DNA of 64,000 bases, from the NCBI GenBank assembly GCA_028277395.1, contig JANQGJ010000098.1, positions 62,001 to 126,000 on the forward strand. The letters are read 5' to 3'. Of this stretch, positions 1 to 64,000 are shown one piece after another. The DNA is from Bacteroidales bacterium (lineage in GTDB: Bacteria; Bacteroidota; Bacteroidia; Bacteroidales; F082). Position 1 is the stretch's first letter; each line of letters begins with the position of its first letter. A model generated the notes under the pieces. The model did no database searches. It was not told where the DNA came from and saw nothing but the letters and a program-made list of their open reading frames with translations. A program made the position numbers and the translations under genes.

Positions 1-339
1 AGTTCTTTTCAGCTCCCCTTCATAATTACCAACATTATAGATCTCTCCTTTTGTGCTGTTATATCCAACTGAGGCTCCCCAAAAAAACCATTCGCTTTTT
101 GAGACTTTACGATAAGTAAGTGTTATAATTCCTGAACCACTAAAATTATCCCTAACATAACGTTTATCCGGGTATTCATCATCAAGCATTGAAGATCCAA
201 TGTCTTGAAACATGTCGGTTGACGGTAATCCATAACTTATTAATATATCATGGTGAAGATAACTACGATCAAAACTTTGTCCGTTCACAAAAGAAAAAGA
301 AATGATTGCGAATGTCAATAAAACTATCCTTGGCATCAT
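1..339 (-). CDS. Secreted or outer-membrane protein, N-terminal part only
   Basis: This reading frame runs leftward off the window, so only about the first 113 residues are visible. It opens with two Met codons, a hydrophobic signal peptide (IVLLTFAISFSFVNG) and a probable cleavage before QSFDRSYL. The mature part alternates aromatic and polar residues (ITLTYRKVSKSEWFFWGASV), a pattern common in Bacteroidota outer-membrane beta-barrels. No family motif can be assigned from this fragment. A complete TTTG-N19-TACTTTTG promoter ends 12 nt upstream, so this is the first gene of its transcript. The barrel call is inference; export is well supported. Confidence 0.6.
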   Translation of the reverse strand, partial: MMPRIVLLTFAIISFSFVNGQSFDRSYLHHDILISYGLPSTDMFQDIGSSMLDDEYPDKRYVRDNFSGSGIITLTYRKVSKSEWFFWGASVGYNSTKGEIYNVGNYEGELKRT

Positions 340-351
340 AAAAAATTTGTT

Positions 352-382
352 CAAAAGTAGTACAATACATGTAATAGTCAAA
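352..382 (-). promoter_or_regulatory. Bacteroidota-type promoter for the partial gene
   Basis: On the minus strand TTTG (379-382) is followed, after exactly 19 nt, by TACTTTTG (352-359). This matches the Bacteroidota housekeeping consensus TTTG at -33 and TAnnTTTG at -7. The start codon lies 12 nt downstream of the -7 box. It is the cleanest promoter match in the window. Confidence 0.75.
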
Positions 383-504
383 TGTGCATTATTATTTTCA
401 TACTAAGAATAACAATCTTTCAGTACTTAATAATTATGAGATTCAACATTACACATCATTCAATGTAAACAATTGACAAATTCAATATGCAGTTAGTTGG
501 TTCA

Positions 505-2181
505 CTACCAGATAATAAGTTTTTCGCTACACGTACTTTCACCTGAATTCACATGAATAAAATATAACCCGGGAGATAGAAAATAATCTAGATTCAAAAG
601 TATTACATCATTTTTCTTCAAATTAAATTGATTGATAAGTTCACCATTCAAATTAAAGATTCGAATTTCGGCATCTTCTGAAACTGTGATATTAAACTGA
701 CCTGATGATGGATTTGGTACAATATTAAGCTCAATATTGTTGTTTGATGAAACTGTCTCATTAATATTTACGATCATATCCTTATCGGAATGCAGATAGG
801 AATAGGTTGTATCTGTGTATTCGCCGGATACTGACATAATTACCATAATAGTGTCGGTTAGTGTATCTCCGGTAACGGGAATTGTATAGTCAAAAAATAA
901 ACTGTCGAACTGAAATGGTTCCAGTATTTGTGTGGAACCTGAGTTGGGATTCACCCAGCCACGGGTTGACGATATATCATAATCAAATGATCTGCTTCCT
1001 GTACTATTGCTTCTGATCTGAAGATAGTAACTTCCTGAATTTGTCACAGAATCAAAAATTGTTGCAGATTCAACAAAAGTCTGGATAAATGTAGTATCAG
1101 AAGGTCCAACTATCGGATCAGGATAACAGTAATAGTTTATATCATGGTCAAATATCTGGATACTATCCGTATAAATCTCAATATCACCATTTTCAACATA
1201 AATGAAATCTTCAGCAACAGCCCATCCCTCAATAGCCAGGATGGAACTGGCAGTTCCGTAGAACTCAATTTTGGAGTTTGCATAAATATCTTTTATGGAA
1301 TCGATTGAGATAAAATCGAGATAATCAAAAATAAAACGGATAGTTTCAGCTTCAATCTTAGCACTGTCTCCCACTATCCAACACGTATCAATAGCAATAT
1401 TAACAGCTCCTGATTCTGCATTTGATTTTGATTCGGTGCCTGCTTTGATCTCTCCGGTAAAATCACCTTTTTTGCTATCGATAGAAATACTTCCATTAAA
1501 CGACTTGAACTGACTCTTAGGTCCTTTTCTGCAATAATCTTTTCTAATAACAAGACTTACCAAATCAAGTCTCGATCGCATCAATCCATTATTATACATG
1601 TAATCAGTATCAACTGAACAACTTTGCCTGGAAACAACAGTTGCATTATTAGCAAAATTAGAACAATCATTAACATCAAAATAGATAGTATTAATATCAC
1701 CTCCTTCATGATTATAAAAGTTGCTCACATCATCAATATAAAATTGATTAACATCAATCAATCCGGAGTTTGCAAATGTACCTACGTTATCAAACTGTAC
1801 ATTATCTCCATTTTTTCCTCCATGAACCCCAATTATACTTCCGGTATTGGTTACATTCACTTTATTATCACCAATTCCCTTTATTTTTGTATTTCCCAGG
1901 TTTAAAGTTCCTGAATTATTTAAATCACCAGTACTAATACTATATCCAACCCCTACTTTCATTGTTCCTGAATTAGAAATACCTGACACATTAATGCTGC
2001 CAGATGCAATTACAAATGTCCCTTCCGGTATCACTGCAGCTGTCGAAGTAGTAGGAACCCCATTTGTCCAGTTGCCACTGGTATGCCAATCGCTGTTAAC
2101 AGCACCAGTAAATGTTGTTGTTTGTGAGATTATGCTCATTGAACATAAAACCATAATTAATAGTAGAGTTAACTTTTTCAT
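505..2181 (-). CDS. T9SS-secreted surface protein with glycine/asparagine-rich repeats
   Basis: A 558-residue exported protein. It starts with a clear signal peptide (KKLTLLLIMVLCSMSIIS). The first third holds repeated short NSGT / NTGS / NSGL motifs spaced like beta-helix or adhesin coils. The last 75 or so residues form a type IX secretion C-terminal sorting domain: NIVPNPSSGQFNITV, then IRIFNLNGELI, then SPGLYFIHV, ending in a basic/hydrophobic tail (EKLIIW). T9SS substrates of Bacteroidota are passed across the outer membrane and often anchored to the surface. No enzymatic domain is recognisable, so an adhesin or structural role is inference. It is transcribed away from the hybrid kinase at 2395 and has no visible operon partner. 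Confidence 0.8.
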   Translation of the reverse strand: MKKLTLLLIMVLCSMSIISQTTTFTGAVNSDWHTSGNWTNGVPTTSTAAVIPEGTFVIASGSINVSGISNSGTMKVGVGYSISTGDLNNSGTLNLGNTKIKGIGDNKVNVTNTGSIIGVHGGKNGDNVQFDNVGTFANSGLIDVNQFYIDDVSNFYNHEGGDINTIYFDVNDCSNFANNATVVSRQSCSVDTDYMYNNGLMRSRLDLVSLVIRKDYCRKGPKSQFKSFNGSISIDSKKGDFTGEIKAGTESKSNAESGAVNIAIDTCWIVGDSAKIEAETIRFIFDYLDFISIDSIKDIYANSKIEFYGTASSILAIEGWAVAEDFIYVENGDIEIYTDSIQIFDHDINYYCYPDPIVGPSDTTFIQTFVESATIFDSVTNSGSYYLQIRSNSTGSRSFDYDISSTRGWVNPNSGSTQILEPFQFDSLFFDYTIPVTGDTLTDTIMVIMSVSGEYTDTTYSYLHSDKDMIVNINETVSSNNNIELNIVPNPSSGQFNITVSEDAEIRIFNLNGELINQFNLKKNDVILLNLDYFLSPGLYFIHVNSGESTCSEKLIIW

Positions 2182-2394
2182 AATAAGTTTATTTAAATTG
2201 AATAATTCATTTTTTAAACAAATATCAATTCAATTGTAACTATTAGCTTTCTCAGGAACGACAAATCGTTCATTAAATGCGACACCTTTATCAATGAAGA
2301 TCCATTCAGAAAATCAATACTTAACAAAAATCAAATCGTTTATAAAAAATCTGTATATTGTAGCTCCTTATAATACTACTTCATTAACCAGGTC

Positions 2395-5322
2395 ATGAAG
2401 CATATAATTTTCATATTGATATTTTTACTATCAATAAATGCCGTTTCCCAAAACATGAATGCCGACAGTCTGAAAAAAAGAGTATTGACTTTAGAAAATG
2501 ACAGTTTAATTGCAGAAACCTATTACAGTATCAACAGGTATTATTACAATGGAAACTCTGATTCAGCATTGAAATACGCTTTAAAAGGACTTGAAGTAAG
2601 CACTGAAGCAGGCTTGCTTAAACAAATGACCAGGGGATGTTACAAGGCAAGCTCATCTTATTTTTCACTTGGCAGCTTTTCATTATCAGATTCACTTGCA
2701 TTTTTATGCCTCAAATACGCGAAAGAACTTGGTGATGATACCTTGTTAATGAGAGCATATTACAAACTTGCACTAAACTTTAACCGACAGAAAAAAGATG
2801 GGGCTGTTAATTACTATAACAGATCAGCAGAATATGCTAAAAAAACAGGTAATAAGCGATGGCTGGCTTACATTTGGCGAGATATGGGATTGTATTACCT
2901 CGGATTGTCTGATCATGAAAAAGAGGCAGAATACTATTATAAAGCTGAAGAGATTTTCAGAGAACTTAAGGATAGTGTTTATTTGGTCCATTGTTATTGT
3001 GATATTTCCAATCTTCACAGAATACAAAAAAATTACAGGAAAGCATTATCATATGCAGAAAAAGCACAATTGATTGCCGATAAGCTTGACAACCCATATA
3101 TGACAGCACGTGCAAACTCCTCACTTTCTTCAGTTTACAGTGATCAAAATAAAACTGATGATGCAATAAAGTTTAAGCAGTCGGCACTGAAAGCTTACAC
3201 GGAATTAAATTCTGTTTATAATATGGCAACAACTTCATATGATATAGGATTGATGTATCTGAATATTAAGAATTACAATGAAGCAAAAAAGTACCTTACA
3301 GACTCATATTACTATTTCAGCAAAACCGGAATTGAAAGCTCACTCGCTTATCCATTAATGGCATTAGGCAGGCTAAATTTTGAGACAAATAATTTTGATG
3401 AAGCCAAAAAGGAACTACATGAAGCCGAAAGGTTGAGTATAAAATACAACCTGCTGACCGAAATGAAAGGAATTTACACTAAACTGGCAAAATTATACTC
3501 TTCTGAACAGGATTTTAAAAAAGCGAACAATTATCTTGAAAACTTAATTATAGTTAATGATTCTATCTTTAATAAACAAAGAAGTGAGCAGATCAACAGG
3601 TTTGAAGCCCAATTTGAGCTAAGAGAAAAGGAATCACTACTTGAGCTTCAAAAATCAGAACTGGAACTTCAGAGTCTGTCTATTGAAAGACAAAAAATAA
3701 TCACCTACACGATGATTGTTATTGCAATTCTGCTGTTTATTATTGCCGTGATGGCTTTTCTGAATATCAGAAGAAGAAAAGTTGTGAATTCCAGGCTTAA
3801 AGAACTTGATATTGCGAAAAGCAGATTTTTTGATAATATTTCCCATGAAATGCGAAACCCGCTAACCCTGATAATGTCACCATTGCAAAAAGTAACCGAA
3901 GCATCTGAAGGATCACAGTATTATCAGGATTTAAAACTAGCTTACAACAATAGCACAAAATTACTCGACAGAGTAAATGAAATACTTGATCTTTCAAAGC
4001 TGGAAGCCGGTAATATGGTGTTAAATTTATCAGAGATTTCGCTATATAAGATTTGTCACAGGATTTACTTTACATACGTTTCTTACGCACAGTACAAGAA
4101 CATAAATCTTAGTTTTAATTTCAATGTTGATAAGGGTATCCTGGTAAACATGGATACGGAAAAGTTTGAGAAAATCCTGAACAACCTGATTCTGAACGCT
4201 TTTAAATATACCGGGATAAACGGAGAAATCACACTGGAAATATGGAATGAGAAAGAATTGTTTTGTTTTTCTGTTAAGGATAATGGTTCAGGAATTGTTT
4301 CTGACGATCTTCCTCATATTTTCGACAGGTATTACCAGTCGCAACAAAAAAATATATCTTCAACAGGAGGTACAGGAATAGGACTTACCCTTGCTCTGGA
4401 GTATTCAAAACTATTTGGGGGAGATATTAATGTTGATAGTAATTATGGTAAAGGAAGTACATTTACTTTAAGAATCCCATTGGAGGTTACCGGTATTACT
4501 AATGAAGAAATAATTACCTATGATGAAACATTAGATAAACCCTCAGAAAACTTCTTGGATAATGCAGGTATCAGCACTACAAAACCAAATATTCTGATTG
4601 TTGATGATGACATAGAAATCAGCCGGTATCTTGTAGGTAATCTGTCGGAAAGATACAATTGTATTACTGCACCTGATGGTGTTGAAGCTCTTCGGTTATT
4701 AAAAATAAGTGAAATTGATCTGATAATTTCTGATGTAATGATGCCAAATATGGATGGTTTTGAGTTCAGAAAGGAAGTAAGGGCAAATGATATATGGAGG
4801 CAATATCCTTTTATGATGCTTACTGCCAGATCTCTCGAAGAAGATAAAATTACAGGCTTCAAACTCGGAATTGATGATTATATTATTAAACCTTTCAATC
4901 TTAACGAGCTACAGGCAAGAATAGAAAATTTAATTCAAAACAAAAAGGAAAGGGATAGCTGGTGGAAGGAAAATACCGGTGAAGACAATTCACTGGAAGT
5001 ATTGACATATGAAGATCAGATGTTGGTAAAAGCAGAAGCATTTGTATCTGAGAATCTTGGAAATTCTGAACTAAAACCATCACTTCTTGCTTCACACCTG
5101 GGGTATAGTCAGCGACAGCTGGAACGTTTACTTAAAAAATCAAGTGGGTTCACTCCTTCTGCATTTATCAGGGAATTAAGATTAAAAAGAGCCTATAGTA
5201 TAATTGAACAAAGGCAATTCTCAACAATCAAGGAGGTATGTTATGATGTTGGTATAAACAGCCCGGCTAACTTCTCAACTATTTTTAAAGAAAGATATGG
5301 TAAATCACCGAGTGAGGTATGA
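2395..5322 (+). CDS. TPR hybrid histidine kinase / response regulator with AraC-type output
   Basis: A one-protein two-component system of 975 residues. Order: signal peptide (1-18), tetratricopeptide-type repeats (about 30-390) that the signal peptide places in the periplasm, a coiled segment, one membrane helix (about 438-460), HisKA with phospho-acceptor H484 in ISHEMRNP, an HATPase domain with DNGSG and GGTGIGL motifs, a receiver with acidic DDD and phospho-acceptor D780 in ISDVMMP, and a C-terminal AraC helix-turn-helix (about 860-975). Bacteroidota hybrid systems usually sense with beta-propeller repeats plus a Y_Y_Y domain; here TPRs take that place. A ligand cannot be predicted. The start is the ATG opening the signal peptide. 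It probably controls nearby or dispersed genes directly as a DNA-binding protein. Confidence 0.9.
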   Translation: MKHIIFILIFLLSINAVSQNMNADSLKKRVLTLENDSLIAETYYSINRYYYNGNSDSALKYALKGLEVSTEAGLLKQMTRGCYKASSSYFSLGSFSLSDSLAFLCLKYAKELGDDTLLMRAYYKLALNFNRQKKDGAVNYYNRSAEYAKKTGNKRWLAYIWRDMGLYYLGLSDHEKEAEYYYKAEEIFRELKDSVYLVHCYCDISNLHRIQKNYRKALSYAEKAQLIADKLDNPYMTARANSSLSSVYSDQNKTDDAIKFKQSALKAYTELNSVYNMATTSYDIGLMYLNIKNYNEAKKYLTDSYYYFSKTGIESSLAYPLMALGRLNFETNNFDEAKKELHEAERLSIKYNLLTEMKGIYTKLAKLYSSEQDFKKANNYLENLIIVNDSIFNKQRSEQINRFEAQFELREKESLLELQKSELELQSLSIERQKIITYTMIVIAILLFIIAVMAFLNIRRRKVVNSRLKELDIAKSRFFDNISHEMRNPLTLIMSPLQKVTEASEGSQYYQDLKLAYNNSTKLLDRVNEILDLSKLEAGNMVLNLSEISLYKICHRIYFTYVSYAQYKNINLSFNFNVDKGILVNMDTEKFEKILNNLILNAFKYTGINGEITLEIWNEKELFCFSVKDNGSGIVSDDLPHIFDRYYQSQQKNISSTGGTGIGLTLALEYSKLFGGDINVDSNYGKGSTFTLRIPLEVTGITNEEIITYDETLDKPSENFLDNAGISTTKPNILIVDDDIEISRYLVGNLSERYNCITAPDGVEALRLLKISEIDLIISDVMMPNMDGFEFRKEVRANDIWRQYPFMMLTARSLEEDKITGFKLGIDDYIIKPFNLNELQARIENLIQNKKERDSWWKENTGEDNSLEVLTYEDQMLVKAEAFVSENLGNSELKPSLLASHLGYSQRQLERLLKKSSGFTPSAFIRELRLKRAYSIIEQRQFSTIKEVCYDVGINSPANFSTIFKERYGKSPSEV

Positions 5323-5370
5323 AAATAATAACATTTCATTACTTTTACAAACAAAATTAAACTTAGTATC

Positions 5371-5547
5371 ATGAGCACAGAAAACACAATTATTGAAACC
5401 CTGCAAAATGCTGATAAACCTTTAAAAGCAGGTGAAATAGCTGAATTATCAGGTATTGATAAAAAAGATGTCGACAAAGCAATTAAAACACTGAAATCGG
5501 AAGATAAAATATTTACTCCCAAGAGGTGTTTTTATGCTGTAAAATAG
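5371..5547 (+). CDS. Small winged-helix DNA-binding protein (58 aa)
   Basis: A 58-residue ORF that starts at ATG 5371, 48 nt after the hybrid kinase stop, and ends with TAG. It reads as one compact winged helix-turn-helix: ETLQNADKPLKAGEIAEL, then SGIDKKDVDKAIKTLKSEDK, then a short wing ending KRCFYAVK. The pattern of helix, turn and recognition helix with a basic wing resembles tiny MarR-like or DUF-type regulators common in Bacteroidota, in which the whole protein is the HTH. It may be co-transcribed with the preceding sensor. Target genes cannot be inferred from sequence. Confidence 0.7.
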   Translation: MSTENTIIETLQNADKPLKAGEIAELSGIDKKDVDKAIKTLKSEDKIFTPKRCFYAVK

Positions 5548-5673
5548 AATGAGATAATATCATTTTCAGATTTCGTTATTAAGATTTTACTTTTCAGTAC
5601 TGATCGTAAAAGTTTTACAGTCAGTATGTACTTTAAAATCACTTCACCATATAATAATTCTATAATTATATAC

Positions 5674-5706
5674 TTGGATTATTTCCAAGATAATTCACTA
5701 CATTTG
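5674..5706 (+). promoter_or_regulatory. Promoter of corA, nearly leaderless
   Basis: TTGG (5674-5677) is followed after 21 nt by TACATTTG (5699-5706), a good -7 box. The GTG start codon begins only 5 nt after the box, so the transcript should have almost no 5' untranslated region. Confidence 0.55.
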
Positions 5707-5711
5707 CGATC

Positions 5712-6620
5712 GTGAGAGAGACTATTAAAATAGGAAGGCTAAGATGGCTGCACATTAACAATCCCGATGAGGATGATTTTAATGAGTTTGATACAAAGTA
5801 TCATTTTCATCAGCTTGACATTGAGGATTGTCGCCAGACAAACCAGCGACCAAAAATAGATATCTATGACGATTACTATTTTTTGATCCTGCACTTTCCT
5901 GTATTCGACAGAAAAAATCTGTTTGTTAAACCGAGGGAACTAAAAGTTTTCTGGGGTGAGGATTTTCTGATTACTGTTGGTAAAACTCACTGGATTGTTG
6001 ACAGAATGTTTGAAGAAGCAAAAGAACAGGAGGAAAAGGGTATTGATTTTGAAATAGGAACCTCCGATGCTTTACTTTATACTATTCTTGAGAAATTAAT
6101 GACAGAATCAGTTTTTATCCTCAGAAAAATTGGACTGGAGCTTGAGTTAATTAATCGTGAATTGTTCAGCGGTAAACCCCGAAGAATTATCGAACGTTTA
6201 TCAGTAACCCGTAAAAACATTATTGCCATAAATACTATGTTCAAACCTCAGCTTAGGGTATTTAATAAATTTGAATCGGGTAAGGTTGAAGGTTTTGCTG
6301 ATAATATGGAAGATTACTGGGGTAATATTCTCGACTATTACAACAAAATGTGGGATATGACCGAGGATTATGGCGAACTTATCGAAGGTCTCTCTACCAC
6401 TTTCGACTCAATGCAGACTAACAAGACTAACGAAATAATGAAGATACTCACTCTTATTTCGTCAATTATACTTCCTCTTACATTCCTTACAGGATTATAT
6501 GGTATGAATGTGCTGTTACCCATGCAGGATGACAACCTTGCATTTTGGATAATTATAGTAATGATGTTCATAATTGGTGGTGGAATGGCAACTTATTTCA
6601 GAAGGCGTAAATGGCTATAG
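5712..6620 (+). CDS. corA: CorA-family magnesium/divalent cation transporter
   Basis: A 302-residue inner-membrane channel of the CorA family that carries Mg2+ (in some members Co2+, Ni2+ or Zn2+) into the cell. The large N-terminal part is the cytoplasmic funnel with the long helix (about 120-240). Two C-terminal membrane helices follow, with the signature YGMN at the end of the first (LPLTFLTGLYGMNV) and a basic tail RRRKW. The length is normal for the family. The start is GTG at 5712; there is no in-frame ATG nearby, and the promoter sits directly against it, so translation is probably leaderless. It converges on thrA. Confidence 0.9.
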   Translation: MRETIKIGRLRWLHINNPDEDDFNEFDTKYHFHQLDIEDCRQTNQRPKIDIYDDYYFLILHFPVFDRKNLFVKPRELKVFWGEDFLITVGKTHWIVDRMFEEAKEQEEKGIDFEIGTSDALLYTILEKLMTESVFILRKIGLELELINRELFSGKPRRIIERLSVTRKNIIAINTMFKPQLRVFNKFESGKVEGFADNMEDYWGNILDYYNKMWDMTEDYGELIEGLSTTFDSMQTNKTNEIMKILTLISSIILPLTFLTGLYGMNVLLPMQDDNLAFWIIIVMMFIIGGGMATYFRRRKWL

Positions 6621-6636
6621 CCACAGACCATAGCCA
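6612..6636. other. Inverted repeat at the corA/thrA convergent junction
   Basis: TGGCTAT (6612-6618) and ATAGCCA (6630-6636) form a 7-bp stem with an 11-nt loop across the corA stop codon. There is no T-run downstream on the plus strand, so it is at best a weak terminator. The surrounding words (GGCTATGG, CTGTGGCTAT, TAGCTGTAGTTATGG on the minus strand) resemble the 9-nt repeat at 63 kb. Confidence 0.4.
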
Positions 6637-6654
6637 AAAACACCATAACTACAG

Positions 6655-9069
6655 CTATTTTGTTTCAGCAATTCGCAATAAATCTCCAAAAACACCTCTT
6701 GCCGTAACTTTTGCACCTGCTCCTGCACCTTGTATTACAATTGGATTTGCTCCATACGAATCTGTATAAATTTCAAAAATAGAATCTGAACCACGAACCT
6801 GTCCAAGTGAACTTGACTTGGGAACTGACACAAGTTCAACCTTGAGCTGCCCTTTTTCCTGTTGGAGATCTCCATAAAGTTCACCAACATACCGTAATAC
6901 ATGACCCTCTTTTTGCCTGGCTTTTAAGGTTTCAAAATGTGAATCCATATCACCTATTTTGTTTAAAAAACAATCAACAGATCCTCTTCTCAATGGTTCA
7001 GGGATTAGATTTTCAACATCAGCATCTTCGATCTCATTGGTAAGGTCAAGTTCCCGAGCAAGAATTAATAACTTTCTGGCAACATCGTTTCCACAAAGGT
7101 CTTCACGTGGATCCGGTTCAGTGTATCCTCCATCCATAGCTTGTTTCACAATTTTTGAGAATTTCTCTTTTTTTTCGGAAAAAGTGTTGAATATAAAACT
7201 AAGTGAACCTGAAAATACGCCAACAATACGGGTTATGTTTTCACCTGAAGCGTGGAGTAATTTAATAGTATCGATCAATGGTAAACCTGCTCCCACATTT
7301 GTCTCATACAGGTATTGTTTGCCATATTTTTGAAGTGATTTTCTTAGATTACCATAAAATGAATACCCGGATGTGTTTGCCAGTTTATTTGAAGAAATAA
7401 TATCAAACCCATTTTCAATTAGTGGTATGTAGTTATCAATAAAACTATTACTGGCTGTGTTGTCGATAGCAATCAGGTTTTCCAAATGATTGTTGTTTGC
7501 ATAGTCAAGAACCTGATCAATCGGGTTAGCCATAACTCCTGAATTCTCAATATCACTTTTCCAGGTATTGGATATTCCGTTTTTGGATAGTAACAGCTTT
7601 TGTGATCCTGCAACAGCGAAAATATTCAATCGTATTTTCTTTCTTTCTTCAATCTGATCAGTATTTTTAAGAAGCTGCCAGATCAAAGACTCACCAACCC
7701 TGCCTTTTCCAAAAATAGCAATGTTAATCCTTTTCGACACCCCGAAAATCTGAGAGTGGATAACATTAACAGCTTTCTCAACATCAGCTGACTTAACAAC
7801 AATGCTGATATTGATCCCGTTTACATTGTTGTTTATCAGTAATACTTCAATATTGTTTCTGTTTAGTGAATTTATTGCCTGACCAAATCCCTGTATATTA
7901 AGTCCGATAACACTTACTATAGCAACATTTTGTACTGTCTTAATGAAGTTTTTTTCTTTATTGATGAACTCCAGGCCGAATTCATGCTTAAGTGAACTTT
8001 TAATAATATCTATGTTTTCGTTTTCAACAACTAAACTCACACCTTTTTCCGATGAACCACTTGATATCATTTCTATTCCGGTCCTCTCGGTTTTCAAAAC
8101 ACTCAACACACGGGATATTGTCAGTGAATTATCCAACAATCCCTTCCTGTCAAGACTGATTACACATACATTACGCTTTACTGATATTGATTTAACTCCC
8201 TTATTCTTAGTGTAGTTATTGATCAACGTCCCTTTAAATTCATTATTAAAAGTGTTAAGTATCCTGAGCTGTATTCGTTTTTCCTTTAATGGTCCAATTG
8301 TTTTTGCATGTAATATATTAGCTCCAAAACCTGCCATCTCTTCGGCTTCTTCAAAAGTCAGGTAATCAATACTTGCTGCATCATCAACATCATCAGGATT
8401 TGCAGTAAAAATTCCATCAACATTCGTATAACTATTAACCTCCTTTGCATCCAGGTAGTTTGCCAGTAGTGATGCTGTGCAGTTACTGCCATTTCTTCCG
8501 AGAGTAGTAGTATCACCGTTTAAATCTGAAGCGATAAACCCTGTTATCACAGTTATACTATCTGTTGTTAATCCGAAAAAATGATTCTTAACCCTGGATT
8601 CTGATAGCTCATTGACAATTTTTGCATTTCCAAGCCCACTGTCGGTCACCAGTAAATCACGGCTATCAAGATAATTACTTTTATAACCTTTTTTTATCAG
8701 AAGAGAGGTTAACATCTTTGCCGATAGTATTTCTCCCTGTGCCAGTACGAGGTCTTTTGTTTTTAAACTATAATCTCCTATGAGCCCTACACCTTCAAAT
8801 GTTTTTTCAAGAAGACTAAATTCCTCTACAAAATCAATATTATTATTTGGTAAATGCTGATATTCTTTGAATTTAATGAAATCATCATAAAAATTATCCC
8901 TAACCCTGGCCTTCTCAAGCATTATCTCAAGTTCATCTGTTGCATTACCCCTTGCCGAAACAACAATAGCAAGTTGTTCGTTTTCAATTATATGGTTTTC
9001 GATAATTGATATTACATTTTTTAAGCCTTCATTGGAGACAGATTTCCCTCCGAACTTCAATATTTTCAT
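6655..9069 (-). CDS. thrA: Bifunctional aspartokinase / homoserine dehydrogenase
   Basis: An 804-residue fusion catalysing the first and third steps from aspartate to homoserine. The N-terminal aspartokinase (1-290) begins with MKILKFGGKSV and contains TLGRNGSNCTASLL. Two ACT-type regulatory segments follow (about 310-455), then an NAD(P)-dependent homoserine dehydrogenase (about 460-804) with a nucleotide-binding start (IAIFGKGRVGESL) and the substrate segment GGYTEPDPREDL. The length is that of E. coli ThrA. It is the last gene of the metY-metX-thrA operon; its start codon lies 41 nt inside metX, suggesting translational coupling. Its product homoserine is the substrate of MetX, so the whole operon feeds homocysteine synthesis and should follow the Met-leader attenuators. 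Confidence 0.95.
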   Translation of the reverse strand: MKILKFGGKSVSNEGLKNVISIIENHIIENEQLAIVVSARGNATDELEIMLEKARVRDNFYDDFIKFKEYQHLPNNNIDFVEEFSLLEKTFEGVGLIGDYSLKTKDLVLAQGEILSAKMLTSLLIKKGYKSNYLDSRDLLVTDSGLGNAKIVNELSESRVKNHFFGLTTDSITVITGFIASDLNGDTTTLGRNGSNCTASLLANYLDAKEVNSYTNVDGIFTANPDDVDDAASIDYLTFEEAEEMAGFGANILHAKTIGPLKEKRIQLRILNTFNNEFKGTLINNYTKNKGVKSISVKRNVCVISLDRKGLLDNSLTISRVLSVLKTERTGIEMISSGSSEKGVSLVVENENIDIIKSSLKHEFGLEFINKEKNFIKTVQNVAIVSVIGLNIQGFGQAINSLNRNNIEVLLINNNVNGINISIVVKSADVEKAVNVIHSQIFGVSKRINIAIFGKGRVGESLIWQLLKNTDQIEERKKIRLNIFAVAGSQKLLLSKNGISNTWKSDIENSGVMANPIDQVLDYANNNHLENLIAIDNTASNSFIDNYIPLIENGFDIISSNKLANTSGYSFYGNLRKSLQKYGKQYLYETNVGAGLPLIDTIKLLHASGENITRIVGVFSGSLSFIFNTFSEKKEKFSKIVKQAMDGGYTEPDPREDLCGNDVARKLLILARELDLTNEIEDADVENLIPEPLRRGSVDCFLNKIGDMDSHFETLKARQKEGHVLRYVGELYGDLQQEKGQLKVELVSVPKSSSLGQVRGSDSIFEIYTDSYGANPIVIQGAGAGAKVTARGVFGDLLRIAETK

Positions 9070-10054
9070 TACTCTCTTCTTTTATAATTTTAAAAACCGG
9101 AACTAATATTTCAGATAATTGTTCGAACTCAATCAGAAATGCATCATGTCCGTGATCTGATTTTATCTCAAAATAATCATTGGAAATTCCAAGTTCATCA
9201 AGTATTATCTTCGTTCGTTTATTATCTTCGGCAACAAATAATATGTCAGAATCAATGGCGATCTGAATTATTTTTGCCTTTGATTTAGACATGTTTTTCC
9301 GAAACTGATCTTCACTACAGTTTATCCCCAAAGTGGACATTAAATGGGTCATAAACCTGTATGCTTTAATGTTAAATCTACTGTTTAATTTTTCACCATG
9401 ATGTAACAACCATGATTCAACATTATATAATTCCCCGGTATCACTCTTACTCTCTTTGAACTTGTTTGTTAACGAAATTGGAGTACGATAAAATAGCATT
9501 GCCATTATTCTTGCATCCTGCAAAGGCTCACTGGAGTTTTTTAAAATCCGTTTCTGAATGTAATTATGACCTATTATCCAATCGGTTGATCTCCAGTGTG
9601 CAGCAATTGGTATTACATGTTGAATGCCATCAGGCTTCAGCAAAGCCATTTCCCAGGTAATTCCTCCTCCTATTGATCCACCTATTATTGCATATATATC
9701 ATCAATCCCTAAGGCATCAAGCGTGATCAAAAATATCCGTCCAATATCATTTGCCGTAAAGTCATCGTAACTATCTATAAAGTTACCATTAACTCCGTTA
9801 CCGGGAATATTAAATGAAATAACAGAATAGTTGTTTGTATCTATGGTACAGCCACATCCTATCATTTCTCTCCACCACCCTGCTTTCTCACCTGCAACAT
9901 TAGAATTTCCTGTAAGTGCATGTATTATCACAACAACCGGTGCATTATGCAATTCTCTGCCTGTTAGCTCATAAGAGACTTCTAGGTTGTTATACCTGAA
10001 GCCTCTTTGTGTAATATACTCTGCTATGCCGTATGTAAATAAACTGTTCTTCAT
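9029..10054 (-). CDS. metX: Homoserine O-acetyltransferase
   Basis: A 341-residue alpha/beta-hydrolase-fold enzyme that transfers acetyl from acetyl-CoA to homoserine, giving the O-acetylhomoserine used by MetY next door. Motifs: VIIHALTGNSN near the N-terminus, the nucleophile elbow GGSIGGG (MetX type), and the late Asp/His pair in VAEDNKRT and SDHGHDAFLIE. ATG at 10054 is chosen; it overlaps the metY stop as TGATG, and an upstream GTG at 10057 is also possible. The 3' end overlaps the thrA start by 41 nt. MetX and the paralogous serine acetyltransferases share this fold, but the context with metY and thrA settles the call. Confidence 0.93.
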   Translation of the reverse strand: MKNSLFTYGIAEYITQRGFRYNNLEVSYELTGRELHNAPVVVIIHALTGNSNVAGEKAGWWREMIGCGCTIDTNNYSVISFNIPGNGVNGNFIDSYDDFTANDIGRIFLITLDALGIDDIYAIIGGSIGGGITWEMALLKPDGIQHVIPIAAHWRSTDWIIGHNYIQKRILKNSSEPLQDARIMAMLFYRTPISLTNKFKESKSDTGELYNVESWLLHHGEKLNSRFNIKAYRFMTHLMSTLGINCSEDQFRKNMSKSKAKIIQIAIDSDILFVAEDNKRTKIILDELGISNDYFEIKSDHGHDAFLIEFEQLSEILVPVFKIIKEESNENIEVRREICLQ

Positions 10055-11328
10055 CACAAATTGCTTAATGCCTGATTAATGTCATTTTTAAGATCGGTTA
10101 CATCTTCCAGTCCAATGGAAAGCCTGATTAAATCGCGGGTTACACCTGTACTTACCTGTTGCTCCTCTGTTAACTGCTGATGCGTTGTACTCGCAGGATG
10201 TATAATTAATGATTTTGTATCACCAATATTTGCCAACAGGGAGAAGATTTTTGTTGAATCTGTAAACTTTTTTGCAGCATCAAAGCCGCCGGTCAGTCCA
10301 AAAGTAACAATACCGCTTTGTCCTGATGGTAGATACTTTCTCGCAAGGTTTTTGTGTTTATAGCTATCCAGACCCGGATAAACTACCCAGGCAACTTCAT
10401 TTTTTGATTCCAGCCACCTTGCAATTTCAAGAGCATTCTCAGAGTGTCGTTTAATCCTGACATACAATGTCTCCAAACCCTGAATAATATGAAAAGCATT
10501 TGTTGGGCTAAGTGCTCCACCATAATCCCTTAGCCCTTCAATGCGCAGCTTTGCAATAAAGGCTGCTTTTCCAAACAATTCATCATAAACAATTCCCTGG
10601 TAGCCCTCCGAAGGTTCTGTAAATTCCGGAAACCTGCCACTTGTCCAATCAAACGAACCGGCGTCAATCACAACTCCTCCCAATGAATTTCCATGTCCTC
10701 CAATAAATTTTGTTAATGAATGTATTACAATGTCAGCTCCAAATTTTATTGGATTAAGCAATGCTGGTGATGGAACTGTATTATCAACAATTAACGGGAT
10801 ATTGTTTCTTTTAGCAACACAAGAGACTTTTTCAATATCTATAATATCAAGTTTCGGATTTCCCAAAGCTTCAATAAATATTGCCTTTGTATTATCATTT
10901 ATTGCATACTCAAAATTTGATGGATCAGCCGGATCAACAAAGCTGGTTGCAATATTAAATCTTGGCAGAGTTACATTCAGGATATTATAAGTACCTCCAT
11001 ACAAACTATTGGATGCTACTATATGATCTCCTGCTTTCAGTAAAGTCAAAAAGGTAGTTGATATTGTAGCCGTACCCGAAGCAAATACCACTGCCCCGAT
11101 TCCTCCTTCAATTGATGATAATCTGTTTTCCAGAATACTGTTTGTTGGATTATTTAATCGCGTATAAATATATCCATCTTCTTTAAGTGCGAAAACATCC
11201 GCTGCATGATCAGTATTGTTGAAAATATATGATGTTGTCTGGTATATTGGTACTGCCCTGGTTCCTTCAGTTAATGTTGTTATGTGACCAGTGTGCAGCG
11301 CTTTACTATTGTTCTTAAGATTTTGCAT
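10054..11328 (-). CDS. metY: O-acetylhomoserine sulfhydrylase
   Basis: A 424-residue PLP enzyme of the Cys/Met metabolism family that joins sulfide to O-acetylhomoserine to form homocysteine. Seen: the Tyr-rich N-terminal segment (VPIYQTTSYIF), the gating motif YTRLNNPT, the PLP-lysine site HSLTKFIGGHG, and the C-terminal SLIIHPASTTHQQL typical of the sulfhydrylase branch (longer than cystathionine gamma-synthase). It is the first structural gene after the long leader at 11329-11640, with ATG 11328 lying 23 nt past terminator 2. Expression should need read-through of two terminators. Confidence 0.95.
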   Translation of the reverse strand: MQNLKNNSKALHTGHITTLTEGTRAVPIYQTTSYIFNNTDHAADVFALKEDGYIYTRLNNPTNSILENRLSSIEGGIGAVVFASGTATISTTFLTLLKAGDHIVASNSLYGGTYNILNVTLPRFNIATSFVDPADPSNFEYAINDNTKAIFIEALGNPKLDIIDIEKVSCVAKRNNIPLIVDNTVPSPALLNPIKFGADIVIHSLTKFIGGHGNSLGGVVIDAGSFDWTSGRFPEFTEPSEGYQGIVYDELFGKAAFIAKLRIEGLRDYGGALSPTNAFHIIQGLETLYVRIKRHSENALEIARWLESKNEVAWVVYPGLDSYKHKNLARKYLPSGQSGIVTFGLTGGFDAAKKFTDSTKIFSLLANIGDTKSLIIHPASTTHQQLTEEQQVSTGVTRDLIRLSIGLEDVTDLKNDINQALSNL

Positions 11329-11351
11329 TTCTTTATGTTTTTATGTTTATT

Positions 11352-11393
11352 AAAAAAAAAGTCCCTTTGGATCAGGTATTACCAAAGGGACTT
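11352..11393 (-). terminator. Attenuator terminator 2 of the metY leader
   Basis: On the minus strand AAGTCCCTTTGG (11393-11382) and CCAAAGGGACTT (11370-11359) form a perfect 12-bp stem with an 11-nt loop, followed by an unbroken U-run (to 11352). It stands between the second leader ORF and metY. The loop and the inner 5' arm contain GGTAATACC (11383-11375), the exact complement of GGTATTACC (11430-11422) at the end of leader ORF 2; G-U and A-U pairs extend this to 12 bp. That pairing would break the inner half of the terminator stem, as an antiterminator should. Confidence 0.92.
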
Positions 11394-11413
11394 AAAATAA
11401 TTTTTATACATAG

Positions 11414-11488
11414 TCAGTTCCGGTAATACCATAGCATTAGCATCATCATCCACATATACATTTTTAATGTTCCGGATATTATTCTCAT
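11414..11488 (-). CDS. Methionine-rich leader peptide 2 (24 aa)
   Basis: A 24-residue ORF, ATG 11488 to TGA 11414, with seven Met in total (positions 1, 10, 12, 14, 15, 16 and 18), so six of residues 10-18 are or adjoin Met; the tail is LWYYRN. The Met run is placed just upstream of the antiterminator arm GGTATTACC (11430-11422), which itself overlaps codons 20-23. A ribosome stalled at Met codons leaves the arm free; one that reaches the stop codon covers it. This is the classical geometry of ribosome-mediated attenuation. The peptide itself probably has no function. No Shine-Dalgarno sequence is obvious, as usual in this phylum. Confidence 0.85.
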   Translation of the reverse strand: MRIISGTLKMYMWMMMLMLWYYRN

Positions 11489-11502
11489 AATTTTATTTCA
11501 AC

Positions 11503-11534
11503 AAAAAAGGCCTCTGCTAATTTGCAAAGGCCTT
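11503..11534 (-). terminator. Attenuator terminator 1 of the metY leader
   Basis: On the minus strand AAGGCCTTTGC (11534-11524) pairs with GCAGAGGCCTT (11517-11507) as an 11-bp stem with one G-U pair and a 6-nt loop, followed by six U (to 11503). It lies 27 nt after the stop of leader ORF 1. The segment GCAAAAGGC (11582-11574) inside ORF 1 can pair with GCCTTTGC of the 5' arm, leaving one bulged A, and so compete with the terminator. Confidence 0.88.
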
Positions 11535-11561
11535 CTCAATATTTTTATATTTTATTATAAA

Positions 11562-11633
11562 CTATACAAATATGCCTTTTGCGCAGACTTCTGCACACAT
11601 CATATTACGCATATTTATAGTTTCTTTTCTCAT
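11562..11633 (-). CDS. Met/Cys-rich leader peptide 1 (23 aa)
   Basis: A 23-residue ORF, ATG 11633 to TAG 11562, with Met at 1, 8, 11 and 12 and Cys at 13 and 17 (core NMRNMMCAEVCAKG). The antiterminator arm GCAAAAGGC overlaps codons 18-20, so a ribosome stalled at Met11/Met12 or Cys13 leaves it free. The start codon lies only 9 nt after the -7 box of the promoter, so the message should begin almost at this ORF. Position, content and the following terminator 1 together support an attenuator leader rather than a chance ORF. Translation from internal ATG codons 8 or 11 is an alternative. Confidence 0.8.
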   Translation of the reverse strand: MRKETINMRNMMCAEVCAKGIFV

Positions 11634-11642
11634 TTGAAACGA

Positions 11643-11672
11643 CAAAAGTATTTCTTTTTTTAACAGATCAAA
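11643..11672 (-). promoter_or_regulatory. Promoter of the metYX-thrA leader transcript
   Basis: On the minus strand TTTG (11672-11669) is followed after 18 nt by TACTTTTG (11650-11643), a near-ideal Bacteroidota promoter. Transcription should start around 11636-11639, immediately in front of leader ORF 1. Confidence 0.7.
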
Positions 11673-11780
11673 AAAAATCAGGAAAATTTTAAAATCAAAG
11701 AACTGGTTATACTATTTTATGAAATTTTCTACATAAAATCCTGTAGATTAATTCAAAACTATTCCTTCGATAAAATGTTA

Positions 11781-11788
11781 TAAGTTTG
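11781..11788 (+). promoter_or_regulatory. -7 box before the Cache-PAS kinase
   Basis: TAAGTTTG followed by C matches the TAnnTTTG -7 element, 19 nt before the ATG at 11808. No exact TTTG is present at the expected -33 distance. Confidence 0.45.
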
Positions 11789-11807
11789 CAAACGACAATT
11801 ATTGCTC

Positions 11808-13901
11808 ATGAAGAATAAATATCTAACACTCACTATAAAGTTTCAGCTATTTTATCCGGTTCTTATTGCTTTAGTTGCAGCCATAGTGATATTTGCGTTA
11901 TTCCTTGTTAGTACGAGCAGGGAATCAATATACCAGTTGGCTGAAAAAGATATGCTGCTGGAAGTCTCCACCATTAAAAAAATGTTTGAGAGAGAAAGGG
12001 AACTAAAACTTGAAACCGTAGAAACTAATTTAAAAGTAGCACACCGCTTATTTCATGATCAGAAGTTGAGATTTTCCGGAAAAGATAACTCAATCGAGGT
12101 CACAAATCAGCTAACAGGTAAATCCCATAATACAAATATAAAACAACTGTTATGGGGCAATAAACCTATTCTCAATTCAAATGAGTTTCCTGATGAAACG
12201 CATAAACTATTTGGTGGAACAACTACCATATTTCAAAAAATAGACAGTGGGTATCTTAGAATATCCACAAACGTTATGACTAAAAAAGGAATTGTTGCTG
12301 TTGGTACATTCATACCAAACTCATCTGTTGTAGCGCAAACCATATCTGCAGGAATGCAATATTACGGCAGGGCTTTTGTTGTAAACGACTGGTATATAAC
12401 CGCATACGAGCCAATATATTTAAATAACGAAATTATTGGGGCTCTTTATGTCGGGGGAAAAGAAAAGGATATTGAAAAATTAAGAGAAACACTCAACACA
12501 TTAAAAATAGGTGAAACAGGTTTTCCTTTTGTAATTGATAAAGATGGGGAAATTGTTTACAAACCTGATGATCCGCGAAATATAGTAATTGATGATAGCA
12601 TAGTTTCATACATTACAAACAACGATACAGACATACTACGATTTATCAGTCCGGTAAACAATAAAGAATATCTTATTGCCCATGCTTATTATTCAGAATT
12701 TGGATTTCATATACTAACTGCTATACCATTAAAAGAGTTGACCCATGTTCCATTACGCTCAATAGTTGTAAATGCTGTTGTAATGGGCAGTATTCTTCTT
12801 ATTCTTCTGATAATTTTAATGCTTTCAACCACTATTCCAAGAGTACATAGATTGCTGAACGCTATAAAGCTTAGCAATACCAAGTTAAAGACCACAAAAG
12901 AAGCACTTAAAAGGAGTGAAGAAAATTTTGAGACAATCTTTCAAAATAGTAGCGATGAAATATTTGTAAGCGACATCCAGGGAAATATTATTGAGGTAAA
13001 TAACCAGGCCAGCAAATTACTGGGATATTCCAAAGAACAGATCCTTCAAATGAATATCCTGGATCTAAAACCTCTAAAGCAGGCAGAACAGTTTCTTAAA
13101 TATCGTAAAACAATAATTGAAGAAGGAGCATTTCTGTTCGATTCCGAATTTATAACAAACAGTGGTGAAGTAATACCGGTGGAAACAAACAGCCGTGTTC
13201 TTGAGTTTAATGGTGAAACGGTAATTCTTAGTATCTCCAGAAATCTTGCTAAACGAAAAGAAACAGAACGTAAAGTATTAAGTGCTGTAATTCAAACTGA
13301 AGAAAAAGAGAGAGAACGGTTTTCAAAAGATATGCACGATGGTATTGGCCCATTATTATCAACAATAAAATTATATGTAAATGAACTTGGTTCTGCCGAG
13401 ATTGGCCAGAAAGAAAAACAGGAGTTCGTTGAACAGGTTAACAAGATGCTGGACGATGCAGTAGCCAGCATAAGAGAAATATCAAATAACCTGATGCCAA
13501 GGGTAATCCATGAATATGGTCTGGTAAAAGCGCTGGAAGCATTTTGCGAAAAGGTAAACCAAACCGGTAAAATTTATGTTGATTTTAATACTAATGGAAT
13601 TGAGTATTCACTGGATAAAAACATACAGTTGATACTGTTCAGAGTTATCAGTGAGTTATTAACCAATACCATAAAGCACGCCAGGGCAAAAAATGCATAC
13701 GTTCAGCTTCAGAAATCCGATGATAATATTTCATTGATCTTTACTGATGATGGTATTGGATTTAACAGTAAGCAGGTGATGGAAAATAAAAATACTGGGA
13801 TAGGTTTAAAAAGTATTGTAAGCAGGATCAAATCAATAAACGGAACATGTGAAATAATCAGTAGCGAAGGAAAAGGTTTCAAGATAATTATTGAAATTTA
13901 A
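11808..13901 (+). CDS. Cache-PAS sensor histidine kinase (HisKA_3 type)
   Basis: A membrane sensor of about 697 residues. Order: membrane helix 1 (about 10-34), extracytoplasmic Cache-type ligand domain (to about 310), membrane helix 2 (about 320-345), short coiled linker, a PAS domain (about 375-480, FQNSSDEIFVSDIQGNIIEV), a HisKA_3 dimerisation segment with the acceptor His510 in KDMHDGIGP, and an HATPase domain with DDGIGFN and TGIGL motifs. ATG 11808 is preferred over the TTG two codons earlier. The NarL-type regulator begins 69 nt downstream and is the expected partner. The cluster sits directly upstream of the hydrogenase operon on the same strand, so control of that operon is possible but unproven. 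Cache domains bind small organic acids or amino acids; the ligand is unknown. Confidence 0.9.
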   Translation: MKNKYLTLTIKFQLFYPVLIALVAAIVIFALFLVSTSRESIYQLAEKDMLLEVSTIKKMFERERELKLETVETNLKVAHRLFHDQKLRFSGKDNSIEVTNQLTGKSHNTNIKQLLWGNKPILNSNEFPDETHKLFGGTTTIFQKIDSGYLRISTNVMTKKGIVAVGTFIPNSSVVAQTISAGMQYYGRAFVVNDWYITAYEPIYLNNEIIGALYVGGKEKDIEKLRETLNTLKIGETGFPFVIDKDGEIVYKPDDPRNIVIDDSIVSYITNNDTDILRFISPVNNKEYLIAHAYYSEFGFHILTAIPLKELTHVPLRSIVVNAVVMGSILLILLIILMLSTTIPRVHRLLNAIKLSNTKLKTTKEALKRSEENFETIFQNSSDEIFVSDIQGNIIEVNNQASKLLGYSKEQILQMNILDLKPLKQAEQFLKYRKTIIEEGAFLFDSEFITNSGEVIPVETNSRVLEFNGETVILSISRNLAKRKETERKVLSAVIQTEEKERERFSKDMHDGIGPLLSTIKLYVNELGSAEIGQKEKQEFVEQVNKMLDDAVASIREISNNLMPRVIHEYGLVKALEAFCEKVNQTGKIYVDFNTNGIEYSLDKNIQLILFRVISELLTNTIKHARAKNAYVQLQKSDDNISLIFTDDGIGFNSKQVMENKNTGIGLKSIVSRIKSINGTCEIISSEGKGFKIIIEI

Positions 13902-13913
13902 TTAACACCGAAA

Positions 13914-13956
13914 TATATTTGTAGATATTACCAAATACATTTTCTTTTTAATTTTG
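13914..13956 (+). promoter_or_regulatory. Possible internal promoter for the NarL-type regulator
   Basis: Two -7-like boxes lie in the 69-nt gap: TATATTTG (13914-13921) and TAATTTTG (13949-13956). Neither has an exact TTTG at the usual distance. They suggest the regulator may also be transcribed on its own. Confidence 0.35.
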
Positions 13957-13970
13957 CAAGGTTAACATAA

Positions 13971-14621
13971 ATGGAAAGCACAGTAAAAATAATAATTGTT
14001 GACGATCACGAGATTTTTCGTAACGGACTTAAAATGGTTCTGGGAAAACTCGACTTCGTTGAAATAGTTGGTGAAGCAGCTAACGGACAGGATTTCCTTG
14101 ATCTTATCCGTAAAGTTACCTGTGATATTGTGTTGATGGATATTGAAATGCCGGTTATGTCGGGAATTGATGCTACAAAAATTGCATTGAAGGAATATCC
14201 TGATTTAAAAATTATCTCATTAACAATGTTTACTGATGATAATTATGTGCAAAGTATGATTGATGCCGGAGTTAAAGGATTCCTTGTGAAAAACATCAAT
14301 AAAGACACTCTCAATAAAGCACTGACAATAGTCGCCGGAGGTGGTAATTATTATTCCGAAGAACTATTTAAGTTTTTCACCCGAAAAATCAACACAAAAG
14401 AAGACAATGAAAATGCTGATGAAGTAAAATTTACTTCAAGGGAAAAGGAGATACTACAACTACTTTCTGAAGGTCTTAGCAACAAGGAAATTGCTGATGT
14501 ATTATATGTTAGCGAGCGCACAGTGGTTGGCCACAAATCAAACATGCTTGCAAAAACAGGTTGCAAAAGTGCCATCAGCCTTCTGGCATATGCTCTTCGT
14601 CATAAACTGATTATCATATAG
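13971..14621 (+). CDS. NarL/FixJ-type response regulator
   Basis: A 216-residue regulator with a receiver (acidic DDH at 11-13, phospho-acceptor D57 in VLMDIEMP, conserved Lys in FLVKNI) and a LuxR-type helix-turn-helix (about 148-216: FTSREKEILQLLSEGLSNKEI, then SERTVVGHKSNM). It belongs with the HisKA_3 kinase just upstream, the usual partner class. Phosphorylation should control DNA binding; the target is not shown by the sequence, though the hydrogenase operon begins 177 nt downstream. Confidence 0.93.
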   Translation: MESTVKIIIVDDHEIFRNGLKMVLGKLDFVEIVGEAANGQDFLDLIRKVTCDIVLMDIEMPVMSGIDATKIALKEYPDLKIISLTMFTDDNYVQSMIDAGVKGFLVKNINKDTLNKALTIVAGGGNYYSEELFKFFTRKINTKEDNENADEVKFTSREKEILQLLSEGLSNKEIADVLYVSERTVVGHKSNMLAKTGCKSAISLLAYALRHKLIII

Positions 14622-14797
14622 TTAGAAAACGCATCTGTTTTCAACCTTCCTTTCTTTACATTTCAAATTGCGTAAAAGTACTGGTTCTTATCACAAAAAA
14701 TCGGTAATACATTGCATTTAAAAAGGTAATCTCCTACCTAGTGCACCTCTATACCTCTATATACTTTTACAACATCGAAAACTTAAAAATTATAGAA

Positions 14798-15298
14798 ATG
14801 GAAAACTTAAAAAAAATTGTAATCGTTGACGACGACATCGACATCATCACCGCAGTTGAATCAATACTGACAGCAAAAGGTTATAAAGTACTTTCTGCAA
14901 ATGATAAAAAAGAAGGTTTAGCCTTAATTATGAAAGAAAATCCTGATCTGGCAATTCTTGATGTAATGATGTCAACACATTTTGAGGGATTTGAGCTTGC
15001 AGAAGAAATGGCAAAGAATGAAACTCTTAACCATATCCCTGTAATTATTCAAACTTCAATTGATGTGCTAACAACAACAAAACCAAGTGTACAGGCGATG
15101 GCACAGCAATTCAGACAAAATCCTGATTACAGCGATTTAAGAGTAATCCTTGTTAAGGATATAGTAACAGGAAATGCAGGTGTTGATTACCTAAACGAGA
15201 AAAATGAAACAGTATGGTTCCCTGTGAATGCATTTGTTAAAAAACCGGTAAACGGATCAGTTTTGATTCCGGAAATTGAAAAATTATTGAGCAAGTAA
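14798..15298 (+). CDS. Stand-alone receiver protein with an insertion, first gene of the hydrogenase operon
   Basis: A 166-residue receiver domain without an output domain. DDD (11-13) and phospho-acceptor D55 (LAILDVMM) are present, as is the late Lys (FVKKP). Between the usual fourth and fifth strands there is an extra segment of about 35-40 residues (around 85-130, including VQAMAQQFRQNPDYSDL and ETVWFPVNAF), which normal receivers lack. ATG 14798 is chosen over the GTG at 14741 because MENLKKIVIVDDD is a standard receiver start. hydC follows after 31 nt. Related in pattern to the receiver at 21562. It likely exchanges phosphate with the kinases of this operon. Confidence 0.85.
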   Translation: MENLKKIVIVDDDIDIITAVESILTAKGYKVLSANDKKEGLALIMKENPDLAILDVMMSTHFEGFELAEEMAKNETLNHIPVIIQTSIDVLTTTKPSVQAMAQQFRQNPDYSDLRVILVKDIVTGNAGVDYLNEKNETVWFPVNAFVKKPVNGSVLIPEIEKLLSK

Positions 15299-15329
15299 AA
15301 GAAATGTTAATCCTGAACCAGTTTTCGTA

Positions 15330-15794
15330 ATGGGAGAATTAAAAAATATATTTAACAGGTACCCCGAAGCAGGAAGAGATAATCTTATACCAATATTACA
15401 GGATATCCAGTCTGCTGAGGGGCATCTTTCAAAGGAGGCTATTGTAGAAGTCGGCTCATATTTAAACATTCCTTCAAGTAAAATATTTGGTGTTGCAACC
15501 TTTTATAACCAATTCCGGTTCCAGCCGGTAGGTAAATATCATATTCAGGTTTGCAGGGGTACAGCATGCCATGTACTTGGCTCGGCAACTGTGTTGCAGG
15601 AACTTGAAAAACAACTAAAAGTAAAGGCCGGTGATACTACACGAGATGGACTTTTCAGTATTGAGGTAGTAGCCTGTATCGGTGCTTGCGGACTTGCTCC
15701 GGTGATAGCAATTAATGGTGAATTTCATGCTAAAGTAACGGCAGCATCATTAACAGAAATTATCGAATCTTACAAAAATAAGGAGGAGGAATAA
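15330..15794 (+). CDS. hydC: Electron-bifurcating [FeFe]-hydrogenase subunit HydC (NuoE-like)
   Basis: A 154-residue thioredoxin-fold [2Fe-2S] protein of the NuoE family. The four ligand Cys appear as CRGTACHV and CIGACGLAP. It is the small subunit of trimeric HydABC, which uses NADH and reduced ferredoxin together to make H2 (or the reverse). It starts at ATG 15330, and its stop overlaps the hydB start (TAATG). An AGGAGGAGGA run just before hydB is one of the few strong Shine-Dalgarno-like sites here. Confidence 0.93.
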   Translation: MGELKNIFNRYPEAGRDNLIPILQDIQSAEGHLSKEAIVEVGSYLNIPSSKIFGVATFYNQFRFQPVGKYHIQVCRGTACHVLGSATVLQELEKQLKVKAGDTTRDGLFSIEVVACIGACGLAPVIAINGEFHAKVTAASLTEIIESYKNKEEE

Positions 15795-17728
15795 TGGAAC
15801 GAATCACAGGAAACATTCAGGATATACTGTTCAGCAAAATAGATACGAATGGTATTAGCATAGATGAAAATCTCAGTTTGCTACGCAGGGAAACTGTTAA
15901 AAAACCTGTTATTTACCTGGGTGCTGGTACTTGTGGACTGGGCGCAGGTGCAGGAAAAACACTGGAAAGGATAGTTGATTATCTTGACAAAAATTCAATT
16001 GATGCTGAGGTTGTTGAAGTTGGTTGTATTGGACTTTGTGCTGCAGAACCAATAGTAGATATACAACTTCCTGATCATAACAGGGTTTCTTTTAGCAAAG
16101 TAACCAGCGATAAAGTAAAAAATCTGCTTGATTCAATTTTTAAACTGGAACTTCCGGAAGATATCGAAACAATTTATCAATTCCCATCAGGTGAAAACCG
16201 TAGCTGGGAAAATGTGATTAACTTTTCTGAGCATCCTTATTTTATAAAACAGGAACGATTAGTTCTCAAGAATTGTGGTGCTTTGGATCCCGTAAGCATT
16301 GATGAATACATAGCCGCTGGTGGATATACTTCATACCTTTCAACCATAAACAGGTATAATTCGGAACAAATCTGCGATATGGTTGAAGATAGTGGACTTA
16401 GAGGCCGTGGAGGTGGTGGATTTACTACCGGGAAAAAGTGGAAATTTGCGCTTAACACCAAAGCTGATCAAAAGTATTTGATTTGCAATGCCGATGAAGG
16501 TGATCCAGGTGCGTTTATGGACAGGGCAGTAATAGAAGGAGACCCACATAAACTACTTGAAGGAATGATGATCGCTGCTTTCGGGATCGGAGCTACAAAA
16601 TCATATGTATACATAAGAGCAGAATACCCACTGGCAATCGAAAGACTGAATAAGGCCATTGCACAGGCAAAAGAATACGGATTACTTGGTAAAAACATTT
16701 TCGGTAGCGGAGTTGACTTTGAGATAAAAGTAAAAATGGGTGCCGGAGCATTTGTTTGTGGTGAAGAAACAGCATTGATCAATAGTGTTGAAGGAAAAAG
16801 AGGTATGCCCATTCCACGACCTCCGTTTCCTGCTGTAAAAGGTTTATTTGGAAAACCAACTATTATTAACAATGTTGAGACATTATCATGTCTACCTGAA
16901 ATAATTCCTGACGGTCTTGAATCATTCAAATCATTGGGAACAGAAAAAAGTAAAGGCACAAAAGTATTTGCACTCTCAGGTAAAGTTGCTCTTACCGGTT
17001 TGGTTGAAGTTCCAATGGGAACGACAATCAGGGAGGTAATATACGGAATTGCAGGAGGAATTCCTGATAACAAAAAGTTTAAATCAGTACAAATCGGCGG
17101 ACCTTCAGGTGGATGCATCACCGAAGAAAACCTTGATATTGAAGTTGATTATGATTCACTTCTCAGCATTGGAGCGATGATGGGATCTGGAGGATTGGTT
17201 GTAATGGATGAAGACACATGTATGGTTGATGTTGCCAAGTTTTTTATGGATTTTATTCAGAGAGAAAGCTGCGGTAAATGTATTCCATGTAGAGAAGGCA
17301 CCAGAAGAATGCTCGAAATACTTGAAAGTATAACACATAAACCGGTTGATGAATCTAAAAATGAAGCTCTTGAGAGATTTAAAGGTATTACCCAACTTGA
17401 ACAGCTCGGACAGGTAATACAGGAAACTTCATTATGTGGTCTTGGACAAACAGCACCAAATCCTGTACTTAGTACATTAAATTGGTTTAGAGAGGAGTAT
17501 GAAGAGCATATTTTTGAAAGAAAATGCCGTGCCAATGTATGTACTGAACTCAGAACATTTACAATTGATGTAGATAGCTGTACAGGATGTACAATATGTG
17601 CTAAAAAATGCCCTACAGATGCTATTATAGGAAGTCGTAAATCACCACATTTCATAGTTGACAACAAATGTATAGGTTGTGGAACATGTTACGATGTGTG
17701 CAAATTCAATTCAATAGTTATCTCTTAA
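15794..17728 (+). CDS. hydB: Electron-bifurcating [FeFe]-hydrogenase subunit HydB (NuoF-like)
   Basis: A 644-residue flavoprotein that binds NAD(H) and FMN and is the bifurcation site of HydABC. Domains: N-terminal [2Fe-2S] thioredoxin-like region (about 35-100, GTCGLGAGA and GCIGLCAAEP), the NuoF core with the NADH/FMN motif GRGGGGFTTGKKW and CNADEGDPGAF, the N3 cluster ligands in ESCGKCIPCREG plus SLCGLGQ, and a C-terminal two-[4Fe-4S] ferredoxin domain (CTGCTICAKKCP, CIGCGTCYDVCK). The length fits HydB rather than respiratory NuoF, which lacks both end domains. hydA begins 11 nt after its stop. Confidence 0.95.
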   Translation: MERITGNIQDILFSKIDTNGISIDENLSLLRRETVKKPVIYLGAGTCGLGAGAGKTLERIVDYLDKNSIDAEVVEVGCIGLCAAEPIVDIQLPDHNRVSFSKVTSDKVKNLLDSIFKLELPEDIETIYQFPSGENRSWENVINFSEHPYFIKQERLVLKNCGALDPVSIDEYIAAGGYTSYLSTINRYNSEQICDMVEDSGLRGRGGGGFTTGKKWKFALNTKADQKYLICNADEGDPGAFMDRAVIEGDPHKLLEGMMIAAFGIGATKSYVYIRAEYPLAIERLNKAIAQAKEYGLLGKNIFGSGVDFEIKVKMGAGAFVCGEETALINSVEGKRGMPIPRPPFPAVKGLFGKPTIINNVETLSCLPEIIPDGLESFKSLGTEKSKGTKVFALSGKVALTGLVEVPMGTTIREVIYGIAGGIPDNKKFKSVQIGGPSGGCITEENLDIEVDYDSLLSIGAMMGSGGLVVMDEDTCMVDVAKFFMDFIQRESCGKCIPCREGTRRMLEILESITHKPVDESKNEALERFKGITQLEQLGQVIQETSLCGLGQTAPNPVLSTLNWFREEYEEHIFERKCRANVCTELRTFTIDVDSCTGCTICAKKCPTDAIIGSRKSPHFIVDNKCIGCGTCYDVCKFNSIVIS

Positions 17729-17739
17729 AACCGAGTAAA

Positions 17740-19464
17740 ATGGACTTTACAATAAACGTAAATAATAAAGAATTTCAGGCAACACAGGGAGAAACTATCC
17801 TTGAGGTACTTAACAGAAATGGTATTAAGGTTCCCACTCTATGCCATTTAAAAAACTCAATGCCAACCGGTGCTTGCCGTATGTGTGTAGTTGAAGATGC
17901 TGATACCGGTAAACTTATCACATCGTGCTCGTTTCCTGCAAATCCTGGAATGAATATTAAAACCCACAGCCAAAGAGTTGTTGAATCAAGAAAAACGATA
18001 ATTGAGCTTTTGTTGTCTAATCACCCCGACGATTGCCTTTATTGTGTGAGAAATAAAAACTGTGAATTACAGGATCTTAGTGAAGAGCATCATGTCAGAG
18101 AAAGAAAAATAAGGGGCCGTAAAAACAGTGAAAAACTTGATCTGTCGAGTGCTTCCATCGTTCGAGATCCTGAAAAATGTATCCTTTGCGGAAGATGTGT
18201 TACAGTATGTGAAGATGTAATGGGAGTTGCATGTATTGACATTATCAACAGAGGTAACAAATCCATAATTGGCACACCATTCAACCAGGGATTAAATACA
18301 TCCAGTTGTATAAATTGCGGCCAGTGTATAATGGTATGTCCAACAGGTGCCTTAACTGAGAAGAATCATTTTGCAGAGATACAGGATGCATTAAACAATC
18401 CATCGAAAAGGGTTGTCGTTCAATACGCTCCTTCAATAAGTGTTTCAATGGCTGAAGAGTTGGGTATGGAACCGGGAAAAGATATAAACGGAATCCTTAA
18501 TGCTGCATTAAGAAAAGTAGGTTTCGACAATATCTTCGATTCATCATTTTCAGCAGACCTCACAATTATGGAAGAATCCGCCGAACTGGTACAGCGGATT
18601 ACTGACGGAGGTGTACTTCCAATGATTACAAGTTGCTGCCCGGGATGGGTTAAATACGCAGAAGAATTCTATCCTGATTTGATCCCAAATTTATCATCAT
18701 GTAAATCTCCACAACAAATGTTGGGAGCAGTAATCAAATCTTATTTTGCAGAAAAAGAAAATCTGGCACCGGAAGAAATTTACTCAGTTGCCATTATGCC
18801 TTGTACTGCAAAGAAATTTGAAGCACAACGTGAAGAAATGACCCAGGCAGGGATTTCTGACGTAGATGCTGTACTAACCACACGTGAATTAACCAAGTTC
18901 CTAAAACTTTATGGAATTGATATGTTCAATATTCAGCCTGAACTTACCGATTCACCACTTGGATTCAGAAGTACAGCAGGTAAATTATTCGGAGCATCAG
19001 GAGGTGTAATGGAAGCCGCCATTAGAACAGCACATTTCAAAATTACAGGCAAGGAACTTGTAAACTTCCAAATACCTCAGATCAGAGGCCTTGAGAATAG
19101 GAAAGAAGCCCGTTTATCAATTGGTGACCTTGATCTGGGTGTAGCAGTTGTAAACGGAATGGCTAATGCCAAAGAACTACTTGATGAAATTAAAAACGGA
19201 AGAGATGATATTCATTTCATTGAGATAATGGCATGCCCCGGTGGATGTATAGGTGGAGGTGGCCAGCATATTGGCACCAGTGAAGAACAACTTCGTGCCA
19301 GGATGAAGGCACTTTATAAGATTGATGAAAACGAAACATTGAAAGTGTCTCACAAAAATCCTGAGATCATAGAGTTGTACAACAACTTCCTCGGTGAGCC
19401 ACTTAGTCATAAAAGTCATGAATTATTACATACACATTATAAAAAACGCGAAGTAATGATATAA
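17740..19464 (+). CDS. hydA: [FeFe]-hydrogenase catalytic subunit HydA
   Basis: A 574-residue catalytic subunit. Order: plant-type [2Fe-2S] domain (CHLKNSMPTGACRMC), His/Cys-ligated [4Fe-4S] (HPDDCLYCVRNKNC), two [4Fe-4S] (CILCGRCVTVC, CINCGQCIMVC), and the H-cluster domain with all three signatures: TSCCPGW, MPCTAKKFE and MACPGGCIGGGGQ. Both Cys of TSCCP are present, so the proton-transfer Cys is kept and the protein should be an active hydrogenase. ATG 17740 is chosen; the open frame extends upstream into hydB but lacks a sensible start. Context with hydC and hydB places it in the trimeric bifurcating group. Confidence 0.96.
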   Translation: MDFTINVNNKEFQATQGETILEVLNRNGIKVPTLCHLKNSMPTGACRMCVVEDADTGKLITSCSFPANPGMNIKTHSQRVVESRKTIIELLLSNHPDDCLYCVRNKNCELQDLSEEHHVRERKIRGRKNSEKLDLSSASIVRDPEKCILCGRCVTVCEDVMGVACIDIINRGNKSIIGTPFNQGLNTSSCINCGQCIMVCPTGALTEKNHFAEIQDALNNPSKRVVVQYAPSISVSMAEELGMEPGKDINGILNAALRKVGFDNIFDSSFSADLTIMEESAELVQRITDGGVLPMITSCCPGWVKYAEEFYPDLIPNLSSCKSPQQMLGAVIKSYFAEKENLAPEEIYSVAIMPCTAKKFEAQREEMTQAGISDVDAVLTTRELTKFLKLYGIDMFNIQPELTDSPLGFRSTAGKLFGASGGVMEAAIRTAHFKITGKELVNFQIPQIRGLENRKEARLSIGDLDLGVAVVNGMANAKELLDEIKNGRDDIHFIEIMACPGGCIGGGGQHIGTSEEQLRARMKALYKIDENETLKVSHKNPEIIELYNNFLGEPLSHKSHELLHTHYKKREVMI

Positions 19465-19475
19465 ACAGGGAACAA

Positions 19476-19538
19476 GGAAGGGAAAGGAGCGTTTAAATGA
19501 ATTAGTTAACTCTTATTGGTCATAAGCCTTTCCCTTCC
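19476..19538 (+). repeat. Perfect 12-bp inverted repeat between hydA and the sensor hydrogenase
   Basis: GGAAGGGAAAGG (19476-19487) and CCTTTCCCTTCC (19527-19538) are exact complements with a 39-nt loop that contains a smaller CTTAT/ATAAG hairpin. There is no U-run after it. It lies 12 nt after the hydA stop and 21 nt before the next start codon. An mRNA stem here could protect the hydCBA message or uncouple its level from the sensor genes; this is inference. Confidence 0.7.
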
Positions 19539-19559
19539 AAACCCTAAAAATCAAACATC

Positions 19560-21551
19560 ATGAAATCAAATGTAACTGACAACATACTGGTTTATACAGT
19601 GAAAGATCGCTGCCGCGTGTGCTATACATGTGTCAGGGAATGTCCTGTAAAAGCCATTAAAATAGTAGTTGGTCAGGCAGAAGTTATGCCCGACAGGTGC
19701 ATAGCATGTGGTAATTGCGTTAACGTATGTAGTCAGGGTGCAAAAACTTTTAACAAACAAATCTCCCAGGTTCATGAACTATTAAACAGCAATGAGCTGG
19801 TAATTGCTGCAGTAGCACCAAGTTTTCCTGCTGAGTTTGTTGAAATAGAATCCGGCGGAATATTCGTGGCAATGTTAAAAAAACTAGGATTTCACAAGGT
19901 AATTGAAGTTTCTTTCGGTGCCGATTTGGTTGCTGAAAAATATAAAACCCTAACAGAAAACAATAACGAACATTCATACATTTCATCTGATTGCCCAGCA
20001 GTTGTAGCCTGCATTGAAAAACACCATCCGGGACTAGTTAAAAATCTTGCTCCGGTAGTATCACCAATGGTTGCCAGCGGACGTGTTATAAGAAAAAAAT
20101 ATGGCGAGAATATTAAAATTGTTTTCATAGGTCCATGTATTGCTAAAAAAGGTGAATCCGATGAAATCGACAACTCAATAACATTTATCGAGCTTAGGCA
20201 AATGTTTAAATCAAATGGTATTGATCCTTCATTGGTAGTTGAAAGCAATTTCGATCCGCCAACTGCCGGAAAAGGATCTGTATTTCCAGTTAGTCACGGA
20301 CTTTTAAACACAATGGGGCTCACATCTGATGTTACCGAATGTGATATTATTGTAGCAGATGGAAGAAAAGATTTTATTGATGCAATTACTGAATTTGAAA
20401 AAGGTAACCTGGAAGGTAATCACCTCGAACTGCTTTGCTGCCAGGGATGCATAATGGGCCCGGGAATGTCGAAAAACGGCAGCAGGTTAAATCGTAAGAA
20501 TAAAATTACCGAGTATGCAAAAAGTAAACTTAGTAATCTTGATACCAGGCAGTGGAAAAATCAGATAGAAGAATATAAATCAATCGATTTCTCAAGGGAG
20601 TTCAATCCTGATGACCGAAGAATTAAGGAACCATCTGAAGAAGAAATTACAAAAGCCCTTAAACGAATTGGTAAATTCGATCATATGGATCACCTTAATT
20701 GCAGAGCATGTGGATATGATACATGCCGGGAACATGCAATTGCTATAATTAACGGACTGGCTGAAGATGAAATGTGTCTGCCTCATTCCATCGAAATAAT
20801 GCATGAAACCATAAATAACTTAAATGTTTCCAACGAGAAACTTGCAACTGCACGCCAGGCATTGAAGCAGTCAGAAAAACTTGCAAATATGGGGCAGTTG
20901 TCTGCCGGAATTGCTCATGAGCTTAACAATCCACTTGGTGTTATTTCAATGTACAGCAATATATTAAAAGACGAATCAGGTGCAGATGATCCGATCAGGG
21001 AAGATCTTGAACTCATAGTTGAACAGGCTGACAGATGTAAAAAAATTGTTGGCGGACTGTTGAACTTTGCCAGAAAAAATCAGGTTGTACCTGTAAAAAC
21101 CAATATAACAGAGTTTTGCCAAAGAAGTTTGCAGTCAGTTATCATTCCTGCAAACATTACAACCTCGTTTACATCCAAAGTAGAAAATCCTGAGGTGTTT
21201 ATCGACAAAGACCAGATGATGCAGGTTCTTACAAATCTTGAAAAGAATGCTATCGATGCTATGCCTGAAGGTGGAAAACTACATGTACAGGTGGAAGATA
21301 GTACAAGCGATTTTACCATTACCATCACTGATGAGGGATGTGGTATTAAAGAAGAAAATATGGAGAAAATATTTACTCCGTTTTTCACAACAAAAGGAAT
21401 AGGAAAAGGCACAGGCATGGGCCTTCCGTTAGTTTACGGAATAGTAAAAATGCACAAGGGACAGATAAATGTGAAATCGAATGCTATTGAAGAAAAAGGA
21501 CCTACAGGTACCAGCTTCATCATTCAATTACCAAAAAAACCAATTATATAA
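19560..21551 (+). CDS. H-cluster-domain sensor fused to a histidine kinase (putative H2 sensor)
   Basis: A 663-residue soluble protein. Order: two-[4Fe-4S] ferredoxin (CRVCYTCVRECP, CIACGNCVNVC; about 14-62), an [FeFe]-hydrogenase-like H-cluster domain (about 75-355), an Fe-S motif of the RnfB type (CRACGYDTCREHA with a later Cys in EDEMC), and a kinase with HisKA box SAGIAHELNNPLGVI and HATPase motifs NAIDAMPEGG, DEGCGI and TGMGLPL. The four H-cluster ligand Cys appear kept (SSDCPAVV, GPCIAKKGE, LLCCQGCIMGPG), but the proton-transfer Cys of TSCCP is Asp, and the Met of MPC is Gly. That fits a sensory rather than a turnover enzyme (compare HydS-type group C/D proteins). Two receiver genes follow within the operon. 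Confidence 0.85.
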   Translation: MKSNVTDNILVYTVKDRCRVCYTCVRECPVKAIKIVVGQAEVMPDRCIACGNCVNVCSQGAKTFNKQISQVHELLNSNELVIAAVAPSFPAEFVEIESGGIFVAMLKKLGFHKVIEVSFGADLVAEKYKTLTENNNEHSYISSDCPAVVACIEKHHPGLVKNLAPVVSPMVASGRVIRKKYGENIKIVFIGPCIAKKGESDEIDNSITFIELRQMFKSNGIDPSLVVESNFDPPTAGKGSVFPVSHGLLNTMGLTSDVTECDIIVADGRKDFIDAITEFEKGNLEGNHLELLCCQGCIMGPGMSKNGSRLNRKNKITEYAKSKLSNLDTRQWKNQIEEYKSIDFSREFNPDDRRIKEPSEEEITKALKRIGKFDHMDHLNCRACGYDTCREHAIAIINGLAEDEMCLPHSIEIMHETINNLNVSNEKLATARQALKQSEKLANMGQLSAGIAHELNNPLGVISMYSNILKDESGADDPIREDLELIVEQADRCKKIVGGLLNFARKNQVVPVKTNITEFCQRSLQSVIIPANITTSFTSKVENPEVFIDKDQMMQVLTNLEKNAIDAMPEGGKLHVQVEDSTSDFTITITDEGCGIKEENMEKIFTPFFTTKGIGKGTGMGLPLVYGIVKMHKGQINVKSNAIEEKGPTGTSFIIQLPKKPII

Positions 21552-21561
21552 AGTAACTGCC

Positions 21562-21954
21562 ATGTTAAAGGAAAAAAAACTCGTACTTATTGTAGATGAT
21601 GATCCTGACTATTTATTTCAATTGAAGCATCATGTTGAAAGCTTTGGATTTGATACTATTACAGCAGAAAGTGTAGCAGACGCGGAAAAAGCGTTAGCTC
21701 AAAAACCAGATCTGGCAATTCTGGATCTAATGATGGAAACTCAGGATGCAGGATTTGTTCTGGCATATAAGATTAAAAAAGAATTCCCCGATGTACCTAT
21801 TATAATTGCAACTGCAGTAACATCAGAAACAGGAATGAATTTTCATCTTGATACAGAACAGGACAGAAAATGGATAAAAGCAGATTTATATCTGGAAAAA
21901 GGAATCAGAAGCGACCAGTTACACAGAGAGATCAGCAAGCTTCTTAAGTTATAA
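21562..21954 (+). CDS. Stand-alone receiver protein 2
   Basis: A 130-residue receiver starting at ATG 21562, 10 nt after the sensor-kinase stop; an earlier in-frame ATG at 21481 lies inside that gene. DDD at 12-14, phospho-acceptor D55 (LAILDLMM) and late Lys (LYLEKGI) are present. The segment after the fourth strand (ETGMNFHLDTEQDRKWIKAD) is enlarged in the same place as in the receiver at 14798, so the two form a pair of related proteins bracketing the hydrogenase genes. Probably the first phosphate acceptor of the H-cluster kinase, or a shuttle to the hybrid next door. Confidence 0.85.
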   Translation: MLKEKKLVLIVDDDPDYLFQLKHHVESFGFDTITAESVADAEKALAQKPDLAILDLMMETQDAGFVLAYKIKKEFPDVPIIIATAVTSETGMNFHLDTEQDRKWIKADLYLEKGIRSDQLHREISKLLKL

Positions 21955-21972
21955 TCAGTAAAACTTATTACC

Positions 21973-23109
21973 ATGGAAAAGTTAAAAGTATTAGTAGTAG
22001 ATGATGAGCCGGGTATCAGATCAGGAGTAATCCGTATTCTAAAAAACTATTCGATTGGCTTCCCTTTTCTGGAAGAAGACTTTTCTTTTGAGATTTCAGA
22101 AGCAGAAACCGGCGAAAGAGCACTTGAAATAATTCAAAATGATGGTGCTGACATTGTTCTTCTCGACAATAAACTACCTGGAATTCAGGGCATAGAAGTT
22201 CTTGAGAAGATCAGCAAGATGAGAATTGATACTGCAGTAATGATGATCACTTCATATGCATCATTAGATATTGCAGTAAAAGCAACAAACTTTGGGGCAT
22301 ATAATTTTGTTCCCAAACCTTTTACACCAGATGAGCTCAAATCTTCAATAGAGAATATTAGCAAACATCTCTTTTTGAAGAGAATGACACAAAAGCTGAA
22401 AGAGGAAGGAAAACAGATTCGTTTTCAGTTTCTGTCTGTATTGTCTCATGAATTAAAATCACCATTAAATGCAATTGAAGGTTACCTGAAAATAATGGAA
22501 GAAAAACAGGTAGGTGAAAATCTGAATGATTACATGTCGATGATTGATCGCTCACTTGTGAGAATCAAGAGTATGCGAAACCTTATTATTGATATGCTGG
22601 ATCTGACCAGACTTGAATCAGGCAAAAAAGCCAGAAAGCTTAAAATGATCAATCTAAAAGAACTTGCACAAATGGCACTTGATACAATTAAGCCAATGTC
22701 GATTCAACACAGTATCAATGTTATATCGGAAATTGATGATGATGTTCTTTTCGAAGCAGATCAGGATGAGATAGAAATTATATTCAACAATTTGCTGTCG
22801 AACGCAGTTAAATATAACAGGGATGGTGGTGAGATCAGGTTCCATGTGAAGAGATCTGAAAAGGAAATTAAGATTATGGTTTCTGATACAGGGATTGGAA
22901 TCTCTGATGAAGACCTCCCTAAACTTTTCGAAGAGTTCTCCAGAATTAAAAATAATGATACCCGTAACATCAGTGGAACGGGACTGGGTCTTTCAATTAC
23001 CAAAAAGATGATAGAACTCTATAAAGGGACTATTGATATAGACAGCAAACTCCACTTTGGCACTACGTTTACTATTAAATTACCTATACAAAATAAGCAA
23101 AATGATTAA
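21973..23109 (+). CDS. Receiver-histidine kinase hybrid
   Basis: A 378-residue soluble protein: an N-terminal receiver (DDEPG at 10-14; phospho-acceptor in VLLDNKLPG; Lys in FVPKPFTP), a short helical linker, HisKA (SVLSHELKSPLNAI) and HATPase (NLLSNAVKYN, DTGIGI, GTGLGLSI). It has no membrane or PAS domain, so its input is its own receiver: a phosphorelay node. Together with the H-cluster kinase and two receivers it could carry an H2 or redox signal. No DNA-binding output is encoded in the operon; the NarL-type regulator at 13971 is the nearest candidate. Confidence 0.9.
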   Translation: MEKLKVLVVDDEPGIRSGVIRILKNYSIGFPFLEEDFSFEISEAETGERALEIIQNDGADIVLLDNKLPGIQGIEVLEKISKMRIDTAVMMITSYASLDIAVKATNFGAYNFVPKPFTPDELKSSIENISKHLFLKRMTQKLKEEGKQIRFQFLSVLSHELKSPLNAIEGYLKIMEEKQVGENLNDYMSMIDRSLVRIKSMRNLIIDMLDLTRLESGKKARKLKMINLKELAQMALDTIKPMSIQHSINVISEIDDDVLFEADQDEIEIIFNNLLSNAVKYNRDGGEIRFHVKRSEKEIKIMVSDTGIGISDEDLPKLFEEFSRIKNNDTRNISGTGLGLSITKKMIELYKGTIDIDSKLHFGTTFTIKLPIQNKQND

Positions 23110-23149
23110 ATGTTTGAGGTAACAGGGAATTACTTTTAAAATTACTATC

Positions 23150-24577
23150 ATGAAGTTCACACCGGAAAAATATAATATACCTGACGAGCCACAGCGACCA
23201 TATATTGACAATGAAGAAATTTGGTCATATCTAGATAATGCCAAGCCAACAACTAAACGGATCAATCAGATAGTATCAAAATCTCTGGGAAAGGAAAGGC
23301 TTAACCTTGAGGAAGTTGCGACACTGGTTCAGGCAGATTCACCAGAGCATATCGATATTATAAAGAATGGTGCAAAATTGCTTAAAGAGAAAGTTTACGG
23401 TAAGAGGATAGTAATGTTTGCCCCTCTTTATGTTGGTAACCTGTGTATGAACAATTGCGAATACTGTGGTTTCAAAGCTACCAATAAAGAAACGGTAAGA
23501 ACAACTCTGGGAAATAATGAATTGATTAAAAATGTTGAAGCACTGGAACAAAACGGTCAAAAAAGGTTAATTCTTGTTTATGGTGAACATCCCAGATATA
23601 CTCCAGAGTTTATTGCAGAAAATGTAAAAACTGTTTATAATGTAAAATCAGGCAATGGTGAAATTCGCAGAGTAAATATTAATGCAGCCCCATTGAGCAT
23701 TGATGGATTCAGAACTGTAAAAGAAGCAGGTATCGGAACATACCAGGTTTTTCAGGAAACTTATGACCCGGAAGCTTACAGGAAATATCATAAGGGAGGC
23801 AAAAAATCTGCATACGACAACAGGTTAGTTGCACTTGACAGGGCACAGGAAGCCGGACTTGATGATGTTGGAATAGGTGTACTGTTTGGATTGGCCGACT
23901 GGAGATTTGATGTTCTGGGGTTGGTTCGTCATACTAATCATTTGGAAGCATGTTATAATGTTGGCCCTCATACTATTTCTTTTCCACGGTTACAGGATGC
24001 CGCTGAATTTAAAAGTGATCCAAAATTCGCCGTTTCTGATGAGGAATTCACAAGAATTGTAGCGATCTTAAGGCTGGCAGTACCTTACACGGGCATGATA
24101 CTCACTGCCAGAGAACCTGGTCATATCAGAAAAGAAGTTCTGCAATATGGTTGTTCACAGATCGATGCCGGCACAAAGATTGAAATGGGTGCTTATTCAA
24201 AAAATGGAAGTGCAAAACAGGATCTGAATCAGGAGCAATTTCTAATAAATGATGACAGATCGTTGGGTGAAGTGATAGATGAACTAATAGAAGGCGATTA
24301 TCTACCGTCGTTTTGTACTGCATGCTACCGAAAAGGCAGAACCGGTGAGCATTTCATGGAATTTTCTGTTCCCGGGTTTATAAAAAGGTTTTGCACTCCA
24401 AATGCTATCCTCACACTTGCTGAATATATAATAGATTATGCAAAAGATGATACCGCTGAAAAAGGCTGGCATTTAATAGATAAAAATATAAACTCCATTA
24501 AAGAACCCAGGCTTGAAGCTTCATTAAGAATGAAGATTGAAAGAATAAAGCAGGGACAGAGGGATTTATATTATTAA
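23150..24577 (+). CDS. hydG: [FeFe]-hydrogenase maturase HydG
   Basis: A 475-residue radical SAM enzyme that cleaves tyrosine to p-cresol and makes the CO and CN ligands of the H-cluster on an iron-cysteine synthon. The radical SAM cluster motif is CMNNCEYCGFK (CX3CX2C). The C-terminal auxiliary-cluster ligands are in FCTACYRKGRTG and RFCTPNA. Length and both cluster motifs distinguish it from ThiH, which lacks the auxiliary cluster. It is first of the maturase block and 40 nt after the relay kinase, 11 nt before hydF. Confidence 0.95.
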   Translation: MKFTPEKYNIPDEPQRPYIDNEEIWSYLDNAKPTTKRINQIVSKSLGKERLNLEEVATLVQADSPEHIDIIKNGAKLLKEKVYGKRIVMFAPLYVGNLCMNNCEYCGFKATNKETVRTTLGNNELIKNVEALEQNGQKRLILVYGEHPRYTPEFIAENVKTVYNVKSGNGEIRRVNINAAPLSIDGFRTVKEAGIGTYQVFQETYDPEAYRKYHKGGKKSAYDNRLVALDRAQEAGLDDVGIGVLFGLADWRFDVLGLVRHTNHLEACYNVGPHTISFPRLQDAAEFKSDPKFAVSDEEFTRIVAILRLAVPYTGMILTAREPGHIRKEVLQYGCSQIDAGTKIEMGAYSKNGSAKQDLNQEQFLINDDRSLGEVIDELIEGDYLPSFCTACYRKGRTGEHFMEFSVPGFIKRFCTPNAILTLAEYIIDYAKDDTAEKGWHLIDKNINSIKEPRLEASLRMKIERIKQGQRDLYY

Positions 24578-24588
24578 AGACAGGAAAA

Positions 24589-25797
24589 ATGAAGAAAGGA
24601 AAAGATCTTAAACCACATATCGGAATATTTGGAAGAAGAAATAATGGTAAAAGTTCTTTTATCAATATGATTACCGGACAGGAGGTTGCAATTGTGTCTG
24701 ATCTTGCAGGCACTACTACCGATCCTGTAAAGAAGTCTGTGGAAATATTTGGAATAGGACCGGTAATTATTGTTGATACTGCCGGGGTTGATGATGTTGG
24801 AGAACTGGGAAGGAAACGAATCGGTAAAACAATGGATGTAATTAACATCATCGACCTGGCAGTACTTTTAATCACTGATAATAGTTTTGGTTCATTTGAG
24901 ATCAACTTGATAAATAAATTCAATGAACTGGATATACCATATTTGATATTTCATAATAAATCTGATATCAGTAAGCTTGAAAAATCAACCAAGGAAGATA
25001 TCTTAAAAGAGGCAAAAACAGATTGTCACGACATAAATACAGTTAACTCGGGTGATCTTGAATTAATCACTAACCTGATGAGAGAAAAAATACCTCCGTC
25101 AGCCTATGTTGCACCATCATTATTTGAAGGATTAATAAAAGAGAAAGATGTGGTGCTTCTTGTTACACCTATTGATTCTGAGGCTCCTGAGGGTAGGATG
25201 ATATTACCCCAGGTAATGGCAATAAGAGATGTACTGGATCATAATTGTATTTGTATTACTGTACGTGAAACCGAACTGGAAGATTTCATGAAAAGAGGCT
25301 TAATACCTTCTTTAGTTGTAACTGACAGCCAGGCATTTGATTTTGTTTCTAAAATTATTCCAACAGATATTCCCCTTACCGGATTTAGCATTCTGTTTGC
25401 CAGAATAAGATCAAACTTTGAGAAATACCTGGAAGGAACACCTTCTCTTTCAAAGCTTAATGATGGTGATAAGGTGTTGATTATGGAATCCTGTACACAT
25501 CATGTAAGTTGCGAAGATATAGGAAGATATAAACTACCTGACTGGATCACAAAATTCACAGGTAAGAAAATAGAATTTGAAATAGTTGCCGGACTTGATA
25601 AACTGAATAATAATATAACTGATTATTCAATGGTTATTCAATGCGGTGGGTGCGTAGTAACACGTAAACAACTTATAAACAGACTGAAACCTGCCATTGG
25701 CAATAATATACCTGTTTCAAACTATGGTATGGCTATTGCATATATGAACGGAATTTTTGAAAGAGCAGTTGAGCCTTTCATGAATAGAAACAAATAA
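24589..25797 (+). CDS. hydF: [FeFe]-hydrogenase maturation GTPase HydF
   Basis: A 402-residue scaffold on which the 2Fe subcluster is assembled before transfer to HydA. The N-terminal GTPase shows G1 GRRNNGKSS, G2 GTTTDP, G3 DTAG and the G4-like HNKSD. The C-terminal cluster domain carries CTHHVSCEDIGR and CGGCV, the CxH...CxxC ligand set of HydF. It lies between hydG and hydE with very short gaps (11 and 7 nt). Confidence 0.95.
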   Translation: MKKGKDLKPHIGIFGRRNNGKSSFINMITGQEVAIVSDLAGTTTDPVKKSVEIFGIGPVIIVDTAGVDDVGELGRKRIGKTMDVINIIDLAVLLITDNSFGSFEINLINKFNELDIPYLIFHNKSDISKLEKSTKEDILKEAKTDCHDINTVNSGDLELITNLMREKIPPSAYVAPSLFEGLIKEKDVVLLVTPIDSEAPEGRMILPQVMAIRDVLDHNCICITVRETELEDFMKRGLIPSLVVTDSQAFDFVSKIIPTDIPLTGFSILFARIRSNFEKYLEGTPSLSKLNDGDKVLIMESCTHHVSCEDIGRYKLPDWITKFTGKKIEFEIVAGLDKLNNNITDYSMVIQCGGCVVTRKQLINRLKPAIGNNIPVSNYGMAIAYMNGIFERAVEPFMNRNK

Positions 25798-25804
25798 TTG
25801 AAAA

Positions 25805-26881
25805 ATGACATCTGTTAGCAAAATATTAGCTGATGAGAAGTATGATAGGGAAGCAGTTATAACTCTGCTGAAATCGTCAGGAGCTGACAGAGAATTATTG
25901 TTTACAAAGGCAGCTGAAATAAAGCAGGAATATATCGGAAATAAGGTTCATTTGCGTGGACTAATTGAACTTACCAATCGGTGCTATAAAAATTGCTACT
26001 ATTGCGGAATAAGAGCTTCCAATAAAAAAGTGAAACGGTTTACAGTTGGACTTCCGGAAATCGAGCAGGCAATAAAATTTACATATGATAACAACTACGG
26101 ATCAATTGTAATTCAGTCGGGAGAACTTCAGAGTGAGGAATTTACAAATAGCATTGAGAATATACTTTCATCCATAAAAAAAATCGGTAAAGGTACACTT
26201 GGTGTTACTCTCTCATGCGGTGAACAAAGTATGGAAACATACAGGCGCTGGAAAGAAGCTGGAGCCACACGATATTTACTGAGAATCGAATCATCAGACA
26301 AAGATCTGTATTATAAACTCCATCCAAATAACAAAAAGCACAATTTTGAAGACAGATTGAAGGCGCTTAAATACCTGAGGAATTGCGGATATCAAACCGG
26401 TACCGGAGTTATGATCGGATTACCTTTTCAAACAATTGAAAATCTTGCTGACGACCTGCTCTTTATGCGGAATCTGGACATCGACATGTGTGGTATGGGG
26501 CCGTATATCGAACATGCTGACACAGAATTGTACAAGTACAGAAAAAAAGTGCCACCAAAAGAAACAAGGGTTGATCTGAGCCTAAAAATGATTGCAATCC
26601 TCAGAATTATGATGAAGGATATTAATATAGCTTCAACTACAGCAATGCAAACCCTGATAAACGGAGGCCGTGAGATGGCACTAAAAGCAGGAGCAAACAT
26701 AGTTATGCCAAACACTACTCCAGGTTTATACCGTGAGCAATATGCACTATATAACAATAAACCGGGAATAAACGAAGAAGCAGAGGATAGTAAACAATCA
26801 ATTGAAAAGATGATCGAGAGGGCAGGATGTATTGTTGCATATGGAGAAATGGGAAACTCAAGGCATTTTACCAAAAGATAA
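25805..26881 (+). CDS. hydE: [FeFe]-hydrogenase maturase HydE
   Basis: A 358-residue radical SAM enzyme that processes the HydG iron synthon toward the 2Fe subcluster. The cluster motif is NRCYKNCYYCGIRAS (CX3CX2C); other family-like segments are GSIVIQSGELQSE and YLLRIESS. It resembles biotin synthase in fold, but its place after hydG and hydF fixes the assignment. It is the last gene of the operon; a stem-loop follows 28 nt later. Confidence 0.95.
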   Translation: MTSVSKILADEKYDREAVITLLKSSGADRELLFTKAAEIKQEYIGNKVHLRGLIELTNRCYKNCYYCGIRASNKKVKRFTVGLPEIEQAIKFTYDNNYGSIVIQSGELQSEEFTNSIENILSSIKKIGKGTLGVTLSCGEQSMETYRRWKEAGATRYLLRIESSDKDLYYKLHPNNKKHNFEDRLKALKYLRNCGYQTGTGVMIGLPFQTIENLADDLLFMRNLDIDMCGMGPYIEHADTELYKYRKKVPPKETRVDLSLKMIAILRIMMKDINIASTTAMQTLINGGREMALKAGANIVMPNTTPGLYREQYALYNNKPGINEEAEDSKQSIEKMIERAGCIVAYGEMGNSRHFTKR

Positions 26882-26908
26882 ATTTCATAATTACTTACTT
26901 TTTTCAAT

Positions 26909-26942
26909 ACAGGTCGTGTTTTTAGTTATTAATACGGCCTGT
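26909..26942 (+). terminator. Stem-loop after the hydrogenase operon
   Basis: ACAGGTCGT (26909-26917) pairs with ACGGCCTGT (26934-26942), giving 9 bp including one G-U, with a 16-nt loop. The following sequence is U-rich only in part (GTTATTTAAT), so termination may be incomplete. Confidence 0.55.
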
Positions 26943-27013
26943 GTTATTTAATAGCCAAAAGCAAATAAACCGGTGATTACCCATAGTGCGGTGTGAGCTT
27001 TGACTTAAGTTGT

Positions 27014-27021
27014 TACCTTTG
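27014..27021 (+). promoter_or_regulatory. -7 box of the MATE gene, nearly leaderless
   Basis: TACCTTTG matches TAnnTTTG and ends 7 nt before ATG 27029. No exact -33 TTTG is found. The position argues against the longer open frame that starts at 26993. Confidence 0.5.
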
Positions 27022-27028
27022 CCGCCTA

Positions 27029-28363
27029 ATGAAAAAAACCGATATTAAATACAGCAGAATCTGGCAAATTGCTTATCCGATTATTTTGGGTAGTATAGCT
27101 CAGAATTTAATAAATTTTACAGATACAGCATTTCTTGGTCGTGTTGGTGAGATTGCTCTTGGCGCCGGAGCACTTGGAGGCTTGTTTTATCTGGCAGTTA
27201 TTATGCTGGGACTTGGATTCAGTACCGGGGCACAGATCATTATTGCCCGTCGTCATGGTGAAAACAAACTTAAAGAAATAGGACCGGTAATCGATCAATC
27301 CATTTACTTCATGGTTCCAGTGGCCATATTTACCTATATTTTGTTGAGATACCTGTCAATTGGAATACTGGAATTTGCAGTTCAATCAGAAGCAATATTC
27401 AGTGAAACAACCGAATATATGAAAATCAGATCAGTTGGGATTTTCTTTGCCATGGGTAATATGGTATTTCGTGCGTTTTATGTTGGACTGGCCAAAACAA
27501 AGGTAATTACATATACCACAATTGTACTGGCAGTTGTAAATATTCTCCTCGATTATATTCTGATTTTCGGAAATATGGGTGCTCCTCAAATGGGAGTTGC
27601 CGGTGCAGCGTTAGCTTCGGTAATAGCAGAAGCTTCAGCATTAGTGTATTTTATAGGTTATACTTTTTTTACCATAAACTTTTCCGAATATAACTTATTC
27701 AGATTCTGCAAACCACAGTTAAAAAGACTAAAGGCTATACTTAAAGTCGCCATACCAATTATGATGCAGCAGTTTATTTCCCTTTCGGTTTGGTTTGTTT
27801 TTTTCCTCTTTATCGAAAAAATTGGTGAAATGGCATTAGCTGTTTCCAACATAATAAGAAGTGTTTACGTAATATTAATGATTCCTGTATGGGGATTTGC
27901 AACAGCTACAAATACCCTGATCAGCTATATAATCGGACTGAACAGACACGATCAGGTAATGCCATTGATTTATAAGATTGCCGTTTTGTGTTTTACAGGA
28001 GTTTTTTGCATTGCAGGTATTGGTATACTGTTCCCCGAATTAATTATGTCGGTTTACACTAATGATGCTGAACTTATTGCTCTTGGAAAACCGGTATTAT
28101 ACATTATTGGTGTAGGTGCTCTGTTTTTGGGAGTCGGTTTTATATTCTTTAACGGGATCTCAGGTACAGGCAAAACAAATGTTTCTCTTACTCTGGAAAT
28201 TATTGTATTAAGCATATATCTGTTATACACTTATGTAATAATTAACTATTTTAACGCTGATGTCAGAATGGCATGGACTTCAGAGATGGTTTATGGTACA
28301 CTGCTTAGTATTGTATCGTACCTGTATCTGAAAAGCGGGAAATGGAAGTCAGGAAATATATAA
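27029..28363 (+). CDS. MATE-family multidrug/metabolite exporter
   Basis: About 444 residues with twelve hydrophobic segments in two similar halves, the layout of cation-coupled MATE transporters (NorM/DinF type). The N-terminal part WQIAYPIILGSIAQNLINFTDTAFLGRVG is typical of the family's first helix and loop, and the second half repeats it (VAIPIMMQQFISLS). The start is ATG 27029, next to the -7 box. Substrate unknown: drugs, dyes or metabolites are all possible. It converges on the DAHP synthase gene. Confidence 0.9.
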   Translation: MKKTDIKYSRIWQIAYPIILGSIAQNLINFTDTAFLGRVGEIALGAGALGGLFYLAVIMLGLGFSTGAQIIIARRHGENKLKEIGPVIDQSIYFMVPVAIFTYILLRYLSIGILEFAVQSEAIFSETTEYMKIRSVGIFFAMGNMVFRAFYVGLAKTKVITYTTIVLAVVNILLDYILIFGNMGAPQMGVAGAALASVIAEASALVYFIGYTFFTINFSEYNLFRFCKPQLKRLKAILKVAIPIMMQQFISLSVWFVFFLFIEKIGEMALAVSNIIRSVYVILMIPVWGFATATNTLISYIIGLNRHDQVMPLIYKIAVLCFTGVFCIAGIGILFPELIMSVYTNDAELIALGKPVLYIIGVGALFLGVGFIFFNGISGTGKTNVSLTLEIIVLSIYLLYTYVIINYFNADVRMAWTSEMVYGTLLSIVSYLYLKSGKWKSGNI

Positions 28364-28384
28364 CCACAACATGTTATTGTAATC

Positions 28385-29476
28385 CTAACTGTCCTTCTTA
28401 AAAATATCTTCCTGCCTTTGTATTGATTCTTTATGAATAAGATTAAGAAGCTTTTTCAGGAAAATATTATCAAGTCCCAGATGTGTCCCAATGGATAATC
28501 TGTCCTGTATAATTCCTGCCCATCGCTTCATCTGAAGTATTGTAATATCGTTTTCACGTTTATACTCTCCTATTTCATCAATTATTTCCATGCGTTTGGC
28601 AAGAATTTGGATCAGTTCTCCATCAAGCTTATCAACTTCTGTTCTGAGTTCTTCCAGTTTATGCTGAAAATCAATATCTCCTTTTTTATGTCTGATAACC
28701 AGCTTGTCAAGTATTTCCTGAAGAAACTTTGGTGTGATCTGCTGGGCTGAATCGGTAACGGCATTATCAGGATCAAAATGACTTTCAATCATTAATCCGT
28801 CCATTTCAAGGTCAAGAGCTTTTTGCGAAATTGATTGAATTAATCCTCTGCTTCCGCATATATGGCTGGGATCTACAATAATAGGAAGATCAGGTGCATT
28901 TCTTTTTAGTTCTATAGGTATCTCCCACATTGGAGCATTTCTGAACGGTGATTTCTCAAAATAATGAAAACCACGATGTATAGCTATAACCCTGTTTATT
29001 CCAGCAGCATTCAAACGTTCAATTGCACCAAGCCATAACTTAACATCAGGATTAACCGGATTTTTAACCATTATTGGTATATCAACACCTTGAAGATACT
29101 CCGCTATAGACTGCACAGAAAAGGGATTTACAACAGTTCTGGCACCAATCCACAATATATCAACGTCATATTTTAATGCGAGTTCAACATGACTTTGGTC
29201 GGCAACTTCAACTGCTGTAAGAAAACCTGTTTCATCTTTAACTTTCTTCAACCATGTTAATCCTATTTCACCAACACCTTCAAAATCACCAGGCCTGGTT
29301 CTGGGTTTCCAGATTCCTGCTCTAAAAACATTTAACTGCTTGATTTTTTTTAGCTGACGTGCTGTTTTTAATAATTGATCTTCACTTTCGGCACTACATG
29401 GTCCTGAAATAACCAATGGTTTTCCACCGGTACCTATCCACTCACTTAACGGCAATATTTTAATCTTAGGACTCAT
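28385..29476 (-). CDS. DAHP synthase / chorismate mutase fusion
   Basis: About 363 residues. The N-terminal part (about 10-250) is a class I-beta, KDSA-like 3-deoxy-7-phosphoheptulonate synthase (ISGPCSAESEDQLL, FRAGIWKPRTRPG, VDPSHICG), the first step of the shikimate pathway from PEP and erythrose 4-phosphate. The C-terminal part (about 270-355) is an AroQ-type chorismate mutase (LRTEVDKLDGELIQILAKR). In such fusions the mutase part often gives feedback control by prephenate. ATG 29476 (MSPKIKIL) is preferred over the ATG nine codons earlier. It lies 42 nt after the S46 peptidase, perhaps in one transcript. Confidence 0.92.
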   Translation of the reverse strand: MSPKIKILPLSEWIGTGGKPLVISGPCSAESEDQLLKTARQLKKIKQLNVFRAGIWKPRTRPGDFEGVGEIGLTWLKKVKDETGFLTAVEVADQSHVELALKYDVDILWIGARTVVNPFSVQSIAEYLQGVDIPIMVKNPVNPDVKLWLGAIERLNAAGINRVIAIHRGFHYFEKSPFRNAPMWEIPIELKRNAPDLPIIVDPSHICGSRGLIQSISQKALDLEMDGLMIESHFDPDNAVTDSAQQITPKFLQEILDKLVIRHKKGDIDFQHKLEELRTEVDKLDGELIQILAKRMEIIDEIGEYKRENDITILQMKRWAGIIQDRLSIGTHLGLDNIFLKKLLNLIHKESIQRQEDIFKKDS

Positions 29477-29518
29477 TAAGTTTCCATTATGAAATAAGAT
29501 CAATTATTTAATTCAAAA

Positions 29519-31693
29519 TCAGTTATCCTGGCTCTTCACAATATTCATTTCATCGAGAAGATAACCGGCACCTGCGTATTTATCAACAATAAAGAGTAAA
29601 TAACGAATATCAATGGAAATATTACGGCAAACTTCAGGATCGTACATTAAATCACTCATAGTCCCTTCCCAGCAACGATCAAAATTAACTCCAATTAACT
29701 GGCCTTCGGCATTTAACACCGGACTGCCGGAATTTCCACCTGTAGTATGATTAGATGCAGTAAATCCAACATGGAGAGTGCCATCTTTATCTGCATACTG
29801 ACCATAGTCTTTATTATCATAAAGCTCCCTTAACCTGTCTGTTACAACATAATCATATATATCAGGATCTTCCTTTTCCATGATTCCTTCCAATGTTGTA
29901 AAATGCTTATAATAAACTGCATCTTTTGGAGAATATCCTGATACCTTACCATAAGATACTCTCAAAGTTGAGTTTGCATCAGGATAGAAATACACATCAG
30001 GGCTCATCTCCATTTGTGCTTTCATATAAATTCTTTGTAAACTGTCGATTGCATTATATATATTATTCATATGGCCGGCAAACTCTGTGTGGTAAAGATT
30101 GCTCATATCACGGGCCATTTTATAAGCAGGATCTTTCTCTATTTTTTTATGATCCTTTGGCTTATAATTGTCCAGTAATGCATCAAGCCTTGCCTGATCA
30201 TCAAACATCGACTTATCGAAAACATAATTTGAATAATCGATATAATTTCCCTTAAACTTATTATTTATTGTATTAAAAAATTCTGGCTTGTATTCTGTTG
30301 ACAGATTCTTATCGTACAGCCTTAAAAGAGAAACCATTACTTCCTCATCAATGGGTTTGTAATAATCTTTGAAAAAGGTACTGTTCTGCTTCCTGAGTTT
30401 TTCAATTTCATCATTTATTTCAACTTCATTAACCGGGTTTTTCTTACTAAGCTTAACAAGCTTATTATACCTGTTCGCAAACTTCACTATTTCAATTGCC
30501 ATACCACCTTCGATCAGATACTCCGTAGCTACCTTCAATGGTGTAAGCTCTTCGTATAACCTTTCAAATTCAGGGATAAGACCGGCATATTTGTTATTAT
30601 CGGGAGTATTAGCCCAATTGGTAAACTGTTTTTCGTATTCTTTCTTCTTCTCAATACCGTTCATCCTTTTAACACCACTACTTTCGCCTATCATCTTTTT
30701 CCAGTAGTTTGCAACTCTTGCATCTTTGGTAGCATATTTGATTCTTATTTCAGGATCTTTGGCAGAATATTTCTTGAAAATACCTAACCTGGTTTCGCGT
30801 AATTCTATTTTATTTGGATTACCAACTTCTGTTATCATTTCAACTGCGTATGATGGCAGATATTCATTTGTGCGGGCAGGGTAACCAAAAACAAACGAAA
30901 AATCGTTTTCTTCAACACCATCAAGTGAAATGGGGAAATAAAACTTTGGTTTGTAGGGTACATTATCTTCTGAATATTCTGCCGGGTTACCATCTTTATC
31001 AACATAAATCCTGAACAAAGAGAAATCGCCTGTATGACGTGGCCACATCCAGTTATCAGTATCACCGCCAAATTTACCAATGTTTGATGGCGGAGCGCCA
31101 ACCAGTCGTATGTCTTTAAAAACCTCTGTTATCATCATATAATATTCATTGCCATTATAAAATGATTTAACGCTGGCCTGATACTTCGAGTTTTCTTCAA
31201 AATTATTTATGAGTCGTTGAATATTCTTATTTACTGCATCCTGGCGATCTTTCATATTCATATCTTCTGTAACCCCATCCAAAACACTATCAGTTACGTT
31301 CCTCATTTCCACAAGTAAAGTAGCAGTTAATCCCGGATTTGGTAACTCTTCCTGCTTATTCATTGCCCAAAAACCATCTGTAAGATAATTATTTTCAACT
31401 GTACTGTGTTTCTGAATATTGGAAAAACCACAATGATGATTAGTAAGCAGTAAACCATCTTTTGAAATGATCTCACTGGTACAACCCCTTCCAAACAAAA
31501 GTATTGCATCTTTTAAGCTGCTTTTATTAATGGAGTAAATATCTTCTGCTGTAATTTTCATCCCCATTTCCTGCATTTCTTTTTCATTAATTTGTTGAAG
31601 CAGCATAGGGATCCACATACCTTCTCCGGCAATTATTGCCATCCTTGAAGCAATAACAATTACAAATATTAATAGTGTTGATCGAATTTTCAT
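29519..31693 (-). CDS. S46 dipeptidyl-peptidase, DPP11-like
   Basis: About 724 residues with a signal peptide (MKIRSTLLIFVIVIASR). S46 peptidases remove dipeptides from peptide N-termini in the periplasm of Bacteroidota and support growth on protein. The chymotrypsin-like triad is visible as NHHCG (His), the Asp region DTDNWMWPRHTGDF, and GNSGSPV (Ser). Eighteen residues after the catalytic Ser stands Arg (NFDRCW); this position is Arg in DPP11 (Asp/Glu specific) and Gly in DPP7, so acidic P1 specificity is expected. ATG 31693 opens the signal peptide; an earlier ATG at 31744 would add 17 unlikely residues. Confidence 0.9.
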   Translation of the reverse strand: MKIRSTLLIFVIVIASRMAIIAGEGMWIPMLLQQINEKEMQEMGMKITAEDIYSINKSSLKDAILLFGRGCTSEIISKDGLLLTNHHCGFSNIQKHSTVENNYLTDGFWAMNKQEELPNPGLTATLLVEMRNVTDSVLDGVTEDMNMKDRQDAVNKNIQRLINNFEENSKYQASVKSFYNGNEYYMMITEVFKDIRLVGAPPSNIGKFGGDTDNWMWPRHTGDFSLFRIYVDKDGNPAEYSEDNVPYKPKFYFPISLDGVEENDFSFVFGYPARTNEYLPSYAVEMITEVGNPNKIELRETRLGIFKKYSAKDPEIRIKYATKDARVANYWKKMIGESSGVKRMNGIEKKKEYEKQFTNWANTPDNNKYAGLIPEFERLYEELTPLKVATEYLIEGGMAIEIVKFANRYNKLVKLSKKNPVNEVEINDEIEKLRKQNSTFFKDYYKPIDEEVMVSLLRLYDKNLSTEYKPEFFNTINNKFKGNYIDYSNYVFDKSMFDDQARLDALLDNYKPKDHKKIEKDPAYKMARDMSNLYHTEFAGHMNNIYNAIDSLQRIYMKAQMEMSPDVYFYPDANSTLRVSYGKVSGYSPKDAVYYKHFTTLEGIMEKEDPDIYDYVVTDRLRELYDNKDYGQYADKDGTLHVGFTASNHTTGGNSGSPVLNAEGQLIGVNFDRCWEGTMSDLMYDPEVCRNISIDIRYLLFIVDKYAGAGYLLDEMNIVKSQDN

Positions 31694-31852
31694 TATACCT
31701 GTTTTAAATGAGGTGTCAAAAATATTAAAAATTGAAACACGCAAACAATCACATTATCAACGGATAATTAGAAATATAAATATGCTGGGATTTTTATGCT
31801 TCTTCAAACAATTCATCAAATTTGCTTCTTATATTCAGATTCAAACTTTAAT

Positions 31853-31860
31853 TATATTTG
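31853..31860 (+). promoter_or_regulatory. -7 box of icmF
   Basis: TATATTTG followed by C fits TAnnTTTG and lies 28 nt before ATG 31889. A TTTG exists upstream but at a non-standard distance. Confidence 0.45.
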
Positions 31861-31888
31861 CACCTACTTGAAAATTACAGATAATATT

Positions 31889-34800
31889 ATGACACACGCT
31901 CCCAAAGTTTATAAGCCTAAAAATCACGTACGTATAGTTACTGCCGCTTCATTATTCGACGGTCATGATGCTGCAATAAATGTAATGAGAAGAATTATTC
32001 AGTCTTCCGGTGCTGAAGTTATTCATTTGGGTCATAACAGATCAGTACATGAGATTGTAAATACTGCAATTCAGGAAGATGCACAGGCAATTGCACTTAC
32101 ATCATACCAGGGCGGACACATGGAGTTTTTAAAGTACATGTATGATATGCTTGAGGAAAAAGGCTGTGGTCATATTAAAATATTTGGAGGTGGCGGAGGT
32201 GTTATCCTTCCCGATGAAATTGAAGAACTTCATGAATACGGAATAGGTAGAATTTATTCACCCGACGATGGCATGACAATGGGTTTACAGGGGATGATAA
32301 ACGATCTGCTTGAAAAGTCTGATTTTCCAACCGGTAAAGATATTGATGTTGGTATTAATGATATTCTGAATTGTGATTATGTAGCCATAGCCAAATTGAT
32401 CAGTGCTGCAGAAAACAACCCCGAACAAATAACTCCGGTTATAAATGAACTAACTGAAAAGATAAAAGGAAAAAAAGCACCTGTATTGGGTATTACAGGG
32501 ACAGGTGGTGCCGGTAAATCATCATTGGTTGACGAGATTGTAAGACGTTTTTTAAGTGATTTTCCTGAAAAAACAATAGCTATAATATCTGTTGATCCGT
32601 CTAAAAGAAAATCAGGAGGAGCTTTGCTTGGCGACAGGATACGAATGAATGCCATTGATAACAGCAGGGTATATATGAGATCGCTGGCTACACGACAATC
32701 AAACCTCAGTATTTCCAAATATGTGAAAGATGCGGAAACAATAGCACAAGCTGCAGGTTTTGACTTAATAATTCTTGAAACTTCCGGAATTGGACAATCA
32801 GACACAGCAATAATCGATCACAGTGATGTTTCATTTTACGTAATGACACCTGAATATGGTGCTGCCAGCCAGCTTGAGAAAATCGACATGTTGGATTATG
32901 CCGATATTATTGCCCTGAACAAATCTGATAAAAGAGGCGCACTAGATGCGCTTCGTGATGTAAAAAAACAATATCAGAGAAATAATATGCTTTTCGATAC
33001 AGATCCTGAGAGTTTACCTGTGTATGGAACTGTTGCATCACAATTCAATGATCCCGGAGTAAATGAGTTATATAAAAACCTGCTTCTTACCATTAATGAA
33101 AAAACAGGTTCAGATTTTAACACTTCGGAAGGCTTGTTTTCACATAGTCCTGAGAAAATTTATATAATTCCACCTAAAAGAGTAAGATACCTGTCGGAAA
33201 TAGCCGAAACCATAAGAAATTATAACAGCAAAGTAAAAGATCAAAGCAAAATCGCCGAGAAACTGTATTGTCTGAACCAGTCAATAAACCTTGTAAAAGA
33301 GTCGGGTAATGAAGATGAATTCCTTACTTTGGAAGAAATATACAACAACACGCTAAAAGAACTTGATCCGTCCAATAAAGAAATCCTTGATACATGGGAG
33401 AAAAAAAAGAAGAAATATGAAGGTGATTTCTATACTTTTAAGGTGAGGGATAAAGAATTTAAAATTGCAACAAAAGTTAAATCACTCTCACACATTGATA
33501 TTCCTAAGATCAGCCTGCCAAAATTTGAGAGCTGGGGAGAAATACTAAGGTGGGTGTTAAGCGAGAATGTGCCTGGAGAATTTCCTTTTGCTGCTGGTGT
33601 TTTTCCTTTTAAACGTGAAGGTGAAGACCCAACAAGAATGTTTGCAGGGGAAGGTGGTCCTGAAAGAACAAACAGAAGATTTCACTATGTATCCAAAGGT
33701 CTTGATGCCAAAAGGTTATCAACTGCATTTGATTCGGTAACATTGTATGGTGAAGATCCGGATTTACGACCAGATATTTACGGTAAAATTGGTAATTCAG
33801 GGGTTAGCATTTCATGTCTTGATGATGCTAAAAAACTCTATTCCGGATTTGATCTGGCTGACCCTAAAACCTCGGTATCAATGACTATAAATGGTCCGGC
33901 GCCAACTATGGTAAGTTATTTTATGAATGTTGCTATCGACCAGCAATGTGAATTGTACATAAAAGAAAACGGTCTTACGGAAGATGTTCAGAATAAAATT
34001 GATGCGATCTATAAAGACAAAGGTACCGTAAGGCCATCATACCAGGGAGATATACCGGAAGGAAATGATGGACTGGGATTAATGTTACTTGGTGTAACAG
34101 GTGACATGGTTCTTCCTGCTGATGTATATGAAGAAATAAAGGAAAATACAATTTGCAGGGTAAGAGGAACTATCCAGGCTGATATACTTAAAGAAGACCA
34201 GGCACAGAATACCTGTATTTTTTCCACAGACTTTTCACTTAAAGTAATGGGTGATATCCAGGACTATTTTATAAAAAATAATGTAAGGAATTTTTACAGT
34301 GTATCAATATCCGGCTATCATATTGCGGAAGCAGGGGCTAATCCGATAAGTCAGCTTGCGTTTACACTGGCAAACGGATTTACATATGTGGAATATTACC
34401 TGTCGAGAGGTATGGATATTAATAAGTTTGCACCAAACCTGTCATTCTTCTTCTCAAACGGTGAAGACCCTGAATATGCTGTTATAGGAAGGGTGGCAAG
34501 ACTTATTTGGGCAAAAGCCATGAAACTTAAATATGGAGCAAATGAGAGGTCACAAAAACTAAAATATCACATCCAGACCTCGGGACGATCATTGCACGCA
34601 CAGGAGATTGACTTTAATGATATACGAACTACCCTGCAGGCATTATATGCTATTTACGATAATTGCAACTCTCTGCACACCAATGCATACGATGAAGCTA
34701 TCACAACTCCAACAGAGGAGTCTGTAAGAAGAGCCATAGCTATTCAGATGATTATAAACCATGAGCTTGGGCTTGCCAAAAATCAAAATCCGTTGCAGGG

Positions 34801-35263
34801 CTCTTTCATTATTGAAGAGTTAACAGAACTTGTTGAAGAAGCAATATTAAGCGAAATGGACAGACTTACAGAACGTGGTGGTGTACTTGGTTCAATGGAA
34901 ACAATGTACCAGCGTGGAAAAATTCAGGAGGAAAGTTTGTACTATGAAAACCTTAAGCACACAGGTGAAATGCCAATAATTGGAGTAAATACCTTCCTTG
35001 GTAGTAATGGTTCAAAGACTGTCATTCCAGGAGAAGTTATCAGGGCTACCGAAAAAGAAAAAAAATACCAGATTGAGATGCTCAATCAATTACATGACAC
35101 CTGGAAAAATGAAGCAGAAGATGTTCTTAAAGAGCTAAGATTAAAGGCCATAAGAAATGAAAATGTATTTGAGGCATTAATGGAGGCAGCTAAATATTCA
35201 TCCATAGGACAAATTACCGATACATTGTTTGAAGTTGGAGGACAGTACAGAAGGAATATGTAA
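31889..35263 (+). CDS. icmF: Fused isobutyryl-CoA mutase IcmF
   Basis: About 1124 residues joining three modules: a B12-binding domain (about 12-150, [13 protein letters not shown]), a MeaB-like GTPase chaperone (P-loop GTGGAGKSS near 207, and [12 protein letters not shown]), and the acyl-CoA mutase barrel (about 540-1124). The substrate segment [22 protein letters not shown] has the Phe typical of IcmF, not the Tyr/Arg pair of methylmalonyl-CoA mutase, so interconversion of isobutyryl- and n-butyryl-CoA (or pivalyl/isovaleryl-CoA) is expected. ATG 31889 begins [10 protein letters not shown]. The butyrate kinase gene is next on the same strand and could use butyryl-CoA-derived butyryl phosphate, but no phosphotransbutyrylase is present in the window. 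Confidence 0.93.
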
Positions 35264-35578
35264 AATCAAAATATTTTTTCTTTTCTGAGGAAAATTTTAG
35301 TGTTGTTATAACCTGATTTTTTGAAGGTAATCATTTAATAATGAAAGATTACTGAAATGTAGCAATTTGCCTGTTATATAATTCACATCAAAAAACGGAT
35401 TGATGAACTAATAATTGATGTAATTATTCGGAAACATTAGTTAAATTTGTGCTTTCTGGCTGTTATTTATTCAAAATACATGATACATTTGCAACAGAAA
35501 ACAGCTTATATTAACTAAGCTATATCCTTTGTAATAAGAGGAACTAGTTTAAAAATAATAACAAACTATAATTCAGTT
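35264..35578. other. Intergenic region icmF-buk
   Basis: This 315-nt stretch has no credible ORF. It holds a 9-bp imperfect stem (GTAATC...GATTAC near 35328-35353) without a U-run and a -7 box TACATTTG followed by C at 35484-35491, about 90 nt before buk, which is the most likely promoter of buk. Confidence 0.45.
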
Positions 35579-36652
35579 ATGATAAAGAAAAATATCCTTG
35601 TTATTTATCCCGAAGAAGATGGAACGAAAATTGCTATTTATAGAAATACTGAACCTATTTTCCTTAAAACCATTCGTCATTCCATGGAAACCTTAAATTC
35701 ATTTGAGCACTTTACTGAGCAGATAGAACTAAGGTTGAACAGCATAATTAATGAGCTTGAAAACAATGGGTTAAGGCTTGAGGATATTGAAATTGTAATG
35801 GGACGAAGCGGACTCATGAAACCTGTCCAGCAAGGAGTTTATGAGATAAATGAGGAAATGGTGGAGGATTTGAAGAAGGGAGTAATGGGAATGCACGCTA
35901 CCAACCTTGGTGGATTAATTTCATTTCAAATGGCAAAAAAACTGGGTAAAAAAGCTTATGTGGCAAATCCGATCGTTGTTGATGAGCTATCTGATGTTGC
36001 CCGTATAACCGGACATCCAAGATTCAAAAGAAAATCCATATTCCATGCTCTTAATCATAAATATGTATCGCAGCAATATGCCAAGTCTGTGCATAAAAAA
36101 TACGAAGATCTGAATTTGATTGTTTGCCATATCGGAAAAGGTGGAATATCAATCGGAGCTCATAAGAAAGGTCGTGTTGTAGATGTAAATCAGGCACATG
36201 ATGGTGGAGGACCTTTTTCAATTACAAGATCAGGATCATTACCCATGGGACAATTGGTAGAGCTATGCTTCAGCGGAGAAATGACAAAAGATGAAGTTAT
36301 GGAAATGATAACTTCTAAGGGTGGTTATTATGCATACCTGGGGACTTCAAATATTGGAAAAATAAATGAACGTATTGCCAATGGTGATGAAGAAGCTATG
36401 GCAATATCCTATGCACTATCATACCAGGTATCAAAGGAAATTGCTTCGCATTATGCCACACTTAAAGGAGATGTTGACTGCATAATCCTGACCGGAATTA
36501 TTTTTGACAGTGAACAATTCCTGAAGAATGTCAAATCACGATTAGCAGGACTTGCACCAATTGCATTGTATCCTACTGTAAATGATTTCGCTTCTCTTGC
36601 TTCATTCGGATTAATGGTTCTGAAAGAAGAAATTGAAGTTAAACAATATTAA
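35579..36652 (+). CDS. buk: Butyrate kinase
   Basis: A 357-residue member of the acetate/butyrate kinase (ASKHA) family that makes ATP and a short-chain acid from the acyl phosphate. Seen: N-terminal ILVIYPEEDGTKIAIY, the central HIGKGGISIGAHKKG, the substrate motif DGGGPFSITRSGSLP and the late ILTGIIFDSE. These fit Buk rather than acetate kinase, which is longer. Branched-chain acyl phosphates are also possible substrates. Its stop is one nucleotide before the next start (TAAAATG). Confidence 0.93.
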   Translation: MIKKNILVIYPEEDGTKIAIYRNTEPIFLKTIRHSMETLNSFEHFTEQIELRLNSIINELENNGLRLEDIEIVMGRSGLMKPVQQGVYEINEEMVEDLKKGVMGMHATNLGGLISFQMAKKLGKKAYVANPIVVDELSDVARITGHPRFKRKSIFHALNHKYVSQQYAKSVHKKYEDLNLIVCHIGKGGISIGAHKKGRVVDVNQAHDGGGPFSITRSGSLPMGQLVELCFSGEMTKDEVMEMITSKGGYYAYLGTSNIGKINERIANGDEEAMAISYALSYQVSKEIASHYATLKGDVDCIILTGIIFDSEQFLKNVKSRLAGLAPIALYPTVNDFASLASFGLMVLKEEIEVKQY

Positions 36653-36653
36653 A

Positions 36654-39098
36654 ATGTTCATCCTTGATTTGCTTTCAGTTAAAAAGCAACTTATTATACT
36701 TATCCATCTTCTGTTATTATCATTGCCATCAACAGGTCAGGTGTTTTTCAATAACCTTGAAGAAACAACAGTGAGTGGAAACTGGATCGGACTTCAAACT
36801 GTTACCACCGGTAGCGCATTTTCGGGAATTCATTATTCGAAGGCAGACTCAGTACACCCATATGGTTTAGGTATTGAACAGAAGTTCCCCGATGAATTGT
36901 TAAACAAAAATACGGTAGTTGTTTTTAGTGGATATGTTAAAAGTCACTCTCCTCAAAACAACTCATTGTTTGTAATTACGATTGTTGATGATAACAATAA
37001 CACATTACTCTGGAAAGGTATAACATTACCAATTGTACTTATTGATAATGATAATTGGCATCAATTCACTGACTCAATTATTGTCCCTGCAAATCATACT
37101 ATTAATTCAGGGATTAAAGCTTATTTATGGAATCGTAACAAATCTGATGTGACTTACATTGATGATCTGAAAGTAAGTTACAAACCTCTCAACAATCCTT
37201 CATTCATCCCATTGTTAACTAAAAAAACCAATTCGAAAGAATTGTCAACAACAACACTATACAGAAATGCATTCTTTTCAATTAACCATGACAGAAAAAA
37301 CGGAGTTATTGAAATATATGATAGTAAAAACAAAATAGTTGTAAAAAGCATTGACTACTATAGTGAAAGAACGATCAGGAAAAAGAAGAAAAACTCATTT
37401 GGGACATGGAAATATAGTAGTCAGGAGAATCACTTTTGGGGAACTGAGTTAAAATTCAGAACGAAGGTAAAAGGTAGCAGAATAAAATTATCAGTTATCT
37501 GCATTGATACAAGCAGCAATATTGAATTTACAATTCATGATAATTACAACAGAACCCAGCATGTAGTCAGAGAATCATTGATTTTTAATTACAAAGAACA
37601 GGTAAACAAAGTATTCAGAAGCAACCGGAAAGTCGATGCATCAAATTTTCAAATAGAGTACTGGCTTGATAAACAGGGAGTACAATTAGGTAAAGGTGAA
37701 AGTTCCATTACTTTGTATCATACACCTGAGATATCTTCACTGCAGCTTGATACTGAAAATAAGCTATTGTTTGTGAATCTCGATTTTGAAAAGGATCACC
37801 CTTTTTTCAGATTTCCTCTAAACCCCGATAGTAACAACTGGAAAAAAGAGGAGTCTGCAAGCATTTACCGAAGAGGAGATCACAGAGATTACAGGTTTTC
37901 ACTAAATATTGGTCATAATACAGGCACGATTCCCCGTTTTATGAAGAATCCAAAAGGATATCTTGCAACCTATATATGGACTGAGCATGCAGATTTTAGT
38001 GATATCAGGACAAACAGGGCAGTTTATTTCGGTTCGGAACTTATTTCCGTTGCTGATAGTGCTGAAGGAGGATTTGTTTTCTATGAAATTCCTGTTACCA
38101 AAAGTGTGTTTTATGATAATCCTGACAGCACATCGAATTTTGATGCTTCCAATGGAGTATTTAACACTCTTGAGAGTACAATACTGACCGATCCGGATTT
38201 TCATGACTTTCTGAATCAGATATCAGACAAAGGACATGAGATATGTCTGCATACACCGGAACAATATACCACAACCATGTTACGTCTTGAAGAAGCATTG
38301 TCAATGATGCAAAATGCCTTTGGATCACCAACATGGATAGATCATGGTAATAATAATGGTTTTCAAAACAACCGCGAAGATCTTGTTTGTGACGCCACAT
38401 TAACAGATTCACCATACTATTCCATAGATCTTTGGAATAAATACGGGGTTCGCTATTTCCATAATCCATATTACGAGGAACTAGATACGTTCAAAGACTG
38501 GCAATATAATGGATCACTTGAAAAACCTTACAGCGGTTTTGGCGATTTCTTCCCAAAACCTGATTATTATACACATCCGACACGTTCAAAAAACATTTAT
38601 CATTGGACAACAACAAGCGCTTTATTTGTTCCTGAACCTGATTTATGGAATTATCTTTTTAGTGAAGAAAAACTGAATGACCTGGTAAATAAATGGTATG
38701 TGGAAATTAATCACACCTACCCTGCCTGGGTTGATCCTCAAAAAGGAATGTGGACTTATGATAAAGATTCGGTGATAATTGCACAACCAGGATTTAACGA
38801 TGCTTTGTCAATTATGGCAAAATTAAGATCTGAAGGAAAACTAAATGTTTGTACTATCAGGGATTTTCTGGATTACAGAACAGCAATAGACAAAGTAAAG
38901 TATGAAATACTTGAAAACGGAGACATCAGAATAACCAATCTAAGTGATACCGTGATAAAGGATTTGTCGATGGTAATTGCAGCAAAAAGTATAATTATTG
39001 ACGGGATCATACCTGACCGGAAAAGTGTTAACAATGAAATAATATTCTGGTTTGATATAAGCCCGGGCGAATCGAAAACAATTCAGTACATTGAATAA
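36654..39098 (+). CDS. Secreted protein with CBM-like and polysaccharide-deacetylase-like regions
   Basis: About 814 residues. A signal peptide (QLIILIHLLLLSLPSTG) is followed by a beta-rich jelly-roll-like region (about 33-180, with IDDLKVSY typical of carbohydrate-binding CBM modules), a second beta region, and a C-terminal domain (about 420-750) with deacetylase-like traits: the His-rich strand end GHEICLHTPEQY, WIDHGNNNG and a conserved sheet pattern. The canonical TxDD metal Asp pair of NodB enzymes was not found, so activity is uncertain. ATG 36654 is used; the open frame extends to a TTG 21 nt upstream inside buk. Coupled tightly to buk, though the functions look unrelated. Confidence 0.6.
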   Translation: MFILDLLSVKKQLIILIHLLLLSLPSTGQVFFNNLEETTVSGNWIGLQTVTTGSAFSGIHYSKADSVHPYGLGIEQKFPDELLNKNTVVVFSGYVKSHSPQNNSLFVITIVDDNNNTLLWKGITLPIVLIDNDNWHQFTDSIIVPANHTINSGIKAYLWNRNKSDVTYIDDLKVSYKPLNNPSFIPLLTKKTNSKELSTTTLYRNAFFSINHDRKNGVIEIYDSKNKIVVKSIDYYSERTIRKKKKNSFGTWKYSSQENHFWGTELKFRTKVKGSRIKLSVICIDTSSNIEFTIHDNYNRTQHVVRESLIFNYKEQVNKVFRSNRKVDASNFQIEYWLDKQGVQLGKGESSITLYHTPEISSLQLDTENKLLFVNLDFEKDHPFFRFPLNPDSNNWKKEESASIYRRGDHRDYRFSLNIGHNTGTIPRFMKNPKGYLATYIWTEHADFSDIRTNRAVYFGSELISVADSAEGGFVFYEIPVTKSVFYDNPDSTSNFDASNGVFNTLESTILTDPDFHDFLNQISDKGHEICLHTPEQYTTTMLRLEEALSMMQNAFGSPTWIDHGNNNGFQNNREDLVCDATLTDSPYYSIDLWNKYGVRYFHNPYYEELDTFKDWQYNGSLEKPYSGFGDFFPKPDYYTHPTRSKNIYHWTTTSALFVPEPDLWNYLFSEEKLNDLVNKWYVEINHTYPAWVDPQKGMWTYDKDSVIIAQPGFNDALSIMAKLRSEGKLNVCTIRDFLDYRTAIDKVKYEILENGDIRITNLSDTVIKDLSMVIAAKSIIIDGIIPDRKSVNNEIIFWFDISPGESKTIQYIE

Positions 39099-39105
39099 GA
39101 CTTAG

Positions 39106-40497
39106 ATGATATTAATGGTAAAGAGAATTGCAATTATAACAGTTGGTTTAGTGATTTGGTTTTCGCCGCATCCGGTTGAGATCAGTGATCCGGCATGGCA
39201 ATTATTTGCAATTTTTGTAACTACGATCTTTGCGGTGATCACAGGGGCATTTAATATTCTTGTAGCCTCAATTTTCGGTATGGTAACAGCGGTCTTAACA
39301 GGGACATTGATTCCTTCCACAGCCTTCTCCGGTTTTTCAAATGATATAGTATTATTGATTGTAATGGCTTTTCTAATTGCCAAAGCGGTAGTAAAATCAG
39401 GGTTAGGGAAAAGAATTGCACTACTGATAATCAGGAAATATGGTCGTACATCATTGGGACTTGGCTACAGTCTTATTGCTACGGATATGATTATTGCACC
39501 TGCTTTCCCCAGTAATACGGCCAGGTCAGGCTTGCTATTCCCAATTATTTACTCCATATCAATTGAAAACGGATCAAATCCCGATGATGGCTCAGAAAGA
39601 AAATTAGGCAGTTTTTTGATGTTTACAAGCATGTTTGGTATTGGCCTTTCATCAGCAATGTGGTTAACCGCAATGGCAGCAAACCCTGCAGGTGCTGAAA
39701 TTGCCAAAGCTTACGGGGTTGATATTGGGTTTGGAACATGGATTCTTGCCTCAGCATTTCCTACAATAATCGCAGCAGTAATAATTCCATGGGTAATTTA
39801 TAAAATATATCCTCCCGACATAAAATTAACACCTGAAGCACCTGTTCTTGCATCTACTGAACTAAAGAAGATGGGCAAAATGGGACGCGATGAAATAATT
39901 ACAGCCTCAGTTTTTGTAATGCTTGTAGTATTTTGGGGGTTATCAGATATCATAGATATCAATAAAACGATAATTGCATTTTTAGGTTTCGGGCTACTGC
40001 TTGCAACAAAGGTTTTCCGTGTGAAGGATATCAAAAAAGAAGGTGAAGCCCTCTCAACAATGATATGGTTTTCCATACTCTATATAATGAGCAGTCAGCT
40101 TAATGAGATGAAGTTTATGGACTACATAGGAAATATTTTGGCCAATCAGATCGAAACGTTTCCAACAATGGTTGCTTTTATAATTCTGGTATTTGTTTAT
40201 GTACTTCTTCATTATCTTTTCGTTAGTCAGACTGCTCATATGCTTGCCTTATTAGGCGTTTTCCTGGGAGCTGGTAAAAGCGTTGGAATTGACCCTACTC
40301 CATTGGCTTTAATGCTGCTGTTTGCAACTAATTATTTCTCAGCCATAACACCTCAGGGTTCAAGTTGTAATATATTGTATATAAGTAGTGGTTATATCAC
40401 ACCAAATGATGTTTACCGTATTGGCGCAATACTTACTTTTACCTGTTTTGCAATTTATATGATCTTTGGTATCCCCTGGATATCTCTGGTGCTGTAA
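39106..40497 (+). CDS. SLC13/DASS-family dicarboxylate or anion carrier
   Basis: A 463-residue inner-membrane protein with about 11-12 hydrophobic helices in two repeats. The paired hairpin motifs of the divalent anion:Na+ symporters are visible: FPSNTARSG in the first half and ITPQGSSCN in the second. This subgroup includes malate/2-oxoglutarate translocators and YbhI-like proteins. Substrate is not settled by sequence. It starts 7 nt after the previous gene and is probably co-transcribed with it. Confidence 0.85.
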   Translation: MILMVKRIAIITVGLVIWFSPHPVEISDPAWQLFAIFVTTIFAVITGAFNILVASIFGMVTAVLTGTLIPSTAFSGFSNDIVLLIVMAFLIAKAVVKSGLGKRIALLIIRKYGRTSLGLGYSLIATDMIIAPAFPSNTARSGLLFPIIYSISIENGSNPDDGSERKLGSFLMFTSMFGIGLSSAMWLTAMAANPAGAEIAKAYGVDIGFGTWILASAFPTIIAAVIIPWVIYKIYPPDIKLTPEAPVLASTELKKMGKMGRDEIITASVFVMLVVFWGLSDIIDINKTIIAFLGFGLLLATKVFRVKDIKKEGEALSTMIWFSILYIMSSQLNEMKFMDYIGNILANQIETFPTMVAFIILVFVYVLLHYLFVSQTAHMLALLGVFLGAGKSVGIDPTPLALMLLFATNYFSAITPQGSSCNILYISSGYITPNDVYRIGAILTFTCFAIYMIFGIPWISLVL

Positions 40498-40527
40498 CAC
40501 CCACTATTAAATAATTAGAGGTGCCGG

Positions 40528-41487
40528 TTAGAAAACTGCTTTTGCAATTTTCTGAATATTGTCAGATTTACCCATTGTATAATAATGTAACACAGGAACG
40601 CCTTTTTCTTTTAGTTCCTTCGATTGTTGAATAGCCCATTCAACTCCAACCTCCCTTACCTGTTTATTATCTTTACATTTAATTATTTCCTTAACAAGAT
40701 CAACAGGTAGATCAACATTAAATGTTTTTGGAATATTTATCAGGTGATTTTTTGTAGAAACAGGCTTAAGACCTGGTATAATAGGTACATTAATCCCCTT
40801 GCTCCTGCATAACTCCACAAACTTAAAATATTTTTTATTATCAAAAAACATTTGTGTAACGACATAGGAAGCCCCTGCATCAATTTTCTTCTTCAGAAAA
40901 AATAAGTCACTATCCATATTTGGTGACTCAGCATGTTTTTCAGGGTAACCGGCAACTCCGATACAGAAATTCATTGAACGCGTATTCTCAAGTTTTTCAT
41001 CAAGGTAAATGCCTTTATTTAGATTGGTAATTTGTTCAATTAAATCAAGTGCATGTACATTGCCATCGGTTTCAGGTACAAAAATCCTTGTACCCGGCTG
41101 AGGATCACCTCTCACCGTTAGTATATTATTGATCCCAAGAAATTGAAGGTCGATAAGAGCATTTTCGGTATCCTCACGTGTAAAACCACCACAAATAATA
41201 TGAGGAACAACAACTATTCCGTATCTGTATTTAATTGCAGCAGAAATACCAACGGTACCGGGTCGTTTTCTAACTGTATGTTTACGCATTAATCCTTCCC
41301 CGGCATTTTCATAAACAACCTCCTGCTGATGATAGGTGATGTTAATAAATGAAGGATTAAACTCCACCAAAGGATCTATTGCCTGTTGGGTAGATTCAAA
41401 ATCATGACCTTTAAGTGGCGGCAATAGTTCAAAAGAAAACAAAGTGTCCTTTGATTGTTCAATATGTTGTATAACTGTTTTTTTCAT
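40528..41487 (-). CDS. metF: 5,10-methylenetetrahydrofolate reductase
   Basis: A 319-residue FAD-dependent TIM-barrel enzyme that makes 5-methyltetrahydrofolate for MetH. Seen: the catalytic Glu region FSFELLPPL, FINITYHQQE, VVPHIICGGFTR, ILTVRGDP and YVVTQMFFDN. It lies 51 nt downstream of metH in the same transcript, so the SAM riboswitch should control both. Confidence 0.95.
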   Translation of the reverse strand: MKKTVIQHIEQSKDTLFSFELLPPLKGHDFESTQQAIDPLVEFNPSFINITYHQQEVVYENAGEGLMRKHTVRKRPGTVGISAAIKYRYGIVVVPHIICGGFTREDTENALIDLQFLGINNILTVRGDPQPGTRIFVPETDGNVHALDLIEQITNLNKGIYLDEKLENTRSMNFCIGVAGYPEKHAESPNMDSDLFFLKKKIDAGASYVVTQMFFDNKKYFKFVELCRSKGINVPIIPGLKPVSTKNHLINIPKTFNVDLPVDLVKEIIKCKDNKQVREVGVEWAIQQSKELKEKGVPVLHYYTMGKSDNIQKIAKAVF

Positions 41488-41538
41488 ATTAGTTTTATAA
41501 TTCTTTGCTGATAAAAATTTGAATTCAGCTTTTAAGTA

Positions 41539-44500
41539 TCATATATTTACGGGTAAAAGTCGCTTAACTTCACTCTCATCCATATTTTTTCTAATAGCAT
41601 AGTCATTAATCTGGTCTGGTTGCAATTTTCCCACATTAAAGTATTGAGAATCAGGATGTGAAAAATAATATCCACAAACAGATGCCGCAGGGTTCATAGC
41701 ATAATTATCAGTTAGCTCCACTCCTGTTTTATTACAGGCATCAAGCAGTTTAAACAGTTTCATCTTTTCAGAATGTTCCGGACATGCAGGATAACCGGGG
41801 GCAGGTCTTATCCCCTGATATTTTTCGCTGAGTATTTCATCAGTTCCCAGTTTCTCATCTTTGACATATCCCCAGTATTCAGTTCTTACTTTATGGTGAA
41901 CAAGCTCGGTCGCTGCTTCAGCAAGTCTGTCAGCAAGTACTTTAAGCATGATGATTGAGTAATCATCATTTGCTTCTTCGAACTTACTAATGTATTTTTC
42001 AATTCCTAATCCCGTTGTTACAACGAAGGCTCCAATATAATCTGATTTTTCATTGATTTTTGGTGAAATGAAATCGCTAAGACACAAATTTGGTATTCCT
42101 TCTTTTTTCTTTTCCTGATTTCTCAAGAAATTAAACATTATTTTCTCATTGTTGTTGTCATGTACAATAACATTATCACCATCAGAATAAGCAGGGAAGA
42201 TTCCAAAAACAGCTTTTGCTTCCAGCCAATTTTCCTTAATAATACTGTCAAGCATAATATTAGCTTCGTCAAACAATTTTTGAGCTTCTTTACCTTTAAC
42301 CGGATCAGTTAAAATACCTGGATACTTTCCGTTTAGCTTCCAGGCATGAAAAAAGAATGTCCAGTCGATGTATTTTCTTACTTCACTTAAATCAATATCA
42401 GTTATTTCTCTGGTACCAATAACTTCAGGCTTACTGACTGAATAATTAATCCAGTCACAATAATATTTATTAATCCGTGCATCTACAAGTGATAGATATG
42501 TTTTAGCGTTGGTGTTGTTTCTGTGTTTTTCACGAAGTTTTTCATACTCCGATTCTTTTTGTTCAATATAAGTCTGCCTTTCATCAGGTGATAACAAGTT
42601 TCCGGCAACGCCTATTACTTTTGAAGCATCCCTGACGTGAATTACAGGATTGGAATAATGGGGTGATATTTTAACAGCTGTGTGAATTGCTGATGTTGTT
42701 GCACCACCTATCAGCAATGGAACATTCATTTGCTTTCTTGTCAGTTCACCTGCAACATGTACCATTTCTTCAAGTGAGGGGGTAATTAATCCACTTAATC
42801 CGAGTAAATCGGCATTTTCATTGTTAACTGCTTCTAGTATAGCTTCGGCAGATACCATTACCCCCAAATCTATTACTTCATAATTATTACATGCAAGAAC
42901 TACTCCAACAATATTTTTACCAATATCATGAACATCTCCCTTAACTGTAGCCAGTACAACTTTACCACTGGATGACTGCCTTCCATTATTTTCGAGTTCA
43001 ATATAGGGAAGTAAATATGCTACAGCCTGTTTCATCACACGTGCACTTTTTACTACCTGTGGTAGAAACATTTTTCCTGAACCAAATAAATCACCAACAA
43101 TGTTCATCCCGTTCATTAAGGTAACTTCAATTACATCAAGTGCACGCTTTGTATTCAACCTTGCCTCTTCAACATCTTCTTCAATGTATTCAGAAATACC
43201 TTTTATTAATGAGTGTTCAAGCCTATTTTCAACGGGTAAATTACGCCATTCTTCTGAAGCTGTCTTAACTTTTCGATCACTGTCATCAATTTTTTCCGCA
43301 AACAACAATAACCGTTCTGTTGCATCTTTTCTTCTGTTTAATACAACATCTGTCACAAGAGTTCTCAGATATTTTTCGATTTCATCATAAATCTGAAGCA
43401 TTCCCGGGTTTACAATACCCATATCCATTCCTGCTGCTATAGCATGATACAGGAATACTGAATGAATTGCTTCACGTACTATGTTGTTACCTCTAAACGC
43501 AAAAGACAGATTACTTACACCTCCGCTAACCTTAGCATACGGAAGGTTTTCTTTAATCCAGCTAACAGCATTTATATAATCAACGGCATAATTACTGTGT
43601 TCTGCAATACCGGTTCCTATTGCTAGTATATTTGGATCAAATATTATATCTTCAATCGGGAATCCGTTGTTTTTAAGCAAATTATACGCACGGTCACAAA
43701 TCTCAATCTTTCTTTTAAAATCAGCAGCCTGACCTTTCTCATCAAATGCCATTACAACTACCGCAGCACCATATTTTTTTATTAACTCAGCCTGTTCAAG
43801 AAATTCTTTTTCACCATTTTTAAGACTAATTGAGTTTACAATTCCTTTACCCTGAATACACTTTAATCCCTCTTCAATAACTTCCCATTTGGAAGAATCA
43901 ATCATAACAGGTAATCTCGAAACGTCAGGATCAGAGGCTAGATAATTCAAAAATGTAACCATTTCGGCTTTGGCATCCAGCATACCGTCATCCATGTTTA
44001 CATCCAACACTTGAGCTCCACCGGCCACCTGATGACGTGCTACAGATAATGCTTCTTCATAATTTTTCTCCCTGATAAGTCTGGCAAATTTCCTGGAACC
44101 ACTAACATTTGTTCTTTCACCAATGTTTACAAAGTTGTTTAGCTTGCTTACAGTTACCGGTTCAAGTCCGCTTAAGGTAGTTACATGTTGTTTTACAGGA
44201 ATGTTACGAGTATTGTACTTGGCAACAATATCTGCAATCTTTTTAATATGATCCGGAGAGGTGCCACAGCATCCTCCAACAATATTTACCATTGAATTTT
44301 CCACAAAATCCTGAATATGTACTCCCATCTGATCAGGTGTTTCATCATATTCACCAAACTGATTAGGTAACCCTGCGTTGGGATAAACACTAACATTATA
44401 GGGAGCAATTTTAGAAAGCTGTGCAAGGTATGGCCTGATCTGTTCTGAACCCAAAGAGCAGTTTAATCCAATACTCAGCATATCTATATGTGATACTGAA

Positions 44501-45189
44501 TTAAAAAATGCTTCCAGAGTTTGTCCTGATAACGTTCTTCCGCTTGCATCAGTAATAGTTCCGGATATCATTACCGGAATACGACATCTCTTTTCTTTCA
44601 TCAACTTTTCAACACCAAACAAAGCTGCTTTTGCATTTAGGGTATCAAAAATTGTTTCAACTAAAAGAATATCAACACCTCCGTTTATTAATGCGGATGC
44701 CTGCTCGTAATAATTATCTTTAAGTTCATCAAATGTTATATTACGAAAGCCCGGATCTGTAACTTCGGGAGACATTGATGCAGTTTTATTTGTTGGTCCC
44801 ATTGCACCGGCTACAAATCTTGGTTTCTCCGGATCAAGAAGGCTAAACTTATCAGCTGCTTTTCTGGCAATTTTTGCTGCCTGAAAATTTATTTCATAAA
44901 CTTCATTTTCGAGTTTATAATCGCTTTGTGAAATCCTTGTACCATTAAAGGTGTTGGTTTCAATTATATCTGCTCCGGCTTCCAGATACTTTTCATGAAT
45001 TTCCTGAATAATATGCGGCTGAGTAATGTTTAAAAGATCATTATTCCCGGTTAACAATACATTTATGTTTTCAAATTTTTTCCCACGATAATCCTTTTCT
45101 TCCAGTTGATACTTCTGGATCATAGTTCCCATGGCACCATCCAGAACAAGTATTCTTTTTTTTAGCTCGTTTTGTATTACAGACTTCAT
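41539..45189 (-). CDS. metH: Cobalamin-dependent methionine synthase
   Basis: A 1216-residue enzyme with all four modules: homocysteine/Zn domain (1-330, [10 protein letters not shown] and VGGCCGTSP), methyl-folate pterin-binding domain (about 355-630, [11 protein letters not shown]), B12 cap and binding domain (about 650-880, [13 protein letters not shown] with the lower-ligand His), and SAM-dependent reactivation domain (about 900-1216, [12 protein letters not shown]). It methylates the homocysteine produced by MetY. The length equals the E. coli enzyme, so nothing is missing. It starts at ATG 45189, 79 nt after the riboswitch. Confidence 0.96.
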
Positions 45190-45267
45190 ATTAAATAATT
45201 TTTAAACAAATGAGAGTCTGTTTCAGCTTTGTCAAGGAAATTAAGCTATTCTTACTGACCCTGCATT

Positions 45268-45386
45268 TAAAATTTATCATTTCCCCTAAAGTCCGGGGTT
45301 AGGTATTGGCACCTTTTCTGATTATCAGAAGGTTGCCAGGGCTTCTCAGAGCCTAATCTCTCCACCCTTCTTTATAAATCAAGAAG
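45268..45386 (-). promoter_or_regulatory. SAM-I (S-box) riboswitch upstream of metH
   Basis: The minus strand shows the S-box core in order: AAGAAGGGTGGAGAGATTAGG, CTCTGAGAAGCCCTGGCAACC, a P3 hairpin (CTTCTGATAATCAGAA), AAGGTGCCAATACCT, and the P4 hairpin CCCCGGACTTTAGGGG. P1 can form between TGATTTAT on the 5' side and GATAAATTT on the 3' side. It senses S-adenosylmethionine. The 78 nt to the start codon contain no strong U-tailed hairpin, so control may act on translation or through an expression platform I cannot define. Confidence 0.93.
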
Positions 45387-45441
45387 CCTCAGTATTGCTT
45401 TTACAAAATGCAGATAGCTTATGAGGATCTGAATTATGGTG

Positions 45442-45449
45442 CAAATATA
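45442..45449 (-). promoter_or_regulatory. -7 box for the SAM riboswitch-metH-metF transcript
   Basis: On the minus strand TATATTTG followed by C ends about 55 nt before the riboswitch core. No exact TTTG stands 19 nt further upstream. Confidence 0.45.
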
Positions 45450-45634
45450 ATATAAAAACATTAAGTTGTCGTTAATAATTAACAGCCAATCCTGATAATC
45501 CTTTGGAATATTCTGAAACGTGATTAACTATTCATATTTTTTGATTATTGTGTACATGTCTGCTAAACTGTTGTTTAGCTCAGGTATATACTAACTCATT
45601 CCAACTGTTCTGATTTATATTTTAATTAAGGCAC

Positions 45635-45642
45635 TATATTTG
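45635..45642 (+). promoter_or_regulatory. -7 box of the alpha-2-macroglobulin-like gene
   Basis: TATATTTG followed by C lies 32 nt before ATG 45675. The -33 element is not exact. Confidence 0.45.
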
Positions 45643-45674
45643 CAAACATTGAATGTAATTAACATCTTTCGAAA

Positions 45675-48600
45675 ATGAGCAACTTAAAAAAATTAATCGC
45701 AGGAATTCTTATTACACTGGCAGCTATAGTCATTACTGCTTCTCAATTCAGATATGAAGATACTGATATTAAAGAGAAATGGCAGAAAGTTGAAAAATAT
45801 GTAAAGAAAGGCCAGCCAAGATCTGCAATCATAGTAGTTGATGAGATTTATACCATTTCAAAGAAATCAAATAACACTCCCCAGATTATTAAATCATTAA
45901 TTTTTCGTATTAGTCTGCAGAGTCAGTTTGAAGAAGATCATATAATTAAATCTATTGACTTTTTTGAAAATGAAATTCAGACTTCATCAGCTCCAGAAAA
46001 ACAAATATTGCAATCTTTAGTTGCTGAGTTGTACCATCTCTATTTTGATTCAAACAGATGGAAAATAGTTAACCGGGAGATATTAACGAAAAACAGCAGT
46101 GATAATATTAGTACCTGGGATGCTGTAAGGTTAAATAATGAAGTTGCAAAATATTACCACTTATCACTACAAAATGCGAAGGAACTCCAGAACATTCCTT
46201 TAAGTTCATTCAATCCTATATTAATTAATGGTGATTCATCAAATACAACTGTATACCCGTTTTTGTATGATTTACTTGCCAACAGAGCAATTAATTACGT
46301 TTCCTCATCTGATTATGATTATACTCAACTGGCAACTCCTAAACTGATAAACAGTGACGAATACCTGGTTCCAATAACACAGTTTCTTAAGTTAAACACC
46401 GGTGATTCTAAAACTAAAAATGACGTTATAACCAGATTATTTCAAAAACTGATAAAACTACATCAGAAGGAAAACAATACTGAGGCTTTGGTTGATGTAA
46501 ACCTTAGAAGACTGAAATACTTTTATAATAATTCCAATAAAAGTCCTGAAGCTGAAAAACAATATATTAATACTTTGACCCGGTTATCAGAAAAATACAA
46601 TGATCATCCTGTATATGTATCCATTGCATACACTTTAGCTAATCAATACTATATATCAGGTTCTCGATATTCTCCCGGATATGTTTCTGATGGTAAAATG
46701 AACTATGCAATTGCTGACAGTATTTGCAACAGCGCAATCAGAAGTTATCCAAATGTGGAAGGATCTGATAATTGTAAAAACCTGGTCGAACAGATAAACC
46801 TGATGAGTTTTTCATTTGAAATCCCAACGGCACAACTACCTGAAAAACAAACACTTGTTCTGGTAGAATTCAAGAATGTTGAACGTCTTTATTTCAAGAT
46901 TGTTAAAGCAGACCCAATGAAGAATACAAACAGACACAACAGGAAGGAATATGTACAAAATGCCTTAAGAAATGAAGAGGTTGTATCATGGACATTAGAG
47001 CTGCCTGCAACAAAAGATCTGCGTAAACATACTGTTGAGAGTATAATTCCTGAATTACCCCTTGGTTATTATATGATATTTGCTTCTAATGATGAGTCGT
47101 TTAGCACTACTGAAACTATAAAATTTAAACCAATCTGGATCTCAAATTTAAGCTATATCATTGGCTCTAATTCTACCGGTGGATTTAACGAGATTTACAC
47201 TATTGATCGTGAATCCGGAAAAGGAAAAGGAAATGTAGAAATTACTCTCTATAATCAACAATATGATAACAGAAGCAGATCCTACATAATTAAAAAAGCA
47301 GGTAATCTGGTTACAGATAAATCAGGTTATGCAAAAATTAATCCAGTAAACGGCAGTAATTATGGCACTTATTTGTTTGAGTTTATTGATGGTAAAGACA
47401 GGTTATTATCAGAAAACTATCTGAATTTTCATTCTGTTCGCGAAAACGACAAACCTAAAATTAAAACTTACTTTTTTACTGACAGGGCTGTATATCGTCC
47501 AGGGCAAACAGTTTATTTTAAAGGAATTGTTACCCGGAACATAAAAAAGGAAGTATCGCTGGCAAAAGATTTTAATACTACAATTGAGTTTCTTAATGTA
47601 AACAGAAAAGTAGTCCATTCCATTGACTTTGTAACTAATGAAGATGGTTCATTCAGTGGATCGTTTATTATTCCATCAGGAGGTATTAACGGGAGAATGC
47701 AAATAAAGAACAGAACCGGATCAGTACAGTTTTTAGTTGAAAATTATAAACTGCCTACTTTTGAAATTGTTTTCGATAGTTTAAGAGGACAACCCAAATT
47801 AGGCGAAACTATAACGGTTTCCGGCAAGGCAGTCAGTTACGCCGGTAGTGCAATTGATGATGCACAGGTTAAATACCGGGTTGTAAGAAAAGTAAATTTT
47901 CCAAGACCTTACTATTTATATGATTTTTCCTGGATCCCTCCTTCAGGAATCCAGGAAATGGAAATCACGAACGGAACTGCATCAACATCGCAGAACGGAG
48001 TATTTGATATCTCATTTCAGGCATTACCTGATGAACAAATACCTGAAACAACCCTACCTGTCTTCACATTTGAAGTAATAGCGGAAATAACAGATATTAC
48101 GGGAGAGGTAAGAACATTGAATACAAATATTAAAGTGGGATACAAGCCTGTAGTATTAAACATTAACATGCCAGTAACTGTAGAAGCAGGGAGTGAAATC
48201 AAAAGCACGGTTTCAGCCCGAAACCTGAACGGAACCGATGTATCCCTGGAATTAAACCTTGCCTTGTACAAACTTATCCCACCTGAAAGACTATTACATA
48301 ATCGTCAATGGCCGGTTCCTGAGTACCAGGTTATTGCCGAAGAAGATTTTAAAAATACTTTTCCACATACTCCTTATAAAAATGAGAGCGATCCACTTAC
48401 ATGGGAAAAAATGCTGGTTAAAGAAAGGAATATTGCTGTTAACGGTATGGAATCTATTCCCAAAGACTATTTTGAAGAACTGGAGGCCGGAGATTATATT
48501 TTTGCTTTAACCGGAACAGATGAACATGGTAATAAACTTGATATAAAACATTTGTTTACACAGTACTCTAAATCTGGAAAACGAGCTCCCGGAAAAAGGA

Positions 48601-51600
48601 TAAGCTTCGTTACGACAAATGTCAATAAAGCTGAACCTGGGGAAACATTAAGTCTTACACTTGGTTCATCAGCGCGTAAATCTTATATGATGTATGAAGT
48701 GGTTAACGGGAAAACTATTATTGACAGAAAGTGGATTTTAATAAATCGTAATCAAAAAACTGTTGATATCCCTGTTCTGGAAAGTTACAGAGGTAATTTT
48801 GCTATCAATGTTGTTATGGTTAAATACAACAGATTATATTCCAGCAGGTTTAATATTGTTGTACCTTTTACCAATAAGGAACTTGATATAGCTCTCGAAA
48901 CATTCCGCAATAAGCTTACTCCTGGTTTAAAGGAAGAATGGAAAGTAACCGTTAGCGGAAAAGACGGCAGTAAGTTATCTGCTGAATTGCTTGCAGGAAT
49001 GTACGATGCTTCACTTGACATTTTTAGATCCAATAACTGGCAAATGAACCTTTATAAAACAAAGATTTCTGCGCATAATTGGGAGTCAAACCAGTTTAAT
49101 GTATCATTTTCATCAACACTATTCAGTCCGGGTGGTAATTACTTAACATCCAGGAAAACCGAATATCCGATGATAAACTGGTTTGGATTTAAATTTATGC
49201 GAAACAATCACATTGTTTATGACCAAATGGATTACAAATTACGTAAATCAGAGGCAGGCGGAGAGTCAATGGGTATAGCAGATGAAAGTATGGCTTCCAA
49301 AGATGGTATAAAGGTGTCAACTCCTGTTGAAGAAGAAGTACCTGATGTTGAAAAAGAAACAATTCCAATAAGAACCAACTTTAATGAAACAGCTTTTTTC
49401 TACCCTGAACTAAAAACTGACGAAAACGGAGCTGTTACTTTTAGTTTTGATACTCCTGATGCCCTTACAGAGTGGAAAATATTAATGCTGGCCTATACTG
49501 ATGACCTCAAAACCGGCACACTTGAACAAAAAATAAAATCGCAAAAGGAATTAATGATAATTCCGAATGTTCCAAGATTTGTAAGACAAAAAGATACTTT
49601 GAAATTTACTGCAAAGGTTGATAATTTTACTGATGAAAACATGTCCGTAACCTCGTCCATTGAGTTCTTTGATCCGATTACAATGGAGAAGGTTGACATC
49701 ATTTTTAATAGTGCAAAAGACGAAATTACAAAGCAAATTAATGCGAAGCAAAGTGAACCTGTTAGCTGGGAAATTGTGATACCGGAGAATGTGAACATGC
49801 TTGCTTACAGAATAACTGCAACGAATGGCACTTTCAGTGATGGGGAAGAAAGGATGTTCCCGGTATTAACAAACAGAATGCTTGTTACAAGTACTTTCCC
49901 AATGAATATCACAGGGGCAAAAACACATACTTTCAAATTTGACGATTTTATGAAAAACAGCCGGTCTGAATCGTTGAAAAACTACAAATACACCATCGAG
50001 TTCACATCAAATCCATCATGGTATGCCGTACAGGCACTTCCATACTTAAGTGAACCTAAAAACAGGAACTATTTATCAATGTTTAACAGATATTTTGCGA
50101 ATTCTATTTCGTCGTTTATTGTTGTTAGCAATCCAAAGATAAAAGCAGTTTTTGAAAGCTGGAAAAACCTTACTCCTGATACTTTCTTATCTAATCTGGA
50201 AAAAAATGAGGATCTGAAAAATACCATAATTAAATCCAGCCCATGGGTTCTTGATGCTGCTAATGAAGAAGAGCAGAAGAGAAGAATAGGATTACTTTTC
50301 GATGCTTCAAAGATGTCGAATGAGAAAGAAACGGCATTGCAAAAGTTATATGACGGGCAATTATCATCCGGTGCGTGGCCATGGTTTAAAGGTATGAAAG
50401 CAGACAGACACACAACCCAGTCAATTGTACTTGGAATGGCTAAACTTCATAATAAGGGTATTATTGACCTGACTAGCAACAACAGGAGGTTACAGATGAT
50501 CCGTAAGGCAGTTAACTGGCTTGATGCAAGATTGGTAGACGATTATAACAAAATAGAAAAATCCAAGACTTATAAAAGAAATGACCTGATCAGAAGTTCT
50601 CACATTCAATATTTATATTTGAGATCAATGTTACTTGATCTGATACCAGTGAAAGAGAAGTCCAAAGTTGCATTTGACTTTTATAAAAAACAATCGAAAG
50701 AACATTGGTTAAACAAAACGAATTATCTGCAAGGTATGATTGCCGTGACATTAAACAGGTTTGGATATAGAAACGAAGCAGAAGCAATAGTCAGATCATT
50801 AAAAGAGAGATCGCTTTACAGTAAAGAAATGGGAATGTACTGGCGTCAGGAATCCGGCTGGAACTGGTATCAGGCACCGGTTGAAACCCAGGCCATGATG
50901 ATAGAAACTATGGCTGAACTTGACAATAATCCAACCATAATTGAACAACTGAAGGTCTGGATGATTAAACAAAAGCAGACACAACACTGGAAAACCTCAA
51001 CTGCTACGGCAGAAGCTGTATTTGCACTTCTTATGTATGGTGATAATATGCTTGAAAATACTGACCCGGTTAGTGTTAAAGCAGGAAATGAATTAATTGA
51101 AGATGATAAAGACATGGTTATTGAAGCCGGTACCGGATATTTCACCACATCATGGTCAGGAGAAGAGATTAAAACAGATCTCGCTGAAATTACAATCACT
51201 AACCCAAATAACAATATAGCATGGGGAGCCGCATACTGGCAGTATTTTGAAGATATGGACAAAATAGTGGCAAATAATACACCTTTGTCAATTGATAAGG
51301 AACTCTATATTGAAAAGCTGACAGATAACGGACCTGTTTTGGAAGCTTTGCATGAAGAAAGTAAACTGCAACCAGGTGACAAAGTATTTGTAAGATTAAT
51401 AATATCCACTGACAGGAACATGGAATACATTCATCTGAAAGATATGCGTGCAACTGCTTTTGAACCTGTTTCCCAGTTGTCAGGATATAATTACAGTTCC
51501 GGACTCTGGTATTACAAAAATATTACTGATGTTAGTACTGAATTCTTTATGAGGTACTTACAAAAAGGAACATATGTGCTTGAATATCCATTATTTGTAT

Positions 51601-51701
51601 CTCAAAAAGGTGATTTTACAAATGGTATTGCAACAATTCAGAGCATGTATGCCCCGGAGTTCGCAGCACATTCATCAGGTATCAGAATATCTGTTGAGTG
51701 A
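45675..51701 (+). CDS. Alpha-2-macroglobulin-family protein lacking the thioester
   Basis: A 2008-residue exported protein. An N-terminal membrane/signal helix (8-24) is followed by a helical/TPR-like segment (to about 370), then macroglobulin beta domains (VYRPGQTVYFKGIV near 610), a flexible Glu-rich stretch like a bait region (about 1190-1235), the A2M core (FFYPELKTDENGAVTFSF) and a helical toroid domain (about 1440-1750, GAWPWF, AWP-type). The family normally has a CxEQ thioester before NRYFAN. Here the stretch is LPYLSEPKNRNYLSMFNRYF (residues about 1454-1473), with neither Cys nor Gln. Bacterial family members are thought to guard the periplasm against proteases. It converges on ctpA. 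Confidence 0.88.
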   Translation: MSNLKKLIAGILITLAAIVITASQFRYEDTDIKEKWQKVEKYVKKGQPRSAIIVVDEIYTISKKSNNTPQIIKSLIFRISLQSQFEEDHIIKSIDFFENEIQTSSAPEKQILQSLVAELYHLYFDSNRWKIVNREILTKNSSDNISTWDAVRLNNEVAKYYHLSLQNAKELQNIPLSSFNPILINGDSSNTTVYPFLYDLLANRAINYVSSSDYDYTQLATPKLINSDEYLVPITQFLKLNTGDSKTKNDVITRLFQKLIKLHQKENNTEALVDVNLRRLKYFYNNSNKSPEAEKQYINTLTRLSEKYNDHPVYVSIAYTLANQYYISGSRYSPGYVSDGKMNYAIADSICNSAIRSYPNVEGSDNCKNLVEQINLMSFSFEIPTAQLPEKQTLVLVEFKNVERLYFKIVKADPMKNTNRHNRKEYVQNALRNEEVVSWTLELPATKDLRKHTVESIIPELPLGYYMIFASNDESFSTTETIKFKPIWISNLSYIIGSNSTGGFNEIYTIDRESGKGKGNVEITLYNQQYDNRSRSYIIKKAGNLVTDKSGYAKINPVNGSNYGTYLFEFIDGKDRLLSENYLNFHSVRENDKPKIKTYFFTDRAVYRPGQTVYFKGIVTRNIKKEVSLAKDFNTTIEFLNVNRKVVHSIDFVTNEDGSFSGSFIIPSGGINGRMQIKNRTGSVQFLVENYKLPTFEIVFDSLRGQPKLGETITVSGKAVSYAGSAIDDAQVKYRVVRKVNFPRPYYLYDFSWIPPSGIQEMEITNGTASTSQNGVFDISFQALPDEQIPETTLPVFTFEVIAEITDITGEVRTLNTNIKVGYKPVVLNINMPVTVEAGSEIKSTVSARNLNGTDVSLELNLALYKLIPPERLLHNRQWPVPEYQVIAEEDFKNTFPHTPYKNESDPLTWEKMLVKERNIAVNGMESIPKDYFEELEAGDYIFALTGTDEHGNKLDIKHLFTQYSKSGKRAPGKRISFVTTNVNKAEPGETLSLTLGSSARKSYMMYEVVNGKTIIDRKWILINRNQKTVDIPVLESYRGNFAINVVMVKYNRLYSSRFNIVVPFTNKELDIALETFRNKLTPGLKEEWKVTVSGKDGSKLSAELLAGMYDASLDIFRSNNWQMNLYKTKISAHNWESNQFNVSFSSTLFSPGGNYLTSRKTEYPMINWFGFKFMRNNHIVYDQMDYKLRKSEAGGESMGIADESMASKDGIKVSTPVEEEVPDVEKETIPIRTNFNETAFFYPELKTDENGAVTFSFDTPDALTEWKILMLAYTDDLKTGTLEQKIKSQKELMIIPNVPRFVRQKDTLKFTAKVDNFTDENMSVTSSIEFFDPITMEKVDIIFNSAKDEITKQINAKQSEPVSWEIVIPENVNMLAYRITATNGTFSDGEERMFPVLTNRMLVTSTFPMNITGAKTHTFKFDDFMKNSRSESLKNYKYTIEFTSNPSWYAVQALPYLSEPKNRNYLSMFNRYFANSISSFIVVSNPKIKAVFESWKNLTPDTFLSNLEKNEDLKNTIIKSSPWVLDAANEEEQKRRIGLLFDASKMSNEKETALQKLYDGQLSSGAWPWFKGMKADRHTTQSIVLGMAKLHNKGIIDLTSNNRRLQMIRKAVNWLDARLVDDYNKIEKSKTYKRNDLIRSSHIQYLYLRSMLLDLIPVKEKSKVAFDFYKKQSKEHWLNKTNYLQGMIAVTLNRFGYRNEAEAIVRSLKERSLYSKEMGMYWRQESGWNWYQAPVETQAMMIETMAELDNNPTIIEQLKVWMIKQKQTQHWKTSTATAEAVFALLMYGDNMLENTDPVSVKAGNELIEDDKDMVIEAGTGYFTTSWSGEEIKTDLAEITITNPNNNIAWGAAYWQYFEDMDKIVANNTPLSIDKELYIEKLTDNGPVLEALHEESKLQPGDKVFVRLIISTDRNMEYIHLKDMRATAFEPVSQLSGYNYSSGLWYYKNITDVSTEFFMRYLQKGTYVLEYPLFVSQKGDFTNGIATIQSMYAPEFAAHSSGIRISVE

Positions 51702-51724
51702 AAATTAATTGCAAAAAACAAATC

Positions 51725-51776
51725 CCGGGCAGATAATTAAATCTGATTCAGGTGTTTAATTTCAAATACTGCCCGG
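51725..51776 (-). terminator. Long inverted repeat ending ctpA
   Basis: CCGGGCAG (51725-51732) pairs with CTGCCCGG (51769-51776), and inside it AATTAAA (51735-51741) pairs with TTTAATT (51755-51761). On the minus strand the hairpin is followed by GATTTGTTTTTTG, a usable U-run, so it should terminate ctpA; one arm lies in the ctpA 3' end. It also stands after the macroglobulin gene on the other strand, where no U-run follows. Confidence 0.65.
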
Positions 51777-53365
51777 TTAAATGTTGTATCAATATCATGA
51801 TAAATGGGATAGAATCCTTTTTCGTCAAGAATATTTCTTCCGACAAAAGCTTTGAACAATATTCCTATTTTATTTTTTGATAAGGTAATTTTCTCATCGC
51901 TTTGTTCAATTCCCTTTTCCTTTGCATAGGATACCAGATCGTAAAATATTTCATCATTCATTTCAAATGCTTTATTAAAGCTTTCAAAATCTTTGAATTT
52001 ACTCAACCAGGTTCTGTTGTTATCGGTATAATCAAATGCAAACTGAAAAATTAACCCCTTGTTTGCAAGCACATTGTAATAGGTGTGAATCGTATCTGTA
52101 ATGACAGGCACGAAAATATCAGGCATAATACCTCCACCACCGTAAACAACTCTTCCTTTGGGAGTTAAATATTTAAGTGAATCATCAAAATGGATACTGT
52201 CTTTATTTTGCATTTCGCCATTTACATATCTGTGATAATATTCTTCGTAGTAACTTTCAGAGTCTCCGTTTTCATAAGGTCTCTGGATACACCTCCCTGT
52301 TGGTGTATAATATCTGGCAACAGTCAGCCTTACAGCCGAGCCATCCGGAAGACTTATTTGCTCCTGCACCAATCCTTTACCAAATGTTCTTCTTCCGATA
52401 ATAACCCCTTTATCATTATCCTGAAGAGCTCCTGCAATAATTTCGCTGGCAGAAGCCGAATTTTCATCAACCAATACAGCCACATCAACCTGGTCAAAGT
52501 CTCCCGAATTGGTGGCATAAGCAAGTCTTCTAGGCCTGTTTTTTCCACTTGTATAAACAATAAGCTCGCCTTCATTTAGAAACTCATCGCTAATTTCAAT
52601 AGCTGCCTGTAATAAACCACCCGGGTTTCCTCTTAAGTCCAGAATCAGCTTTCTCATTCCTTCATCAAGCAGTCCGTTTGCAGCTTCAACAAACTCATCA
52701 TATGTGGTAGCCGAAAATTTATTTAATTTAATATATCCAATACTGTCGTCAACCATATATGCCACATCAAGGCTGTAAGTTGGAATAACATCACGGGTTA
52801 TTGTAAAATCTATAAGTTTTGGTACCCCACGACGATAATTAGTTACCTTTACTTTCGTACCTTTCTTACCTTTCAGTTTCCTTATTGCATCATTATTTTT
52901 AATCCCTACACCTGCCACAAGAGTGTCATCAACCTTTACTATTCTGTCACCAGCCATTAATCCTACCTTTTCGGAAGGACCTCCCGGAATAGGATTAATT
53001 ACTGTAATTGTATCTTTCTCTATGCGAAATGAGATACCTATTCCTTCAAAACTGCCAAGTAACGGGTCGTTGACCTCATTGAACTCATCTTGTGTTACAT
53101 ACATCGAATGTGGATCCAGTTCGTCAAGCATAGCTATGATTGCATCTGTTTCAAGTTCTGAAATATTAACTGTATCTACATAATCCTTAACAATATAATC
53201 AAGAATATCCCCGATTTTGTTATATGAGTTGTTTCCAATGGGAAGAAGTTTGCTATTAACCTGATTATTATTAAGTAGATTTGATCCAATCCATATACCC
53301 GCTACCAGAACGAGTGAAAAGGCTATTGGAAGATATATTTGAAAATTGTTATTTCTTTTATTCAT
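51737..53365 (-). CDS. C-terminal processing serine protease (S41, CtpA/Prc family)
   Basis: A 542-residue periplasmic protease. An N-terminal membrane anchor (about 10-28) is followed by a PDZ domain (about 85-170, GIGISFRIEKD, GPSEKVGLMAGDRI) and the S41 catalytic domain with the Ser/Lys dyad in NSASASEIIAGAL and RRTFGKGLVQ. The C-terminal 150 residues form the helical extension seen in Bacteroidota homologues. These enzymes cleave exported proteins from their C-termini. It converges on the macroglobulin gene. Confidence 0.93.
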   Translation of the reverse strand: MNKRNNNFQIYLPIAFSLVLVAGIWIGSNLLNNNQVNSKLLPIGNNSYNKIGDILDYIVKDYVDTVNISELETDAIIAMLDELDPHSMYVTQDEFNEVNDPLLGSFEGIGISFRIEKDTITVINPIPGGPSEKVGLMAGDRIVKVDDTLVAGVGIKNNDAIRKLKGKKGTKVKVTNYRRGVPKLIDFTITRDVIPTYSLDVAYMVDDSIGYIKLNKFSATTYDEFVEAANGLLDEGMRKLILDLRGNPGGLLQAAIEISDEFLNEGELIVYTSGKNRPRRLAYATNSGDFDQVDVAVLVDENSASASEIIAGALQDNDKGVIIGRRTFGKGLVQEQISLPDGSAVRLTVARYYTPTGRCIQRPYENGDSESYYEEYYHRYVNGEMQNKDSIHFDDSLKYLTPKGRVVYGGGGIMPDIFVPVITDTIHTYYNVLANKGLIFQFAFDYTDNNRTWLSKFKDFESFNKAFEMNDEIFYDLVSYAKEKGIEQSDEKITLSKNKIGILFKAFVGRNILDEKGFYPIYHDIDTTFNRAVFEIKHLNQI

Positions 53366-53720
53366 GATATGTTTTTTGCAAATCTATTAAAATGAAACTA
53401 AATCGACTGAATTTTAAGCAACTTCCCCAAACTATTAAGAATTTTTAATATAAATATCAATACCAATCTGTTTTCAACCAGCGATTATTGATTTTCAGCA
53501 CCATACCATGCATAAGGATAATGACAATTAAATATGAATTCCTACATATGTAGAAAACAACATAAGTGTCCGAAAGTTATACACATGTTGTATGAAGTTG
53601 GACATATTTACGTACACCATGAAAGCAGCAAAATTGTTTATCTTTTTGATTTTATGCTAGTTATGAATTTCGGTACGCTATTGGCATTATAAAAATCAAT
53701 AACGACTAAAATTTACTGCA
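53366..53720. other. Intergenic region ctpA-small TonB-C-like gene
   Basis: This 355-nt stretch contains no credible gene. It has a perfect 12-bp palindrome CTACATATGTAG (53542-53553), a possible operator, and an imperfect hairpin (GTCC...GGAC with inner ATACA/TGTAT, 53566-53602). A 13-codon ORF at 53619-53660 is hydrophobic like a signal peptide but too short to support. Confidence 0.4.
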
Positions 53721-54071
53721 ATGAAATCAAGAATCGCAACCTACTTGATAGCATTGAGCATGTTCATGGCAGGAACTGCCTTTGCTACAAATCCTGTAAA
53801 CCAGAAAACTGAAGCTTCGAAAGCTGTGGTTTCAGTACTAAAAGAAGAGTTAAAATTTCCTGAGTTTGCCAAGGAAGATAATTCAGAATGCTGTGTTCTG
53901 GTAAGATTAATAATCAATAACGACGGAACGTTTAAAGTTGATTGTGCAAATAGTACCAGTCCTGATCTGAAGAAACATGTCACTCAGGCTATTGAACAAA
54001 TCGACAAAAAGGATCTGGCCAGATTTGCCGGTCAAACGTTTAGCTACAAGATCAATTTTAAGCTGATCTGA
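53721..54071 (+). CDS. Small exported TonB-C-like protein
   Basis: A 116-residue protein with a signal peptide ending in FAT (LIALSMFMAGTAFA). The rest follows the pattern of the C-terminal domain of energy transducer TonB: ELKFPEFAK, CCVLVRLIINNDGTFKVD and KKHVTQAIEQI. It lacks the membrane anchor and the proline-rich spacer of true TonB, so it cannot transduce energy by itself. Small periplasmic proteins of this kind are common in Bacteroidota and their role is unknown. Confidence 0.7.
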   Translation: MKSRIATYLIALSMFMAGTAFATNPVNQKTEASKAVVSVLKEELKFPEFAKEDNSECCVLVRLIINNDGTFKVDCANSTSPDLKKHVTQAIEQIDKKDLARFAGQTFSYKINFKLI

Positions 54072-54101
54072 AGAAGTTAGCATCTACCTGTGTATATAAT
54101 T

Positions 54102-54141
54102 CACCAATCTGTTTAATTAGTTTTCTAATTAGCAGTTGGTG
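54102..54141 (+). terminator. Strong stem-loop after the TonB-C-like gene
   Basis: CACCAA(T)CTG pairs with CAGTTGGTG, and the inner TTAATTAG pairs with CTAATTAG around a TTTT loop, about 17 bp with one bulge. It lies 30 nt after the stop codon. No U-run follows, so it may stabilise mRNA rather than terminate it. Confidence 0.55.
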
Positions 54142-54303
54142 GATCTTCATTACCGTGTTAAGTAATACCTTAACTTCTTAACCGGTATTCATATGCGGGG
54201 TATTGTTATTCAAGAAGCTATTGCCGGCTACGAGTTTAAATGTTATTATAATCTACGTAATTATGTATTTTAGCAATAACATTTATCTTTTGAGTAATTA
54301 TTT

Positions 54304-55800
54304 TTGGCAATCAATATTATCAAAAACATATACAAACTGAAACCTGTAAGCCTGCTAATTTCAGCATTTATTAGTCTGGCACCTATTTTAGTAAATGCCC
54401 AGATATCTGAATTTTCATACAAATCAAAACATAGTTACGATCTATCGTATCACAAAACCATTCTGGAAATTGAAAAAGATATTAATAATATTAAACCAAT
54501 TATTCCATTAAACAAAAACTCTGAAAGGTCTTTGTCATCAAGCGTTTTTGGTTACTTACCATATTGGGAATATCCTTCAGCAGTTTCTACGCTGCATTTC
54601 GACTTATTAAGTCATATTTCTGTTTTTGATTTTCACGCGAATGCTGATGGTAGTATTGATAATCCCCCGGGGTGGCCATGGACCGATCTGATAAATAAAT
54701 CTCATGAAAATGGAGTAAAGGTTATTGCAACAATTGTCAACTTCAACAGCTCGGAAATACATACTCTGTTAACAAACGATAATGCTAAAACTACTCTGTT
54801 TGGAAATATTCTCACAATAATCCAGCAATACTATCTTGATGGTGTTAATATTGATTTTGAGAATATAAACACATCAGACCGGGGAATGATACTGGTTTCT
54901 TTTATGGGTGAACTTACTGCCTACATTCACAATATCAACCCGTCTTATGAAATATCTTTTGCTTCACCACCGGTAAACTGGGGAGGATGGGATTTTGCAG
55001 GTTTAGCTAATTCCTGTGACTATTTGTTCATAATGGGATATAATTTTTGGGGAGGATGGAGTATAACTTCGGGCCCCTGCTCACCATTAACAGGAGGTAA
55101 TTATAATATAATGAAAGTACTATCTGAAGAATATTCTGATATCGTATCCGACACTCCCGATAAACTGATTCTTGGTGTACCATACTACGGTAATAGCTGG
55201 ATAACTGAAGATAATACTGCTTATTCTGCTGTGATTGATCATCTGAGACAACCGAAATACAAATCCGCAATAGTACAGGCAGAACAGGATTCTATGTGTT
55301 GGGACTTGATTAGTAATACTTCGTGGAGCGTTGATAACAACACTATTAAACAAATATGGTTCGACTCAGATTCCAGTCTTAGTTTAAAATATCAGCTTGC
55401 AATCGAAAACCAGTTAAAAGGTGTTGGCATGTGGGCTCTTGGATACGATGGTAACAGGCCGGAACTGTGGCAGGCATTAAGGGATAACTTTGGCACAACG
55501 GAAATAAATGACGAGGTTATTCCAACAGATGTTTGTAACATCACTGTTTACCCTAATCCTGCTACTCAAGATTTGAATGTCAGGATAATGAACATTATAG
55601 AAATACCTGATGTAATTAGTATCAAAGATCCGTCTGGCCGAAATATTGATTTTAACATTACTAATATTGATAAAACCGGAGATGACCTAACTATAAAGTT
55701 ATCAATGAAAAATCATAAACCCGGACTTTATTTTCTTTCACTGAATTTCACAGATAAATCAACCTTTCGGAACATTATTAAGAAGCTAATCCTGTATTGA
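54304..55800 (+). CDS. T9SS-secreted GH18 (chitinase-like) glycoside hydrolase
   Basis: A 498-residue secreted protein. No ATG is available at the 5' end; TTG 54304 is the only start after the in-frame stop at 54295 that keeps the signal peptide (LKPVSLLISAFISLAPILVNA). A GH18 barrel covers about 75-400, with catalytic motif LDGVNIDFEN (DxxDxDxE type, with the acid/base Glu) and later YNFWGGW and ALGYDG. GH18 enzymes cut chitin or N-glycan GlcNAc links. The C-terminal 85 residues are a T9SS sorting domain (VYPNPATQDL, KPGLYFLSL). No partner gene suggests a full chitin system. Confidence 0.88.
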   Translation: MAINIIKNIYKLKPVSLLISAFISLAPILVNAQISEFSYKSKHSYDLSYHKTILEIEKDINNIKPIIPLNKNSERSLSSSVFGYLPYWEYPSAVSTLHFDLLSHISVFDFHANADGSIDNPPGWPWTDLINKSHENGVKVIATIVNFNSSEIHTLLTNDNAKTTLFGNILTIIQQYYLDGVNIDFENINTSDRGMILVSFMGELTAYIHNINPSYEISFASPPVNWGGWDFAGLANSCDYLFIMGYNFWGGWSITSGPCSPLTGGNYNIMKVLSEEYSDIVSDTPDKLILGVPYYGNSWITEDNTAYSAVIDHLRQPKYKSAIVQAEQDSMCWDLISNTSWSVDNNTIKQIWFDSDSSLSLKYQLAIENQLKGVGMWALGYDGNRPELWQALRDNFGTTEINDEVIPTDVCNITVYPNPATQDLNVRIMNIIEIPDVISIKDPSGRNIDFNITNIDKTGDDLTIKLSMKNHKPGLYFLSLNFTDKSTFRNIIKKLILY

Positions 55801-55900
55801 TCTTGCAATAATTATTTTGAAATTGTTTTAACAATAGAAATCAAATCTGTTTTATAATATCTAACAAATCCGTTTTAATAGTATTACTTCATAAACTATC

Positions 55901-55908
55901 TATATTTG
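55901..55908 (+). promoter_or_regulatory. -7 box of the YfcC-family gene
   Basis: TATATTTG followed by C ends 20 nt before ATG 55929, a good TAnnTTTG match without an exact -33 TTTG. Confidence 0.5.
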
Positions 55909-55928
55909 CACAAAAAAAATTCACCTTC

Positions 55929-57527
55929 ATGTTCAAAAAAATTCCCCATACGTACGTTATCGTTTTTAGCATCATTATACTATCTGCTATACTCACATGG
56001 ATTATTCCGGGTGGAGAATACAGCAGACAAAAAATAACGGTAAATGGTGTTGAACGAACAGTAATCGAAAAGGGATCTTTTAAATACATAGAAAATGACC
56101 CGCAATCATGGCAGATTTTTGAATCATTTTTTCAGGGATTCGTTAACCAGTCAGGAATAATAATATTCATCCTTATGATAGGTGGAGCTTTTTGGATTGT
56201 AAACAGTACAAAAGCTATTGATATTGGCATTTTATCATTTTTAAAATACACCAAAAAACTTGAAAAAAACAAGATACTTAAAAAGCTTGGGGTCAACAAC
56301 ATTATTCTTACGCTAATAATGCTTGTATTTAGTGTTTTTGGAGCAGTGTTTGGCATGAGTGAAGAAACCATTGCATTTATTATTATCCTGGTTCCCCTGT
56401 CCATATCAATGGGTTACGATTCGATAGTTGGTGTTGGAGTAAGTTTTGTTGCTGCCGGTCTGGGTTTTGCCGGAGCTGTGCTTAATCCTTTCACAATAGG
56501 AATTGCTCAAGGTATTGCCGATCTCCCGCTATTTTCAGGATTTGCATACAGATTATTTTGCTGGGTAGTGATAAATATTGTGGGTATTGTGTGGATGTTA
56601 CGATATGCAGCCAATATAAAGAAAAATCCGGAAAAATCACCGGCTTACAAAACCGACGAATATTGGAGGAAGAGAAATGAGTCGGATAAAAATATGGAAA
56701 TCTCCTACCATACACCTACAATAGCCTGGTATGTTTTTATATTGATTGCTGTTGGTCTTACGATATTTTCATGGATATATCCTATGTCAACCATAAAAAT
56801 TGGTAATTCCGTTAATGTTATACCTGCTATTCCGGTTTCAACAGCTTTGTTTGTAATACTTGGGTTTATAAGTCTCAGGAAATCTATTCACTTTTTTGTA
56901 CTCAATTTATTGTTGTTTACAATAATATTCTTAATTGTTGGTGTTATGGGTTATGGATGGTACATTGAGGAGATTGCAAGTTTATTTCTTGCCATGGGAT
57001 TATTTTCAGGTGTAGCATATAACTATCATGCCAATGATGTTACTAAACAATTTCTTGAAGGGTCCAAAGACATACTTTCGGCAGCACTCATAGTTGGCCT
57101 TGCCGGTGGTATTCTGGTTGTTTTGGAAGATGGTAAAATTATAGATACAATATTACACAATGTTTCATCATCAATGGAAGGTATGGGTAAATTAGGTACT
57201 GTTAGTGTAATGTATGGGATTCAAAATATTATCAATGTCATTATTCCATCAGGCTCTGCAAAAGCTGCTTTAACAATGCCTGTAATGGCTCCTTTTTCTG
57301 ACCTCGTAAATTTATCACGTCAGGCAACAGTTATGGCATTTCAGTTTGGTGATGGATTTACAAATATGATAACTCCAACCTCTGGTGTACTAATTGGTGT
57401 TTTGGGAGTTGCAAGAATTCCATATGACAGCTGGGTAAAATGGATAGCACCATTTATGCTCGTGTTACTGATTCTTGGATGGTTACTTCTTATTCCAACG
57501 GTTACAATGGAGCTGAGTGGATTTTGA
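55929..57527 (+). CDS. YfcC/DcuC-family inner-membrane transporter
   Basis: A 532-residue protein with about 12-14 hydrophobic helices. The N-terminal IPHTYVIVFSIIILSAILTWIIPGGEY is characteristic of YfcC-type carriers, and the conserved FGMSEETIAF and NVIIPSGSAKAA are also typical. Family members carry C4-dicarboxylates or basic amino acids and often act with deiminase or fermentation pathways. The substrate is not visible. Monocistronic with its own promoter. Confidence 0.88.
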   Translation: MFKKIPHTYVIVFSIIILSAILTWIIPGGEYSRQKITVNGVERTVIEKGSFKYIENDPQSWQIFESFFQGFVNQSGIIIFILMIGGAFWIVNSTKAIDIGILSFLKYTKKLEKNKILKKLGVNNIILTLIMLVFSVFGAVFGMSEETIAFIIILVPLSISMGYDSIVGVGVSFVAAGLGFAGAVLNPFTIGIAQGIADLPLFSGFAYRLFCWVVINIVGIVWMLRYAANIKKNPEKSPAYKTDEYWRKRNESDKNMEISYHTPTIAWYVFILIAVGLTIFSWIYPMSTIKIGNSVNVIPAIPVSTALFVILGFISLRKSIHFFVLNLLLFTIIFLIVGVMGYGWYIEEIASLFLAMGLFSGVAYNYHANDVTKQFLEGSKDILSAALIVGLAGGILVVLEDGKIIDTILHNVSSSMEGMGKLGTVSVMYGIQNIINVIIPSGSAKAALTMPVMAPFSDLVNLSRQATVMAFQFGDGFTNMITPTSGVLIGVLGVARIPYDSWVKWIAPFMLVLLILGWLLLIPTVTMELSGF

Positions 57528-57603
57528 TAAGCATTAATTTTTCCTGCCTAACCTTCAAAATCTAATTTAGATTTATTCTATTCCTATTAAAACATCAAAT
57601 GTT

Positions 57604-57611
57604 TATTTTTG
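57604..57611 (+). promoter_or_regulatory. -7 box of the DUF3857 gene pair
   Basis: TATTTTTG, 47 nt before ATG 57659, is a TAnnTTTG match for the two-gene DUF3857 operon. Confidence 0.4.
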
Positions 57612-57658
57612 TGGGAAATGAATAGACTTTTTCCGAAAAACCCCTCACCATTTTTAAT

Positions 57659-59545
57659 ATGAATAAAGTATTATTTCTATTTTTCTCCGTTTTTTTGTTT
57701 ACGGTTAATATATCAGCCCAGAAACAGATTGAATTTGCAAGAAAATTAAAAAAACAGTTCCCGAAAGACAAAGTTATAATTACAAATTCCAAAGTAGTTG
57801 TTGAATTTGACTATAATTCGAAATACGGGATATTCGCCAGGGAAAAGATTGAAGAAAATTTCATGACTCTTGAAAAGAATATTGAATTTATTTATCCGAT
57901 CTTTTACTCTGATGACGTTGAAATAGATGATTTTGATACCGGCCCTCATTCAAGAGTAAAAAAGGATGAATATTATACCAGCAACGGGATTTTTCATGAC
58001 GACATAAAGGTAAAATATTCACATTTTAAGATCCCATTTTTCAGTGGTGAGTCACACCTCAAAGCAGAACTGAAATATACTAATGTGAGATATATTCCCA
58101 ACGTATATTTCAGCAAACCTTACAGAATACTGGAAAAAGAAATACAATTTGTGATCCCTGAATACATGGACATTGATTTAATTCTACTAAATACCGAAAA
58201 TTATGACGTTATTATTTCAGAGCTTTTCGAGAAAAAGAATAGAATAGTAACTTACAAAATAAAAAATCTGAAAAGCATGTCGAAAGATGAGGAACTACCG
58301 GGAAAATCTTATTTGTACCCTCATATTTTCATACATGTAAAAAGTTACACCAGTGATGGTAAAAAGATCAAAGTTTTTGAAACCACAGCTGATCTTTATA
58401 ATTGGTATAGTGATCTGGTTTCAGAAACTGAATATGAAAATGAAACCGAAGAACTTGAAGCACTTGTAAACAGTTTAATCAAACCTGATCTTACAGATAT
58501 TGAGAAAATCCAACGTATTTTTTATTGGGTACAGGATAACATTCGATATATAGCCTTTGAAGATGGTTTAGCCGGGTTTCAACCTGCCAGTTGCCAAAAA
58601 GTACTTAATAACAGATATGGCGATTGTAAAGGAATGGCCAATTTAACAAAAGAAATGTTGGTAATTGCAGGTTTCGACGCCAGATTAGCCTGGCTGGGCA
58701 CAAGAAGAATCGCATATGATTATTCTGTACCTTCACTGGCTGTTGACAATCATATGATATGTGCATTATTGTACAATAATGAGATATTATACCTGGACGC
58801 TACTGAAAAATATTCAAAACTTGGTGAGTATGCCGAAAGAATTCAAAACAGGAATGTGTTGATCCAAAATGGTGACAGTTATTTACTTGAAACAATTCCT
58901 GAGTCGGCACCCGACCAAAACAAGCAGAATTACACAATGAACCTTACTTTAGGCGAAGATATGTTGATTGAAGGTGATCTTGTTGTTGAACTTGCAAGTG
59001 AATCACGTGCCCAATTGATGAACTTAATGAGTTCAATCCCTGAAAAAGAATGGGAAAAAGCCATAAAATACTATTTAAGAAGTGGTAATGACCTTGTGTC
59101 AGTTACTGATGTTAAACTACCTGATTTGAGTCGTGATCAAAAATACGAGTTCTCCGGAAACTTATCATTTACTGATAAGATAAGCACATTCGACAATGAG
59201 GCTTATTTATATTTAGATCCATTCACCTTTTTCTCCGGTTATAAACTTGATGAAGACAGAGAATTTGCACTTTGGTTTAGCTACAAGAAAGATATTGAAC
59301 TCAATATAAGTCTTAAAATCCCTGATGAATGGGAAATAGTATCGTTACCGGAAAGCTTTACTGTTGATAATGAGGAATTCTATTTTTCAACTAATACATA
59401 TTTTGATAATAACGATATAAACTACACCATGTCCGGAAAAATCCCGAAAGCAGTAATATCCGGTTATAATATCACAACATGGAATGATGCTATAGTACAA
59501 TTAATTCAAAACTACGAACAACCCATAATCCTGAGAAAAAAATAA
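57659..59545 (+). CDS. Exported DUF3857/transglutaminase-like protein
   Basis: A 628-residue protein with a signal peptide (LFLFFSVFLFTVNISAQ). The N-terminal beta part (about 30-260) is DUF3857-like, followed by a transglutaminase/protease fold (about 270-390) whose Cys-His-Asp triad is visible in YGDCKGMANL, VDNHMICAL and YLDATEKY. The C-terminal part resembles DUF3858. Such proteins are widespread in Bacteroidota, often in pairs, and are thought to act in the periplasm on peptides or polysaccharide-linked substrates; the actual reaction is unknown. The next gene is a paralogue 4 nt downstream. Confidence 0.85.
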   Translation: MNKVLFLFFSVFLFTVNISAQKQIEFARKLKKQFPKDKVIITNSKVVVEFDYNSKYGIFAREKIEENFMTLEKNIEFIYPIFYSDDVEIDDFDTGPHSRVKKDEYYTSNGIFHDDIKVKYSHFKIPFFSGESHLKAELKYTNVRYIPNVYFSKPYRILEKEIQFVIPEYMDIDLILLNTENYDVIISELFEKKNRIVTYKIKNLKSMSKDEELPGKSYLYPHIFIHVKSYTSDGKKIKVFETTADLYNWYSDLVSETEYENETEELEALVNSLIKPDLTDIEKIQRIFYWVQDNIRYIAFEDGLAGFQPASCQKVLNNRYGDCKGMANLTKEMLVIAGFDARLAWLGTRRIAYDYSVPSLAVDNHMICALLYNNEILYLDATEKYSKLGEYAERIQNRNVLIQNGDSYLLETIPESAPDQNKQNYTMNLTLGEDMLIEGDLVVELASESRAQLMNLMSSIPEKEWEKAIKYYLRSGNDLVSVTDVKLPDLSRDQKYEFSGNLSFTDKISTFDNEAYLYLDPFTFFSGYKLDEDREFALWFSYKKDIELNISLKIPDEWEIVSLPESFTVDNEEFYFSTNTYFDNNDINYTMSGKIPKAVISGYNITTWNDAIVQLIQNYEQPIILRKK

Positions 59546-59549
59546 ACAG

Positions 59550-61769
59550 ATGAAAAAATTAATGATGATTTTAACTACCTGTGCGATTATTACAGTTACC
59601 ATACAGGCACAGGAAACACCTGAAATCGGTTATTACTACAAATTTAAAGAAGATCATGTTCTTGATTTTTGCTGGAATAGTAATGATCCAAATGTTAACG
59701 ACACTGTTGTTCCTGAAGAATGGAAAAATGAATCCGCAGTTTTTTTGTATTTCGAAAATTACTATGAAACAATAAGATTAAAATCGAAAGCACAGGCATT
59801 AAGTTATATATCACACTATAGAATTAAGATACTTGACAATTCAGCACTGGAAAAGTTCTCAGAGATCTACTATTCACGCGATCCTTTAGGAAATTATTCG
59901 ATCAACTGGGGATCAGCAGTAAGACAGAAGAATTTTCTGGGAATAAAAATAATTAAACCCAATGGTAATGAAATTGTACTTGAAAGTGACAACTTCATAA
60001 AAGATGATAACGGAGGTAAGAAGGTAGCGGTCCCAAATCTTGAAGTTGGTGATATAATCGATTATTATCAATATACATACGATTATGGAAATCCTTACTC
60101 GTATGCTATTATTGATAAATTCATAATTGGAGGGAATTACCCGATAAAGCACTTCAAATATCAGTTGCTAACAAACAGGCATTGGAAAGTTATGTTAACA
60201 ACAGGTCCAAACGGTCCTGAAATCAAAGAGAAAAAAATCGGAAAAAAATTCTACAAATTCAGTATTACAGGTTCCGATTTCAATTCAGGAGCAGATGTTA
60301 TGTGGAATCTGCCTTATTTCGATTTCCCGTTCATAAAATTATATGTTATAAGAAGAGATGATTTCCTGAAGGATAAAGAAAAGGAAAACAAAAGACCTTA
60401 TCGAAATAACAAAATTGACAAAGATGATCTGAAAAAAGCTTATACATCATATTATCAGCAGAATAACAAGGCAACAAATGAGTATAACGGTTTTAACAGA
60501 TACCTTAAAAGGCATGGAAAAACAAACCTGTCAAAAGAGCAGAAACTGGAAGAATATTACTATTACCTGCGTCATATTTTTTTGAACAAACACTACATCT
60601 ACGACATGTACAACAACAGCATGTCATCAGCAAACAGTGAGGGAAGCACATATACACAGGTAGATCTTGAAGATGATGGCTCAAGATATTTATCGGGCTG
60701 GGAATTTACAAGCCACCTGATTTATGGTCTTAATAAAATGAATATTCGTTATGAATTAATTGCCACACCAAGAAGGAGTATTGGTTCAATATCAAACCTG
60801 TTGAGTGTTGGAGAAACCAATTACCTGATAAAAGCAAAATTGAGCGATCCGGTATATTTCTACAAACCTTCAGTATTTACAGAGTTCAACAACCTGCCTT
60901 CTGTTATTGAGGGAGCTGAGGCATATTCACTTTATTCTCCTGATAAAAGAACAAAAAATATTTCAGTAAGAAAAACCAGTATCCCCGTTTCAAATGCAGA
61001 AGATAACAGTACTATACATGAAATTGATGTATCATTTAATACTGATGACCAAAAGATTCTTGATATATATACTAAAATCACCTACAAAGGAGAACCAATG
61101 TTACGTCCCAAGTATCTTTATACTGATAAATTCAAGATGATATGGGAAGAAAATGAGCGATATAAGACCAAAAGATGGGGAGATCTGGAAAATTCCAAGG
61201 AGAAAAGAAAAATACAAATGGAGGAATTTACTGAAGCACGCGAAGAGGTAAGAAAAGAGAATTTTGCGGAGTTAGCAAAGGACTTATTTGATACCGAAGA
61301 AATTGAAATCGTTGATTACAATAATATCAACACTGGAAATCAACCCGGAGAATATGATTTCCAAATATTCTTTGATTGTACTGCAAAGGGGCTGGTTAAA
61401 AAAGTAGGACCAAATTACGTTATAAAAGCCGGACAGATCCTTGGAGGTCAGTTAACACTGGAAGAAGAAGATATGGAAAGAGAAGTAGATATATATATGC
61501 GTTATCCACGTACATTCGATTATACTGTAACAATAAATATTCCTGATGGTTATAATGCTGTGGGACTGGATAGTTTTAATGAAAACATCATTAATGCAAC
61601 CGGTTCACTTACAGCATCTGCCGCTGAAACAGATAATAAAATAATAATAAGATTTACGAAGACTTATAATCACAATTTTGAGAAAGCAGAAGACTGGCCG
61701 TTAATGAAAGAGTTTATTATTCCGGCATCTTCATTTCCATCAAAGGAAATTTTGCTTAGGAAAAAATAA
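59550..61769 (+). CDS. Exported DUF3857 protein with a degenerate transglutaminase core
   Basis: A 739-residue paralogue of the preceding gene with a signal peptide (MMILTTCAIITVTIQAQ). The DUF3857-like first half and DUF3858-like end are recognisable. The segment where the neighbour has YGDCKGM reads YLSGWEFTSHLIYGLNKMNI, without Cys, and the His position reads GETNYLIKA. It therefore seems to be a non-catalytic partner. The 4-nt gap suggests one transcript and possibly one complex with the active protein. Confidence 0.8.
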   Translation: MKKLMMILTTCAIITVTIQAQETPEIGYYYKFKEDHVLDFCWNSNDPNVNDTVVPEEWKNESAVFLYFENYYETIRLKSKAQALSYISHYRIKILDNSALEKFSEIYYSRDPLGNYSINWGSAVRQKNFLGIKIIKPNGNEIVLESDNFIKDDNGGKKVAVPNLEVGDIIDYYQYTYDYGNPYSYAIIDKFIIGGNYPIKHFKYQLLTNRHWKVMLTTGPNGPEIKEKKIGKKFYKFSITGSDFNSGADVMWNLPYFDFPFIKLYVIRRDDFLKDKEKENKRPYRNNKIDKDDLKKAYTSYYQQNNKATNEYNGFNRYLKRHGKTNLSKEQKLEEYYYYLRHIFLNKHYIYDMYNNSMSSANSEGSTYTQVDLEDDGSRYLSGWEFTSHLIYGLNKMNIRYELIATPRRSIGSISNLLSVGETNYLIKAKLSDPVYFYKPSVFTEFNNLPSVIEGAEAYSLYSPDKRTKNISVRKTSIPVSNAEDNSTIHEIDVSFNTDDQKILDIYTKITYKGEPMLRPKYLYTDKFKMIWEENERYKTKRWGDLENSKEKRKIQMEEFTEAREEVRKENFAELAKDLFDTEEIEIVDYNNINTGNQPGEYDFQIFFDCTAKGLVKKVGPNYVIKAGQILGGQLTLEEEDMEREVDIYMRYPRTFDYTVTINIPDGYNAVGLDSFNENIINATGSLTASAAETDNKIIIRFTKTYNHNFEKAEDWPLMKEFIIPASSFPSKEILLRKK

Positions 61770-61960
61770 TGAACATATTTCAAAAGGTATTTTAGAAGTT
61801 GTTGTTAATGTTTCATCTTATTTTTTACCAGAAATTCCCTCTTGATTTGCGAAATAAAATTCATAGGGACTTCGCGGTAGTATAAAACATCAATGATGAG
61901 CTGAGGTAACTTTTTTAATAATTATTATCAATTACAAACCAGATAGTAATGTTAGATAAT

Positions 61961-62986
61961 CTAACCTCCAAAACAAATATCCAGTCCTCTGGCCTTTTTT
62001 ATAAGTTTATGATCATCCGGCACAAGTCGTAATTTACTTCCAACCTCACTCAGAGGCATATCTTTTATTTTTTCTCCCTTTTTAATTACCATTCTGCCAT
62101 ATTCCTCATTGGCAATTAAATCTACAGCATAGGATCCAAATCGTGTTGCCAGGATCCTGTCCATTGGCGACGGACTTCCTCCCCGCTGTATGTATCCAAG
62201 TATAGTTTTACGCGTTTCTATACAGGTTCCTCTTTCTATTTCCCCGGCAATATATGATGCCGCCGACTGATCCTTATTAGGTTTACCAATTCCTTCCGCA
62301 ACAACTACAATTGAATATGGTTTTTTGTTTTTTGCTCTATTAAGCAGATAATCGTTAACAATATCCATGTTATAATCCAGTTCCGGTAACAGAATTACAT
62401 CACCACCCCCGGCTACACCAGAATATAACGCCAGCCAGCCTGCATGATGTCCCATAATTTCAATTACCATAATACGTTTATGGGAGTTAGCTGTTGAGTG
62501 TAATCTGTCAATGGCATCAGTAGCTATTAACAGTGCAGAATCAAATCCAAATGTTTGATCTGTTCCATAAACATCATTATCAATGGTTTTTGGAATACCA
62601 ATAATATTTAACCCGGCGTCAGCTAACCTGTCGGCAGTTTTCTGAGTCCCGTTGCCACCAATACAAACCAAACAATCAAGGCCCAGTTCATTATAAGTTT
62701 CTTTAATGATTCCGGGTTTGTCAATTTTATAACGTTTAGACTTTTTAAATGGTTTCTCACGGGAAGTTCCTAATATAGTCCCTCCTACAGTTAAAATTCC
62801 TGAAAGCATATGTTCTTCAAGTGGGAAATACTCTTTATCTAATAGTCCCAAAAAACCCGAAGATATACCAATAACTTCCATTCCATATTTAACGATAGCT
62901 GTTTTACCAACACCTCTGATAGCTGCATTCAATCCGGGGCAGTCGCCTCCTGCAGTAAGTATCCCTATTCTTTTTGGCTTTGTCAT
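61961..62986 (-). CDS. pfkA: 6-phosphofructokinase (group III-like)
   Basis: A 341-residue sugar kinase with the PfkA fold: GGDCPGLNAAIRG, the phosphate-binding GGNGT (ATP enzymes usually GGDGS, PPi enzymes GGDDT), the active-site PKTIDNDV with Lys before TIDND, and MGHHAGWLA. The Gly of GGNGT points to ATP, whereas the Lys of PKTIDND is usual in PPi enzymes; the combination of Gly and Lys is known from group III ATP-PFKs. The phosphoryl donor is thus not settled. Its start codon lies only about 25 nt from the first 9-nt repeat array, which occupies the 5' region. Confidence 0.9.
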   Translation of the reverse strand: MTKPKRIGILTAGGDCPGLNAAIRGVGKTAIVKYGMEVIGISSGFLGLLDKEYFPLEEHMLSGILTVGGTILGTSREKPFKKSKRYKIDKPGIIKETYNELGLDCLVCIGGNGTQKTADRLADAGLNIIGIPKTIDNDVYGTDQTFGFDSALLIATDAIDRLHSTANSHKRIMVIEIMGHHAGWLALYSGVAGGGDVILLPELDYNMDIVNDYLLNRAKNKKPYSIVVVAEGIGKPNKDQSAASYIAGEIERGTCIETRKTILGYIQRGGSPSPMDRILATRFGSYAVDLIANEEYGRMVIKKGEKIKDMPLSEVGSKLRLVPDDHKLIKKARGLDICFGG

Positions 62987-63012
62987 ATTATTGTTTTATT
63001 GTATATGTAGTT

Positions 63013-63201
63013 GTTAATGTTGATGTTGTGGGTGATATTGTTGCTGTGGATACTATGGCTGCTGTGGATGCTATGGCCGCTTTTGCTGCTGTGGGTTCTA
63101 TGGTCGCTTTTGTCGCTGTGGTTACTATTCTTGCTATTGTGGCTGTGGTTACTATTGTGGCTGTGGCTGCTGTAGGTGCTATTGTTGATGTGGTTGTGTA
63201 G
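63013..63201 (+). repeat. 9-nt degenerate repeat array 1
   Basis: About 21 contiguous 9-nt units with consensus GNNGCTRTK. Examples in register: GTTGCTGTG (63040-63048), GATACTATG, GCTGCTGTG, GATGCTATG, then GCCGCTTTT, GTCGCTGTG, GTTACTATT, GTGGCTGTG to 63201. The G at position 1 and CT at 5-6 are nearly fixed, positions 2-3 vary most, and positions 7 and 9 alternate A/G and G/T; GCTGTG and CTATK units tend to alternate, giving an 18-nt higher period. Units at the left end (63013-63039) are more decayed. On the minus strand it reads CAYAGCNNC. The array lies between the four-helix-bundle gene and pfkA. Confidence 0.92.
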
Positions 63202-63368
63202 AGGGTTTTTTGAATATTGAATAAGATGGTATTATTATGTTTGTAATAGCTAAAGTAACCATTATAACAATGGCCGGAATTGAGTATATCACTATACAAA
63301 TCTATTCGATCGCTTTCTCCGTTATTGTAAGTTTCGTTATACATTATTTTGATCTTATTTATGATCAA
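63202..63368. other. Unique spacer between array 1 and the four-helix-bundle gene
   Basis: This 167-nt AT-rich stretch has no gene I can support. Open frames on both strands run from it into array 1 only because the 9-nt unit is a multiple of three and free of stop codons. The left edge reads GTAGAGGG (63198-63205), similar to GTATAGGG (63771-63778) at the other edge of the single-copy cassette. Confidence 0.5.
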
Positions 63369-63734
63369 CTATTTCTTGCTTTTTTCCAGAGACTTCAAAA
63401 AATTATTGATTTTTATTCCCAACTTCTGTAGTCTTAAATGCAAATCATTATACAATTGTTCATCTTTGAGTGAATTTGTTTCAAACAGAGTTTCCAAATG
63501 ATCAATAGTTTCATCATTGGAGGATAATGCATATACCATAAACCGGATATGATCTGCAACATATTTCTTTCGTCCATAACCTTCAACAATATTTGATTTC
63601 ACTGATTTACTTGATCTTCGTATCTGACTACCTACTTCATATAGTTCAAACTTTGGCAGCTCTAATGTCATTTTATGAATATCAATCACAATGGACCTGG
63701 ATAATTTCCAAATATTTAATTTTTTATAACTCAA
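63369..63734 (-). CDS. Four-helix-bundle protein, IVP/S23 family
   Basis: A 121-residue protein matching the family named after ORFs in 23S rRNA intervening sequences, also the fold of the Avd accessory protein of diversity-generating retroelements. Family features: [10 protein letters not shown], an amphipathic helix, [19 protein letters not shown] (the QIRRA..SI..NIAEG signature) and three further helices. The trimeric or pentameric basic bundle binds nucleic acid in Avd. The start is TTG 63734; an in-frame stop lies four codons upstream and no ATG is available. No 23S rRNA, reverse transcriptase or variable-repeat gene is present, so the role here is unknown. The gene lies between two 9-nt repeat arrays. 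Confidence 0.9.
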
Positions 63735-63781
63735 TGCATTAGTTTTTTAAAATTGAATTCTGGTGATTTAGTATAGGGTGG

Positions 63782-64000
63782 GGTGCTATTGGTGCTGTGG
63801 TATCTATGGGTGCTATTGTCTCTATGGTGGCTGTGGTATCTGTGGATACTATGGCCACTATTGCTGCTGTGGCCACTATTGGTGCTGTTGTATTTATAGT
63901 AGCTGTTGTATCTGTGGGTGCTATGGCCGCTATTGCTGCTGTGGTGGCTATTGGTGCTATTGTTTCTATGGTGACTGTGGTGGCTATGGTGCTGTTGTAT
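63782..64000 (+). repeat. 9-nt degenerate repeat array 2, running off the window
   Basis: At least 24 units of the same GNNGCTRTK consensus, e.g. GGTGCTATT, GGTGCTGTG, GTATCTATG, GTGGCTGTG, GCCACTATT, GCTGCTGTG. Spacing stays exactly 9 nt from 63782 to about 63997. The strand orientation is the same as array 1. Units are not identical copies but vary at positions 2-3, 4, 7 and 9. It begins 47 nt upstream of the TTG start of the four-helix-bundle gene and reaches the last base, so its true length is unknown. Confidence 0.92.

Follow-up and report, generated by a model that had tools for sequence, protein, structure and literature searches.

The metY-metX-thrA operon on the minus strand of the window (the whole stretch of DNA analysed, 64,000 nucleotides long) is preceded by a leader at 11650-11352, which very probably consists of two serial transcription attenuators of the classical ribosome-mediated type, each of them reading methionine. 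As read from the sequence, the leader holds two modules in tandem, each composed of a short Met-rich ORF, an antiterminator arm at the 3' end of that ORF, and a strong U-tailed terminator. The leader is real and conserved, and it is very likely functional as a Met-reading attenuator pair; its anatomy, conservation, reading frame and pairing potential are observed directly. The first gene of the operon, metY (10054-11328, minus strand), encodes an O-acetylhomoserine sulfhydrylase and passes the TIGR01326 model with 601 bits against a cut-off of 495; the MetY family bears the name O-acetylhomoserine aminocarboxypropyltransferase/cysteine synthase. It is followed on the same strand by metX (9029-10057), homoserine O-acetyltransferase-like, whose best family, TIGR01392, is matched below the curated cut-off, and by thrA (6655-9069), a bifunctional aspartate kinase/homoserine dehydrogenase whose best family is NF006959 (702 bits, cut-off 726).

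A promoter-like element, TACTTTTG (11643-11650, minus strand), has its first base 17 nt ahead of ORF1 and matches TAnnTTTG, which we take to be the Bacteroidetes-type -7 promoter motif. ORF1 (11562-11633, minus strand; 23 codons, MRKETINMRNMMCAEVCAKGIFV) has Met at residues 8, 11 and 12 within the stretch NMRNMMC, and near its 3' end lies antiterminator arm 1, GCAAAAGGC (11574-11582), which pairs imperfectly with the 5' arm of terminator 1 (hairpin 11506-11535, -19.4 kcal/mol, U-tract down to about 11503). ORF2 (11414-11488, minus strand; 24 codons, MRIISGTLKMYMWMMMLMLWYYRN) has Met at residues 10, 12, 14, 15, 16 and 18, and near its 3' end antiterminator arm 2, GGTATTACCGGA (11419-11430), can form 12 bp with the loop and 5' arm of terminator 2 (hairpin 11359-11393, -18.1 kcal/mol, U-tract down to about 11352). 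A predicted intrinsic terminator with a U-tract stands between each leader ORF and metY, at 26 nt from the stop codon in module 1 and 20 nt in module 2. These readings agree with a preliminary description of this DNA, which had reported two serial modules of short ORF, antiterminator and U-tailed terminator ahead of metY, six Met in residues 10-18 of ORF2, and exact complementarity between GGTATTACC (11430-11422) and GGTAATACC (11383-11375); the predicted duplex comprises 12 continuous bp and 4 more. For ORF1, the NMRNMMC stretch described there is present, and the pairing of GCAAAAGGC with terminator 1 is weaker than had been claimed, with a bulge or mismatch and a longest unbroken helix of 6 bp. 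When the leader was simulated 2000 times by a first-order Markov process, no run gave a short ORF with six Met in nine residues, and 2 runs gave one with four.

No Rfam family, SAM-I (RF00162) and T-box included, matches the leader at the gathering threshold, so a known riboswitch was excluded as its identity. The single Rfam match in the window at that threshold is a SAM-I riboswitch at 45271-45380 (minus strand) before metH (gene 41539-45189), and it is the one SAM-I found in the genome. It seems, therefore, that the last step of Met synthesis is read through SAM in this organism and the sulfhydrylation operon through the leader peptide. A horizontal-transfer scar was also considered and rejected, since the GC content of 6000-12000 is within the range of the remaining window.

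To see how such leaders are distributed, we examined the 80 best MetY-encoding loci in named genomes (out of at least 573, so not a census), together with orthologues in relatives of the genome that holds the window. The leader rule asks for a short ORF, with two or more internal Met and a Met plus Cys total of five or more, whose end lies no further than 110 nt from a U-tailed hairpin of less than -10 kcal/mol (the second module of L109 was entered by hand); for SAM-I, the 420 nt ahead of metY were considered. These 80 best of at least 573 loci comprise 19 with a leader, 56 with SAM-I, 5 with neither (L010, L015, L018, L058 and L086, of which L010 and L086 are cut off by contig ends) and none with both. 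With the window, L088-L090, L108-L110 and L115-L118 (leader) and L111-L114 and L119 (SAM-I) added, the 96 loci, some of them closely related to each other, comprise 30 with a leader, 61 with SAM-I, 5 with neither and again none with both. Distant MetY-like loci (L091-L107, 45-52% identical) were excluded from the 96, and none of these 17 carries a leader under the same rule. Tandem modules occur at 14 of the 30 leader loci (44 modules in all); the tandem arrangement is thus common, not universal. At 12 of the 30 (the window, L031, L069, L074, L080, L087, L089, L108, L109, L110, L116 and L117), the motif TAnnTTTG is present without mismatch no more than 60 nt from the first scored ORF.

Within the window's order, metY orthologues are rare (5 of 393 genomes at E <= 1e-150, the window's own counted), and none was detected in seven genomes of the same genus at E <= 1e-120. 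All six order-level relatives found with a MetY at least 59% identical (L088, L089, L090, L108, L109 and L110) carry a leader, five of them in tandem. On a MetY tree of 113 rows, built by a quick method with a midpoint root and with the SAM-I loci L111-L114 and L119 labelled 'none', the leader label requires 4 changes, compared to 26.9 for shuffled labels. Leader-bearing rows are the window, its leader-carrying order-level relatives, L117 and a mostly Flavobacterium clade of 21 rows; the rest of the Flavobacteriaceae mostly have SAM-I, and Lutibacter L031 is a leader row within the SAM-I part. The tree is consistent with an old leader later replaced by the riboswitch, given a midpoint root that may not be the true root. 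The window is probably of Bacteroidota origin, since its genome belongs to one class with genomes that have a MetY almost identical to the one in named Flavobacterium. On the opposite strand upstream of metY, SAM-II riboswitches are seen in L012, L031, L034, L069 and others, next to a divergent metK (named by eye) in L031; SAM-II, SAM-I and leader peptides all lie within a few kilobases of each other at such loci. In L069, L074, L080 and L087, a second short ORF with a Cys/Arg core (PRRCCRMC) is located about 50-120 nt before metY and was not counted as a module.

The short ORFs bear the marks of translated sequences. In 31 non-redundant modules, ATG occurs 157 times in frame (start excluded) and 9 times out of frame; Met makes up 21.5% of residues (start excluded), a share inflated by the selection of modules on Met plus Cys content, and Cys 8.6%. 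The distance from stop codon to terminator in these modules is 5-45 nt, with a median of 24. In the aligned homologues of ORF1, gaps upstream of the stop codon are mostly multiples of three. The peptide sequence itself drifts, its conservation being limited to Met/Cys content and a loose pattern in the first module; Met codons, frame, spacing, terminators and antiterminators are conserved. The leaders of the window's order contain mostly Met, with no Cys in ORF2 of the window or in either ORF of L089, and in Flavobacterium many combine Met with Cys (L061 has 6 Cys beside 5 internal Met).

The specificity of the rule was assessed by a scan of 717 kb on both strands, covering the window, the 80 metY loci and 30 ATGATGATG loci of the window's own genome. 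This gave 642 short-ORF/terminator pairs, of which 40 rows satisfy the Met/Cys rule: 26 are leaders of metY, the window's two included, 2 more are the window modules encountered again in L124, 7 represent one recurrent Flavobacterium ORF before a SAM-I/metX region, and the last 5 (L008, two in L020, L033 and L047) have the appearance of coding-region artefacts. The recurrent ORF, QMNKSLQMNKMFTVALICAYVC, stands with a strong terminator before a SAM-I riboswitch and metX (L061:6023-6121), with equivalents in L070, L071, L076, L081, L083 and L084; possibly, an attenuator and a riboswitch share one leader there.

The ORF tails are well matched to the terminators that follow them. Between the ORF tail and the 5' arm plus loop of the terminator, the summed duplex energy over the 31 non-redundant modules is -424 kcal/mol, compared to -283 +/- 13.7 for shuffled tails, with none of 1000 shuffles as low; the ORF-tail energy is below that of the pre-ORF segment in 28 of 31 modules. 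In 28 of 31 as well, the longest helix does not extend past the stop codon, and this position, together with the stop-to-terminator spacing, would place a terminating ribosome so as to mask the antiterminator. Five closely related Flavobacterium modules (L061, L071, L081, L083 and L115) show no pairing above their own shuffles, with z slightly positive.

Alignments were made for 36 of the 44 modules; those omitted (L021, L074, the first module of L055, L071, L076, L081, L082 and L083) are mostly near-copies. In 17 first modules, 88.1% of the cells of the 7-bp antiterminator are paired, a level reached by 1 of 500 shuffles, and sliding the partners by 1-3 columns lowers the value to 28-53%. One pair of this helix is A-U instead of G-C in the window, L088, L089, L108 and L117. 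In the terminator, the base that pairs with that same U is A in three of these (L088, L089 and L117) and G in the other two (the window and L108), so that the antiterminator and both terminator strands can all still pair; in module 1, the antiterminator and terminator arms change together. For the module 1 terminator, 99.3% of cells are paired, and 6 pairs have changes in both partners. In 19 second modules, the terminator is 94.3% paired (0 of 500 shuffles), with compensatory changes in relatives, and the antiterminator is 78.8% paired (1 of 500 shuffles) in an alignment that is doubtful at the outer pairs. Neither antiterminator has further pair types above shuffles (500 of 500 and 263 of 500 shuffles), and the 2 pairs of the module 1 antiterminator that are changed on both sides are reached by 186 of 500. 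Of the checks proposed in the preliminary description, the one for conservation in relatives, whose failure was to refute its reading, found both the Met codons and the pairing conserved. The geometry of attenuation by Met-tRNA that it had recognized is supported by the conservation of antiterminators, terminators, spacing, frame and Met codons.

In most first modules, the stretch between the Met run and the antiterminator can be folded into a hairpin running into the antiterminator. In ORF1, this is a possible 1:2 hairpin (TGTGCAG-AAGT-CTGCGCA, 11580-11597, minus strand), which overlaps the start of the antiterminator. With strands picked by eye and L090 and L109 excluded, 77 of 84 cells are paired in 14 distinct rows, and among 5000 randomizations of each kind for these hand-picked strands, no column shuffle and one strand swap come as high; RNAalifold found no pairs and no consensus structure in the alignment of the ORF1 region. 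The folding z of first-module ORFs against shuffles is -4.5 in the window and -4.7 in L089, and -0.4, -0.4 and -0.1 in L070, L090 and L116; second-module ORFs are mostly no more stable than shuffles (window ORF2, z -0.4). These values are no more than suggestive of an extra in-ORF hairpin in module 1 that would be mostly absent from module 2.

From the arrangement of these elements, we infer a working cycle that runs from the transcription start through translation, stalling and read-through to a starvation response. Transcription would start just before ORF1. When Met-tRNA is charged, the ribosome would reach the stop codon of each ORF and cover the antiterminator arm in its last codons; the terminator 20-26 nt downstream could then form, and the polymerase would halt at about 11503 or 11352. 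When charged tRNA-Met is scarce, the ribosome would stall in the Met run, about 20-50 nt ahead of the stop codon, and the free arm would pair with the terminator, at its loop and 5' arm, while the 3' arm is still to be made. With the terminator blocked, the polymerase would continue into metY-metX-thrA. If the ORF of module 1 is left untranslated, the in-ORF hairpin may hide the antiterminator, and modules in series should multiply repression. The Flavobacterium leaders probably read tRNA-Cys in addition to tRNA-Met.

The E. coli thrL leader was taken through the same analysis steps as a positive control. Its stop-to-terminator distance is 21 nt, compared to the module median of 24, and the predicted value for sequestration of the 5' arm ahead of 3' arm synthesis is 1.00 for thrL (0.67 shuffled) and on average 0.97 for the modules (0.66 shuffled), above the shuffled value in 29 of 30. 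In equilibrium folding with a stalled ribosome, the terminator still wins, with a mean probability of 0.99, and likewise for thrL (1.00). The switch must therefore be kinetic and co-transcriptional, and equilibrium folding was set aside as an uninformative test, since it predicts termination under stalling for the control too.

Leaders of this kind are also found at other genes. A first-module model, R1, was run on 395 genomes of the class, with eight candidates scored per genome and strict filters, and it matches 48 of them at E <= 0.001. Of nine matches of at least 59 bits, four are training sequences at metY, and the five others lie before sulfur-amino-acid operons: before cysE (G666), before a TonB-dependent-receptor-like gene adjoining metY (L154), before OsmC-like-metX-thrA (L155), before metX-thrA (L157), and before a gene of the sulfite/nitrite-reductase family (L158). 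In L155 and L157, the first ORF is Met/Cys-poor and outside the leader rule. Among the weaker matches are leaders rich in Cys or in Met/Cys before genes of sulfite-reductase type (L161, L176 and L203) and before cysE (L166), a Met/Cys leader ending ACMMMMCCMQNFARGRLLYCL before cysH, the phosphoadenylyl-sulfate reductase gene (L194, about 540-730), and Lys-rich leaders before asd (L177, L180 and L192). One cysE, one cysH, one asd and one reductase were named by NCBIfam/Pfam, and the other target genes by eye from similarity. Below about 50 bits, many matches are ordinary gene ends; of 30 R1 loci read, 13 are leader-like by eye, 1 is an Asp artefact, and 16 have no Met/Cys-rich leader, L163 and L168 among the 16 being incomplete and read at the wrong offset. 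In the window's own genome, R1 revealed no second strong leader copy: module 1 scores 101 bits, and the ten further matches at E <= 1, which include module 2 (28.9 bits), reach 25-31 bits.

Several further loci were noted beside these matches. Cys-rich or Met/Cys leader ORFs with terminators stand in tandem before a sulfite/nitrite-reductase family gene in L197 and L198 (G435 and G632), and similar leaders precede such a gene in L191, in tandem, and in L203 (G730 and G750); among these four targets, the name comes from Pfam for L197 only. A Met/Cys leader (MMLFVCNMCCMMWKNPQSISIA) is present before cysE in L190:1473-1601, and a Cys leader (MKTINFNTCSSLVCCCKNSGRALIVFK) before a cysE-like gene in L199:810-953. 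At asd, a lysine attenuator is possible, since leader ORFs rich in Lys, such as MKMICKNKKHNMKRFQQGKGQ, stand with terminators ahead of the gene in L192, L200 and L201. In some Flavobacterium, a TonB-dependent-receptor-like gene (by eye) is located between a first-type module (L193) and the second module with metY (L061), hinting that it shares the leader control there. On balance, we favour the view that the Bacteroidota possess a network of leader peptides, with Met at metY and metX-thrA, Met/Cys or Cys at cysE, cysH and sulfite-reductase-type genes, and Lys at asd, often in tandem for the same signal and exchanged with SAM-I.

A possible, though less likely, reading is that sulfur amino acids are sensed generally, with Cys weighing as much as Met or more and the Met-only ORF2 of the window marking one end of a spectrum. 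The mixed Flavobacterium leaders (as in L061), the Cys-rich relatives before sulfite-reductase-type and cysE-like genes, and the words 'cysteine synthase' in the MetY family name speak for it; the lack of Cys in ORF2 of the window and both ORFs of L089, and the mostly Met content of window-order leaders, speak against it. It is very improbable that a Met-rich nascent peptide arrests the ribosome on a metabolite such as SAM, instead of the ribosome responding to uncharged tRNA. Metabolite-induced arrest peptides exist, and the peptides here are short and close to a regulated terminator; however, arrest peptides usually conserve a specific motif, and these peptides conserve nothing past Met/Cys content and the loose first-module pattern.

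An RNA-only element, either a new riboswitch or a protein-binding RNA in which the ORFs are incidental, is very improbable: first-module ORFs often fold more stably than shuffles and the leader has no Rfam match, but the ratio of in-frame to out-of-frame ATG and the multiples of three among first-module gaps point to translation. Chance, in the form of ordinary terminators beside AT-rich short ORFs with ATG repeats, is extremely improbable. In its favour, ATGATGATG is frequent in the window's genome (258 sites, compared to 34 for the reversed pattern), and an Asp-rich gene tail with a terminator (L159, by eye) mimics a Met leader; chance ATG repeats are nevertheless ruled out by conservation at one gene across families, tandem repetition, pairing and spacing.

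The best-known regulators of methionine genes are riboswitches, T-boxes and MetJ; at metY-metX-thrA, the ribosome itself appears to read Met-tRNA. Met is needed to start every leader ORF, so severe starvation should also cut initiation, and the response to Met starvation could be non-monotonic, which is testable. With leader and SAM-I replacing each other at the same gene, metY provides a natural experiment on what leads a lineage to gauge charged tRNA and not SAM, and serial attenuators for the same signal offer a testable way to deepen repression. The findings suggest that amino-acid control in Bacteroidota, a major phylum of gut, soil and aquatic habitats, includes a layer that has been little explored. 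To our knowledge, neither a methionine leader-peptide attenuator nor tandem attenuators for one amino-acid signal have been described before. Searches of open papers returned no Met leader-peptide attenuator, and within that scope the statement in the preliminary description that it knew of none holds.

The classical amino-acid attenuators of Proteobacteria include trp, his and ilv, and the leader described here resembles E. coli thrL in its short ORF rich in codons for the pathway product, its antiterminator at the ORF end, and its terminator about 20 nt past the stop codon. It differs from the Proteobacteria attenuators in its Met (and Cys) codons, its occurrence in Bacteroidota, whose ribosomes mostly do not use Shine-Dalgarno sites, and its frequent possession of two full modules for the same signal. 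SAM-I (RF00162), which binds SAM directly, is like the leader in position, standing before metY at 61 of the 96 loci (the best 80 of at least 573 and those added). The Salmonella mgtCBR leader likewise has two short ORFs, each tied to alternative structures, and its tandem attenuators are called a singular example by the authors in the portion of the article available to us; as described there, its two ORFs answer different signals, ATP and proline, whereas here the same codon is enriched in both (PMC3641672). Control by a leader peptide for a sulfur amino acid is shared with the cysS uORFC-8-2 motif of Rhodobacterales, which also has an intrinsic terminator (PMC8632094), and with the Cys leader peptides of Mycobacterium (PMC1262725). 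In contrast to the present leaders, both are Cys leaders of other phyla, with no tandem mentioned in the available passages; according to those on Mycobacterium, its Cys leaders lack conserved terminator hairpins, and Actinobacteria methionine operons have no conserved RNA structure upstream (PMC1262725). In 2010, leader-peptide systems were stated, in the available part of the report, to be known from Proteobacteria and Actinobacteria only, before that report's own Firmicutes case (PMC2965389). Within Bacteroidota, available excerpts mention short ORFs reminiscent of leader peptides in B. thetaiotaomicron (PMC7366714) and 'strong clues' that operons for amino-acid biosynthesis in F. psychrophilum have leader-peptide attenuation ahead of them (PMC9723704). 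The latter belongs to the same family as the Flavobacterium leaders; the main text leaves the attenuation unspecified and does not contain the word 'methionine', and the cases may include a relative of the Met leader (PMC9723704). Compared with these systems, the principle of attenuation is known, and methionine as the signal, tandem modules for the same signal, the exchange with SAM-I and the wider sulfur network appear to be new.
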